Part shown: positions 1 to 43,299 of the stretch, in pieces
Layout of the letters: every line of letters begins with the position of its first letter
How positions within the stretch are numbered: the stretch's first letter is position 1
NCBI GenBank assembly: GCA_029568995.1
Contig: JAKPYU010000310.1
Coordinates: forward strand, 1 to 43,299
From: Candidatus Omnitrophota bacterium
GTDB lineage: Bacteria; Hinthialibacterota; Hinthialibacteria; Hinthialibacterales; JAKPRU01
Length of the DNA: 43,299 nt
Direction of reading: 5' to 3'
Program-made: the position numbers and the translations under genes
Notes under the pieces: generated by a model
Databases searched by the model: none
The model's input: the letters and a program-made list of their open reading frames with translations, nothing else
Told to the model about the DNA's origin: nothing

Positions 1-450
1 CCGATTTTCTCCCCGGCGACGAAAAGCGATGAGGGCCATGATATCAATATCACCTTCGATCAAATGGTCGAGATGATCGGCGGCCCGCTGGCCGAGGAGG
101 CCCGGTCCCGATCCCTTGCCATTTACAGGAAGGCCTCAGCCATTGCCGAACAGAAAGGCATCATCATCGCCGACACCAAGTTCGAGTTCGGTCGCTCTTC
201 CGAGGGCCTTCTGTTGATTGATGAAGTGCTGACACCCGATTCCTCCCGTTTCTGGCCCGCCGATGAGTATGAACCGGGACGGTCTCAACATGCTTTCGAC
301 AAGCAATTCCTGCGGGATTATCTCATCGCGATCCACTACGACCGGAATCCGCCGCCACCCCCGCTTCCCGACGATATCATCGCTAAAACACGCGAACGTT
401 ACCTGGAGGCATACCGGCGGCTTACCGGTGAGGATCTCCCGATGGACTGA
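1..450 (+). CDS. purC: SAICAR synthase (PurC), C-terminal part
   Basis: This is the 3' portion of phosphoribosylaminoimidazole-succinocarboxamide synthase, the ATP-dependent enzyme of purine synthesis that joins aspartate to CAIR. The frame is open from the first base of the window and ends at a TGA. The visible 149 residues hold family signatures: PATKSDEGHD near the start, IIADTKFEFG in the middle and TPDSSRFWPADEY followed by SFDKQ-like AFDKQFLRDYL near the end. The proline run PPPPPLPDDI just before the C-terminal helix also fits the longer bacterial PurC. The 5' end lies outside the window. The next gene starts 2 nt after the stop, so the two are probably co-transcribed, although the products are unrelated. 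Confidence 0.95.
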   Translation, partial: PIFSPATKSDEGHDINITFDQMVEMIGGPLAEEARSRSLAIYRKASAIAEQKGIIIADTKFEFGRSSEGLLLIDEVLTPDSSRFWPADEYEPGRSQHAFDKQFLRDYLIAIHYDRNPPPPPLPDDIIAKTRERYLEAYRRLTGEDLPMD

Positions 451-452
451 TT

Positions 453-2594
453 ATGGCCCAAAGCCGGATATCCGATTCCTCTTCAGAGGCGACCGACTCT
501 CAGTCAGGGTCTCCCAAGATCCCTCATTCTTGCTCTTCGTGGATCGTTCTTGTTGGAACGATCTGGTTCTGCTTTGTAGTGGTTCATTTTCTGTTTCTGA
601 ATCGGAATTTCGGTGTTCCGCTCTGGAAATATGTACCACGAGCGCTTTGGGATGTGCTTCTTGCGCCCGGTCCCTTCCTGTCCGGCCTTCTCACGGTCCT
701 CTATGATGCGGTTACCCATTCGTTATTTCTGCTGCTATTCGGTGTCACCGGCCGGATCTATCTTTATCGACGCCTGCGCCCGAAGACGGATTTCCCGTCG
801 ATCAGTCTTGCGATCCTGTCAGGAATGGCGATCATCGGGATTCCACTGCATTTTCTCGGCTCCCTGCATGTTCTTGGAAGATGGCCTGCGCTTGTGACTT
901 CCACCGTCATCATTCTCCTGCTTCTGCTGTTTCCCCGGCGCAGCCCTTCACCCGATCCACCAGCCGAACCTTCTCCGCCGACTGACCGGAGTATCGTTTA
1001 TTACATTTCCTGGGGATTGACGTGGATCATTACCGTTCTCATGTTTTACCATTCTCTCGGTTTTCCGGTGGATTACTGGGATGCGCTGATTTATTACATC
1101 GACTATGCGCAGCGGACCTGGGAAGAAGGCGGATTTCCCACGATTGTTTGCGGCCAGGTCGGGATCGGTCTTGGCGCGAATTACCCGCATTTTTTCCATG
1201 TACTGCAGGTTCTTGCTGCCCATTTGTCCGGCCAATGGTCCGATCTCTACGGGCAATTGCTCCCGCCTGTATTCGGAGTGCTGACCGTGGGGCTACTCGC
1301 CGGTCTGTTGAAAAACCTCTTCGGCAACGTAACTGTCACGGCCCTGGGCGTTCTGTTCTTTCGTGCCGTTCCGTACGGATTCTGCTACCAGATCTGGGTT
1401 TCCGACTATAGCCTGGTTATTGCGGCCACCGCCGGATTTTTCTATTGCCTGGAGCGGTTCATCTCCACCCGCGACCGACGTTGGTATGAAGTGACGGCCC
1501 TGTTGTGCGCCGTAATGCCCACAATCAACTACCTCGGTTGGATTTATTTCCCCCTTCTCGCGCTCGCGCCGTTTCTCAGCCGATCGGACATTTCAAGTTG
1601 TACTCAAGTCATTCGTCGTTTCGCCCCGCTTTTCCTCCTGTCTTTTCTTTTGGCCATGCCCTGGTATATCCGAAATGTTATTGTTACCGGCAATCCGGTG
1701 TATGCTTTTTTTCATGAGATTCTCGACGGCAAATGTATCGACCCAGAGGTAATGGCCTCCTGCAACCGGGAATGGGCAGCGAATGGTGATGGTCCCGTTC
1801 TTTTCGGTAACAATACAATCCAACGGTTAATCAATACTCCGTACTATTTCCTGCTTGACAATTACAGTTGGAAGTTCGGGCCTCTTTTCACAGGACTCTT
1901 CCTGCCCGGACTTCTCCTTTCGCTCTGCAAAGGAAACCGCCGCCCCGTTCTTCTTCTCATGATCTTGTTCAGCGTGCTGCTCTTTATCTATCTTTATTTT
2001 ATATCGGGTCTGTACTTCTATCATACATTGGGGATTCTTCCCGTCTCTGCCTGCTTTGCCGCTCTCCTCGTTCATCATTCCGGTCAGCCGGTCCGCCGTT
2101 ACCTGATCGCGGGCGCCTTCATTGCGGCGCTTTGTCCCGGTCTTGGGGATGTTCTCATGGGGCCAAAATTCGCGGTTCCCGCTTTGCCTGCTTTGAGGTA
2201 CGGCCCCATGGACACGCAAAGTTATTATCGGTTCAAGTTCCGCGATGAGTTTCCGATGTGGAACTTCATCAACCGTGAATTGCCGCCCGGCTCCAGAATC
2301 CTGACCCACGAGAATCGGTATCATCTCTTTCGTCGTGACCTGCATTTTGTTCACCTGGATGATTGGGAAGTTTCGCGTTTGTACGGTCGTCCCTTTGATG
2401 AAGTCCAACACTGGTTGAATGAGCAGGGAATCGGTTACTATTTGAGAATTCCCAATGAGAAGAACCACCCGGTATTGGCGCGGCTGGGTCACCATGACTA
2501 TCTGAACAATCCCGCTTATTTCCAGGAAATGAGCCGCTCTGGGGAGACGGTTCTGTATCGCATTGTGCAGGGTGGGAGTTCTGGCAAGGACTGA
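453..2594 (+). CDS. GT-C-type polytopic membrane protein, probable glycosyltransferase
   Basis: This 713-residue protein has about a dozen hydrophobic segments between residues 30 and 590 and a soluble C-terminal tail of about 120 residues. The layout matches GT-C glycosyltransferases, which use lipid-linked sugars on the outer face of the inner membrane. The first large extracytoplasmic loop (about residues 205-245) holds an acidic aromatic stretch, VDYWDALIYYIDYAQR, in the place where GT-C enzymes carry catalytic Asp/Glu residues. A proline-rich linker (PSPDPPAEPSPPTD, about residues 168-181) separates the first hydrophobic group from the rest. The start is the ATG 2 nt after purC; no strong Shine-Dalgarno is visible. 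Donor and acceptor cannot be predicted. It could instead be a non-enzymatic PMT-like membrane protein. Confidence 0.75.
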   Translation: MAQSRISDSSSEATDSQSGSPKIPHSCSSWIVLVGTIWFCFVVVHFLFLNRNFGVPLWKYVPRALWDVLLAPGPFLSGLLTVLYDAVTHSLFLLLFGVTGRIYLYRRLRPKTDFPSISLAILSGMAIIGIPLHFLGSLHVLGRWPALVTSTVIILLLLLFPRRSPSPDPPAEPSPPTDRSIVYYISWGLTWIITVLMFYHSLGFPVDYWDALIYYIDYAQRTWEEGGFPTIVCGQVGIGLGANYPHFFHVLQVLAAHLSGQWSDLYGQLLPPVFGVLTVGLLAGLLKNLFGNVTVTALGVLFFRAVPYGFCYQIWVSDYSLVIAATAGFFYCLERFISTRDRRWYEVTALLCAVMPTINYLGWIYFPLLALAPFLSRSDISSCTQVIRRFAPLFLLSFLLAMPWYIRNVIVTGNPVYAFFHEILDGKCIDPEVMASCNREWAANGDGPVLFGNNTIQRLINTPYYFLLDNYSWKFGPLFTGLFLPGLLLSLCKGNRRPVLLLMILFSVLLFIYLYFISGLYFYHTLGILPVSACFAALLVHHSGQPVRRYLIAGAFIAALCPGLGDVLMGPKFAVPALPALRYGPMDTQSYYRFKFRDEFPMWNFINRELPPGSRILTHENRYHLFRRDLHFVHLDDWEVSRLYGRPFDEVQHWLNEQGIGYYLRIPNEKNHPVLARLGHHDYLNNPAYFQEMSRSGETVLYRIVQGGSSGKD

Positions 2595-2618
2595 GAACCT
2601 CGGTGTGTTGAGGTGATC

Positions 2619-2637
2619 CACAGGCTGGAAGCCTGTG
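2619..2637. repeat. Short stem-loop repeat (CACAGGCT-GGA-AGCCTGTG)
   Basis: This is a perfect 8-bp inverted repeat with a 3-nt loop, just after the stop of the GT-C-like gene and followed by CCACC. It lies 20 bp from another palindrome in a convergent intergenic space. I recall similar elements scattered in many bacterial genomes. It may also serve as a weak terminator, but no T-tract follows. Confidence 0.55.
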
Positions 2638-2656
2638 CCACCCGCTTTGTGGGCAC

Positions 2657-2687
2657 TGGATTCCGGCTTTCGCCGGAATGACGGGCG
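2657..2687. repeat. Dispersed palindromic repeat A, copy 1
   Basis: The core is ATTCCGGC-TTTC-GCCGGAAT, an 8-bp perfect stem with a 4-nt loop, flanked by TGG and GACGGGCG. An identical 31-bp copy lies at 7408-7438. It sits between two convergent genes (GT-C-like and DUF4416). It looks like a REP-type intergenic repeat. Confidence 0.75.
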
Positions 2688-2705
2688 AATTTGCTCACTG
2701 TATCC

Positions 2706-3248
2706 CTATTCGGCAGGAGGCTCGTTTTCCCCTCTTGTCTGTCGTCGGTAGAGATTTCGAATCTCCAGGAAAACCTCCTGATGATTCCGGTAGTCGGGAT
2801 AGGTCCAGGGGAGCGTCTCGAACCGCCCATGGCGATAGAACATGGTGACCTCCGCATAAATGCCGTCCCTCAGGTAGACGCGATGATAGAAGTTCTTGGT
2901 GCTTGCCAGGATGATATTGGCGGATGACAGGAGACCGGGGTCCAGGTTTACTCGGCGATTTCCGTCCGGCGAGGCAAACTCGGATTCGAGGTGGTTGGTG
3001 AAGCGTTTCGCATCGGCCAGCACATCGGGAAGAACCAGGTCCCGGAACGCGAAATACTGGCGCTGAATGCCTGTGCCCATTTCCTTGTCATAATAATCGG
3101 TTTCTTCGAAGGGAAAGACCTCGCTCCGATAATCCGCCGGGCCGAAGTGATCCTGAAGATGGAAATCGACCTGTTCCCGGATCTGCGGGTCGCGGAACAG
3201 GATGCCGCAGATCAATTTGACCGATTGTGCCGGACGGATTTCGCCCAT
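2706..3248 (-). CDS. DUF4416 family protein
   Basis: The 180-residue protein matches DUF4416, a conserved bacterial family of unknown function. It opens with the typical PAQSVKLICGILF stretch and continues with SEVFPFEETDYYDKEMG, both hallmark segments as I recall the family. The middle has FTNHLESEF, NLDPGLLSSANIILASTKNFYHRVYLRDGIYAEVTM and PWTYPDYR, which are the most conserved parts. No signal peptide or membrane segment is visible, so it is probably cytoplasmic. The start is supported by GGGAG about 7 nt upstream. It is transcribed divergently from the TolC-family gene across about 120 bp. Confidence 0.85.
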   Translation of the reverse strand: MGEIRPAQSVKLICGILFRDPQIREQVDFHLQDHFGPADYRSEVFPFEETDYYDKEMGTGIQRQYFAFRDLVLPDVLADAKRFTNHLESEFASPDGNRRVNLDPGLLSSANIILASTKNFYHRVYLRDGIYAEVTMFYRHGRFETLPWTYPDYRNHQEVFLEIRNLYRRQTRGENEPPAE

Positions 3249-3371
3249 GGTTTTTCTCCCGGATGAGGATGTTCAACCTTCATTGTTTCGCAGGGTGCGT
3301 CATGTTACAAGTACCCACGACCCTCAATCCGGATTTCGGACTGAGGACATTTTTACATGGGAGGCCTGACC

Positions 3372-4997
3372 ATGGCCAGGAAACGGATCTCCATTGCGCT
3401 GATTGTTTTTGGTGCGGCGATGCTTGCGGGGGCGCAGGATGAACCGCCAACCTTAAAATTGACTTTGCATGAATGTGCCGAAGTGGCCCTGGGCCGCAAT
3501 CTTTCTCTGAAGATCGAACGGTTCAACGTGGATATCGCTTCGACATTTATTGAGGAAGAGAGTTCGGTGTTCGATCATGTCTTTTCTGCCGGATTGGAGC
3601 GTCAGGACATTGAGACGCCGAATACGAATCCCTTGACCAGCGGGTTTTCCACCGACCAGGGAACGCCAAGCAACGATCCTGTGCTGATCGACTTGCTCAC
3701 GAACAGCAGAATGACGCTGAGCGAGTTCATGGACTATTTCGATTTTTTCGACCAGTTGCAGCCGGGCGGCGATGTGGAAATCACCGAGTACAGTGAGGAG
3801 CACAATTCGATGCAGACGGGGATATCGAAGCGATATCCCTGGGGTACGCAATATCAGCTCGAATTGGATCTCGACCGGCATGAGACCAGCAGCCCGTTTG
3901 AGGGACTCAATCCGGCGGCGGATACGACATTGCGTTTTCTGATCACGCAGCCGCTTCTGAAAAATTTCGGCCCGGATGCGAACCTGGTTTCCGTCCGATT
4001 GTCAGAGAACAATCGTGAGATATCCAAGACCGAGCTTCGCGCCCGGATCTTGCAGGTTATGGGCAACGTGGTAGAAGCCTATTGGACGATGATTCTGTGT
4101 CAGGAGCAGCTGGATATCCAGGAAGAATCCCTGCAGCTGGCGATGGATCTGCTAAAGAACAACACGGCACGAGTGGATGCGGGAGTGATGGCTCCGATTG
4201 AGATTCTGTCGGCCTCATCGGGCGTTGCGGCGCGGCAGGAAGGGGTGATTGTGGCAAAGAACGCCCTGGAGGACGCCGAAGACAATCTCAAGCGGGTTCT
4301 GGAACTGCGAGACGGCACAGAATTGTGGGACATCCACATCGTTCCGGCGGATCGTCCGCTGTACCTGCCCACTCGCGTGGATTTGGACTCCAGCTTGAAA
4401 ACCGCGCGCGATAATCTTCCGGTGCTGAAGACGCTTGCCCTCTCGATTGACAACGCCGATCTGAGTGTGAAGGCCGCGAAGAATCAGTTGCGTCCGCAAC
4501 TGGATCTTTCCATGGGAGCCTGGTCGAGCGGATTGGGAGATCACGCGGATGACAGTCTCGACCTGATGAAGGACGGAGATTTTACGTCCTACACGGTGGG
4601 TTTGACATTGACCTATCCCCTTGGAAACCGTGCGGCGCGTGCACGGATGCAGCGTTCTGAGTTGCAGGCGGAGGCAGCTCGAACCGGCCTGGAGGACCAG
4701 TTGCGCGGAGTCGATCTCCAGGTGCGTGCGGCAATCCGCCAGATCGAAACCAATCAGCAGCGGGTTGATGCCACGACCATCTCTGTGGACCTGGCCGAAG
4801 AACGACTTCGGGCGGAAGAAGAGGCCCTGCAGGTCGGGCTTTCCACCAGTCACGATGTCCTGGATTACCAGGAGGATCTCACCATCGCGCGTGGAAGTTA
4901 CACCCAATCCGTTATTGATCACATCCTGTCTATCGCGCAGTTGGAATTATCCAAGGGAACCCTCACGCAGTGGCTTGGTTTCAAGGTGGAGGAGTGA
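3372..4997 (+). CDS. TolC-family outer membrane efflux protein
   Basis: This is a probable outer-membrane channel subunit of the TolC/OEP family. Such proteins form trimers that link inner-membrane pumps or type I secretion systems to the outside. The start used is the second ATG, because GGGAGG lies 8 nt before it; an in-frame ATG 15 nt upstream would place that site inside the gene. From this start a signal peptide is evident (MARKR, then a hydrophobic stretch ending AGA before Gln). The mature part begins with LKLTLHECAEVALGRNLSLKIER, the usual OEP opening. Long alternating helices follow in two repeats (about residues 200-320 and 400-535). The protein is about 541 aa, slightly longer than average because of an acidic insertion near residues 80-150. 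No pump or adaptor gene is adjacent, so the substrate is unknown. Confidence 0.9.
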   Translation: MARKRISIALIVFGAAMLAGAQDEPPTLKLTLHECAEVALGRNLSLKIERFNVDIASTFIEEESSVFDHVFSAGLERQDIETPNTNPLTSGFSTDQGTPSNDPVLIDLLTNSRMTLSEFMDYFDFFDQLQPGGDVEITEYSEEHNSMQTGISKRYPWGTQYQLELDLDRHETSSPFEGLNPAADTTLRFLITQPLLKNFGPDANLVSVRLSENNREISKTELRARILQVMGNVVEAYWTMILCQEQLDIQEESLQLAMDLLKNNTARVDAGVMAPIEILSASSGVAARQEGVIVAKNALEDAEDNLKRVLELRDGTELWDIHIVPADRPLYLPTRVDLDSSLKTARDNLPVLKTLALSIDNADLSVKAAKNQLRPQLDLSMGAWSSGLGDHADDSLDLMKDGDFTSYTVGLTLTYPLGNRAARARMQRSELQAEAARTGLEDQLRGVDLQVRAAIRQIETNQQRVDATTISVDLAEERLRAEEEALQVGLSTSHDVLDYQEDLTIARGSYTQSVIDHILSIAQLELSKGTLTQWLGFKVEE

Positions 4998-5016
4998 ACG
5001 ATCTGCTGAAAACGAG

Positions 5017-5044
5017 AATCGGGGCGGACGGATCCGCCCCGATT
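5017..5044. terminator. Bidirectional terminator-like hairpin
   Basis: A perfect 12-bp stem (AATCGGGGCGGA with its complement) closes a 4-nt loop between the convergent TolC-family gene and rplI. On the minus strand it is followed by a short TTTT run after CTCG. The plus strand lacks a clear T-tract. It most likely terminates rplI and may also end the TolC-family transcript. Confidence 0.6.
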
Positions 5045-5090
5045 GTGAGACTTGTAGCTCTTGAGAGCAATGGGCGCAACAGAATCGGGA

Positions 5091-5543
5091 TTATTCGCGT
5101 TCCTGTTTGACAACCCAGAGTTTCATATCCGCTGTGATTTCGCCGGTTAATCGGATCGGTATCGTATAGACTCCCAAGGCGCGGATGGGTTCCTCGATCA
5201 CGATTTTCCGTCGATCCACCTCAATGCCGGCTTTTGCCAGGGCTTCGGAAATATCGGCAGTGGTCACGCTTCCGAATACGCGATCCTCCTCGCCGGTGCG
5301 GACCGGGATTCGGATCTCCTGGGCCTCGATTCGTTTGGCCAGATCGGTGGTGGTTTTCAGTTCCCGTTTCTGCTTGTCGGCCAGAAGGCGACGCTGATGC
5401 TCCACTTTCCTGGCATCGGTGCTTGCGGTCAATGAGGCAATGCCGTTGGGAAGGAGATAGTTCCGCGCATAGCCGGGTTTGACCTGGACGATGTCTCCCT
5501 CCCGGCCCAATCCGTTCACAGCCTCACGCAAAATGACTTCCAT
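5091..5543 (-). CDS. rplI: 50S ribosomal protein L9
   Basis: The 150-residue protein is full-length L9, which binds domain V of 23S rRNA and spans the L1-stalk base. The N-terminal domain has the family signature GDIVQVKPGYARNYLLPNGIA (residues 16-36). The long connecting helix (about residues 42-75) and the C-terminal domain, with FGSVTTADI and KLWVVKQ, are also present. The start is supported by GGAGGA 7 nt upstream. It lies 44 bp downstream of nadB on the same strand, away from the rpsF-rpsR partners usually found with rplI. Confidence 0.97.
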   Translation of the reverse strand: MEVILREAVNGLGREGDIVQVKPGYARNYLLPNGIASLTASTDARKVEHQRRLLADKQKRELKTTTDLAKRIEAQEIRIPVRTGEEDRVFGSVTTADISEALAKAGIEVDRRKIVIEEPIRALGVYTIPIRLTGEITADMKLWVVKQERE

Positions 5544-5587
5544 GGTTCATTCCTCCGATGGTGTCCGGGAATCCCCGCAGGGGAGGC

Positions 5588-7207
5588 TTATCGAGCCGTC
5601 CCGGGGAGAAGCGGCGCTTCCCGTTGATCCCGCTTGACGATGGTATCTTTTTTCCAGTGCTCGTCGTCGGTGTTTGGATACTCCAGAATGTAGTGAAGTC
5701 CCCGGCTTTCTTTTCGAGTCAGGGCGCACGCGACAACCAGTTCGGAGACTTCAACCATGTTTCTCAAGTCGAACAGATCGCCGCGCGTGTATCCGGCCTC
5801 GATATAATCGGTGACTTCCTGTCTCAGGGTTGTGAGACGTTCCCGAGCGCGTTTGAGTCGATCCTCGGATCGGACGATTCCGACGTAATCCCACATCAGG
5901 CGTCGCAGCTCATCCCGACAATGGGAAATACGTACCTTTTCCAGATCTCTTTTGGGTTGAACGCGCACGGAATTGATAATGTTATCGGGATGGGACTCCT
6001 GATGCAATCCTTCCCGACGGGCAAACTCCACAGACCGTTCGCCGAAGACTACCGCCTCCAGGATGGAGTTGCTGGCCAATCGGTTGGCCCCGTGAAGGCC
6101 GGTGCAGGCGACCTCCCCAGCCGCAAATAGGCCTTTGAGGGCCGTTTCTCCCCAGAGTCCGGTCAGAATGCCTCCACAGGAATAATGGGCGGCCGGAACC
6201 ACCGGGATCATATCCCTGGAAAGATCCAGGTGGTGATCCCGACAATGCTGGGTGATGTTGGGGAATCGCCTGGCGAATTCCTGCTGGGGGATGTGCCGAA
6301 CATCCAGCAAGACATTCGGATCGCCACGCTTCTTCATTTCCGCATCGACCGCGCGGGCGACAATGTCGCGAGGCGCAAGGTCCTTCAGTTCATGGTGATC
6401 CTCCATGAAAGCTTCTCCGTCGCTTGTTCGAAGTATCCCACCCTCGCCTCGAACCGCCTCCGAAATCAGGAACGGACGTTCCCCCGGCCAGAAGAATGCT
6501 GTCGGATGGAATTGAATGAACTCCATGTTGGCGACCGGGACACCCTGACGATAGGCCATGGCCACGCCATCGCCCGCTGCAATAGAGGGATTCGTCGTAT
6601 GAAGATAAATCTGGCCCAGGCCACCCGTGGCAAGAATGGTCACCCCGGCCGTGAAGAAGTGAAGCTCATCCCATGTGTCATCCCAGACGATGCATCCCCA
6701 ACATCGGGGCTCCGGTGTTTCACTGACAATCAGGTCGATGGCCATCGCGTGCCGGAAAATCCGTGTTTTCTCGTGCCGATGCAACTGTTCAAGCAGCGCG
6801 CGTTCCACCTCTCGTCCGGTCAGATCTTTTGCGTGAACGATCCGGCGATGGGAATGCCCGCCCTCCCGGCCCAGTTCCAGGGATTCGCTGCCATGGTCGT
6901 GCGTGAAGGAGGTTCCCCATTTGTTCAGCTCATCGATGACTTTCGGACCGTTTTCCACCGCCACTCTCACCGTATCTTCGTGGCACAATCCTGCACCGGC
7001 TTTGAGGGTATCCTCGACATGCGAATTGAAGCAGTCCAGCGGATCGAGTACGGCGGCGATCCCTCCCTGGGCGTAGTTCGTGTTCGACTCAAATTCTTCC
7101 TTCTTGGTTACCAGGTTGACTGTCCCATAGTCCGCCGCCTTGAGTGCACAGGTCAGCCCGGCAACACCACTGCCGATGACCAGGAAATTGGAATGAAATA
7201 CGGCCAT
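5588..7207 (-). CDS. nadB: L-aspartate oxidase
   Basis: NadB is the FAD enzyme that oxidises L-aspartate to iminoaspartate, the first step of bacterial NAD synthesis. The sequence shows the dinucleotide-binding motif GSGVAGL near residue 12, and the signature TNYAQGGIAAV near residue 45. Further family blocks are FIQFHPTAF, SEAVRGEGG and LFAAGEVACTGLHGANRLASNS, then a C-terminal helical domain with Arg-rich segments. The reading frame is open upstream to a possible ATG at 7339 and beyond. The start at 7207 gives 539 aa, which matches the family length and puts the FAD motif at the usual distance; its Shine-Dalgarno is weak. No nadA or nadC lies nearby. Confidence 0.95.
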   Translation of the reverse strand: MAVFHSNFLVIGSGVAGLTCALKAADYGTVNLVTKKEEFESNTNYAQGGIAAVLDPLDCFNSHVEDTLKAGAGLCHEDTVRVAVENGPKVIDELNKWGTSFTHDHGSESLELGREGGHSHRRIVHAKDLTGREVERALLEQLHRHEKTRIFRHAMAIDLIVSETPEPRCWGCIVWDDTWDELHFFTAGVTILATGGLGQIYLHTTNPSIAAGDGVAMAYRQGVPVANMEFIQFHPTAFFWPGERPFLISEAVRGEGGILRTSDGEAFMEDHHELKDLAPRDIVARAVDAEMKKRGDPNVLLDVRHIPQQEFARRFPNITQHCRDHHLDLSRDMIPVVPAAHYSCGGILTGLWGETALKGLFAAGEVACTGLHGANRLASNSILEAVVFGERSVEFARREGLHQESHPDNIINSVRVQPKRDLEKVRISHCRDELRRLMWDYVGIVRSEDRLKRARERLTTLRQEVTDYIEAGYTRGDLFDLRNMVEVSELVVACALTRKESRGLHYILEYPNTDDEHWKKDTIVKRDQREAPLLPGTAR

Positions 7208-7407
7208 GTTCTTGGGTCCGTTCGGATCGGGAGGGGGGCGGAGGACGCTCTCCTCGGAATTGGAGAACCGAAATGCACTTGTCGTCGATTCTTTTTGAGA
7301 ATACGTGAGTTGGTTGTGGCTGTTCAAGGGGTTTCCCATGGGGCATTCTTGCCTGTTTGATCGCCTGGCCACAAACTAACAATCTGTGCCGAACATATTG
7401 CAGGGCC

Positions 7408-7438
7408 TGGATTCCGGCTTTCGCCGGAATGACGGGCG
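7408..7438. repeat. Dispersed palindromic repeat A, copy 2
   Basis: It is identical over 31 bp to the copy at 2657-2687: TGG, then ATTCCGGC-TTTC-GCCGGAAT, then GACGGGCG. It lies in the nadB-ndk intergenic space. Confidence 0.75.
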
Positions 7439-7457
7439 CAGGGGCCATTTGTGAATT

Positions 7458-7485
7458 GTGAGGGCAATTCATGAATTGCCCTCAC
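7458..7485. repeat. 28-bp perfect palindrome sharing the core GGCAATTCATGAATTGCC
   Basis: Each half-site is GTGAGGGCAATTCA and the two halves are perfect complements. The 18-bp core recurs at 12022-12039 and 13851-13868, at the predicted transcription starts of two pilin genes. A degraded relative lies upstream of the third pilin gene. It is either a dispersed palindromic repeat or a binding site for a dimeric regulator. Confidence 0.7.
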
Positions 7486-7503
7486 ACCGGATGAAAGATC
7501 TTT

Positions 7504-7540
7504 TCTCCCTCTTCCGCCGGGGGAGGGTCGGGGTGAGGGT
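7504..7540 (-). repeat. Dispersed repeat B (CCCTCACCCCG type), copy 1
   Basis: Read on the minus strand it contains CCCTCACCCCGACCCTC, then a GC-rich centre and GAGGGAG. The related copy at 9699-9735 lies in the opposite orientation, so the pair brackets ndk and murJ. The type resembles intergenic repeats seen in many high-GC bacteria. Confidence 0.6.
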
Positions 7541-7644
7541 TTTTTCGGATGGCACCGGCATCTTGCCGGGGTATCTCAGGCAATGTCGATATCGCAAGAC
7601 ATGCTGTTACATCACGCTGAGGAATACGTAAGAGGATAGAAAGT

Positions 7645-8070
7645 ATGAACATGCAGAGAACGCTTCTTTTTGTGAAACCGGACGGGGTCCGGCGGAAACT
7701 GGTTGGTGAGATTATCAGTCGCTGTGAGCGAAAAGGCTGGCGGCTGGTCGGCATGAAAATGATGCAGGTTACACGGGAACACGCCGAACGGCATTATGCC
7801 GAGCACAAAGGCAAAGGGTTCTTCGAGGGGCTGATCGAATATGTCACCGGCGGCCCTATCGTTGCCATGGTCTGGGAAGGAAACGATATTATTCCGATTC
7901 TTCGCATGATGATGGGCGCAACGAATCCGGTGAACGCCCAACCCGGTACCATCCGGGGAGACTTCGCCAACGATTTCACCCAGAACATCGTCCACGGCAG
8001 CGATTCCCCGGAAAGCGCCGCGCGGGAGATTCCCCTGTTCTTCGCCGATGAGGAATTGCACGGGGATTGA
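7645..8070 (+). CDS. ndk: Nucleoside diphosphate kinase
   Basis: Ndk transfers the gamma phosphate of ATP to nucleoside diphosphates through a phosphohistidine. The 141-residue sequence has the whole family pattern: [10 protein letters not shown] with Lys11, then [18 protein letters not shown] and TIRGDFA. The active site is NIVHGSDS, with the catalytic His at residue 117. The length is normal for the family. GAGG lies about 9 nt before the ATG at 7645 and decides for it over the ATG two codons later. The gene precedes murJ on the same strand with a gap of about 57 bp. Confidence 0.97.
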
Positions 8071-8127
8071 GATGACGAATGCATGGTGGGGTGTGCAATC
8101 ACACGCCGCTACAGATTGGATCTCCGA

Positions 8128-9693
8128 ATGAGATCGCCCCGCTCTCTCATACGTTCTGTCAGCGATTTTACGTTCGCGACCCTGATCAGCCGCGTACTGG
8201 GCCTGATCCGCGATGCCTGTTTTGGTGCGTTTCTCGAGAAACATGTCGCGGATGCGTTCATGGTGGGGATCACCATCCCGAGTACGTTTCGGATCTTGTT
8301 TGCGGAAGGGGCACTTTCGGTGGCGTTCATCCCGATTCTATCCCGCCTGCGGCTGACAAAAGGGGAGGAAGACGCGCAGAAATTCGCGCGTGCCATCTGG
8401 AGTCTTATGGTCCTGGTGGTCGGTGGTGTCGTGGTATTGGCCATCCTGACCGCGCCCCTGTATGTCCCGTTGCTGCTGAATAAGTGGCAGGATCGCGATG
8501 TTGGGATCGAACTGGCCACGCAGATGGTCCAGATCATGTTTCCGTTTCTTTTTTTCATCTCGCTGTCGGCGTGGGCGATGGGGATTCTGAATGTCTACGG
8601 ATCGTTCTTTCTTCCGGCGGTGAGTCCGGCGATCTATAACGTGGTTGTGATCTGCGGGGCAATCTGGGCGGGATTGTGGATGTCGGGTGTGGATGCGGCC
8701 AGGGCCATGGCGGCTGCCGTGGTGATCGGGGGACTTTTCCAGTTCTGTATTCAAGTCCCTGCCTTGTGTCGATTGGGCTATTTTCCGTGGTTCAGTCGAG
8801 ATTCTCTTCATCCGCAAGTACGCAATTTCCTTGTCGCATTAACTCCCACTTTGTTTGGCCTGGCGGTTTACCAGATCAACATCATTATCAACCGAATCTA
8901 CTTTGCGTCGTACCTGGAAGTCGGCTCGATTGCGACGCTGACCTATGCATTTCGACTGCTGCAATTCCCACAAGGCGGCCTCGGGGTGGCCGTGTCGGCA
9001 GCGGCGCTGCCGAGGCTGGCCGAGGAAGCCCAGCAATCCTCCGGTGCGGCATTCTGTGCAACCATGGTTCGCTCGCTTCGTGCACTGATTCTCATCCTGA
9101 TTCCGTCTTCGGTCGGGCTGGCGGTTATCAGTCATGACCTCGTTGGGATTGTTTACAACCGGGGCAAGTTCCTCAGCGGCGGACTTCTGGAACCGACGAC
9201 CTCTGCTCTGATCGCCTATACGGCAGGATTATTCTTCTTCTCCGCAGCGAAATTGTTAACGCAGGGATTTTATGTATATCGAGATGTCAAAACTCCGGTG
9301 AAGATCGGTTTTGTTTGTGTTGTGGTTAACGCCCTGTTCTGTTGTCTGTTGATTCGTCCCATGGGTGTGGCGGGCCTGGCGCTTGCGAGCACTCTTTCCT
9401 CCGTAGTCCAGACGGGACTTCTCTATTCCCTGCTGAGACCCCGGCTGCCCGATTTCCCCGCGATGCCCGTATCGGGATTGATCGGGCGGGTATTGCTCTG
9501 TTCCGGTGTGATGGGTTGGCTGTGTTGGCTGGCTATTCATCATTTCGCATATCTGGGAGACGGTTTTTCCGGCTATGGAATGCGGGTTCTGATCGGGGTC
9601 TCGCTGGGAGTTTTTGTGTATGGTGTCTTGGCGTGGCTGCTACTTTGGGAGGATGTGAAGATGGTTCTTGAGCTGCGCCGCCATAAGGAGTAA
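8128..9693 (+). CDS. murJ: Lipid II flippase MurJ (MviN family)
   Basis: MurJ moves the peptidoglycan precursor lipid II across the inner membrane. The protein opens with SVSDFTFATLISRVLGLIRDACFGAFLE, the typical first membrane segment with its conserved Arg residues. The next blocks are ADAFMVGITIPSTFRILFAEGALSVAFIPI and, further on, FPQGGLGVAVSAAALPRLAE, both strongly conserved. About 14 hydrophobic segments fill the 521 residues, as expected for the MOP exporter fold. The frame extends to an ATG at 8083, but the ATG at 8128 has GGA 7 nt upstream and places the first helix at the usual position, so it is preferred. It lies downstream of ndk and is probably co-transcribed with it. Confidence 0.95.
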   Translation: MRSPRSLIRSVSDFTFATLISRVLGLIRDACFGAFLEKHVADAFMVGITIPSTFRILFAEGALSVAFIPILSRLRLTKGEEDAQKFARAIWSLMVLVVGGVVVLAILTAPLYVPLLLNKWQDRDVGIELATQMVQIMFPFLFFISLSAWAMGILNVYGSFFLPAVSPAIYNVVVICGAIWAGLWMSGVDAARAMAAAVVIGGLFQFCIQVPALCRLGYFPWFSRDSLHPQVRNFLVALTPTLFGLAVYQINIIINRIYFASYLEVGSIATLTYAFRLLQFPQGGLGVAVSAAALPRLAEEAQQSSGAAFCATMVRSLRALILILIPSSVGLAVISHDLVGIVYNRGKFLSGGLLEPTTSALIAYTAGLFFFSAAKLLTQGFYVYRDVKTPVKIGFVCVVVNALFCCLLIRPMGVAGLALASTLSSVVQTGLLYSLLRPRLPDFPAMPVSGLIGRVLLCSGVMGWLCWLAIHHFAYLGDGFSGYGMRVLIGVSLGVFVYGVLAWLLLWEDVKMVLELRRHKE

Positions 9694-9698
9694 AAGAT

Positions 9699-9735
9699 CT
9701 CCCTCACCCCGCCCCTCTCCCGGAGGGAGAGGGAG
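9699..9735 (+). repeat. Dispersed repeat B (CCCTCACCCCG type), copy 2
   Basis: The element reads CCCTCACCCCGCCCCTCTC, then CGG and GAGGGAGAGGGAG, so it can fold into a CTCTCCC/GGGAGAG hairpin. It follows murJ directly and lies between convergent genes, where it could help end transcription. It is inverted relative to the copy at 7504-7540. Confidence 0.6.
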
Positions 9736-9782
9736 CCTTCAATGCCTCTTCAGACAGACTTTCGGTACTTTCTCCCTGTCGT

Positions 9783-11348
9783 CTATTCCGGATAGACGAA
9801 TCCATCCGGCAATCGAATCAAGTCGATATGCGGGATCGGTCCGGGAGAGGAGTGCAGCAATTCGACGGTCTTGGGTCCCGTATCGGTATTCCGCAAAATC
9901 ACATAGGAAAATCCGCCACTCGGGATTTGGGCATAGTGCATCGGTCCGAAATACGATTCCCCGGCAAGGCTCAATTCTGCAATCTTGGGAACGCCCCACC
10001 ATCGGGGTGAACTCGTATCCAGGGAAGCGAATGTCTGATAGTTGAATCGAGGATGGTGGGTGATTCCCAGGTCCGAAAGAAACACGGCCCGTGACCAGTC
10101 TTTGATCAACTCCATGTAGGATATTCCCGTAGCCGCTTCCACATTCTCAATCCCCTGGTTGCCGGTTCGGACCAGTTTCCGGACAATCCCATCACCGTAT
10201 CGGTCGGTCAGGTATCGACAGAACAGATAGGCGCCCCCTCGTTGGGTATCATTGGGAACGAGAGTTGTCACGATGTTGATGGAATCGGTGCTGCTGAGGA
10301 ATTTTTCCGTGAATTTCGGATTCTTGACCCGTGCGGAACCGGCATAATCCTCCGCCAGCATGGAAAGACCTGCGTTCAGCCAATTCTCCTCCACGTTGAG
10401 AAAGTCCCGGTTCCCGAACAGTATCACATGGTATCGAAAATTGACCAGTTGCTGAAAAGCGTTGGCGATGTTCCCGGCGAGATCCTCCGGGGCGATTGTC
10501 CTTTCCGGTGTGTTGGGGGGGCACACATACAGGAGTTCCATGGAGTTTGTCAGGCCGCTCCAACCCCCGGCTTCAAAGAGGTCGCCTGCGTAAAAGGAAC
10601 TGTCTCCCGCCCCGGCTGCTGCCGTTGTGAACAGAATGGCAACCTGTCCATCCCCGTTCAGATCTCCCGGATTGCCGAAAACGGAGGATAGACCGGGATA
10701 TGTGACGGTATCGAATATTTCTCCCTGGCCGTTGACCGTCGCCTGGCCGACCGGAGATTCACTTTGCAGCCAGATCGCGTTATCCACATAAATCGCCGCA
10801 TGTGTTCCCGAATACCGAAGGGTGGCAGAGACCGGCCCACCGCCATGAATCGCAAAGGTCCGCTGATCGCCCACGGCCAGCGGCCCCAAAGGCCGGTTCA
10901 GGACTGCACTGGGTGCAGCACCAGGGAGGGATCGGATTATCGAGGGGGGATACTCCACCCCTGTATCCGATATCTCCTCGGAAATCTTTTTAAAAGCAAA
11001 CAACTCCCGATAGATCCCCATCTTCGAAGGTGTTGAGCTGAGACTTTCGTTTCGAATAATCAGAAGATAGGTCTCTGTTCCCGTCGGGAAATCGAGATTC
11101 AAGGTGGTGATGTCATCGGAGACGGCGAGCGTGGAAATAGGGGGGATCGGATATTGACCGAATTGCCCGGCCAGCGAATACACATCCAGATGATCGAGCG
11201 CATTGTCCGCGTTCAGATCATACGGGTCACGGAGCCACTGGCGGAGTTCAAGCGTCGGATGATACGGCTCCGCGATAGTAGAAGAAATAAGAAGTGCAAT
11301 CAGCAGGAACGTAGAGAGTACAATCAGGAGAATCCGCATGGCTTCCAA
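9783..11348 (-). CDS. Secreted M30-metallopeptidase-like protein lacking the zinc ligands
   Basis: This 521-residue protein (TTG start; an ATG lies three codons later) begins with a clear signal peptide ending near SSTIAEP. A dockerin-like calcium-loop segment follows, DLNADNALDHLDVYSLAGQF (residues 44-63). The centre resembles hyicolysin-type (M30) peptidases: GDLNGDGQVAILFT, SSFYAGDLF, then the region that should hold HEFQH and WLNEGLS. Here it reads NAFQQ (residues 296-300) and WLNAGLSMLAED (from 323). Both His, the catalytic Glu and the third-ligand Glu are all replaced, so peptidase activity is not expected. The rest of the domain is intact, including DRYGDGIVRKLV. The product is probably exported and may act as a binding or structural protein. 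Its first 160 bp are duplicated twice downstream of the neighbouring pilin genes. Confidence 0.75.
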   Translation of the reverse strand: MEAMRILLIVLSTFLLIALLISSTIAEPYHPTLELRQWLRDPYDLNADNALDHLDVYSLAGQFGQYPIPPISTLAVSDDITTLNLDFPTGTETYLLIIRNESLSSTPSKMGIYRELFAFKKISEEISDTGVEYPPSIIRSLPGAAPSAVLNRPLGPLAVGDQRTFAIHGGGPVSATLRYSGTHAAIYVDNAIWLQSESPVGQATVNGQGEIFDTVTYPGLSSVFGNPGDLNGDGQVAILFTTAAAGAGDSSFYAGDLFEAGGWSGLTNSMELLYVCPPNTPERTIAPEDLAGNIANAFQQLVNFRYHVILFGNRDFLNVEENWLNAGLSMLAEDYAGSARVKNPKFTEKFLSSTDSINIVTTLVPNDTQRGGAYLFCRYLTDRYGDGIVRKLVRTGNQGIENVEAATGISYMELIKDWSRAVFLSDLGITHHPRFNYQTFASLDTSSPRWWGVPKIAELSLAGESYFGPMHYAQIPSGGFSYVILRNTDTGPKTVELLHSSPGPIPHIDLIRLPDGFVYPE

Positions 11349-11414
11349 CGCAATTCAGAGTGATCTTCACATCCGATCCAAGTTACCTATTGAGAAATCG
11401 CATGGCAGGTGCGA

Positions 11415-11990
11415 TTAACCCGGTTTGTTATCCCAGTTGTCGCGATAGGTTTTCTGGGGAATGTTGCCTGGTCCGACCCGCTCGATGCTTCCCCGGCTGT
11501 TCAACCCGTTGGACACGTCATACCTGGGATAGGAATCCGAGGTACTGCTTCCGTCAAACCATCCCCGGTCCGGTCCCAAGGCGGTGATTACCCATTTGAT
11601 ATTGTAGCGAATCATGGCGGGATGAGAGTCGAAAGTGGGCGGGCCATGGAAAATATAGTATTTCTTCATCGGCTTTCCGTAGGCGCTCAACACACTGTTT
11701 GCACCGTAATCGGATTCGCGGATCGGGCCGAACGGGTCCTCGGGAATAGAGGGCATATACGCCATGGGTGTGGTGAGGTCGCACAGCCGCCAGCTGCCGA
11801 TATAGGCGTTATTATCCATCTTATAGCTTTCGATGGCGGTTTCGAGGGATTTCATGTCCGCTTCGCATCGGGCGAGTTTGGCGCGGATCTGCGCATTGAG
11901 GAAATTCGGTACGGCGATGGCTGCCAGAATGCCAATGATGGCCACAACGATCAGGAGTTCGATCAGGGTGAATCCCGCTTTTCGGTGCAT
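11415..11990 (-). CDS. GspG/type IV pilin-like prepilin, copy 1
   Basis: The 191-residue protein has a short leader, MHRKAG, followed by the prepilin cleavage site and the N-methylation segment FTLIELLIVVAIIGILAAIA, with Glu at mature position 5. After the hydrophobic helix come PNFLNAQIRAKLARCEADMKSLETAIESY and a C-terminal globular part with two cysteines (in ARCEA and RLCDL). It ends WDNKPG. This is the major-pseudopilin (GspG) pattern of type II secretion or related pilus systems. The ATG at 11990 has GGAGGA 7 nt upstream; the frame extends further up but without the leader pattern. No prepilin peptidase, ATPase or secretin gene is nearby. It is one of three tandem copies and resembles copy 3 more than copy 2. 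Confidence 0.9.
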   Translation of the reverse strand: MHRKAGFTLIELLIVVAIIGILAAIAVPNFLNAQIRAKLARCEADMKSLETAIESYKMDNNAYIGSWRLCDLTTPMAYMPSIPEDPFGPIRESDYGANSVLSAYGKPMKKYYIFHGPPTFDSHPAMIRYNIKWVITALGPDRGWFDGSSTSDSYPRYDVSNGLNSRGSIERVGPGNIPQKTYRDNWDNKPG

Positions 11991-12021
11991 GACGGGTTCC
12001 TCCGAACGCGGTGGACGTGGG

Positions 12022-12039
12022 GGCAATTCATGAATTGCC
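12022..12039. promoter_or_regulatory. 18-bp palindrome at the predicted transcription start of pilin 1
   Basis: The sequence GGCAATTCATGAATTGCC is a perfect palindrome. It lies directly downstream of the -10 hexamer at 12048-12053, so it falls at about +2 to +19 of the pilin mRNA. It could act as an operator or as a 5' hairpin. Its presence at 7458-7485 away from any pilin gene leaves open that it is only a dispersed repeat. Confidence 0.5.
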
Positions 12040-12047
12040 TTGATTAC

Positions 12048-12077
12048 AGAATACCGTATCCGATACCACAGTGACAA
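12048..12077 (-). promoter_or_regulatory. Sigma-70-like promoter of pilin 1
   Basis: On the minus strand it reads TTGTCA, 18 bp, TATTCT. The same two hexamers with the same 18-bp spacing occur upstream of pilins 2 and 3, while the spacer varies. This conservation supports a working promoter. Confidence 0.6.
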
Positions 12078-12084
12078 GCCACTT

Positions 12085-12261
12085 TCATGCGATTTCAGGA
12101 AGATGATCGACCGTATTGTCCGCGTTCAGATCATACGGCTCACGGAGCCACTGGCGGAGTTCGAGCGTCGGATGATATGGCTCCGCGCTGGTTGAAGAAA
12201 CGAGAGATGCAAGCAGCAGGATCGTGGAGAGTACAATCGGGAGAATCCGCATAGCTTCCAT
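12085..12261 (-). pseudogene. Truncated 5' copy of the M30-like gene, fragment 1 (58-aa ORF)
   Basis: This ORF repeats the first 53 or so codons of the M30-like gene at 9783-11348: signal peptide, AEPYHPTLELRQWLR and DLNADNTVDHL. It then runs into sequence derived from the glyA 3' end and stops after PEIA. It starts with ATG where the parent has TTG. The frame and signal peptide are intact, so a secreted 58-aa peptide could be made. The likeliest reading is a by-product of the tandem duplication. Confidence 0.7.
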
Positions 12262-12327
12262 CGCAATTCAGAATGATCTTCACATCCGATCCAAAGCGCA
12301 TATTGAGAAATCGCATTGCAGGTGCGA

Positions 12328-12903
12328 TTAACCCGGCTTGTTATCCCAGTTGTCGCGATAGGTCTTCTGGGGAATGTTGCCCGGTCCGATCCGTTCGATA
12401 TTCCCCCGGCTCGTCAATCCGTTGGATGTGGAATAGCGGGGATACGAATCCGAAAGGTTTTTGCCGTCAAACCACCCCCGGTCCGGTCCCAAGGCGGTGA
12501 GAACCCATTTGATGTTATATCGAATCATCGCGGGATGGGTGTCGAAGGTGGGTGGACCAATAAAAATATAGTGTTTCTTGAGCGGTGCTCCATAAGCTTT
12601 GAGTACATCACCCGATCCCCAGTCCGATTCCAGAATCGGCCCGAACGGATCTTCCGGAATGGAGGGCATATAGGCGACCGGCGTGGTGAGATCACACAGT
12701 CGCCAGCTGCCGATATATTCGTTGTTGTCTATCTTATAGCTTTCGATGGCGGTCTCGAGGGATTTCATGTCCGCTTCACACCGGGCGAGTTTGGCGCGGG
12801 TCTGCGCGTTGATGAAATTCGGTACGGCGATGGCTGCCAGAATGCCAATGATGGCGACAACGATCAGGAGTTCGATCAGGGTGAATCCCGCTTGTCGGTG
12901 CAT
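12328..12903 (-). CDS. GspG/type IV pilin-like prepilin, copy 2
   Basis: The 191-residue paralogue has the leader MHRQAG, the cleavage site before FTLIELLIVVAIIG, the conserved Glu5 and both cysteines. It differs from copies 1 and 3 at many C-terminal positions. Examples are FINAQTRAKL instead of FLNAQIRAKL, PILESDWGSGDVLK, and RYSTSNGLTSRGNIERIG in the last quarter. It ends WDNKPG like copy 1. The start at 12903 has GGAGGT 7 nt upstream. Having several related major pilins in a row suggests either dosage or alternative subunits for one pilus-like fibre. The divergence indicates that this copy has been under separate selection or is older. Confidence 0.9.
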   Translation of the reverse strand: MHRQAGFTLIELLIVVAIIGILAAIAVPNFINAQTRAKLARCEADMKSLETAIESYKIDNNEYIGSWRLCDLTTPVAYMPSIPEDPFGPILESDWGSGDVLKAYGAPLKKHYIFIGPPTFDTHPAMIRYNIKWVLTALGPDRGWFDGKNLSDSYPRYSTSNGLTSRGNIERIGPGNIPQKTYRDNWDNKPG

Positions 12904-12963
12904 AATAGAGACCTCCAAAGCGTGAGGAGATGTGAGGGCTGTTCCTGAATGACCTCTGCAACA

Positions 12964-12993
12964 AGAATACCTCATCGGATACCGCTGTGACAA
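12964..12993 (-). promoter_or_regulatory. Sigma-70-like promoter of pilin 2
   Basis: It reads TTGTCA, 18 bp, TATTCT on the minus strand, as at pilins 1 and 3. The palindrome that follows the other two promoters is degraded here (GAGGGCTGTTCCTGAATGACC, read on the plus strand at about 12934-12953). Confidence 0.6.
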
Positions 12994-13000
12994 GTCACTT

Positions 13001-13177
13001 TCATGGGATTTCAGGAAGATGATCGACCGCATTATCCGCGTTCAGATCATACGGCTCATGGAGCCATTGGCGGAGTTCCAGTGTTGGATGATACGGCTCC
13101 GCGATGATTGAAGAAACGAGAGATGCGAGTAGTAGAAACGTGGAGAGTACAGTCAGGAGAATCCGCATGGCTTCCAA
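13001..13177 (-). pseudogene. Truncated 5' copy of the M30-like gene, fragment 2 (58-aa ORF)
   Basis: This is the second truncated copy, with TTG at 13177 or ATG at 13168. It encodes a signal peptide, AEPYHPTLELRQWLHEPYDL and NADNAVDHL, then PEIP and a stop. As in the first fragment, the reading frame is undamaged up to the junction with glyA-derived sequence. Confidence 0.7.
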
Positions 13178-13252
13178 CGCAATTCAGAGTGATTTTCACA
13201 TCCGATCCAAAGCACATAGCGAGAAATCGCATGGCAGGTGCGATTAACCCGG

Positions 13253-13819
13253 TTAGTTATCCCAGTTATCACGAAAGGTATTCTGGGGAATGTTGCCCGG
13301 TCCGACCCGTTCGATGCTTCCCCGGCTGTTCAGCCCATTGGACACGTCATACCTGGGATAGGAATCCGAGGTGGATGCTCCATCGAACCATCCCCGGTCC
13401 GGCCCCAAGGCGGTGATTACCCATTTGATATTGTAGCGAATCATGGCGGTGTGAGAGTCAAAGGTGGGCGGGCCATGAAAAATATAATATTTCTTAAGCG
13501 GTTTTCCATAAGCGCCCAATACAGTGCCTGCCCCATAATCCGTTTCCCGAATCGGCCCGAACGGGTCCTCAGGAATGGAGGGCATATACGCCATGGGTGT
13601 GGTGAGATCGCACAGCCGCCAATTCCCGATATAGGCGTTATTGTCCATCTTGTAGCTTTCGATGGCGGTTTCGAGGGATTTCATGTCCGCTTCGCATCGG
13701 GCGAGTTTGGCGCGGATTTGCGCATTGAGGAAATTCGGTACGGCGATGGCCGCCAGAATGCCAATGATGGCCACAACGATCAGGAGTTCGATCAGGGTGA
13801 ATCCCGCTTGTCGGTGCAT
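13253..13819 (-). CDS. GspG/type IV pilin-like prepilin, copy 3
   Basis: The 188-residue paralogue has leader MHRQAG, cleavage site, hydrophobic helix and cysteines as in the other copies. It ends at WDN because the AAA Lys codon found in copies 1 and 2 is TAA here, so the last three residues (KPG) are lost. The rest is nearly the same as copy 1, including the SYPRYDVSNGLNSRGSIERVG segment. The start at 13819 has AAGGAA upstream. The small truncation is unlikely to matter greatly, but the C-terminal end often contacts the neighbouring subunit in such fibres. Confidence 0.88.
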   Translation of the reverse strand: MHRQAGFTLIELLIVVAIIGILAAIAVPNFLNAQIRAKLARCEADMKSLETAIESYKMDNNAYIGNWRLCDLTTPMAYMPSIPEDPFGPIRETDYGAGTVLGAYGKPLKKYYIFHGPPTFDSHTAMIRYNIKWVITALGPDRGWFDGASTSDSYPRYDVSNGLNSRGSIERVGPGNIPQNTFRDNWDN

Positions 13820-13850
13820 GACGGGTTCCTTCGAACGCGGTGGATGTGGG

Positions 13851-13868
13851 GGCAATTCATGAATTGCC
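13851..13868. promoter_or_regulatory. 18-bp palindrome at the predicted transcription start of pilin 3
   Basis: It is identical to the element at 12022-12039 (GGCAATTCATGAATTGCC) and has the same position relative to the -10 hexamer. Confidence 0.5.
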
Positions 13869-13877
13869 TCCTAACAA

Positions 13878-13907
13878 AGAATACCTCATCCCATACCGCC
13901 GTGACAA
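13878..13907 (-). promoter_or_regulatory. Sigma-70-like promoter of pilin 3
   Basis: It reads TTGTCA, 18 bp, TATTCT on the minus strand. It lies in the gap between glyA and pilin 3, so this pilin need not depend on glyA transcription. Confidence 0.6.
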
Positions 13908-13925
13908 GTCATTTTCCTGGAATTT

Positions 13926-15224
13926 TCAGGCAATCGACCAATCCGCATATTGCGGGAAGGCGTCGCAGAGATCCCGAACCTTCACGCGGGTGGCGCGAAT
14001 CACTTCCTCGTCCAGTTTGGACTCGATCACGTCGGCGATCCAATCTCCGATCAGTTCCATTTCATTGGCTCCCATTCCGCGTGTGGACAGGGCGGGCGTT
14101 CCGATGCGGATTCCGCTGGTCACCATAGGGCTTTGGGGATCGTTGGGCACGGTGTTCTTGTTGGTGGTGATTCCCGCGCGCTCCAGGGCCTGCTGGGCAT
14201 CCTTGCCGGTCAGTCCGTTGGGAACCAGGTTGAGCAGCATGAGGTGCGTATCCGTACCTCCCGTGACCAGACGGAGTTCCCGGTCTGTCAGGCGTTGGGC
14301 AAGAATCTGCGCGTTGTCGATCACACGCTGCTGATAGACTTTGAACTGCGGTTGAAGGGCTTCTCCGAATGCGACCGCCTTCGCTGCGATGACATGCATC
14401 AGCGGTCCCCCTTGAGCGAAAGGGAAAACCTTCTTGTCCACTTCTTTCTTATATTCCTCGCCACAGAGAATCAACCCGCCGCGAGGTCCGCGTAAGGTCT
14501 TGTGAGTGGTGCTGGTTACGATGTCGCACGATCCGATGGGGGTCGGGTGCAGACCGGTAGCGACCAGACCGGCTGTGTGGGCAATATCGGCCACAACTTT
14601 GGCCCCGGCTTCGTGCGCCACATCCGTAAACCGAGCAAAGTCGATAGCACGGGGGTATGCGCTGGCTCCAAGGATCACGAGATCGGGACGATTTTCCTTG
14701 ACGGATGCGGTGAAATCATCGAGTTCCAGGCGTTCGGTTTCCGGATTGAGCTCGTAGGAAACGACCTGGAACAATTGTCCGGAGAAATTCACGGGGGAAC
14801 CATGTGTCAAATGCCCGCCATGGGGCAGTTTCATTCCCATGATCTTTGTCCCCGGTTCCACGAGAGCGAGGTACGCTGCCAGGTTGGCTTGCGAACCGGA
14901 ATGGGGCTGAACATTGGCATGATCCGCGCCGAACAGTTTTTTTGCCCGTTCAATGGCCAGGTACTCGGCGATATCCACCGATTCGCAACCGCCGTAATAG
15001 CGCCGTCCCGGATATCCTTCGGCGTATTTGTTGGTCAGCGGTGTACCGAGAGCCGCCAGGACCGCCGGAGAACAGAAATTCTCCGATGCAATCATCTCCA
15101 GAGTGAACCGTTGGCGGTCAACCTCTCCCTGTACGGCCCGATAGACTTCAGGATCGGCGGAAGCGAGACAAGAGCACACGGCGGTTCTCCTTGAAATACC
15201 GGATGAAGAATGAATATTGTCCAT
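13926..15224 (-). CDS. glyA: Serine hydroxymethyltransferase
   Basis: GlyA converts serine and tetrahydrofolate to glycine and methylene-tetrahydrofolate using PLP. The sequence has [10 protein letters not shown] near residue 45, [18 protein letters not shown] from residue 64, and the PLP-lysine motif [13 protein letters not shown] with Lys242. [11 protein letters not shown] and the C-terminal [15 protein letters not shown] block are also present. The frame stays open up to 15401, but that would run into the tRNA gene. The ATG at 15224 gives 432 aa, slightly longer than the usual 415-420 aa; its Shine-Dalgarno is weak. The last bases of the gene have been copied into the neighbouring tandem repeats. 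Confidence 0.96.
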
Positions 15225-15325
15225 TTTCCGAGTTGCTGATCCCGGAAAAGGAGGAACTTTCATCGTACTGATCGTTATCGCTTTCGCCAAGGGAAGACAA
15301 GCGGCCTGGTTTCGGGAACCGATCC

Positions 15326-15358
15326 GAAAATGAAAACGGCTCCCGTTAGAAGGAGCCG
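15326..15358 (-). terminator. Terminator of tRNA-Phe
   Basis: On the minus strand a 7-bp stem (CGGCTCC/GGAGCCG) with an 8-nt loop is followed by TTTTCATTTTC. It lies 14 bp beyond the tRNA 3' end, so glyA probably has its own promoter. Confidence 0.7.
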
Positions 15359-15371
15359 CATGAAGCTCGAA

Positions 15372-15444
<73 letters not shown>

Positions 15445-15521
15445 GTTTGGGTGTTGCTTCTTTTACCCGTTCCGAGGAATCCTGTCAAGAAATCCTGTCT
15501 GAAGTGGAAGGGACAGAGCAC

Positions 15522-15977
15522 TCAATCCCAACCCAGAAGATAGCTCATTTGAAGCCGGGTGTCTTTCAGACGCACCGCAACAAGCCTGGAAATCATTTCC
15601 ATGATGGAGGCTTTCAGAGACACGTCCTCCTTCAGGAGTTTCAGCAACGGTTCTCGGGGAATCCGGAGAAGCCTGGACTGTTCCATGCACAGGCAGGACG
15701 CGGTCAGGACATGAGGGGGAACCAGGGCGGACCAGCCGAAGAAATCGCCGCCTTCCACGAAGTCCACGACGATCTTGCGATGCCTGGGCAAGTCCATTTC
15801 AACCGCAACTCGTCCGGAAAGAACCAGATACAATGCATCCGCCGCGTCATTGGCCTGATAAACATAAGTCTCGGCGGGACAATCCTTGAGTTCGGAAATT
15901 TCTGCCAGTTTCCGGACTTGTTCGGCATTGTAGCTTCTCAGACATGCGAGACCTTGAAGAAGTTCCGGTGAGACCAT
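15522..15977 (-). CDS. Stand-alone cyclic-nucleotide-binding-domain protein
   Basis: The 151-residue protein is a single Crp-type effector domain. The beta-roll is visible: ETYVYQANDAADALYLVLSGRVAVEMD (residues 36-62), then VVDFVEGGDFFGWSALVPP, with GDFFGWSAL in the place of the nucleotide-binding cassette. A long C-helix follows (KASIMEMISRLVAVRLKDTRLQM). There is no helix-turn-helix after the helix, so it is not a complete Crp/Fnr regulator. Related stand-alone domains act as sensor subunits or by protein contacts. The cassette lacks the typical Arg that contacts cAMP phosphate, so the ligand may differ. It is transcribed away from the rRNA genes. Confidence 0.85.
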   Translation of the reverse strand: MVSPELLQGLACLRSYNAEQVRKLAEISELKDCPAETYVYQANDAADALYLVLSGRVAVEMDLPRHRKIVVDFVEGGDFFGWSALVPPHVLTASCLCMEQSRLLRIPREPLLKLLKEDVSLKASIMEMISRLVAVRLKDTRLQMSYLLGWD

Positions 15978-16215
15978 TTTGACACCTTACGGTTGAGAAT
16001 CGGATTGGATCGCCCGTCTCTGGGGACCGGATTCTATCCGCATTGAAGTGCGGCAAGCCTATCACCCACCTGTTGAAAGATCAATCCCATTGGAAAAGCG
16101 ACCTGTCTCGCTTCAATCGAGATTGCCTGTCAGCGAAAAGAGTTCGGAGAGGATATGTCATGATCGCTCTGTGAAGAATCGGTATTTTTATGAGAGTTTT
16201 TTCTGTTGAATTCTC

Positions 16216-16224
16216 TGGTATAAT
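16216..16224 (+). promoter_or_regulatory. Extended -10 promoter of the 23S-5S unit
   Basis: TGG-TATAAT is a perfect -10 hexamer preceded by an extended TGN motif. The region around the -35 position is T-rich (GTTTTT) without a clear hexamer. It lies about 300 bp before the 23S rRNA and shows that the unit is transcribed independently of any 16S gene. Confidence 0.6.
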
Positions 16225-16449
16225 AGACTGATAAGAAAGAACTTAAGGAAAAGAAAGGGATCAAGAGGGAGGAAAAATGATGTGGGGGGACTTGCAAATT
16301 GCCGATCGAGATACTATCATTTCAACTCTGTGAATGAGCGAATTCTTCCGAATTTGTCTCTTGCATTGTGAAATACACCTGATATCATAATAGGTGGTTC
16401 AAAAACCCACTCAGATCGGGTGGGGCCGCTTCTGTGTCGATGGAGCGGG

Positions 16450-16461
16450 TGTTCTTTGACA
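16450..16461 (+). promoter_or_regulatory. boxA-like antitermination element
   Basis: TGTTCTTTGACA resembles the rRNA boxA (TGCTCTTTAACA), the NusB/NusE binding site in rRNA leaders. It sits about 60 nt before the 23S rRNA. Confidence 0.55.
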
Positions 16462-16488
16462 AGTGAATAGCAAAGTGTTGTATAGGTA

Positions 16489-16501
16489 GTGGGACAATAC
16501 T
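16489..16501 (+). other. 5' half of the 23S processing stem
   Basis: GTGGGACAATACT is fully complementary to AGTATTGTCCCAC at 19547-19559. The 13-bp pairing brings both ends of 23S together, as expected for an RNase III substrate. Confidence 0.75.
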
Positions 16502-16520
16502 GCGTGTGTAAACGGGTATT

Positions 16521-19526
<3,006 letters not shown>

Positions 19527-19546
19527 TTTCGGCCCGTAAGCCGCGT

Positions 19547-19559
19547 AGTATTGTCCCAC
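19547..19559 (+). other. 3' half of the 23S processing stem
   Basis: AGTATTGTCCCAC pairs with 16489-16501 over 13 bp without mismatch. See the 5' half for interpretation. Confidence 0.75.
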
Positions 19560-19640
19560 CACCCGGACAACACCTTTGCTCCGGTTGTCACCCGATTCGC
19601 CGTCTTTCCGGAAGGCAATCCAGAAGAAGGAAATTCAAGT

Positions 19641-19758
19641 TTTGGGTGGCCATAGCGGCGGGGATCCACCTGTTCCCATCTCGAACACAGAAGTTAAGCC
19701 CGCCTACGCCGATGGTACTGCCGGGAAAACCCGGTGGGAGAGTAGGTCGCCGCCCAAA
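19641..19758 (+). rRNA. rrf: 5S ribosomal RNA
   Basis: The 118-nt sequence has 5S features. The terminal stem TTTGGGTGGC pairs with GCCGCCCAAA. The segments CACCTGTTCCCATCTCGAAC, GAAGTTAAGC and GCCGATGGTA are present, followed by GTGGGAGAGTAGG. It lies about 115 bp after 23S in the same transcript. Confidence 0.95.
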
Positions 19759-19764
19759 TTTTTG

Positions 19765-19800
19765 AATAAACCCCGCCTCGGCGGGGTTTATTGTTTTCTA
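19765..19800 (+). terminator. rRNA operon terminator
   Basis: An inverted repeat AATAAACCCCGCC/GGCGGGGTTTATT of 13 bp with a very tight centre is followed by GTTTTCT. It lies directly after 5S. Confidence 0.85.
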
Positions 19801-19922
19801 TTGGGTGAACAATTGTTTACTTATTTTGACAGATCTTCTTATTTCATATCCCTTTTCTTTGCTCAGGGTGTCCGATAGCATTTTGAAGGGCATGGCCAGT
19901 TCATACCTGGAGAAGGATTTCT

Positions 19923-20882
19923 TTGATTCCGAGTTCTCGCACATTCGATTCCCCGCTCGATATTCTCCTGGCGGAGGATGATCCGGTTACGCAACGACTG
20001 ATTCGGGGCATCCTTGAACGGTTCGGTTATGCGGTTCAGGTTGTTGCGGATGGCAAACAGGCCTTCGAGACCATTCGAACCTCCGGCGTTCAGTTCCTGA
20101 TCACGGATTGGGTCATGCCCGAGATGGAGGGACCGGATTTATGCAAGCGGATCCGCGAAGAGATCCGGGATCGTTATATCTACATCATCCTATTAACGGC
20201 GCGTGCGGAGACCGCGGACATCATCAGCGGGATTGAAGCCGGGGCGGATGACTACCTGGTCAAACCTTTCGAGCCGGATGAACTGCTGGTTCGGATCCGT
20301 GCGGGACAACGTGTCATCACGCTGGAGCGGCGGCTGAATGAGGCGCAGGAGCAGCTGCGTTTTCTTGCTTTCCACGATGATCTGACCGGTCTCTTGAATC
20401 GCCGTGCCGTATTGGATCGTCTTCGAGAAGAGATTGCGCGATCCGGAAGGCAGGATACGCCGTTGTCGGTGATTTTTTTCGATATTGACCATTTCAAACG
20501 CATTAACGATACCTATGGACATTTGGCAGGAGATCGGATTCTGAAAGGAGTCGCCGAGCGCGTCGGCAAATTATGTCGTGCCTACGATGTGTTTGGTCGA
20601 TATGGTGGAGAGGAATTTGTCATTCTGATGCCCGGGACCAGTCAGTCTGCCGCTGCCTGCGTAGCCGAGCGCATTCGCCGTGCCCTGGCCGCCGAACCGA
20701 TTCTGACTCAACCGGAAGCAATTGGCTTAACCGCGAGTTTCGGGGTTTGCGAAATGACGTCGGATCGGGAGGTTGAAACCGATTTGATTATGAAATCTGT
20801 CGATGAGGCCTTGTACCGGGCGAAGGAGGGAGGGCGGAATCGGGTTTGTGTTGCCGGGGACGATATTCTCTCGACAGAATGA
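19923..20882 (+). CDS. PleD-like response regulator with GGDEF diguanylate cyclase domain
   Basis: The 319-residue protein joins a receiver domain (residues 12-130) to a GGDEF domain (about 150-312). In the receiver the acidic pair is E18/D19/D20, the phospho-acceptor is Asp62 (LITDWVMP), with Thr92 and Lys114 as switch residues. The cyclase part has FDIDHFKRINDTYGH, the active-site GGEEF at 228-232 and an intact inhibitory site RAYD (219-222) five residues before it. It should make c-di-GMP when phosphorylated and be product-inhibited. The start is TTG, with AGAAGGA about 5 nt upstream; no in-frame ATG is available. It is the first gene of the signalling block after the rRNA terminator; no histidine kinase is next to it. 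Confidence 0.92.
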   Translation: MIPSSRTFDSPLDILLAEDDPVTQRLIRGILERFGYAVQVVADGKQAFETIRTSGVQFLITDWVMPEMEGPDLCKRIREEIRDRYIYIILLTARAETADIISGIEAGADDYLVKPFEPDELLVRIRAGQRVITLERRLNEAQEQLRFLAFHDDLTGLLNRRAVLDRLREEIARSGRQDTPLSVIFFDIDHFKRINDTYGHLAGDRILKGVAERVGKLCRAYDVFGRYGGEEFVILMPGTSQSAAACVAERIRRALAAEPILTQPEAIGLTASFGVCEMTSDREVETDLIMKSVDEALYRAKEGGRNRVCVAGDDILSTE

Positions 20883-21023
20883 CAGGACAATTCAACTCCA
20901 TCTGCGCGGGAATTTGAGAAAAATATAAAGGGAATCCTGCTTCCATCCTATTGATATGCAAAGAGTTAGGTGAAAGTATCTTATCCGGTGCGGATAAGAA
21001 TACGCAAATTTTTTATGGAAAGC

Positions 21024-21050
21024 TAAAGGTTTTCACCTTTTTGTCGATAA
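21024..21050 (+). promoter_or_regulatory. Sigma-28 (FliA-type) promoter
   Basis: The sequence is TAAA, 15 bp, GTCGATAA, against the consensus TAAA-N15-GCCGATAA: 11 of 12 bases match with exact spacing. It lies 40 bp before the start of the 59-aa ORF, in an otherwise non-coding stretch. Confidence 0.65.
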
Positions 21051-21089
21051 CTGGGACGAAGATCCAGGAATCTCTTTACAGGTGCTGAA

Positions 21090-21269
21090 ATGGGTGTCTC
21101 GGCTGTTGAAGGTGCCATAGGATTGCCCAACCTGATGGGCGCGCTGCTCCAGGCGACGATGCAGCAGTCGCTGGAATTGGCCGCACAGCAGGCAGCAATA
21201 AATCTTACCCTCCAAACTCAGGGCGCTTCCATTGAAGGGTTGGGCGAGCTAATCGACATCTACGCTTGA
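21090..21269 (+). CDS. Small 59-aa protein, possible YjfB-like motility protein
   Basis: The ORF encodes a 59-residue, glutamine- and alanine-rich helical peptide. It contains LMGALLQATMQQSLELAAQQ (about residues 15-34) and ends GLGELIDIYA. The start has AGGTG five nt upstream and a sigma-28-type promoter 40 bp upstream, which supports a late-flagellar or motility role. The overall plan, a short alpha-helical peptide with several Gln and a terminal LG..IDI motif, is reminiscent of the putative motility protein family YjfB. That assignment is from memory and weak. No signal peptide or membrane segment is present. Confidence 0.55.
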   Translation: MGVSAVEGAIGLPNLMGALLQATMQQSLELAAQQAAINLTLQTQGASIEGLGELIDIYA

Positions 21270-21671
21270 GCTTCCACTCGATTCCCTTTTTCCCCATCAC
21301 CATAACAATCCTTCCTGACCTGTCTCCTCTTTATTGGTGGGGCGTTTGGCCCACTGGCGGGACAGACCTCTATGCCTGTCGATGGGCGATTGTGAGCCGG
21401 CTTTCTCAGGAACGAATGTGAGGGATCTTGCGGGTAACAATTCTTTTCATCCGACTTCAGTTTACTGCTCCCGCAACCGATAACTTGAATTGGTTATTTG
21501 TATGTGGCAGCCGGTAAGGAGGAGTCTGATCCGGTTTGCCTTTTAATCTCGCTTCTCTCGGGTTGTTCACGCCTGCCTGATTTCTCCGTTCAGAGAACGG
21601 GGAATCCCATCGAGGGCTTTGAGAGGAAAACCTTGCACGGTTGGAGCGACGATCCAACCGGGGGAGGCATC
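21270..21671 (+). other. Gap between the 59-aa ORF and the YvyF-like gene
   Basis: This stretch of 400 bp has no convincing protein gene. It holds a sigma-28-like promoter at 21456-21483 and a leader of about 180 nt before the YvyF-like start. The frame of the downstream gene is open to 21498, but that extension has no family features. Confidence 0.5.
21456..21483 (+). promoter_or_regulatory. Sigma-28-like promoter of the YvyF-like gene
   Basis: The -10 element ACCGATAA differs from GCCGATAA at one base. The -35 side is TTCAGTTT, against TAAAGTTT, with one base more than the ideal spacing. It is weaker than the promoter at 21024 but lies before a flagellar-type gene. Confidence 0.45.
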
Positions 21672-22100
21672 ATGTTCGGAAATTGCGACGCATGTCAGAA
21701 GTACGGTCCGTTGGACAATTACGGTTGCTGTAAATCCTGTGCGAAGACCGAGGAAGACCTCATTGCGGTTGCGCGTGAGTTCATCCGCCGCCATCGGAAG
21801 GTGAATATCACCGATCTGGCCGAGGCGTTGGGGATCGATCCGATTCGGGTCTTCAAGTGGCTGCAGCAGGGACGTCTTCGTACTTCCGGAGTGAGGGATA
21901 TCTGTCCCGATTGCGGTCAGCCGATTCTGAACGGACTGTTCTGTGGATGTACCCAGTACGTGGAAACGATCACTCCCGATGGAGTCGATGCGAAATCCCA
22001 CGGAACTCCCCGGCGGGTCCAAGCCAAGTGGGAAGAATACTGGCTCACCAAGTCCAAAATTCATCGCCACCGACATCGCCGGATCTGGCTGAGTACTTAG
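21672..22100 (+). CDS. YvyF-like flagellar-regulon zinc-ribbon/HTH protein
   Basis: The 142-residue protein has three parts. The first is an N-terminal cysteine cluster, CDACQKYG followed by CCKSC (residues 4-22). The second is a helical region with a helix-turn-helix-like stretch, NITDLAEALGIDPIRVFKWLQQGRL (about 44-68). The third is another zinc-ribbon, CPDCGQPILNGLFCGC (residues 77-92). This order matches the flagellar operon protein family exemplified by Bacillus YvyF, found next to flgM. The C-terminal tail is basic (KIHRHRHRR). GGAGG 5 nt before the ATG decides the start. Its role is probably regulatory in flagellar expression. No flgM or flgK is adjacent here. Confidence 0.7.
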   Translation: MFGNCDACQKYGPLDNYGCCKSCAKTEEDLIAVAREFIRRHRKVNITDLAEALGIDPIRVFKWLQQGRLRTSGVRDICPDCGQPILNGLFCGCTQYVETITPDGVDAKSHGTPRRVQAKWEEYWLTKSKIHRHRHRRIWLST

Positions 22101-22118
22101 GGATACTAAGAGGACTGT

Positions 22119-23237
22119 CTAAGTGTTCCCGCGCAAGATATTCAAGATCTGCTCTCCGGAGCGTGCCAACAGGCTGAGCAACGCATCGGTAACTTCCTTG
22201 TCGTACGCCGTTCCCCGGTTTTCTTTGAAGTAGGTGGTGATCTGCGATGCGGGCCAGGCCGGCTTATAGCAACGCTCGGTCGCCAGCGCATCACATACCT
22301 CCGCCACAATCAGCATTCGGCTGGGCAGAGCGATTTCCTCCCCTTTGAGGCCTTGTGGATATCCTTTCCCGTCCACTCGTTCATGATGTTCATGAACGAA
22401 CACGGAGACTTCCGCCAGGGAGCCGATGGGAGCCAGGATCTTGTAGCCGGTCTCCGAATGCGTCTTCATGATTTCATATTCTTCCGGGGTCAGCTTATCG
22501 GGTTTGAGCAGAATGCTATCGGGAATCCCGATCTTTCCGATATCGTGAAGCAGACCCGCAATCCGCAGAGATTCATTGTACTCTCCGGGCAGGGAAAGCT
22601 CGCGGGCAAGAGTCAAGACAAAGTTGGAAACCCGTGCACCATGTCCTTTCGTATAGGGATCTTTGGCTTCCAAAGCCAGAGACAACGATTCGATGGAATG
22701 AATCAGGAATCCCTTGATTTCCCTGGTTTGTTCTTCCACCTTCTGTTCCAGATAATTTCGATACTCGATGTTCTCCAGAACCAGCCGTCTTCGCTCCAAC
22801 GCGCGCGAGGCAATCAGTTCCACCAGGTCCAGGTTGAAGGGTTTGGTGAGAAAGTCGTAGGCCCCCAGCCGGACGGCCGAGACCGCGTCCTCCAGGGTCG
22901 GCTGGCCGGTCATGAGAATGACCGGAATGTTCTGGTCCAGAACAATGACATCTCTCAGGATATCGATACCGGTCAAGCCAGGCATATAAATGTCCGTATA
23001 CACGAGGTCGAAGTCGAACTGCCTGCTGCGAATGCGTTCGAGCGCTCGGCGCCCGTCGGTGAATTGTTCCGTTTCATATCCCAGCATTCGGAGAAATTCG
23101 CTCAGCATTGCACAGATGTCGACCTCATCGTCGATTACAGCGATGCGTTGCTTGAGATCGGATGTGTCTGGCTGGTATCGAGTGGACTGGATTCCTGGGT
23201 GCATACGCATATCTGGAAACAATGATATGATGATCAT
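22119..23237 (-). CDS. RpfG-like response regulator with HD-GYP domain
   Basis: The 372-residue protein has a receiver domain (about 30-150) and an HD-GYP phosphodiesterase domain (about 175-365). Receiver residues are D36/D37, phospho-acceptor Asp82 (VYTDIYMP), Thr110 and Lys132. In the output domain the metal-binding pattern is visible: H199 in KGHGARV, H231-D232 in LLHDIGKIGIPD, H260, H284-H285, and GYP at 292-294. The usual VADVFDAL block reads VAEVCDAL, so the Asp that commonly binds metal is Glu313. It should hydrolyse c-di-GMP and so oppose the cyclase at 19923. The start at 23237 is uncertain; the ATG codons at 23210 and 23204 are alternatives. It is transcribed divergently from the receiver-HEPN gene. 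Confidence 0.92.
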   Translation of the reverse strand: MIIISLFPDMRMHPGIQSTRYQPDTSDLKQRIAVIDDEVDICAMLSEFLRMLGYETEQFTDGRRALERIRSRQFDFDLVYTDIYMPGLTGIDILRDVIVLDQNIPVILMTGQPTLEDAVSAVRLGAYDFLTKPFNLDLVELIASRALERRRLVLENIEYRNYLEQKVEEQTREIKGFLIHSIESLSLALEAKDPYTKGHGARVSNFVLTLARELSLPGEYNESLRIAGLLHDIGKIGIPDSILLKPDKLTPEEYEIMKTHSETGYKILAPIGSLAEVSVFVHEHHERVDGKGYPQGLKGEEIALPSRMLIVAEVCDALATERCYKPAWPASQITTYFKENRGTAYDKEVTDALLSLLARSGEQILNILRGNT

Positions 23238-23332
23238 TGTACTCTATCGGGCGGATTGAATCGAGGGTATTCCTGTCTTTGAGTGATTTGGGTGATACAC
23301 TGATAAAAATCCGATGGCGGATTTGGTGGACA

Positions 23333-24577
23333 ATGGAACAGGATCGACTGATTCTTCTGGTTGATGACAATTCTCAGTACCGGTCTGCCGTGGCCCGAAA
23401 TCTCACGGTGGAGGGGTACCGCGTTCTGGAGGCGGAGGACAGTTCCCAGGCCCTGGAGCAGCTGCAGCGGGAATCTCCGGTGGCGATTATCACCGATCTG
23501 GACATGCGAACGCACGATGAGGGACTGCAATTGATCCAGCAGATCAAGCGGAGCTACCCGCATCTTCCGGTCGTGATGGTGTCGGCGGTTGGTGGTTTTG
23601 ATGAAGGGGCGCTGGCTCGTCAGTACGGGGCCATGTACGTTGTCAGCAAATCCAGGATCGATGCGGAGATCGAGAAGCTATACGAGCGGCTGGACCGGAT
23701 CTGCCGGTATCGGGATGAAATCGATGCACTGCGGGATCTTGTGGAAAGCGCCGACAATGAAGAGGGCATGGACCGTCGGCAGCTGTACCAACGACTGGAT
23801 CATCTGTTGCAGGAACAGGACCTGGATGCCGGAATGAAAGGGATCGTGTTCGAGCTGCGGGACCGGTTGGAGGTTTCTGACCGCATGAAGAACCGCTCGG
23901 AGCGCCCAACGGTCGATCTGGAGGGTTCCCTGAACGAATTGCGCAGATTTCTGCCGGAGTTGGATTCGCTCCATCCGGAGACCCAGACCATGCTGGCTAT
24001 CGGGTATCATTTGGAGCGCTCGGAGCCGAGTGCTGGCATGTCCGTCTCGCGGAATGCCTGCTTTTCCTATTCGTTTGCTGTTGAAAATGAGGTGAAGAAC
24101 CGGATTGGCAAGCGTGTGACCCGGTTCTTGACAGGCGGAGAGGCGGAGAAGATTCTTCGAGACCTTTATGATGCCAAAATTGACAATTTGGACATTTTTT
24201 TCAATCAATATATTGTGCGAACGATTCAGGCGAACGATCTGGATCTGAATTCGGACATTACACGCCAGGTTCTTGAACGGATGTTGCGCCACCGGCAGAA
24301 GTACAAGCCGGACGGTCTGAAAGCGTTAGGCGTGATGTTCTTTTGTTTTGGTCGAGCATTCAGTTTTCAGGGAATCAGCGGGACAGTGACGGTGAAGAAT
24401 CCCATGGCGTTGAAGGGATTGGATGACCATCAAACCATGAGGCTTTCGGGATTCCTGATTCGCCTGCAGCATCTGCGGAATCCGTTCGTGCATCCGGAGT
24501 TCAGCGATCGGGAGAAGACGGTGTCCATCCGGGACACGGCGATCGAGTGTCTCCGATTGGCATCGCACCTGGTATAA
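23333..24577 (+). CDS. Receiver-domain protein with a putative C-terminal HEPN domain
   Basis: The 414-residue protein has a normal receiver domain at residues 5-115: D11/D12, phospho-acceptor Asp55 (IITDLDM), Ser84 and Lys106. A helical linker follows (about 115-210). The C-terminal 200 residues match no output domain I know, with no helix-turn-helix, GGDEF or EAL. They are helix-rich and end with LQHLRNPFVHPEF, an R-N-x3-H arrangement (Arg382, His387) typical of HEPN domains, many of which are RNases or nucleotidyl-transfer targets. The HEPN reading is inference from the motif and its place near the C-terminus. The frame is open back to 23237, but the ATG at 23333 precedes the receiver directly. 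A short stem-loop lies after the stop. Confidence 0.7.
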   Translation: MEQDRLILLVDDNSQYRSAVARNLTVEGYRVLEAEDSSQALEQLQRESPVAIITDLDMRTHDEGLQLIQQIKRSYPHLPVVMVSAVGGFDEGALARQYGAMYVVSKSRIDAEIEKLYERLDRICRYRDEIDALRDLVESADNEEGMDRRQLYQRLDHLLQEQDLDAGMKGIVFELRDRLEVSDRMKNRSERPTVDLEGSLNELRRFLPELDSLHPETQTMLAIGYHLERSEPSAGMSVSRNACFSYSFAVENEVKNRIGKRVTRFLTGGEAEKILRDLYDAKIDNLDIFFNQYIVRTIQANDLDLNSDITRQVLERMLRHRQKYKPDGLKALGVMFFCFGRAFSFQGISGTVTVKNPMALKGLDDHQTMRLSGFLIRLQHLRNPFVHPEFSDREKTVSIRDTAIECLRLASHLV

Positions 24578-24580
24578 CGG

Positions 24581-24599
24581 GACGGATCTCGAATCCGTC
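24581..24599 (+). terminator. Possible weak terminator hairpin
   Basis: GACGGAT-CTCGA-ATCCGTC forms a 7-bp stem four bases after the stop of the receiver-HEPN gene. No strong T-tract follows. Confidence 0.35.
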
Positions 24600-24789
24600 G
24601 TCGATCTTAAGACTTGCTTTTGCGGGCATAAATATGCTAATGTCGAATAGATAGTAGCCAGTTGCATTGAAAATCCTATGAAATGTGCATGTCAGGGGCA
24701 ATTCCCGGCGGAGGAGGCAGAGACGGGACAGGTGCGGAATTCCGCAGCTGGAATTTTCGCGATATCCCGGTATCCCGCGCAACACTCTT

Positions 24790-25497
24790 ATGAAGAGCTC
24801 TGCATTTAATCTTGCTTTTAAAGTCCACCGCAATGAAATCCCGTTCGCCGAGGGAATCCTGAAGGCAAATTCGGAAGGAGCGGCGGAGGATTTCCTTGAC
24901 GCGCTGAATTCGCTTGCCGGCGAAGTGCGCTATGATCCCGCACAGCTGCCCGACCTTCTGGCACAGGCACAGGGGGCATCGGGCGGTGCGGCTGTGCCGC
25001 CGCTGCAAGAGATGAAGCCGGGTGTGGATCTTTCGGCTCTACTCGAGGAAGTCAATAATCTCCACAAGAAGAAACGGGATCTGGAAGAGGGGATCACGAC
25101 ACTGAAATCCATGGCGGCCCAGCGACATCCCTTGATTGTTCCGGGGGTCAATTCCGTCATGCTTCTGATCGTCTGTGCTGTGGTGGTGATGATTCTTTTT
25201 ACATTTGGCCAGCCGATTGTGGGACTGGTGTTCATTTTACTGGGATTGGGCGGAGCCGGAATGATCTACATGAAGGATTTGAAGGTGCTGCAAAAACAGC
25301 GTGCGGAAGCCGAAAAACGCCGGGCGAAACACGAGGCGGAGATCACACGCTTGCAGACGATGCTGGAGGAAAATGAGAAATTGATGGCGACCAAAGAGGC
25401 CGAGCTGAAAGCCGCCCAGCAAGCGATGGCTGCCGCACGACCGGACCTGTCCTGGGCGGCAGATGGATCTCCCGGAGCGCCGAGATCGGACATCTGA
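24790..25497 (+). CDS. Membrane protein with two helices and a coiled coil, function unknown
   Basis: I do not recognise this 235-residue protein. The N-terminal part (about 1-80) is soluble and acidic. Then comes a coiled-coil stretch, LLEEVNNLHKKKRDLEEGITTLK (about 80-105). Two hydrophobic segments follow around residues 122-160 with a short turn (FGQPIVG). A long charged coiled coil, KQRAEAEKRRAKHEAEITRLQTM and onward (about 165-225), forms the C-terminus. It may be an inner-membrane scaffold. No clear Shine-Dalgarno precedes the ATG at 24790, and the frame is open to 24685, so the start is uncertain. It overlaps the next small ORF and precedes a STAS gene on the same strand. Confidence 0.65.
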   Translation: MKSSAFNLAFKVHRNEIPFAEGILKANSEGAAEDFLDALNSLAGEVRYDPAQLPDLLAQAQGASGGAAVPPLQEMKPGVDLSALLEEVNNLHKKKRDLEEGITTLKSMAAQRHPLIVPGVNSVMLLIVCAVVVMILFTFGQPIVGLVFILLGLGGAGMIYMKDLKVLQKQRAEAEKRRAKHEAEITRLQTMLEENEKLMATKEAELKAAQQAMAAARPDLSWAADGSPGAPRSDI

Positions 25498-25714
25498 GGT
25501 GAATGAGGAATTCTCACAGGACTCTTCGGGACGAACCGCCATTTCTCTGCAGGATATCTGCCTGAGCAACAGTTGGGCGCTGCAAGCCATTCTCGAATTC
25601 CTGGAAGAAGAAAAACCCGGTTCAAAAGACAGGATCTGGAATAAGTACCTGGAGTTGAAAAGGATTTCGGAAGAAGAAGGACACCGGATGGATGCCGATT
25701 CAGACCGGGCATGA
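25463..25714 (+). CDS. Small hypothetical protein
   Basis: This ORF of 83 codons overlaps the 3' end of the previous gene by 35 bp in another frame. It could also begin at the GTG at 25499, just past that gene's stop, giving 71 residues. The predicted product is acidic and helical, with ALQAILEFLEEEKPGSKDRIW in the middle. I know no family for it. It is supported only by its position between two same-strand genes and by the absence of a better frame in the gap of about 310 bp. Confidence 0.4.
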   Translation: MDLPERRDRTSEVNEEFSQDSSGRTAISLQDICLSNSWALQAILEFLEEEKPGSKDRIWNKYLELKRISEEEGHRMDADSDRA

Positions 25715-25806
25715 GAAGTTGTTCCGTGGAGGATCTCCGCGGTTCCGATGACAGAAAGCATTACAGGAGTTTTGTGTTGGAAAGAGTGTAAGGAGCGAAG
25801 GACAAC

Positions 25807-26148
25807 ATGATCAAGGTCAATAGCCGAAAACACAATGATATCGTGATTCTGGATCTGTTTGGCACGATTGATTTGGAGGGAATAGAGGCGGTGAAAGAAG
25901 CGATCAGCCGGGAGCGCCAATCCGGATGCAAAAAGATGATTCTGGGCATGAAAGGTGTGGACAGCATTGTCTCCAGCGTGATCCAGAGGCTTCAGTCGAC
26001 GATAACGGCCTTTTGGGTACCCGGCGGTCGGATTGTCCTGGTGGACCTCTCGGTCGGGAACAGGCGGGTGCTCGAAAAGCAGGCATTTTTCAAGATGCTT
26101 ATCGTGGCAGACACCGAGGAAGAGGCACTGGAGGCGTTGGCGAAATAG
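25807..26148 (+). CDS. STAS-domain protein (anti-sigma factor antagonist type)
   Basis: The 113-residue protein is a single STAS domain. It starts MIKVNSRKHNDIVILDLFGTIDLEGIEAV, the usual beta-strand opening followed by the GxID motif. The segment LGMKGVDSIVSSVIQRL (about residues 46-62) corresponds to the DSSG phosphorylation loop of SpoIIAA-like proteins; Ser53, or Ser56/Ser57, could be the phosphorylation site. GGRIVLVDLS and the C-terminal helix complete the fold. AAGGAGCGAAGGA lies upstream of the ATG. It is convergent with cheB. No anti-sigma kinase is seen in the window, so its partner lies elsewhere. Confidence 0.85.
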   Translation: MIKVNSRKHNDIVILDLFGTIDLEGIEAVKEAISRERQSGCKKMILGMKGVDSIVSSVIQRLQSTITAFWVPGGRIVLVDLSVGNRRVLEKQAFFKMLIVADTEEEALEALAK

Positions 26149-26167
26149 GTCGGAACGGGACAGACCG

Positions 26168-27265
26168 TCAATCGGATTTGGCAAAGCCGTTTCGTACCAG
26201 GTTCACAATGGCTTTCGGGATATCCTGCAGGGGAAGTACCTGTTCGGCTCCTCCCATCTCAATGGCTTCCTTAGGCATTCCAAAGACGACACAGGTTTGT
26301 TCGTTCTGGGCGATGGTGCGCGATCCGGTTTCCCGCATCTGGGTCAAGCCCCGAGCACCGTCTGCTCCCATGCCAGTCATGATCACACCGAGCGCGTTCG
26401 GTCCAATTTCGCGAGCCAGGGAGTGGAACAGGACGTCTACCGAAGGGCGATGACGCATGACCGGCTCGGATTGACTCAATACAGCAATATATCCCATCCC
26501 CGTCGGCTGTATGAGCATGTGCGAATGCCCGGGCGCAATGAGCGCCTTTCCCGATTCCAGCGGCTCGTGATCCTCGGCTTCCTTGACGGTCAGTTCGCAG
26601 AGTCCGTTGAGCCGGTTAGCGAATGCGCGCGTGAATCCCTCCGGCATGTGTTGCACGACCATGATGGGCGGCAGCTCTTTCGGAAGAGCCACCAGGACGT
26701 CTTTGAGCGCCTCAGTCCCCCCGGTTGAGGCCCCCATGCCGATGACCAGGCCTCCCGATCGAGTTCTTGGGATCGAGCCTTTGGGCAACGGAGGAATGGT
26801 GATCCTCGGAGGCGGTATGAATGACGCGGGCTTGGTCAGGAGACGTCGGCGTATATTGGCTCCGGCTACCGCTTTGATTTTCTCGATCAATGTGGCGGCA
26901 ATTGTGGGCATTCCCTCGGTTACGGAAGCGCTAGGCTTCGTTACAAAATCGACAGCCCCCAATTCCAGGGCTTTGATGGTCGCCACAGCGCCCCGTTCGG
27001 TTACCCCGCTTACCATGATCACCGGCACGGGATAGACCGACATTAATTCCGGCAGCAATTCCAGCCCGCCTTTTTGCGGCATCTCCACGTCCAGGGTCAC
27101 AACATCCGGTTTGAGAGCCTCCACTTTGCGGAGAGCGAATGTTCCGTCCGAGGCAGTCCCAACCACTTCGATCATCGGATCCTGCTGCAGCAGATCGGAG
27201 AGAATCTTCCGTACCAATGCAGAATCATCTACCACTAATACCCGGATTTTGTTTTTGGTTTCCAT
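26168..27265 (-). CDS. cheB: Chemotaxis protein-glutamate methylesterase/glutaminase CheB
   Basis: CheB removes methyl groups from chemoreceptors. The 365-residue protein has a receiver domain (residues 7-125; D14/D15, phospho-site in TLDVEMP, Lys in VTKPS) and a catalytic domain after a linker of about 40 residues. Catalytic signatures are visible: GMGASTGG with the nucleophile Ser, QHMPEGFT with the His, and MTGMGADGA with the Asp. It is the last gene of the leftward chemotaxis cluster, 54 bp after cheY, and is convergent with the STAS gene. It pairs functionally with CheR and CheA in the same cluster. Confidence 0.97.
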   Translation of the reverse strand: METKNKIRVLVVDDSALVRKILSDLLQQDPMIEVVGTASDGTFALRKVEALKPDVVTLDVEMPQKGGLELLPELMSVYPVPVIMVSGVTERGAVATIKALELGAVDFVTKPSASVTEGMPTIAATLIEKIKAVAGANIRRRLLTKPASFIPPPRITIPPLPKGSIPRTRSGGLVIGMGASTGGTEALKDVLVALPKELPPIMVVQHMPEGFTRAFANRLNGLCELTVKEAEDHEPLESGKALIAPGHSHMLIQPTGMGYIAVLSQSEPVMRHRPSVDVLFHSLAREIGPNALGVIMTGMGADGARGLTQMRETGSRTIAQNEQTCVVFGMPKEAIEMGGAEQVLPLQDIPKAIVNLVRNGFAKSD

Positions 27266-27319
27266 TCTTCCCGTTTCAGCCCATTCCTTCTGTTTCTGTA
27301 TTGATTGACCGTTCTGTTT

Positions 27320-27676
27320 TTATTTCAGTATGCGATTCACTGCTTCCCGAACCCGTTCCGTCGTAAACGGTTTGACGACGAATTCGCGGATTCCCAGGGA
27401 AATGGCTTTTTTCATAATACTTTCCTGCCCGAGTGCCGTGACCATGATGATCTTGGCGGACGGATCCTCTTCCAAGATCTCCCGGGCAGCCTCGATCCCA
27501 TCCTTGACGGGCATCGTGATATCCAGGGTCACCAGTTCCGGACGATTCTCGCGGTACAGAGACACCGCCTTATCGCCGTCCTCCGCCTCCAAGACCTCGT
27601 GTTTTTCTCTTTTCAGCATGCTGCGGAGAACCATCCGCATGAAATACGAGTCGTCGACTATGAGTATTCTGGCCAT
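27320..27676 (-). CDS. cheY: Chemotaxis response regulator CheY
   Basis: The 118-residue protein is a single receiver domain. It has VDDS near the start (Asp8/Asp9), the phospho-acceptor in LDITMP (Asp52), Thr in VTALGQE and Lys in VVKPF. The MPVKDGIEA and ALGQESIMKKAI segments are typical for CheY in clusters with CheC and CheD. Phospho-CheY binds the flagellar switch and is dephosphorylated by CheC. GGGA about 5 nt upstream supports the ATG. It lies between cheD and cheB. Confidence 0.95.
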   Translation of the reverse strand: MARILIVDDSYFMRMVLRSMLKREKHEVLEAEDGDKAVSLYRENRPELVTLDITMPVKDGIEAAREILEEDPSAKIIMVTALGQESIMKKAISLGIREFVVKPFTTERVREAVNRILK

Positions 27677-27830
27677 TTCAATCCCGATTCTTCCCTATTG
27701 CCTGCCGTTCTCTGGTGCACTCCGAATACCGCCCCAGTGCCTTGTTCCCATTCCGCCTTGTTGCACTATTCTTCTTCAACTCGGACGCGCAAGGTCCGCT
27801 TTGACTGTCCACCGGGACAGCCGGTCAATC

Positions 27831-28319
27831 TCATAGAAATTCGCGTTTGTTGACCTCCCGAACCAGGACTTTGCCGTTATCGGTTTGGAAAATCACTTTC
27901 CGCCCCCGGTCGCCTCCGACGTCCTCTGCAACGATCCGGATGCCGTTCTCGCGCAGGAATTCCCTGGCCACAGCGACATTCCGCTCGTTGATCATGGCAA
28001 ACGAGATCTGTGACAGCATGTGGGCGCCGCCGAAAATCTTGGCCGATGTTGTTCGAATATCCATGCCGAGCGCTTTCATCCGGTCGAGCAATTCCGGTAA
28101 CGCGGTCTTTCCGTATTTCCCGTTGTGCTTTGAGTCCACCTGGACGGATAGGGGAGGTGCGGGGAGCATGTGATGGTTCATGCCGGATATTTTGTTTTTG
28201 GAATCATACAGACACACACTGACGCAGGAACCGAGCACCGTCGATACCTGTTCGGCTTTTGTGGTGACGTAGATCTCTCCGATGCCGAGATTTTTTTGCG
28301 GAAGATTGTCCGTTGTCAT
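27831..28319 (-). CDS. cheD: Chemoreceptor glutamine deamidase CheD
   Basis: CheD deamidates receptor glutamines and partners with CheC. The 162-residue sequence has the catalytic Cys in VLGSCVSV (Cys32) and the catalytic His in SGMNHHMLP (His49), with AKIFGGAHML and NVAVAREFL as further family blocks. The length is normal. It lies 14 bp after cheC, as is common, and 154 bp before cheY. That gap holds no gene. Confidence 0.96.
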   Translation of the reverse strand: MTTDNLPQKNLGIGEIYVTTKAEQVSTVLGSCVSVCLYDSKNKISGMNHHMLPAPPLSVQVDSKHNGKYGKTALPELLDRMKALGMDIRTTSAKIFGGAHMLSQISFAMINERNVAVAREFLRENGIRIVAEDVGGDRGRKVIFQTDNGKVLVREVNKREFL

Positions 28320-28333
28320 CAGGTCTCTCGATA

Positions 28334-28924
28334 TTACCTCAACCGTGCCGCAAGGTTCTCCACAAGATTGGGAGAGGGCAGAAAGAGAAAATGCATTCCG
28401 ATCCCTCGCTCCGTTTCCGCCATATTGGTGTCCACCAGGATGGCCTTATCGGCGATCAGGCTCTGTTCCGCGATCAGTCCCTGCAGAACCGCCGCGAGCA
28501 TGTCATATACGAAGAAGGGTTCTGTGGGACGCAGTTCCAGGCCGACACGATCCGCCAGCGTGTTGAGAAAACAGCTGCCCACGACGTTCGCCAACTCGCG
28601 AAGCGCCGAGGGATTGGACAGGTTGATCACGCCATCCTCGAACGGAACACTTCCCCAGAGCATCTCATTTAATTTCCTCGCATTTTCCTCGTACATCAGG
28701 AAGACCATGTAGCCGCTGTTATCCCCGGTGATCCTCAGAATGATCATTGCCATGGGAGTGTCCGGCGGATACAGGGTTTCACACAGATCTTCGAAGGGGA
28801 TTTGCTCGATGCGATTGACCTGAATGCCCAGCGGACGGCCGATCATCATTTCCATAGACCGTCCTGCCAGCTCGGCACCTTCCGAAAAAACGGACTTGAT
28901 TCGTTCGAGTACTGTATCGTCCAT
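28334..28924 (-). CDS. cheC: CheC-type CheY-P phosphatase
   Basis: The 196-residue protein belongs to the CheC/CheX/FliY phosphatase family. The catalytic pattern D/S-x3-E-x2-N-x22-P is matched exactly in the C-terminal half by Ser106, Glu110, Asn113 and Pro136. The N-terminal half, where CheC normally has a second such site, is degenerate (GAELAGRSMEMMIGRP). It therefore has one predicted active site. Its start codon overlaps the cheA stop by one base (TAATG), which indicates translational coupling. CheC also binds CheD, which is encoded next. Confidence 0.9.
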   Translation of the reverse strand: MDDTVLERIKSVFSEGAELAGRSMEMMIGRPLGIQVNRIEQIPFEDLCETLYPPDTPMAMIILRITGDNSGYMVFLMYEENARKLNEMLWGSVPFEDGVINLSNPSALRELANVVGSCFLNTLADRVGLELRPTEPFFVYDMLAAVLQGLIAEQSLIADKAILVDTNMAETERGIGMHFLFLPSPNLVENLAARLR

Positions 28925-31017
28925 TATACTCCCAACGTCTCCTGAATCAGGGCGGCCACATCGAGGATCAGAATCACACTTCCGTTCCCCAGGATGGATG
29001 CGCCCGCGATATAACTGGATCGCTGTTCGTGTGCGCCCAGGGACTTGATGACGATTTCCTGTTCATTGACCATCCGGTCCACAATCAAACCGACATGTTG
29101 GTTTCCGTGTCGCACAATGGCGATATAGATTCGACCATTTGTCTCTCGACGAACCGGAGTGTCGAGCACATGATCCAGTCGCAGGATGGGAACGACACCT
29201 TCCCGCAAGCGGATCACTTCCCCCCTGCCTTCGACCGTGAATATGTCATTGTTGGTGATTCGCAAGGTTTCGGTGACGTTTGCGATGGGCAATGCGAACA
29301 TCTCGGAACCGGCTTCCACCAGCAGAGCCTGGATGATTGCCAGGGTCAGAGGCAGGCGTATGGTGAAGGCCGTTCCCTTTCCCAGTTCTGTTTCGATGTC
29401 GACATTCCCCCCCAACTCGTCGATGGTTCGTCTGACGACATCCATCCCAACTCCCCGGCCCGAAATGTCGGAGACAACCTGGGCCGTCGAGAAGCCCGGC
29501 TGAAAGATGATCTGAAGGACCTCTCGATCCGGTAGTTGGCTGATGGCTTCTTCCGTATACATACCCCTTTCGATCGCCTTCTGTTTGATCTTCTTCAGAT
29601 CGAGTCCTTTGCCGTCGTCTCGAACGGTGATGGTGATATTGTTGCCCTCATGGGATGCGGCCAGAGTCAGTTTGCCCTTGACGGGTTTTCCGGCGGCGAT
29701 TCGCTCCGCTGGGGACTCAATCCCGTGATCGACTGAATTTCGAATCATGTGGGTCAGGGGATCCCCGATGACGTCGATGATTTTCTTATCGATTTCCGTT
29801 TCCTCGCCTTCGAGGATCAAGTCCACCTCTTTTTCCCGTCCGTGAGAGAGATCCCGCACGACACGATGGAAACGCTGGAAGACTTGGCCCACGGGAACCA
29901 TCCGGGATTCCATAATGGCTTCCTGCAGCTGGGTGATGATCATGCCCTGCTGGACCAGGCTGTCGAGCAGGAAACTTTCCTCCCCGGTGTTGCCCCGGCG
30001 GGCGGCCAGCTGCTGCCCCAGTTCAATCGCTCTTCCCCGGTTAATGACCAGTTCCCCGGCGAGATCCAGCAGGCGATCCAGTTTCTTGATATCCACGCGT
30101 ACGGTTTGAGTTCGGCTCCGGTCTTCGCGCCGGTCGAAGGAGGTTGACGGCTGTTTCTCAGCCTCGGCGGTCGGCACTTCCACTTGGGCCGGGGCTACCG
30201 ATTCCGGCACCTGTTCCGGAGATTTCTTTTCGGATTCATCCGGCCACTCAAATTGCTCTGCCTGGGTGACATCCCGCGTGATCACTTTCTGGACCTGTCC
30301 CACTGAGCAACCGTTGCGAACATCCGATTCGGATGAATCCGTTGCAAGAATAAAGGAGAAGCCCTTCTCCACTACGGCGTTTTCGTCCTGTTCCACATCG
30401 GGTTCACAGACCAGAATATCTCCCAGAGATCGCATGTTGTTGCAGATCAGGAAGGCACGGGTTGCGGCCATGGGGATATTGTCTTCGAAAAAGACGTCTA
30501 CTTCATAGATTCTGTGTCCCGCAAGGCGGTATTCCTCGATTCGGTTTCGTCTTGTCTCATCCAACCGGATCCGTGGAACCTTCGCCGTCGGAGTTTCTAC
30601 GGCCTCCGGCGGTTGGATCGCGGCCAGACTATGGAGGCGTGTAATGAGATTCTTGCTCTGCTGTTTCACCTGATTTTTGTGGGTTTCGGATTCCTGATCG
30701 CCCAGGCTGGAAAGCATTTCCTTGAGCAGATCGAACGACTCAAACAGGGCTGTGATGACATCGCTGGTGATGGGGGCCTTCTCGTCCCGCATTTTCGTCA
30801 GGACGTCCTCCATGGTGTGGGTGAATTCGCTGATGTGCATGAATCCCACCATCGCGGAAGAGGATTTCATGGTGTGGGCCGCCCGAAAAATGGCCTGCAA
30901 CGGTTCCGGATTCGCCGGATTCTGCTCCAGGGCCAAGAGCGCCTCGTTCATCAGTTCCAGATGTTCCTCGGCATCCTGGTAGAACAGTTCGATGTATTGG
31001 TTGGTATCGAATTCCAT
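28924..31017 (-). CDS. cheA: Chemotaxis histidine kinase CheA
   Basis: The 697-residue protein has the CheA order. First is an Hpt domain with phospho-His48 (RAAHTMKSSSAMVG), then a CheY/CheB-binding-like region (about 165-270) and a Pro/Glu-rich linker (about 270-305). A dimerisation domain with LAGELVINRGRAIELGQQL follows. The ATPase domain has HMIRNSVDHGIE (N box), VRDDGKGLD (G1), and SDISGRGVGMDVV (G2). A CheW-like domain closes the protein. The ATG at 31017 has AGAGGTG nearby; the frame extends upstream without Hpt features. It lies between cheR and cheC, with stop/start overlap to cheC. Confidence 0.97.
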   Translation of the reverse strand: MEFDTNQYIELFYQDAEEHLELMNEALLALEQNPANPEPLQAIFRAAHTMKSSSAMVGFMHISEFTHTMEDVLTKMRDEKAPITSDVITALFESFDLLKEMLSSLGDQESETHKNQVKQQSKNLITRLHSLAAIQPPEAVETPTAKVPRIRLDETRRNRIEEYRLAGHRIYEVDVFFEDNIPMAATRAFLICNNMRSLGDILVCEPDVEQDENAVVEKGFSFILATDSSESDVRNGCSVGQVQKVITRDVTQAEQFEWPDESEKKSPEQVPESVAPAQVEVPTAEAEKQPSTSFDRREDRSRTQTVRVDIKKLDRLLDLAGELVINRGRAIELGQQLAARRGNTGEESFLLDSLVQQGMIITQLQEAIMESRMVPVGQVFQRFHRVVRDLSHGREKEVDLILEGEETEIDKKIIDVIGDPLTHMIRNSVDHGIESPAERIAAGKPVKGKLTLAASHEGNNITITVRDDGKGLDLKKIKQKAIERGMYTEEAISQLPDREVLQIIFQPGFSTAQVVSDISGRGVGMDVVRRTIDELGGNVDIETELGKGTAFTIRLPLTLAIIQALLVEAGSEMFALPIANVTETLRITNNDIFTVEGRGEVIRLREGVVPILRLDHVLDTPVRRETNGRIYIAIVRHGNQHVGLIVDRMVNEQEIVIKSLGAHEQRSSYIAGASILGNGSVILILDVAALIQETLGV

Positions 31018-31042
31018 TGTGCACCTCTGTCTCTCGTGGGCA

Positions 31043-31885
31043 TCATCTCCGGGTTGGCTTCTGGTATACCGATGCCATGATAAATTCAAAATCCGTTGCC
31101 ATCCCGTGAAGGGTCTCGGAATGTCCTAAGAAGAGGTACCCGCCAGGGCGAAGTACCTCGTAATATTTCATCATGAGTTCTTCCTGGGTTTGCCGGTCGA
31201 AGTAAATAATCACATTTCTGCAGAATACGATATCAAATCCTTTCAGCTGGCGTTGAAACGGATCGTTGAGATTGATCTTGTCGAATTCGATCAGACGCTG
31301 CAGTTCGGGCTTGACTTTGACTCTTCCGGCTCCCTTCAGGAAGTACTTGTGGAGCAGAACAACGGGGATGCCGCTTACTTTGTCTTCGGGGTAAATTCCC
31401 TCCCGTGCCGTTCGGAGGGCGCTGTCGCTGATATCAGAGGCCAGGATCGAGACCGGTCGTCCCGGCGAACGTCGTTGAGCCTCCAGGGCGGAAATGCCGA
31501 TGGTGTACGGTTCCTCTCCGGTGGAACAGGCGCTGCTCCAGATTCTCACGGCTGCGGAGCCGAGTTTCAGATCCAGAAGATGCGGCCATACATGGCCATC
31601 CAGGAATTCAAATTGCTTTCCTTCCCGGAAGAATTGGGTCGTATTCGTGGTGATCGCATCGACCATCCTCGCCAGCTCTTCCTGCCTTCCTTTGGTCGAG
31701 ACAACGTACTTATAGTAATCCCCGTAGGAATCCATATTCAGCTCGCGAAGACGTTTGGCCAGACGGTTCATTACCAGCATCTTCTTATGAGGGCGAAGAG
31801 CGATGCGGCTTTCCTGATAGATCAAATCCCGAAACTGCTCGAACTCGAGCTGGGACATCTGTTTCTGAGTCTGGGACAGAGCCAA
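31043..31885 (-). CDS. cheR: Chemotaxis protein methyltransferase CheR
   Basis: CheR methylates receptor glutamates with SAM. The 280-residue protein has the N-terminal helical domain (LEFEQFRDLIYQESRI and RLAKRLRELNMDSYGDYY) and the catalytic domain. Motifs are TTNTTQFFRE, RIWSSACSTGEEPYTIG (SAM-binding), ILASDISDSAL, FDIVFCRNVIIYFD and GGYLFLGHSETL. The start used is TTG at 31885; an ATG nine codons later (31858) is equally possible. It lies between cheW and cheA, 25 bp before cheA. Confidence 0.96.
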   Translation of the reverse strand: MALSQTQKQMSQLEFEQFRDLIYQESRIALRPHKKMLVMNRLAKRLRELNMDSYGDYYKYVVSTKGRQEELARMVDAITTNTTQFFREGKQFEFLDGHVWPHLLDLKLGSAAVRIWSSACSTGEEPYTIGISALEAQRRSPGRPVSILASDISDSALRTAREGIYPEDKVSGIPVVLLHKYFLKGAGRVKVKPELQRLIEFDKINLNDPFQRQLKGFDIVFCRNVIIYFDRQTQEELMMKYYEVLRPGGYLFLGHSETLHGMATDFEFIMASVYQKPTRR

Positions 31886-31984
31886 CTCTTGGACCTTTCT
31901 CCATTTGAAAGCGATCTGCCGGGCGAGCGGCGGTTCCTCACATCCGGATACTCTCCACGAGTCATGAGCAGGACCGGGAGTTGT

Positions 31985-32452
31985 CTATAAAGCGGCCAAT
32001 TCCTCCGACGACAAGATCTTCTCAACGTCGAGAAGAATCATCAGTCTTTCTTCGATTCTTGCCATGCCACGAATGTATTCTGCGGAAATCGAGGCCCCCA
32101 TTGGAGGGGGCGGGGAGACCTGGTCGGAGTCAACCTGGAGCACCTCGGAGACTTGATCGACAATCAACCCCATTTCTCTTCCATTGACATTGACAACCAT
32201 GATTCGAGTTTTTCGGTCTCGTTCTCCCCTGGGAAGACCGAATCTTGTCCGCAGATCCATCACCGGGACCACTTTCCCGCGCAAATTCAGAATTCCCTCG
32301 ACGAAGGACAGTGATTGTGGAATTCGGGTCAACGATTCGAACCGAATGATTTCCTGGACTTTGAGAATGTCGATTCCGTATTCTTCTCTGGCGAGAATAA
32401 AACTGACATATTGTTGAGTCAGATTTTCGGTGGCGACGGCTTTCGCGGCCAT
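31985..32452 (-). CDS. cheW: Chemotaxis coupling protein CheW
   Basis: CheW joins CheA to chemoreceptors. The 155-residue protein has the double beta-barrel pattern: YVSFILAREEYGIDILKVQEII, LTRIPQSLSFVEGILNLRGKVVPVMDLRTRFGLP, then GLIVDQVSEVLQV and ARIEERLMILLDVEKIL. The ATG at 32452 is preceded by GGAAAGGG; an in-frame TTG lies 36 nt upstream. It is the first gene of the leftward cluster. Its upstream region (32453-32600) contains no convincing sigma-28 promoter. Confidence 0.95.
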   Translation of the reverse strand: MAAKAVATENLTQQYVSFILAREEYGIDILKVQEIIRFESLTRIPQSLSFVEGILNLRGKVVPVMDLRTRFGLPRGERDRKTRIMVVNVNGREMGLIVDQVSEVLQVDSDQVSPPPPMGASISAEYIRGMARIEERLMILLDVEKILSSEELAAL

Positions 32453-32687
32453 ACGGCATTGCCCTTTCCCAACCGCGTTGTGAGGCAATGAATTTCATAC
32501 GGCCGATCCTTTGCGGACAGCCGTGTCATGGATCTCTTTTTCCCCGGATCATGCTTTGCGGTTGTCAAGAATGTCCCGATATTCCGTACGATTCAACATA
32601 CAAAAGTATACCCAAACGAATGACGATCCCATAGGATTCGTCCACCGAAAAACGAGAGTCTATCGGCCCGTGGGTTTCCGGACACAA

Positions 32688-33623
32688 CTACCCCAGGGAC
32701 TTGAAGAACGCGACCGTTTCCCGCAGCCCTTCCTCAATGGGGATTTGGGGGGTCCAGTTGAGATATTTTCGGGCGAGATTATTCGCCATGAAAGAATGAC
32801 TCACATCGCCCGGACGGGGCGGTTCGTGGAGTTCTTCCTGCTTGCTGCCGGCGAATTCGCGGACCTTCTGGAAGATCTCGTTCGTGGTGGTCTGGCGACC
32901 GGTTCCGATGTTGAACACGGGTCGAACGCCTTCGGGAATAGTACTATTTTTGGCCAGCAGGTTCGCCCGGGCGATATCCCGGACAAACACATAATCCCGG
33001 GTCTGAAATCCATCGCCGTAGATGACCGCCGGTTCGCCGTGCAGGAGTCTCCGGCTGAATATGGCCACCACGCCCGCCTCGCCGTGCGGGTCCTGTCGGG
33101 GGCCGTATACGTTTCCGTATCGCAGGGCGACAAACTCCAGCCCGTATGCATGGCGCATATAGTTCAGGTAATATTCGACCACATACTTGCTGATCCCGTA
33201 GGGCGAGAGAGGAAAGACAAACTGATCTTCCTGCAGGGGAAGAGCGGGCGGTTCCCCATACACCGCTGCGGACGAGGCATACACCACTCGCCGCACACCC
33301 GTTCGAACACATTGCTGCAAGACTCGGACGCTTCCCTCAACGTTTGTGCGGGCATCGACCTCCGGTTTGCGGGTGGAGACAGAGACACTCACCTGCGCCG
33401 CCAGGTGAAAGACGACTTCAGGTCGTTCCCGATCGAAGATTTCCTCCAGGGGATCGAGAATATCCGCCTGATAGAACCGGGCATTGGGGTGGACATGCTC
33501 TCGGCGGCCCGATGAAAGATTGTCGATCACCGCCACCGAGCAACCGTCTGTGATCAGGCTTTCCACGACGTGGGAACCGATAAATCCGGCTCCGCCGGTT
33601 ACCAAACAGGGCATACCACTCAT
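32688..33623 (-). CDS. NAD-dependent sugar-nucleotide epimerase (GalE-like SDR)
   Basis: The 311-residue protein is an extended short-chain dehydrogenase of the sugar-nucleotide epimerase family. It has the Rossmann motif TGGAGFIGSHVVE (residues 9-21), VIDNLSSGRREH, the HLAAQ strand and the catalytic triad region YASSAAVYGE with YGISK. RYGNVYGPRQDP and GDGFQTRDYVFVRDIA are typical for UDP-glucose 4-epimerase-like enzymes. The substrate cannot be fixed; UDP-glucose or UDP-GlcNAc are possible. GGAGG lies 5 nt before the ATG at 33623 and inside the alternative start at 33635, so the shorter form is used. It lies downstream of the M24 peptidase and the methyltransferase on the same strand. Confidence 0.92.
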   Translation of the reverse strand: MSGMPCLVTGGAGFIGSHVVESLITDGCSVAVIDNLSSGRREHVHPNARFYQADILDPLEEIFDRERPEVVFHLAAQVSVSVSTRKPEVDARTNVEGSVRVLQQCVRTGVRRVVYASSAAVYGEPPALPLQEDQFVFPLSPYGISKYVVEYYLNYMRHAYGLEFVALRYGNVYGPRQDPHGEAGVVAIFSRRLLHGEPAVIYGDGFQTRDYVFVRDIARANLLAKNSTIPEGVRPVFNIGTGRQTTTNEIFQKVREFAGSKQEELHEPPRPGDVSHSFMANNLARKYLNWTPQIPIEEGLRETVAFFKSLG

Positions 33624-33674
33624 TATGTCCTCCATTAAGAGTGCGTTCCATTCAAGAATTTCCTGCCAATCGAA

Positions 33675-34763
33675 TCACAGAACGATGCATTCCGTCGAAG
33701 AACCATTCAAGACTTCGGCCCCATCGGAGCGGACGACGACCATGTTTTCGATACGGATTCCGCCCCAGTCGGGCACATACACACCGGGTTCCACCGTAAT
33801 CACCATGCCTTCCAGCAGGGATCTTTCCTCGGTGGGGGAAAGCCGGGGTATTTCATGAATCTCCAATCCGACACCGTGCCCCAGGCTGTGGATGAACTGG
33901 TTTCCCCGTCCGTGTTTTTGAAGGACCTCTCTGGCCTTTGCGTCAGGATCGCGGCACGGCACATTGGGACGAATTGCCTGCACCGCTGCATTCTGAGATT
34001 CCCACACGGCACGATAGGCCGCTCGGAACTCACTGCCCGGATCACCCAGAAATACCGTGCGAGTCAGATCTGAGCAATATCCCTCCCAGGCGCATCCGAA
34101 ATCCATCAGGATGGGATCTCCTCTTGAAAGAAGGGTGTTGCCCGGTTTGCCGTGGGGAAGGGAAGTCCGTGCGCCGAACAGAACCAGTGTCTCGAACGAC
34201 TCCTTTTCCGCGCCTTCCCGCCACATCCGATCCTCTAATAGGTGGGCCAGTTTGCGTTCTTCCATTCCCTCGCGAATGTCTTCCAGGACTTGTTCGAATG
34301 CCCGCTCGGCGATTTCCAGTGCGCGGCGAATCGAGTCGATTTCATTTTCCTCTTTTGTGAGACGGAGTTCCTCGACACATTCCGCCAGGGGCACGAAATC
34401 CCGATCCGTGCAGGTTTCCGTCAGTGTTGTGTGCAGTGCCACGGAGAGATGACGGCTCTCGAATCCCACTTTGCCGGATGGGTAATCCTTGAGAGTTTCT
34501 GCCGTTGCGACCGAATCTCTGCGCTGTCCCTGGAGGATGAACTCGGCCCCCACGACTTCCTTGGATATTTGCTCCTGGTATCGCCCATCCGAGATGATCG
34601 TGCAGCGTTCCCTGCCCAGAATGAGCAGGGCATGGCTGCCGGTATATCCGCAGAGATACCGGATATTCGGAAGATGTGTCACAAGGAACGCGGAGAGATT
34701 GTCCCGTTCCATTTTCTGACGGAGCAGGTTTTGTCGATTGAGGTAAGGTGTATTGATCATCAT
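33675..34763 (-). CDS. M24B Xaa-Pro peptidase
   Basis: The 362-residue protein is a pita-bread metallopeptidase of the Xaa-Pro dipeptidase/aminopeptidase group. The N-terminal creatinase-like domain (about 1-125) contains NIRYLCGYTGSHALLIL. In the catalytic domain the metal ligands are seen in LMDFGCAWEGYCSDLTRT (two Asp), HSLGHGVGLEIHE (His), TVEPGVY (Glu) and RIENMVV (Glu). It lies about 50 bp upstream of the epimerase gene on the same strand. In many bacteria such a peptidase sits next to aroQ; here aroQ is about 4.4 kb away with envelope genes between. Confidence 0.94.
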   Translation of the reverse strand: MMINTPYLNRQNLLRQKMERDNLSAFLVTHLPNIRYLCGYTGSHALLILGRERCTIISDGRYQEQISKEVVGAEFILQGQRRDSVATAETLKDYPSGKVGFESRHLSVALHTTLTETCTDRDFVPLAECVEELRLTKEENEIDSIRRALEIAERAFEQVLEDIREGMEERKLAHLLEDRMWREGAEKESFETLVLFGARTSLPHGKPGNTLLSRGDPILMDFGCAWEGYCSDLTRTVFLGDPGSEFRAAYRAVWESQNAAVQAIRPNVPCRDPDAKAREVLQKHGRGNQFIHSLGHGVGLEIHEIPRLSPTEERSLLEGMVITVEPGVYVPDWGGIRIENMVVVRSDGAEVLNGSSTECIVL

Positions 34764-34828
34764 GGGTTGTTTCGGAAGGTAGAGACGGGTCGGGATTCTG
34801 TCAAGTTGAGATGCGGATTATCCCTCAT

Positions 34829-35821
34829 TCACACTTCTCGGCCCAGCCATCGCATCACTTGCTGATAAATCCGAAAAGACCGCCGCTGTTCCAGTTCTGC
34901 CATGCGTCGGTGCCCCTTTTCGGCGAGGGCGAGTGCCTCCCCGTAAGCGATCTCCCAGCCTGCAATGGCCTGTTCCAGGCGTTCCACGTACTGCGCAGCG
35001 ATTTCCTGAGAACTTTCGTATTCATCGGATCGCGGTTGGATACATGAGACCCAGAGCGGAGTCAGTTCAGTGAGCAGCTGGCATGTCCCTGTTATCAACC
35101 TGCCGGGATCGGCGATAGGCTGTGGCGCGAACGGTTCCAACGGTGGCTTTGTGGCGACGATCAGGGTTCGATACGCCGGATGGCGGGAGTCTGTCGGATA
35201 GATTTCCTCGCGATAAATGCGGTCCAGGTTATTCGCGGTGTCCAGGCTGCCTCCTTGCGATTCGAGGATTTGATCGGTCAACATCAGCATGGTCCAGATC
35301 GGCAGGAATCCCATGGGCATTTTTGAAACAGGCCAGCCGTTCTGCTGGAACATGGCACAGGTTGCCTCCAGGTCCGGCAGAGGATACTGAAGATGCTCGG
35401 ACAGCCAGGGATGCCGTTCTCCATGGAGTTTCACATGCAGGTCATTGACGGCTTTCTCCGCTTCGCGAACCGATTCCTGATGAAATGGCGCAGTGACTAC
35501 GATTGCCTCGCGAGCGATTCGGCACAGCTCCGACAGGGAATTGTTTCGGAGACCCTCCGGGAGATGCTCCAAGGTGTCGAGGCACACGGCGACATCGAAA
35601 GCCTTGTCATGAAACGGCAGCCGGTCCGCCGAACCGCAGACAAAATCCTCACAGGCTGCCGTTCGAATGTCCACGCTGACCACGGACCAATGTGCCGGCA
35701 GGGTCAGGCTCTCTCCGGTTCCTCCGCCCACATCCAGCACAGTTCGTGGTCCTGTGGGAAACAGGCGACAGAGCACATCGGAGACTGTCCTGCCACGCTG
35801 CCATGAGTCGAACCGCAACAT
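34829..35821 (-). CDS. Class I SAM-dependent methyltransferase
   Basis: The 330-residue protein has a Methyltransf_11-type core. Motif I is VLDVGGGTGES (residues 28-38), motif II region VVSVDIRT, then CGSADRLPFHDKAFDVAVCLDTLEHLP and a conserved NNSLSELCRIAREAIVV. After about residue 180 it leaves the common fold. The C-terminal third (about 265-330) is helical and coiled-coil-like, ending in RRSFRIYQQVMRWLG, as seen in methyltransferases and glycosyltransferases of envelope glycan clusters. The target is unknown; a sugar or lipid-linked glycan is plausible from the neighbours. It is transcribed divergently from the next GT-C-like gene. Confidence 0.85.
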   Translation of the reverse strand: MLRFDSWQRGRTVSDVLCRLFPTGPRTVLDVGGGTGESLTLPAHWSVVSVDIRTAACEDFVCGSADRLPFHDKAFDVAVCLDTLEHLPEGLRNNSLSELCRIAREAIVVTAPFHQESVREAEKAVNDLHVKLHGERHPWLSEHLQYPLPDLEATCAMFQQNGWPVSKMPMGFLPIWTMLMLTDQILESQGGSLDTANNLDRIYREEIYPTDSRHPAYRTLIVATKPPLEPFAPQPIADPGRLITGTCQLLTELTPLWVSCIQPRSDEYESSQEIAAQYVERLEQAIAGWEIAYGEALALAEKGHRRMAELEQRRSFRIYQQVMRWLGREV

Positions 35822-35933
35822 CTTGAATCACCCCTTGTTCGGATTTCTGTGTGATTATCCCCGCGATTCTGCCGGATGTCAGGGGAATTCGGCATTCTTG
35901 ACCAATGCCGGTCGTTTGGGGCATTCTCCCATT

Positions 35934-37478
35934 ATGGAACAGATGGAGCGTCAGGTTGCAGGTGTCTCAGTAGATGAGAAATGCCCCGCAGGGATTCCTC
36001 ACGCCTTGTCCGCGTTGATTCTTGCCGGGTTGCTGCTCAAGTTGTCGCTGATCGGCTGGAATCGCGGCGAATATACCGATGGCATTATCCAGCTGCAACT
36101 GTGGGATTCGCCGATTGTTTTCTTTCCGCCTCTGTACACCCTGGTTGTTCGGTTTGTGAACCTTTTTGTGGGGGATCTTCTGACATCGGGGCGGCTGGTC
36201 TCCATTGTCAGTTCCGCGCTGGTTCCCATTCCGCTCTTCCTGGCCGCGAGACGTCTGGGAGACGATTCCATTGGGATTCTGGCTTCGCTCCTGTGGTTTT
36301 TGTCTCCGATGCAGAATCGGTGGGGGCTACGGGTCATGACGGATTCCCTGTTTGTTCTGCTGTTTACCGTGGCGCTGCTTTATTATGTTCATGCGATTCT
36401 GGATCGTGGAGCGGCGGGGAACCGCGCGCTGCGGGGGACTTTCTTTTGGGCCGGCCTGGCTACGCTTACCCGGTATCACGGCCTGATTTTTCTTCTTTTG
36501 TGGCTGCCGCTGGTTCGCTGGCGGATTCAGTTTCGTCCGCGGCGACGCGAGGGAGAGCCGGAACCGCAGATGGTCCGTTTTTCCTGGCCTCTTGCGCTGG
36601 TTTTCATTCCATGGATTGGGTTGGTTCTCTGGTTGGCAATCCGGGGATTCGGCCATTTCGGGCAGTTCACCGAGCGGGCGAGTCATGGGTTGTTTGTTAC
36701 GTTGTTGACCTATTTTAATTTTTTTGAAGGTTTTGTGCTTTACCTGCCATGGGCGGTCGGGTATCCCCTTGCGATCTGGATTCTTTACGCAGTGGGCAGA
36801 CTGTGGAATCGGCGGGGACCCTGGGGGCTGGTTCGTGCAGTAACCGTATTTACCATTGTGATCTGGCTTCCCGTGCAGACCGCGTTTCAGTCTTTTCAGT
36901 TCCGATATTTTTTGCCTTTGCTTCCGATCTGGTGTCTGATGGCAGGATATGCAATCGAGCAATGCAGGGAGGAGGGGCTGATTCCCGCACGGATTCGCCG
37001 TTTCGGATTGGTTGTGACACTGATCTGGCTGGGTGGTATGTCGGTGCTGGTGGTTGGGTTGCAGCGGGATGCCTTTGGGGATATCACGGATGCGGCGTTT
37101 TTTATTTCTCAACGTCCTCAAGAGGAAAGAGTTTTCTCGAATGAGACCTATCGTGCGGGAGTGGACGCCGTGAAGATGTCGTTCTGGTCGGGACGTCCGG
37201 TTCTGGGATACGATCCGGATCGGATTCAGCCGGGGGACCTTGTGGCGATTCACAATGTATACGGGGATCTGCGGAGGGATCTGGACAGGCGTTTCACCTT
37301 CGAGGTGGTCTATCGTTCGCAGCGATATCTCTATCCGTTGCTTCCGGACATCATGGTCTGGCCGCCGGGGACGACCAGCCATCCGATTTCGATGGCTTTT
37401 CGATTCACGCCGCAGGTGTATCAGACCGAAGTGGTTCGAATTACCGGGACACGCGGCTCGACAGCTCCGTCACCTTGA
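35934..37478 (+). CDS. GT-C/GT39-like polytopic glycosyltransferase
   Basis: The 514-residue membrane protein has about 10-12 hydrophobic segments. Its first loop holds GWNRGEYTDGIIQLQLWDS (about residues 40-58), with the acidic residues expected at the GT-C active site. The region FLSPMQNRWGLRVMTDSLFVLLFTV and the following LTRYHGLIFLLLW match the ArnT/PMT-type pattern. The C-terminal 90 residues are soluble. The start at 35934 is the first ATG after the family-like hydrophobic region begins; the frame is open further up. Its 3' end overlaps the convergent O-antigen-ligase-like gene by 38 bp. Confidence 0.8.
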   Translation: MEQMERQVAGVSVDEKCPAGIPHALSALILAGLLLKLSLIGWNRGEYTDGIIQLQLWDSPIVFFPPLYTLVVRFVNLFVGDLLTSGRLVSIVSSALVPIPLFLAARRLGDDSIGILASLLWFLSPMQNRWGLRVMTDSLFVLLFTVALLYYVHAILDRGAAGNRALRGTFFWAGLATLTRYHGLIFLLLWLPLVRWRIQFRPRRREGEPEPQMVRFSWPLALVFIPWIGLVLWLAIRGFGHFGQFTERASHGLFVTLLTYFNFFEGFVLYLPWAVGYPLAIWILYAVGRLWNRRGPWGLVRAVTVFTIVIWLPVQTAFQSFQFRYFLPLLPIWCLMAGYAIEQCREEGLIPARIRRFGLVVTLIWLGGMSVLVVGLQRDAFGDITDAAFFISQRPQEERVFSNETYRAGVDAVKMSFWSGRPVLGYDPDRIQPGDLVAIHNVYGDLRRDLDRRFTFEVVYRSQRYLYPLLPDIMVWPPGTTSHPISMAFRFTPQVYQTEVVRITGTRGSTAPSP

Positions 37479-39183
37479 TCCGCGCCACCTCCGAAAGCGG
37501 GTCGATCTTCAGGGCTTTTTCATACTCCGGCAGGGCGAATTCGTCTTTGTGCAGCAATTCCCAGATTGAGCCGATGGCAATGCGCAGGGATGGATCGAAT
37601 GGAGCCAGATTCGCGCAGGCTTCGTATTGTTCCCGTGCCCCTTCCAGTGCCCCGGAGGTTTTCAGGGTATCGGCATACCGGCGGCGGGTATCGAGATTGT
37701 GCGGAGATGCTTCCACTGCCGCCGCCAGGGATGCCAGAGTGGGTCTTCCATCCGGGGCTTGCCGCGATGCCTCTGCATGATAGATGGCCCCTGTTTCTCC
37801 CGATCGTACCAACCAGCCTGTCAAATGCTCGACGGTGATGAGATCTCTCTGCTCCGGCGGCTGTTTCAGTTGTTCCGTCAAAGCCTTTTTGACAATATCG
37901 GCCCGCCAGGGTGCCCATTGCGCGGCCTGAACGAGGTTTGTTTCTGTCGTCGAGATTCTCTCGGCACGCCATTCACGCACCGACTGAATAATCGGAATCA
38001 CCATCAACGCGGCCATCAAAGCCGGGATGAGGGAGGCGGTCGTGAAAACGCCGCCGGAATCGGGAATCCGTTGTTTCGTATCCTCAGGACACCCCTCCTT
38101 CAAGCCGAGAAGTCCACCCATCAACAACCAGGCGAGAGGTGAGACCGACCAGGAAGATGTCGGAAATCCGACAACCAGCCATCCAATCAGAACCAGGATT
38201 CGCCAGGTTCGGGGATGAGAATGGTCTTGCCGATGTTGGGTGGGCATGGATACCAGGAAGACGAAAAGCAACATGGCCACGATGAGCAGCCCGATCAGCC
38301 AGCCCAGGTCGGCGATCCGGAGGGCTGCGTATTCCTTCCACCATGGATCGACTCCGGTGAAGGCTGTCCGGGGTATCCTGCGGGGAATAGACCAGAGCCA
38401 CCCCCATGTCTCAGTCCCGAGGATTCGTTCTGCACGGGATTGGAACTTGAGGAGTGTCGTCACACCCGTGGTTTGCAGAGCCGGGGAAGTGCCGGTTTGG
38501 ACAAGAACACCGGGGAGGAGTGCCGTGCCGGAGAGGCCCAGCCATGTTGTCAGTGCAAGTCCCGATGGAATAAACGGCCCCCCGGAAGACAGCCGTTTTG
38601 CGACCAGAGCGGCAATGAGAACGACCGCAAGGGCCAGCAGTCCTATCCAATCGGCAAGAACAAACAATAGAAGGGAATAAACAAGTCCGACGATCCAGAA
38701 CACACCGACGACCCAATTCCGTCTCTCGGCCATCAGCGCCCAAATCAGTGCCCCCGGAAGACATGCCGTGACGAGAAGCCAGGCAGAGCCGACATACCGC
38801 TGTGCCCACGTCCATCCGAGAGAATCCGCCACGAGGATCAACAGAATCAACGCAAGGCAGGGTCCCACAAGGAACCAGGGATTTCGAATTCGGTCGCGGC
38901 GATAGCCCCAGAATAGAAATGCCCCGGAGAAAACCAGCAACAGGGCGTTTTTTCGGATGGGTTCCGGCCAGGTTCTCAACAGGGCGATTGCGCCCCCTCC
39001 CAATAACAGAAGGCCCAGGATCTTGGTGGGAGTCGACAAGGTTTCAGTAGTCTCGGAAATGGGTTTTCGAACAACATCTGCAATCAGGCCGACTGCGGAG
39101 AAAACCAGGAGAATGGCGACCGTCCCCGGTGGCGGCCCCCCCAGCAAAACGGGCAAGCTCAATCCTGCGGCTATGAGGAACAT
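37441..39183 (-). CDS. O-antigen-ligase-like membrane protein with C-terminal TPR
   Basis: The 580-residue protein has about 11-12 hydrophobic segments up to residue about 410. A soluble C-terminal part with TPR-like helices follows ([42 protein letters not shown], then [21 protein letters not shown]). A loop at about 255-290 contains [25 protein letters not shown], the place of the ligase/polymerase loop. The layout resembles Wzy/WaaL-type proteins. Enzymatic function is not proven from sequence. The start overlaps aroQ by 13 bp, so it is probably co-transcribed with it. A larger protein with the same architecture is encoded at 39741. Confidence 0.75.
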
Positions 39184-39611
39184 AGACTCACGAGGGCGCG
39201 AAGACCCAGAAGGTAACTTTGAACACCGAATCCCGAAATCTGTCCTGCGGCCACACCGGCGATGAACGAATGATGCCGGAATTCCTCCCGTCGGTGGATA
39301 TTGCTGAGATGAACTTCCACCGTCGGGATACCCACCGCCGCGACGGCATCCCGAATCGCGACCGAGGTATGGGTATAGGCAGCCGGGTTGATGAGTATCC
39401 CGTCGAACCGGTCCAGGGCCTCGCCGATGGTACGGACAATCGCACCTTCCGATGCGTGTTGAGCGATTTCCAGTTCCACGTCGAGTTCCGTTGCCAGGGT
39501 TTCCAGTGACCGGTTGATCTCCTCGAGGGTTGTTGTGCCGTAGGTTTCCGGCTCGCGCCGTCCGAGCAAGTCCAGGTTCGGACCGTGAACCACCAGAATT
39601 CGAATGGGCAT
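39171..39611 (-). CDS. aroQ: Type II 3-dehydroquinate dehydratase
   Basis: AroQ catalyses the third step of the shikimate pathway. The 146-residue protein has the family signature [19 protein letters not shown], with the catalytic Tyr24. Next come [17 protein letters not shown] and [18 protein letters not shown] with the catalytic His, then [13 protein letters not shown] at the end. The length is standard. The ATG at 39611 is preceded by ACAGGTAACC and is preferred over the in-frame TTG at 39629. It is the first gene of a two-gene leftward unit with the O-antigen-ligase-like protein. Confidence 0.96.
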
Positions 39612-39740
39612 GGTTACCTGTTCTCCCAAAGTACGTTTTTCTTCAAGTAGGCGGCTCTAGGAGGAAAAAGAGCCTCGCGTTACCATACTAGCTTTTATGG
39701 ATCACTCTCAATACGAGCCTGGCATATCGGAATAGCGTCC

Positions 39741-42677
39741 GTGCACGAAACCTTACGTCCCTTCTATGATTTCAAGTTCTGGATCCTGATCTTTCCCCTG
39801 ATCGGTCTGGGCGTTTACCTTGTTTTGTCTTCCCGCTCCCACGAGGCGCTTGTTGAGCGTCTGGCCCTGTTGTTTGGTCGCCTGGTGCTTTATTTCGGCA
39901 GTTTTTACGCAACCCTGATCTTCTATACGGGGACATGGCAACACTATACCACAACCAAGGCCATTTCGTTTGAGTTTATGATCCTATTGATGCTGGCTTC
40001 CTGGTGGGCGTTAAAAGGCCGCTGGGACCGTCCGCGCACACCGATCTTGATTCCAGCGGCGTGCCTGTTTCTGGTGATATTGGTGACGACCTTTTTCACG
40101 GTGAACATGGCAGAGGCGTGGGAAGCGCTGACTCTTTATGGAGCCGCCCTTGTGCAGGTGGTTCTGCTCACCGTCTTTCTGCGCCGGGTTGCCGATTTGA
40201 GACTTTTCTGTATCGTTTTGAATGTCACAACCGTTCTGGTGGTTTTGTATGCTCTTGGGCAGTGGTTTGACTGGCAGCCGATCTGGAGCGCGATTGAGGG
40301 GCCGAATGCGGGTCGGTTCACCGAGAAACCCGTCTCGTTCATGGGGAACGAGAATTACGTAGCGGAGTTTCTCAACATGGCTTTTCCGCTGGCCATTTCG
40401 CTTCTGATCTACTCGTGGGGATACCCGTTCTGGATGGCGATGTATTCCGTCATTGTCTGTCTGATATTGGTGGCGTTCCTGTATATCGACTGCAACGCGA
40501 GCTACATGGGATTCGCTATCGGATTCCCGGTGATGGCGTTGATTCTGATTTCCTATCGTGGATTGCCGATTCTTCAACGCCTGAATTTTATCAATCCAAA
40601 ATCGGGTAATCCGATCACTCTGACGGAGCTGCGTTTCTGGTTTCGACGAGGCGTGTTTGCCCTCGTGTTGGGGCTTTCGGTTCTGGCCGCCGTTCTGGCT
40701 TCCACGGAGAATCCGATTCGCACCCGCGTGGCGGGTCTCATCACGTGGGCCGATGTGAATGGCGATTACCAGCCGGATGGCGTTCCCCCCATGATTTTCC
40801 GCCTGGAATGTATGCGGGCCAGCATTATGAAGACGTACGACAATATTTTGACGGGGATCGGTCCCGGGAACTTCAAAGTCATCCATCCGGGCTATGAGAG
40901 CCAGTTGGAGCGCAAACTCCTCGGCAAGGAGACACTGGCGCGCAAGGCGCACAATGATTTTCTTCAGCATTCTTCTGAACTGGGTATTTTCGGGCTTTTT
41001 GCCTATTTCTGGCTGTGGGTGACGGCGCTGTGGTGCGGATTTCGGTCGCTGCGAATTCTGGATTGGGGGCGAGCGGACCTGACTCCGATCGGTCCGAAGA
41101 ATCGGCCGTTTTCATTCGATGACAGACAGTTTCTTTTTTATTTCCAGGTGGGTGCGATTACCGGAATGATTATTGCGTTGGTCAGCTGCAATTTCGGCCA
41201 TACGTTTGTGCTGCCCGCCGGAGTGATCCTGTTCTATTTCATTGCGGGATCGTCCGGGCTGGTGTATTCCTGGATCTGCGGGGAGCAGTTGACACGCCGA
41301 AAGGAGGTCAACGGATCCGGTTTTCACTACACCGCCATTCCAACCTATCTCCGCTGGCCGGTTCTTCTGGTCGGCGTTTTACTGCTCACGTCGACTCTGG
41401 TTCGGCAGATCACGGGGGAGACACATCTGCGTCTTGGGATGAACTATCAGGGCCATGAGCGCTACGGCGAGATGTTCGATCATTTCGACAAGTCCATGAA
41501 GGTATGGCCGTACCAGATGGAGACCTTTTACATCCTGGGCCGGTTTTGTATCGACGCTTTTCAGCAAATAGAGCTGGTGCGCAAGGCTTACGAAGACAAG
41601 GCAGCGGAGGACTATGGTCAGAAGGAATTGACTCCGGAGCAGCAAGCCCAGGTGAATGCATGGATCGATCAGGGAACCGAGGAATTGTTGTCAAAGAAGT
41701 ATGGATTACATGAGCAGGAGAAATCGGCGATTGTCGATAAGGGGGTCAAGTGCCTTCAGATCGACGTGTTCCTCAATCCGATTTACAAGTGGGCGCACAA
41801 CAATCTGGGAGTGCTGTATGACAAGAAGGGGGACTTTGTATTTTCTAAACGCGCCTACAACCGTGTTTTGGAGATCGACTATGAGCAGGTCTATGCGCAT
41901 TACAACAACGGATTGGGGTACCTGCGGGCGGCCCAATACGACCGGGGGAGGAAGTCTTTTGAAGCCGCCTATGTGTCCAATCCGGAGAATCCGGAGGTGC
42001 TGGAGTATCTTGGCTGCTGCTATTTCCAGTTGGGGGACTATGAGAGCGCGAAGAATGCACTGGACCATTTCACCTATAAGAAATGGGACGAGAAGGGAGA
42101 GACCTGGACGCCGGACCCGGATCTCCGAAAGAACCTGGCAGCCTGGTATGCCCAGATCGGGTCGTATTTAGGCAGTGTGAATAAGTACGATCAATCTGCC
42201 GATGCGCTGGTCCGAGCAGCAAGCGCCGGGCTTGACGATTTCGCACCTGAACAATGGCGGACGGTTCAGGAACATCTGGCTTTGAACTATTTTCGTCTGC
42301 GGAAATATGATGACGCGCTGAGAGTGTTCGGTCAGATGCTGGCCCGACACGATAAAGATAACACGGCCCGCCGACATGTCTCCCAGATCTTGAGTATACA
42401 GGGCAAATACGAGGAGGCCCTGGCGGCCATGCAGCGGGTTACCCAGGACGAGCCGAACGATGGGCTGGCCTGGTTCAACTGTGCCAGTCTCAAAGTCCTT
42501 TTGGAGAAATACGATAATGCCTCGATCACTTCGGATCTAAAGAGGGCTTATGAGAAGAATCCTGAATTGATTCGAGATCAGCTCAAGACGAATCAGCCGC
42601 TGATCAATCGTCTACGGGGAGATCCCGCGCTCAAGGAGTTGGGCCTGGAGGATCTCTTTATTGAAGTCAGCAAATAG
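39741..42677 (+). CDS. Large O-antigen-ligase-like protein with TPR domain
   Basis: The 978-residue protein has about 11-12 membrane segments (residues 10-540) and a long C-terminal TPR region (about 560-965). The polymerase/ligase domain has GIGPGNFKVIHPGY followed by ARKAHNDFLQHSSELGIFGLFAYFWLW, which is the Wzy_C pattern with its conserved His and Glu. TPR units are clear in NNLGVLYDKKGDFVFSKRAYNRVLEIDY, NNGLGYLRAAQYDRGRKSFEAAY and LGCCYFQLGDYESAKNALDHF. The start is GTG with a weak upstream GGA. It probably ligates or polymerises an envelope glycan in the periplasm; the TPRs would face that side. It is divergent from aroQ. Confidence 0.85.
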   Translation: MHETLRPFYDFKFWILIFPLIGLGVYLVLSSRSHEALVERLALLFGRLVLYFGSFYATLIFYTGTWQHYTTTKAISFEFMILLMLASWWALKGRWDRPRTPILIPAACLFLVILVTTFFTVNMAEAWEALTLYGAALVQVVLLTVFLRRVADLRLFCIVLNVTTVLVVLYALGQWFDWQPIWSAIEGPNAGRFTEKPVSFMGNENYVAEFLNMAFPLAISLLIYSWGYPFWMAMYSVIVCLILVAFLYIDCNASYMGFAIGFPVMALILISYRGLPILQRLNFINPKSGNPITLTELRFWFRRGVFALVLGLSVLAAVLASTENPIRTRVAGLITWADVNGDYQPDGVPPMIFRLECMRASIMKTYDNILTGIGPGNFKVIHPGYESQLERKLLGKETLARKAHNDFLQHSSELGIFGLFAYFWLWVTALWCGFRSLRILDWGRADLTPIGPKNRPFSFDDRQFLFYFQVGAITGMIIALVSCNFGHTFVLPAGVILFYFIAGSSGLVYSWICGEQLTRRKEVNGSGFHYTAIPTYLRWPVLLVGVLLLTSTLVRQITGETHLRLGMNYQGHERYGEMFDHFDKSMKVWPYQMETFYILGRFCIDAFQQIELVRKAYEDKAAEDYGQKELTPEQQAQVNAWIDQGTEELLSKKYGLHEQEKSAIVDKGVKCLQIDVFLNPIYKWAHNNLGVLYDKKGDFVFSKRAYNRVLEIDYEQVYAHYNNGLGYLRAAQYDRGRKSFEAAYVSNPENPEVLEYLGCCYFQLGDYESAKNALDHFTYKKWDEKGETWTPDPDLRKNLAAWYAQIGSYLGSVNKYDQSADALVRAASAGLDDFAPEQWRTVQEHLALNYFRLRKYDDALRVFGQMLARHDKDNTARRHVSQILSIQGKYEEALAAMQRVTQDEPNDGLAWFNCASLKVLLEKYDNASITSDLKRAYEKNPELIRDQLKTNQPLINRLRGDPALKELGLEDLFIEVSK

Positions 42678-42892
42678 GAATCATCCGGGTTCAAACCTGA
42701 TAACCGATCTCCTGATAGCACTTGAGATGCATTTCAATGGAAAATGCCTTCGATCCTTGTCGAAAAGAGTCGTCCTGCTGTAAAGTCCCTTCAAAATTTT
42801 CCGATTATCTATAGCGATTCCCGCACAGGGGAACCGATATACGGTTCGAATATCCATCGCGGAATACGCAACCAATGGAAAGGAGATCGCTC
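42678..42892 (+). other. Intergenic region before the GNAT gene
   Basis: This 215-bp gap holds no gene. It contains a sigma-28-like element at 42781-42807 and a possible sigma-70 -35/-10 pair, TTGTCG-N18-TAAAGT, overlapping its left edge. Neither is certain. Confidence 0.45.
42781..42807 (+). promoter_or_regulatory. Possible sigma-28-like promoter
   Basis: TAAA, 15 bp, TCCGATTA matches the consensus TAAA-N15-GCCGATAA at 10 of 12 bases. The downstream gene encodes an acetyltransferase rather than an obvious motility protein, which lowers confidence. Confidence 0.3.
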
Positions 42893-43299
42893 ATGAGTCC
42901 TGCGTCCAATTGTGAAGAAGTCCTAACCATGATTGGACAGAAAACCCTGGTGCGTCCTTTGGATCGTGCGGACTGTGACCGGATTGCCTCCTGGAAACCG
43001 GTCGTCGATCCTTTGATGGCGTTATATGTGATTCCCGAGCGTGATCGGGCGGGCTGGGACCAATGGTTCAAGGAACGCACACAAGGAACCGGGAATCGGG
43101 CGTTTGCAATAGAGACCGAGGATCAGGAGTTTGTCGGGTTCATCCTACTGACGAAGGTGGATGAGAAGACGGGCGGTGCGGATATTCATGTCCAGATCGA
43201 TCCGGATCGGTTCGGCCAGGGTCTGGCAACCGATGGTCTACGAACATTTCTGGAGATCTATTTCGGCAAATGGAGTCGTGAGATGTTGACGGTGGTGCT
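42893..43299 (+). CDS. GNAT-family acetyltransferase, N-terminal part
   Basis: The ORF starts at an ATG with AGGAG 7 nt upstream and is open to the window end, giving 135 residues. The sequence resembles RimJ/RimL-type GNAT N-acetyltransferases: TLVRPLDRADCDRIASW at the start, a WDQWFKERT segment, FVGFILLTKVDEKTGGADIHVQID, and PDRFGQGLATDGLRTFLEIYF, which is the acetyl-CoA-binding (Q/R-x-x-G-x-G/A) motif. The substrate is unknown. The C-terminus lies beyond the window. Confidence 0.8.
   Translation, partial: MSPASNCEEVLTMIGQKTLVRPLDRADCDRIASWKPVVDPLMALYVIPERDRAGWDQWFKERTQGTGNRAFAIETEDQEFVGFILLTKVDEKTGGADIHVQIDPDRFGQGLATDGLRTFLEIYFGKWSREMLTVV

Follow-up and report, generated by a model that had tools for sequence, protein, structure and literature searches.

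A two-component response regulator with a probable HEPN-type output domain, conserved as a core gene in two bacterial phyla

Response regulators mostly bind DNA, make or break c-di-GMP, or act through protein partners. ANTAR response regulators are two-component regulators that act on RNA; their ANTAR domain is small, binds RNA, and has no predicted catalytic function. In PorX, a REC domain is followed by a three-helix bundle and an effector of the alkaline phosphatase superfamily, and phosphorylation drives dimerization of the protein (PMC11320123). HEPN domains, many of whose characterized RNases serve in defense or toxin systems, have as their hallmark an Rx4-6H motif with Asn, Asp, or His directly after the Arg, located at the end of helix 3 and the start of the loop to helix 4 (PMC3710099). 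According to the same survey, helix 2 of many HEPN families carries a second motif, the acidic Ex3[KR], helices 2 and 3 are often separated by inserts, and there are non-catalytic HEPN proteins, including many members of the MtlR family, that typically come without Rx4-6H (PMC3710099). Receivers are mentioned there only as domains that take the place of HEPN behind a shared membrane domain (PMC3710099), and in the open-access literature (subscription papers were outside the scope of the search) we found no paper describing a HEPN domain as the output of a receiver. Here, we describe a response regulator for which such an output appears probable.

Domain architecture of the regulator

The window, i.e., the whole 43,299-nucleotide stretch of DNA from a “Candidatus Omnitrophota” bacterium that was analyzed, contains a response regulator gene (positions 23333 to 24577, plus strand) whose 414-aa product combines a receiver, a helical linker, and a HEPN-like output domain. 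The open reading frame starts with an ATG, with GGTGG just upstream. There is an alternative longer TTG start at 23237, and the closest orthologues start at the ATG of 23333. By full-length match, the regulator is single-copy in its own genome.

Judging from its sequence, the product is a two-component response regulator with a CheY-like receiver that includes the acidic pair, the phosphoacceptor Asp, the Ser/Thr, and the Lys residues. The receiver (residues 5 to 108; positions 23345 to 23656, plus strand) matches PF00072 over residues 7 to 113 with an E value of 1.9e-19, and D11, D12, the phosphoacceptor D55, S84, and K106 are kept in all 11 full-length proteins of alignment A1. The initial annotation, which had described a fully equipped receiver with Asp55, Ser84, and Lys106 joined to a helical C-terminal region of about 200 residues, was thus correct on the receiver, and its C-terminal region corresponds to a 218-residue domain, predicted to be mostly helical, at residues 197 to 414 (positions 23921 to 24574, plus strand), for which a separate AlphaFold model was built. 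Between the two lies the linker (residues 109 to 186; positions 23657 to 23890, plus strand), with helices at residues 109 to 140, 148 to 159, and 166 to 186 in the AlphaFold secondary structure, in the position of the PorX three-helix bundle. The residues C-terminal to the receiver gave no Pfam or NCBIfam match above the cut-off, and the regulator had no ANTAR match in Pfam. Its receiver-level sequence hits included the ANTAR response regulator Rv1626 (1s8n). A Foldseek search with the full-length model retrieved receivers and receiver-plus-helix proteins (e.g., PorX, NtrX, and RssB), with none for the output domain among the matches listed.

Motifs and predicted fold of the output domain

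The HEPN-type output had been proposed from the R382-N-P-F-V-H387 motif (positions 24476 to 24493, plus strand), which is the sole Rx4-6H in the whole protein. We rejected the presence of this motif as evidence by itself: after shuffling of residues 200 to 414, 88% of the sequences held at least one Rx4-6H, i.e., the motif is found no more than expected by chance, and 8.5% held R[NDH]x3H. Since Rx4-6H is expected by chance, the real test is its conservation. Among 38 orthologues, 22 positions are invariant, including R382, N383, P384, H387, E251, K255, and D327-G-L-K-A331.

A more stringent comparison is provided by a second, distant family, in which the domain forms the C-terminus of ~700- to 1000-aa proteins from another phylum (with a match in 46 of 58 genomes) and shares ~20% identity with the output domain of the regulator. 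R382, N383, H387, and E251 are invariant in the 32 sequences of the two families combined, as in all 38 orthologues. Altogether, E251, D327, G328, K330, A331, Q379, R382, N383, and H387 (plus F248, if gaps are ignored) are invariant across both families, and position 255 is occupied by Lys in 18 sequences and Arg in 14, never by any other residue. Thus, Arg382 and His387, whose conservation across homologues was the check named in the initial annotation, are both invariant and are joined by N383 and an upstream E-x3-[KR] motif. The D327-G-x-K-A block, part of the conserved D327-G-L-K-A-L-G333 stretch (positions 24311 to 24331, plus strand), shows the same invariance as the R/H motif and lies outside the described HEPN signature. 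That these polar residues are retained together in such distant sequences points to a putative active or binding site.

In paralogues that diverge still further, RNxxxH is kept where the alignment was read and Asp replaces E251; HEAT repeats were detected in one divergent paralogue. The 700- to 1000-aa proteins at loci L214 to L223 (alignment A6) form a large family, all from one phylum; the RNRAAH and E-x3-R motifs of their C-terminal domain are strictly conserved, and the domain is not covered by any Pfam family. Sub-threshold Pfam hits of this sister family include the HEPN-type DUF4145 (E = 0.034) and Abi_2 (E = 0.21).

The AlphaFold model of residues 197 to 414 (pLDDT 90.7, pTM 0.89) has four main helices, at residues 215 to 229, 236 to 267, 365 to 382, and 392 to 410, and the full-length model gives the same helices. 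Between helices 2 and 3 there is an insert of ~97 residues, predicted to form several helices and a beta hairpin, that includes the D327-G-x-K-A block. In this model, the E251-x3-K255 motif (positions 24083 to 24097, plus strand), with its invariant Glu and ever-basic last position, falls within helix 2, whereas R382, followed by the polar N383 of the conserved R-N-x3-H, ends helix 3 and H387 lies in the loop that leads to helix 4. The helix order, the positions of both motifs, and the insert in this predicted structure all agree with the published description of HEPN (PMC3710099). However, a Foldseek search of the output-domain model against PDB and BFVD gave no significant match, though PDB contains HEPN structures; a search of the two-family profile against PDB sequences yielded no match; and none of the HEPN families gave a significant profile match. 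In hhalign comparisons with small alignments of DUF4145, Abi_2, and Abi_C, the scores did not exceed that of the best control; the match with Abi_2, which scored no better than that control, places R-N-x3-H in register. Because the motif content and order correspond to HEPN but no fold or profile match was found, we name the domain HEPN-like only, a designation supported by its sequence and predicted structure. The initial proposal of a HEPN-type output is thus supported in part, by the invariant R-N-x3-H and E251-x3-[KR] motifs and the helix order.

The same lack of matches, the ease with which Rx4-6H arises by chance, and the extra invariant block outside the HEPN description would fit an unrelated all-alpha domain, either another enzyme or a partner-binding module, with a convergent HEPN-like motif. 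Such convergence would have to account for two separate HEPN signatures that are invariant, at the described helix positions, in two families with only ~20% identity, and we consider it unlikely, although worth keeping in mind. It is also rather improbable that the domain has the HEPN-superfamily fold and, instead of cleaving RNA, binds RNA or a protein partner under the control of phosphorylation. Non-catalytic HEPN proteins of the MtlR kind offer a parallel, and the large insert with its D-G-x-K-A block might serve in binding; however, such domains typically lose Rx4-6H (PMC3710099), and here the Arg, Asn, His, and helix-2 Glu residues are all invariant. On the basis of the motifs and the model, the output domain is probably a HEPN-type RNase controlled by phosphorylation.

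Phyletic distribution, partner kinase, and gene neighborhood

The output domain was found in all 14 genomes of the window's own phylum, in 35 of 40 genomes of a second phylum, taken to be Sumerlaeota, including 20 of the 20 good ones (completeness of at least 90% and contamination of at most 5%), and in two further genomes, one of them of the UBP4 type. Named relatives come from metagenome-assembled genomes (MAGs) labeled “Omnitrophota” and “Candidatus Hinthialibacteria” OLB16. There is one copy per genome, except where a broken copy is divided between contigs or frames, and a receiver precedes the output domain in 39 of the 40 reading frames examined, the exception being an incomplete stretch (a frame-disrupted copy in genome G010, locus L020, was excluded from the alignments). 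Searches of viral contigs, plasmids, and phages revealed no relative. A weak match in genome G408 covers only a helical stretch with the motif absent and was taken as chance, and the PADLOC hits (SduA and PD-T4-6) are weak and confined to the receiver. The regulator is a core single-copy gene in two phyla and is not mobile, so the framing in terms of toxin, CRISPR, and defense systems in the initial annotation did not hold up. A phosphorylation-controlled toxin or anti-phage effector, as the roles of many characterized HEPN RNases might suggest (PMC3710099), is very improbable for a gene with this distribution, with no relatives in mobile elements, with PADLOC matching only its receiver, and with mostly envelope, signaling, and housekeeping genes as neighbors.

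In most loci of Sumerlaeota and in UBP4-type loci, the regulator gene is directly preceded by a gene for a histidine kinase of 640 to 733 aa, with 4-bp overlaps of the two genes at several loci. In most members of this kinase family that were examined, two hydrophobic, membrane-spanning-like stretches flank a region of ~140 to 180 residues. Of three members that were scanned, all have HATPase_c and one has GAF, and the GHD box is invariant. Among the 193 genomes searched, all 17 with the regulator encode a member of the kinase family, compared with 0 of the 176 that lack the regulator. Where the two genes are unlinked, each genome has one strong kinase match, far above its other kinases; this is the case in the window's genome, which encodes the partner kinase on another contig (G000:C314:29107-30975). 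This perfect co-occurrence, together with the gene adjacency, provides strong evidence that the membrane histidine kinase and the regulator are a cognate pair. The window's genome has a second, partial kinase match (G000:C512:7331-8032), a copy that may reflect redundancy of the MAG, whose listed contamination is 7.2%. An hhalign similarity over 45 columns (30% probability) links residues 205 to 250 of the regulator, at the start of the output domain, to the kinase sequence that precedes the GHD box. It is probably due to chance, as part of it comes from an “SRN-[LI]-G” stretch absent from the window's own kinase.

At ten loci, an LptE-like lipoprotein gene lies upstream of the kinase gene, preceded at six of them by a LolA-like gene, all in Sumerlaeota; Pfam searches confirmed LptE in three of four proteins and LolA in both proteins tested. 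Within Sumerlaeota, this gene neighborhood suggests that the kinase-regulator system is linked to outer-membrane biogenesis.

In the window, the regulator gene adjoins a divergent gene for a receiver-HD-GYP protein (positions 22119 to 23237, minus strand), as the initial annotation had it. This adjacency is kept only within the window's genus, and in one other genome of the class the corresponding position is taken by an HD-GYP gene that lacks a receiver, so the arrangement is mostly local and HD-GYP was rejected as a fixed partner. Close to the receiver-HD-GYP gene is one for a receiver-GGDEF diguanylate cyclase (19923 to 20882, plus strand), so that regulators that make and break c-di-GMP are encoded beside the regulator gene. 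Farther along the window, after a gene for a STAS protein (25807 to 26148, plus strand), there is a chemotaxis cluster on the minus strand (26168 to 31089), which encodes CheB-like (26168 to 27265), CheY-like (27320 to 27676), CheD-like (27831 to 28319), and CheX/CheC-like (28334 to 28924) proteins and CheA (28924 to 31089; confirmed by Pfam). By raw count, six loci in three phyla (L085, L091, L093, L094, L151, and L157) have a gene for a PilT-like ATPase, of the kind that retracts type IV pili, within ~6 kb of the regulator or kinase gene.

Proposed mechanism and comparison with known systems

We give even chances to a two-component system, probably responsive to the envelope, with a phosphorylation-controlled HEPN-type RNase as its output, for which we infer phosphotransfer, HEPN homology, RNase activity, dimerization, and the envelope signal. 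The membrane kinase, with its putative extracytoplasmic region, would sense a signal that probably arises in the cell envelope and phosphorylate D55 of the receiver. The phosphorylated receiver would then dimerize or rearrange via the helical linker, which might pair or free two C-terminal HEPN-like domains. E251, R382, N383, and H387 would form a metal-independent RNase site, and cutting of RNA could directly change RNA stability or translation. More tentatively, and at somewhat less than even confidence, we propose that in at least two phyla a membrane kinase tied to the biogenesis of the envelope activates, through phosphorylation, a HEPN-type nuclease whose cleavage of cellular RNA belongs to core physiology, not defense. 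If true, cutting of RNA upon phosphorylation would be a new kind of response regulator output, and a HEPN-type enzyme would be placed in universal housekeeping signaling instead of conflict systems. With the kinase partner found by co-occurrence, both points are directly testable.

Compared with RNases of the HEPN superfamily, such as DUF4145, Abi_2, Csx1, RNase LS, and KEN (PMC3710099), to which no fold or profile match was found, the output domain has a longer insert with an invariant D-G-x-K-A block of its own, is fused to a receiver, and is encoded by a universal core gene, not a conflict gene. With PorX (PMC11320123), the regulator shares a receiver, a helical segment of ~80 residues, and an effector of an enzymatic type with more than 200 residues. 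Foldseek aligns the two over ~230 columns, yet only the receiver superposes (TM score 0.27 of the query, rmsd ~12), and the PorX effector is a zinc phosphodiesterase and not helical, whereas the output domain of the regulator is predicted to be mostly helical. PorX is a precedent for a receiver and a helical bundle joined to an enzyme in a protein that dimerizes upon phosphorylation, and the regulator described here appears to represent a known regulator class with a previously undescribed output, probably of the HEPN type.
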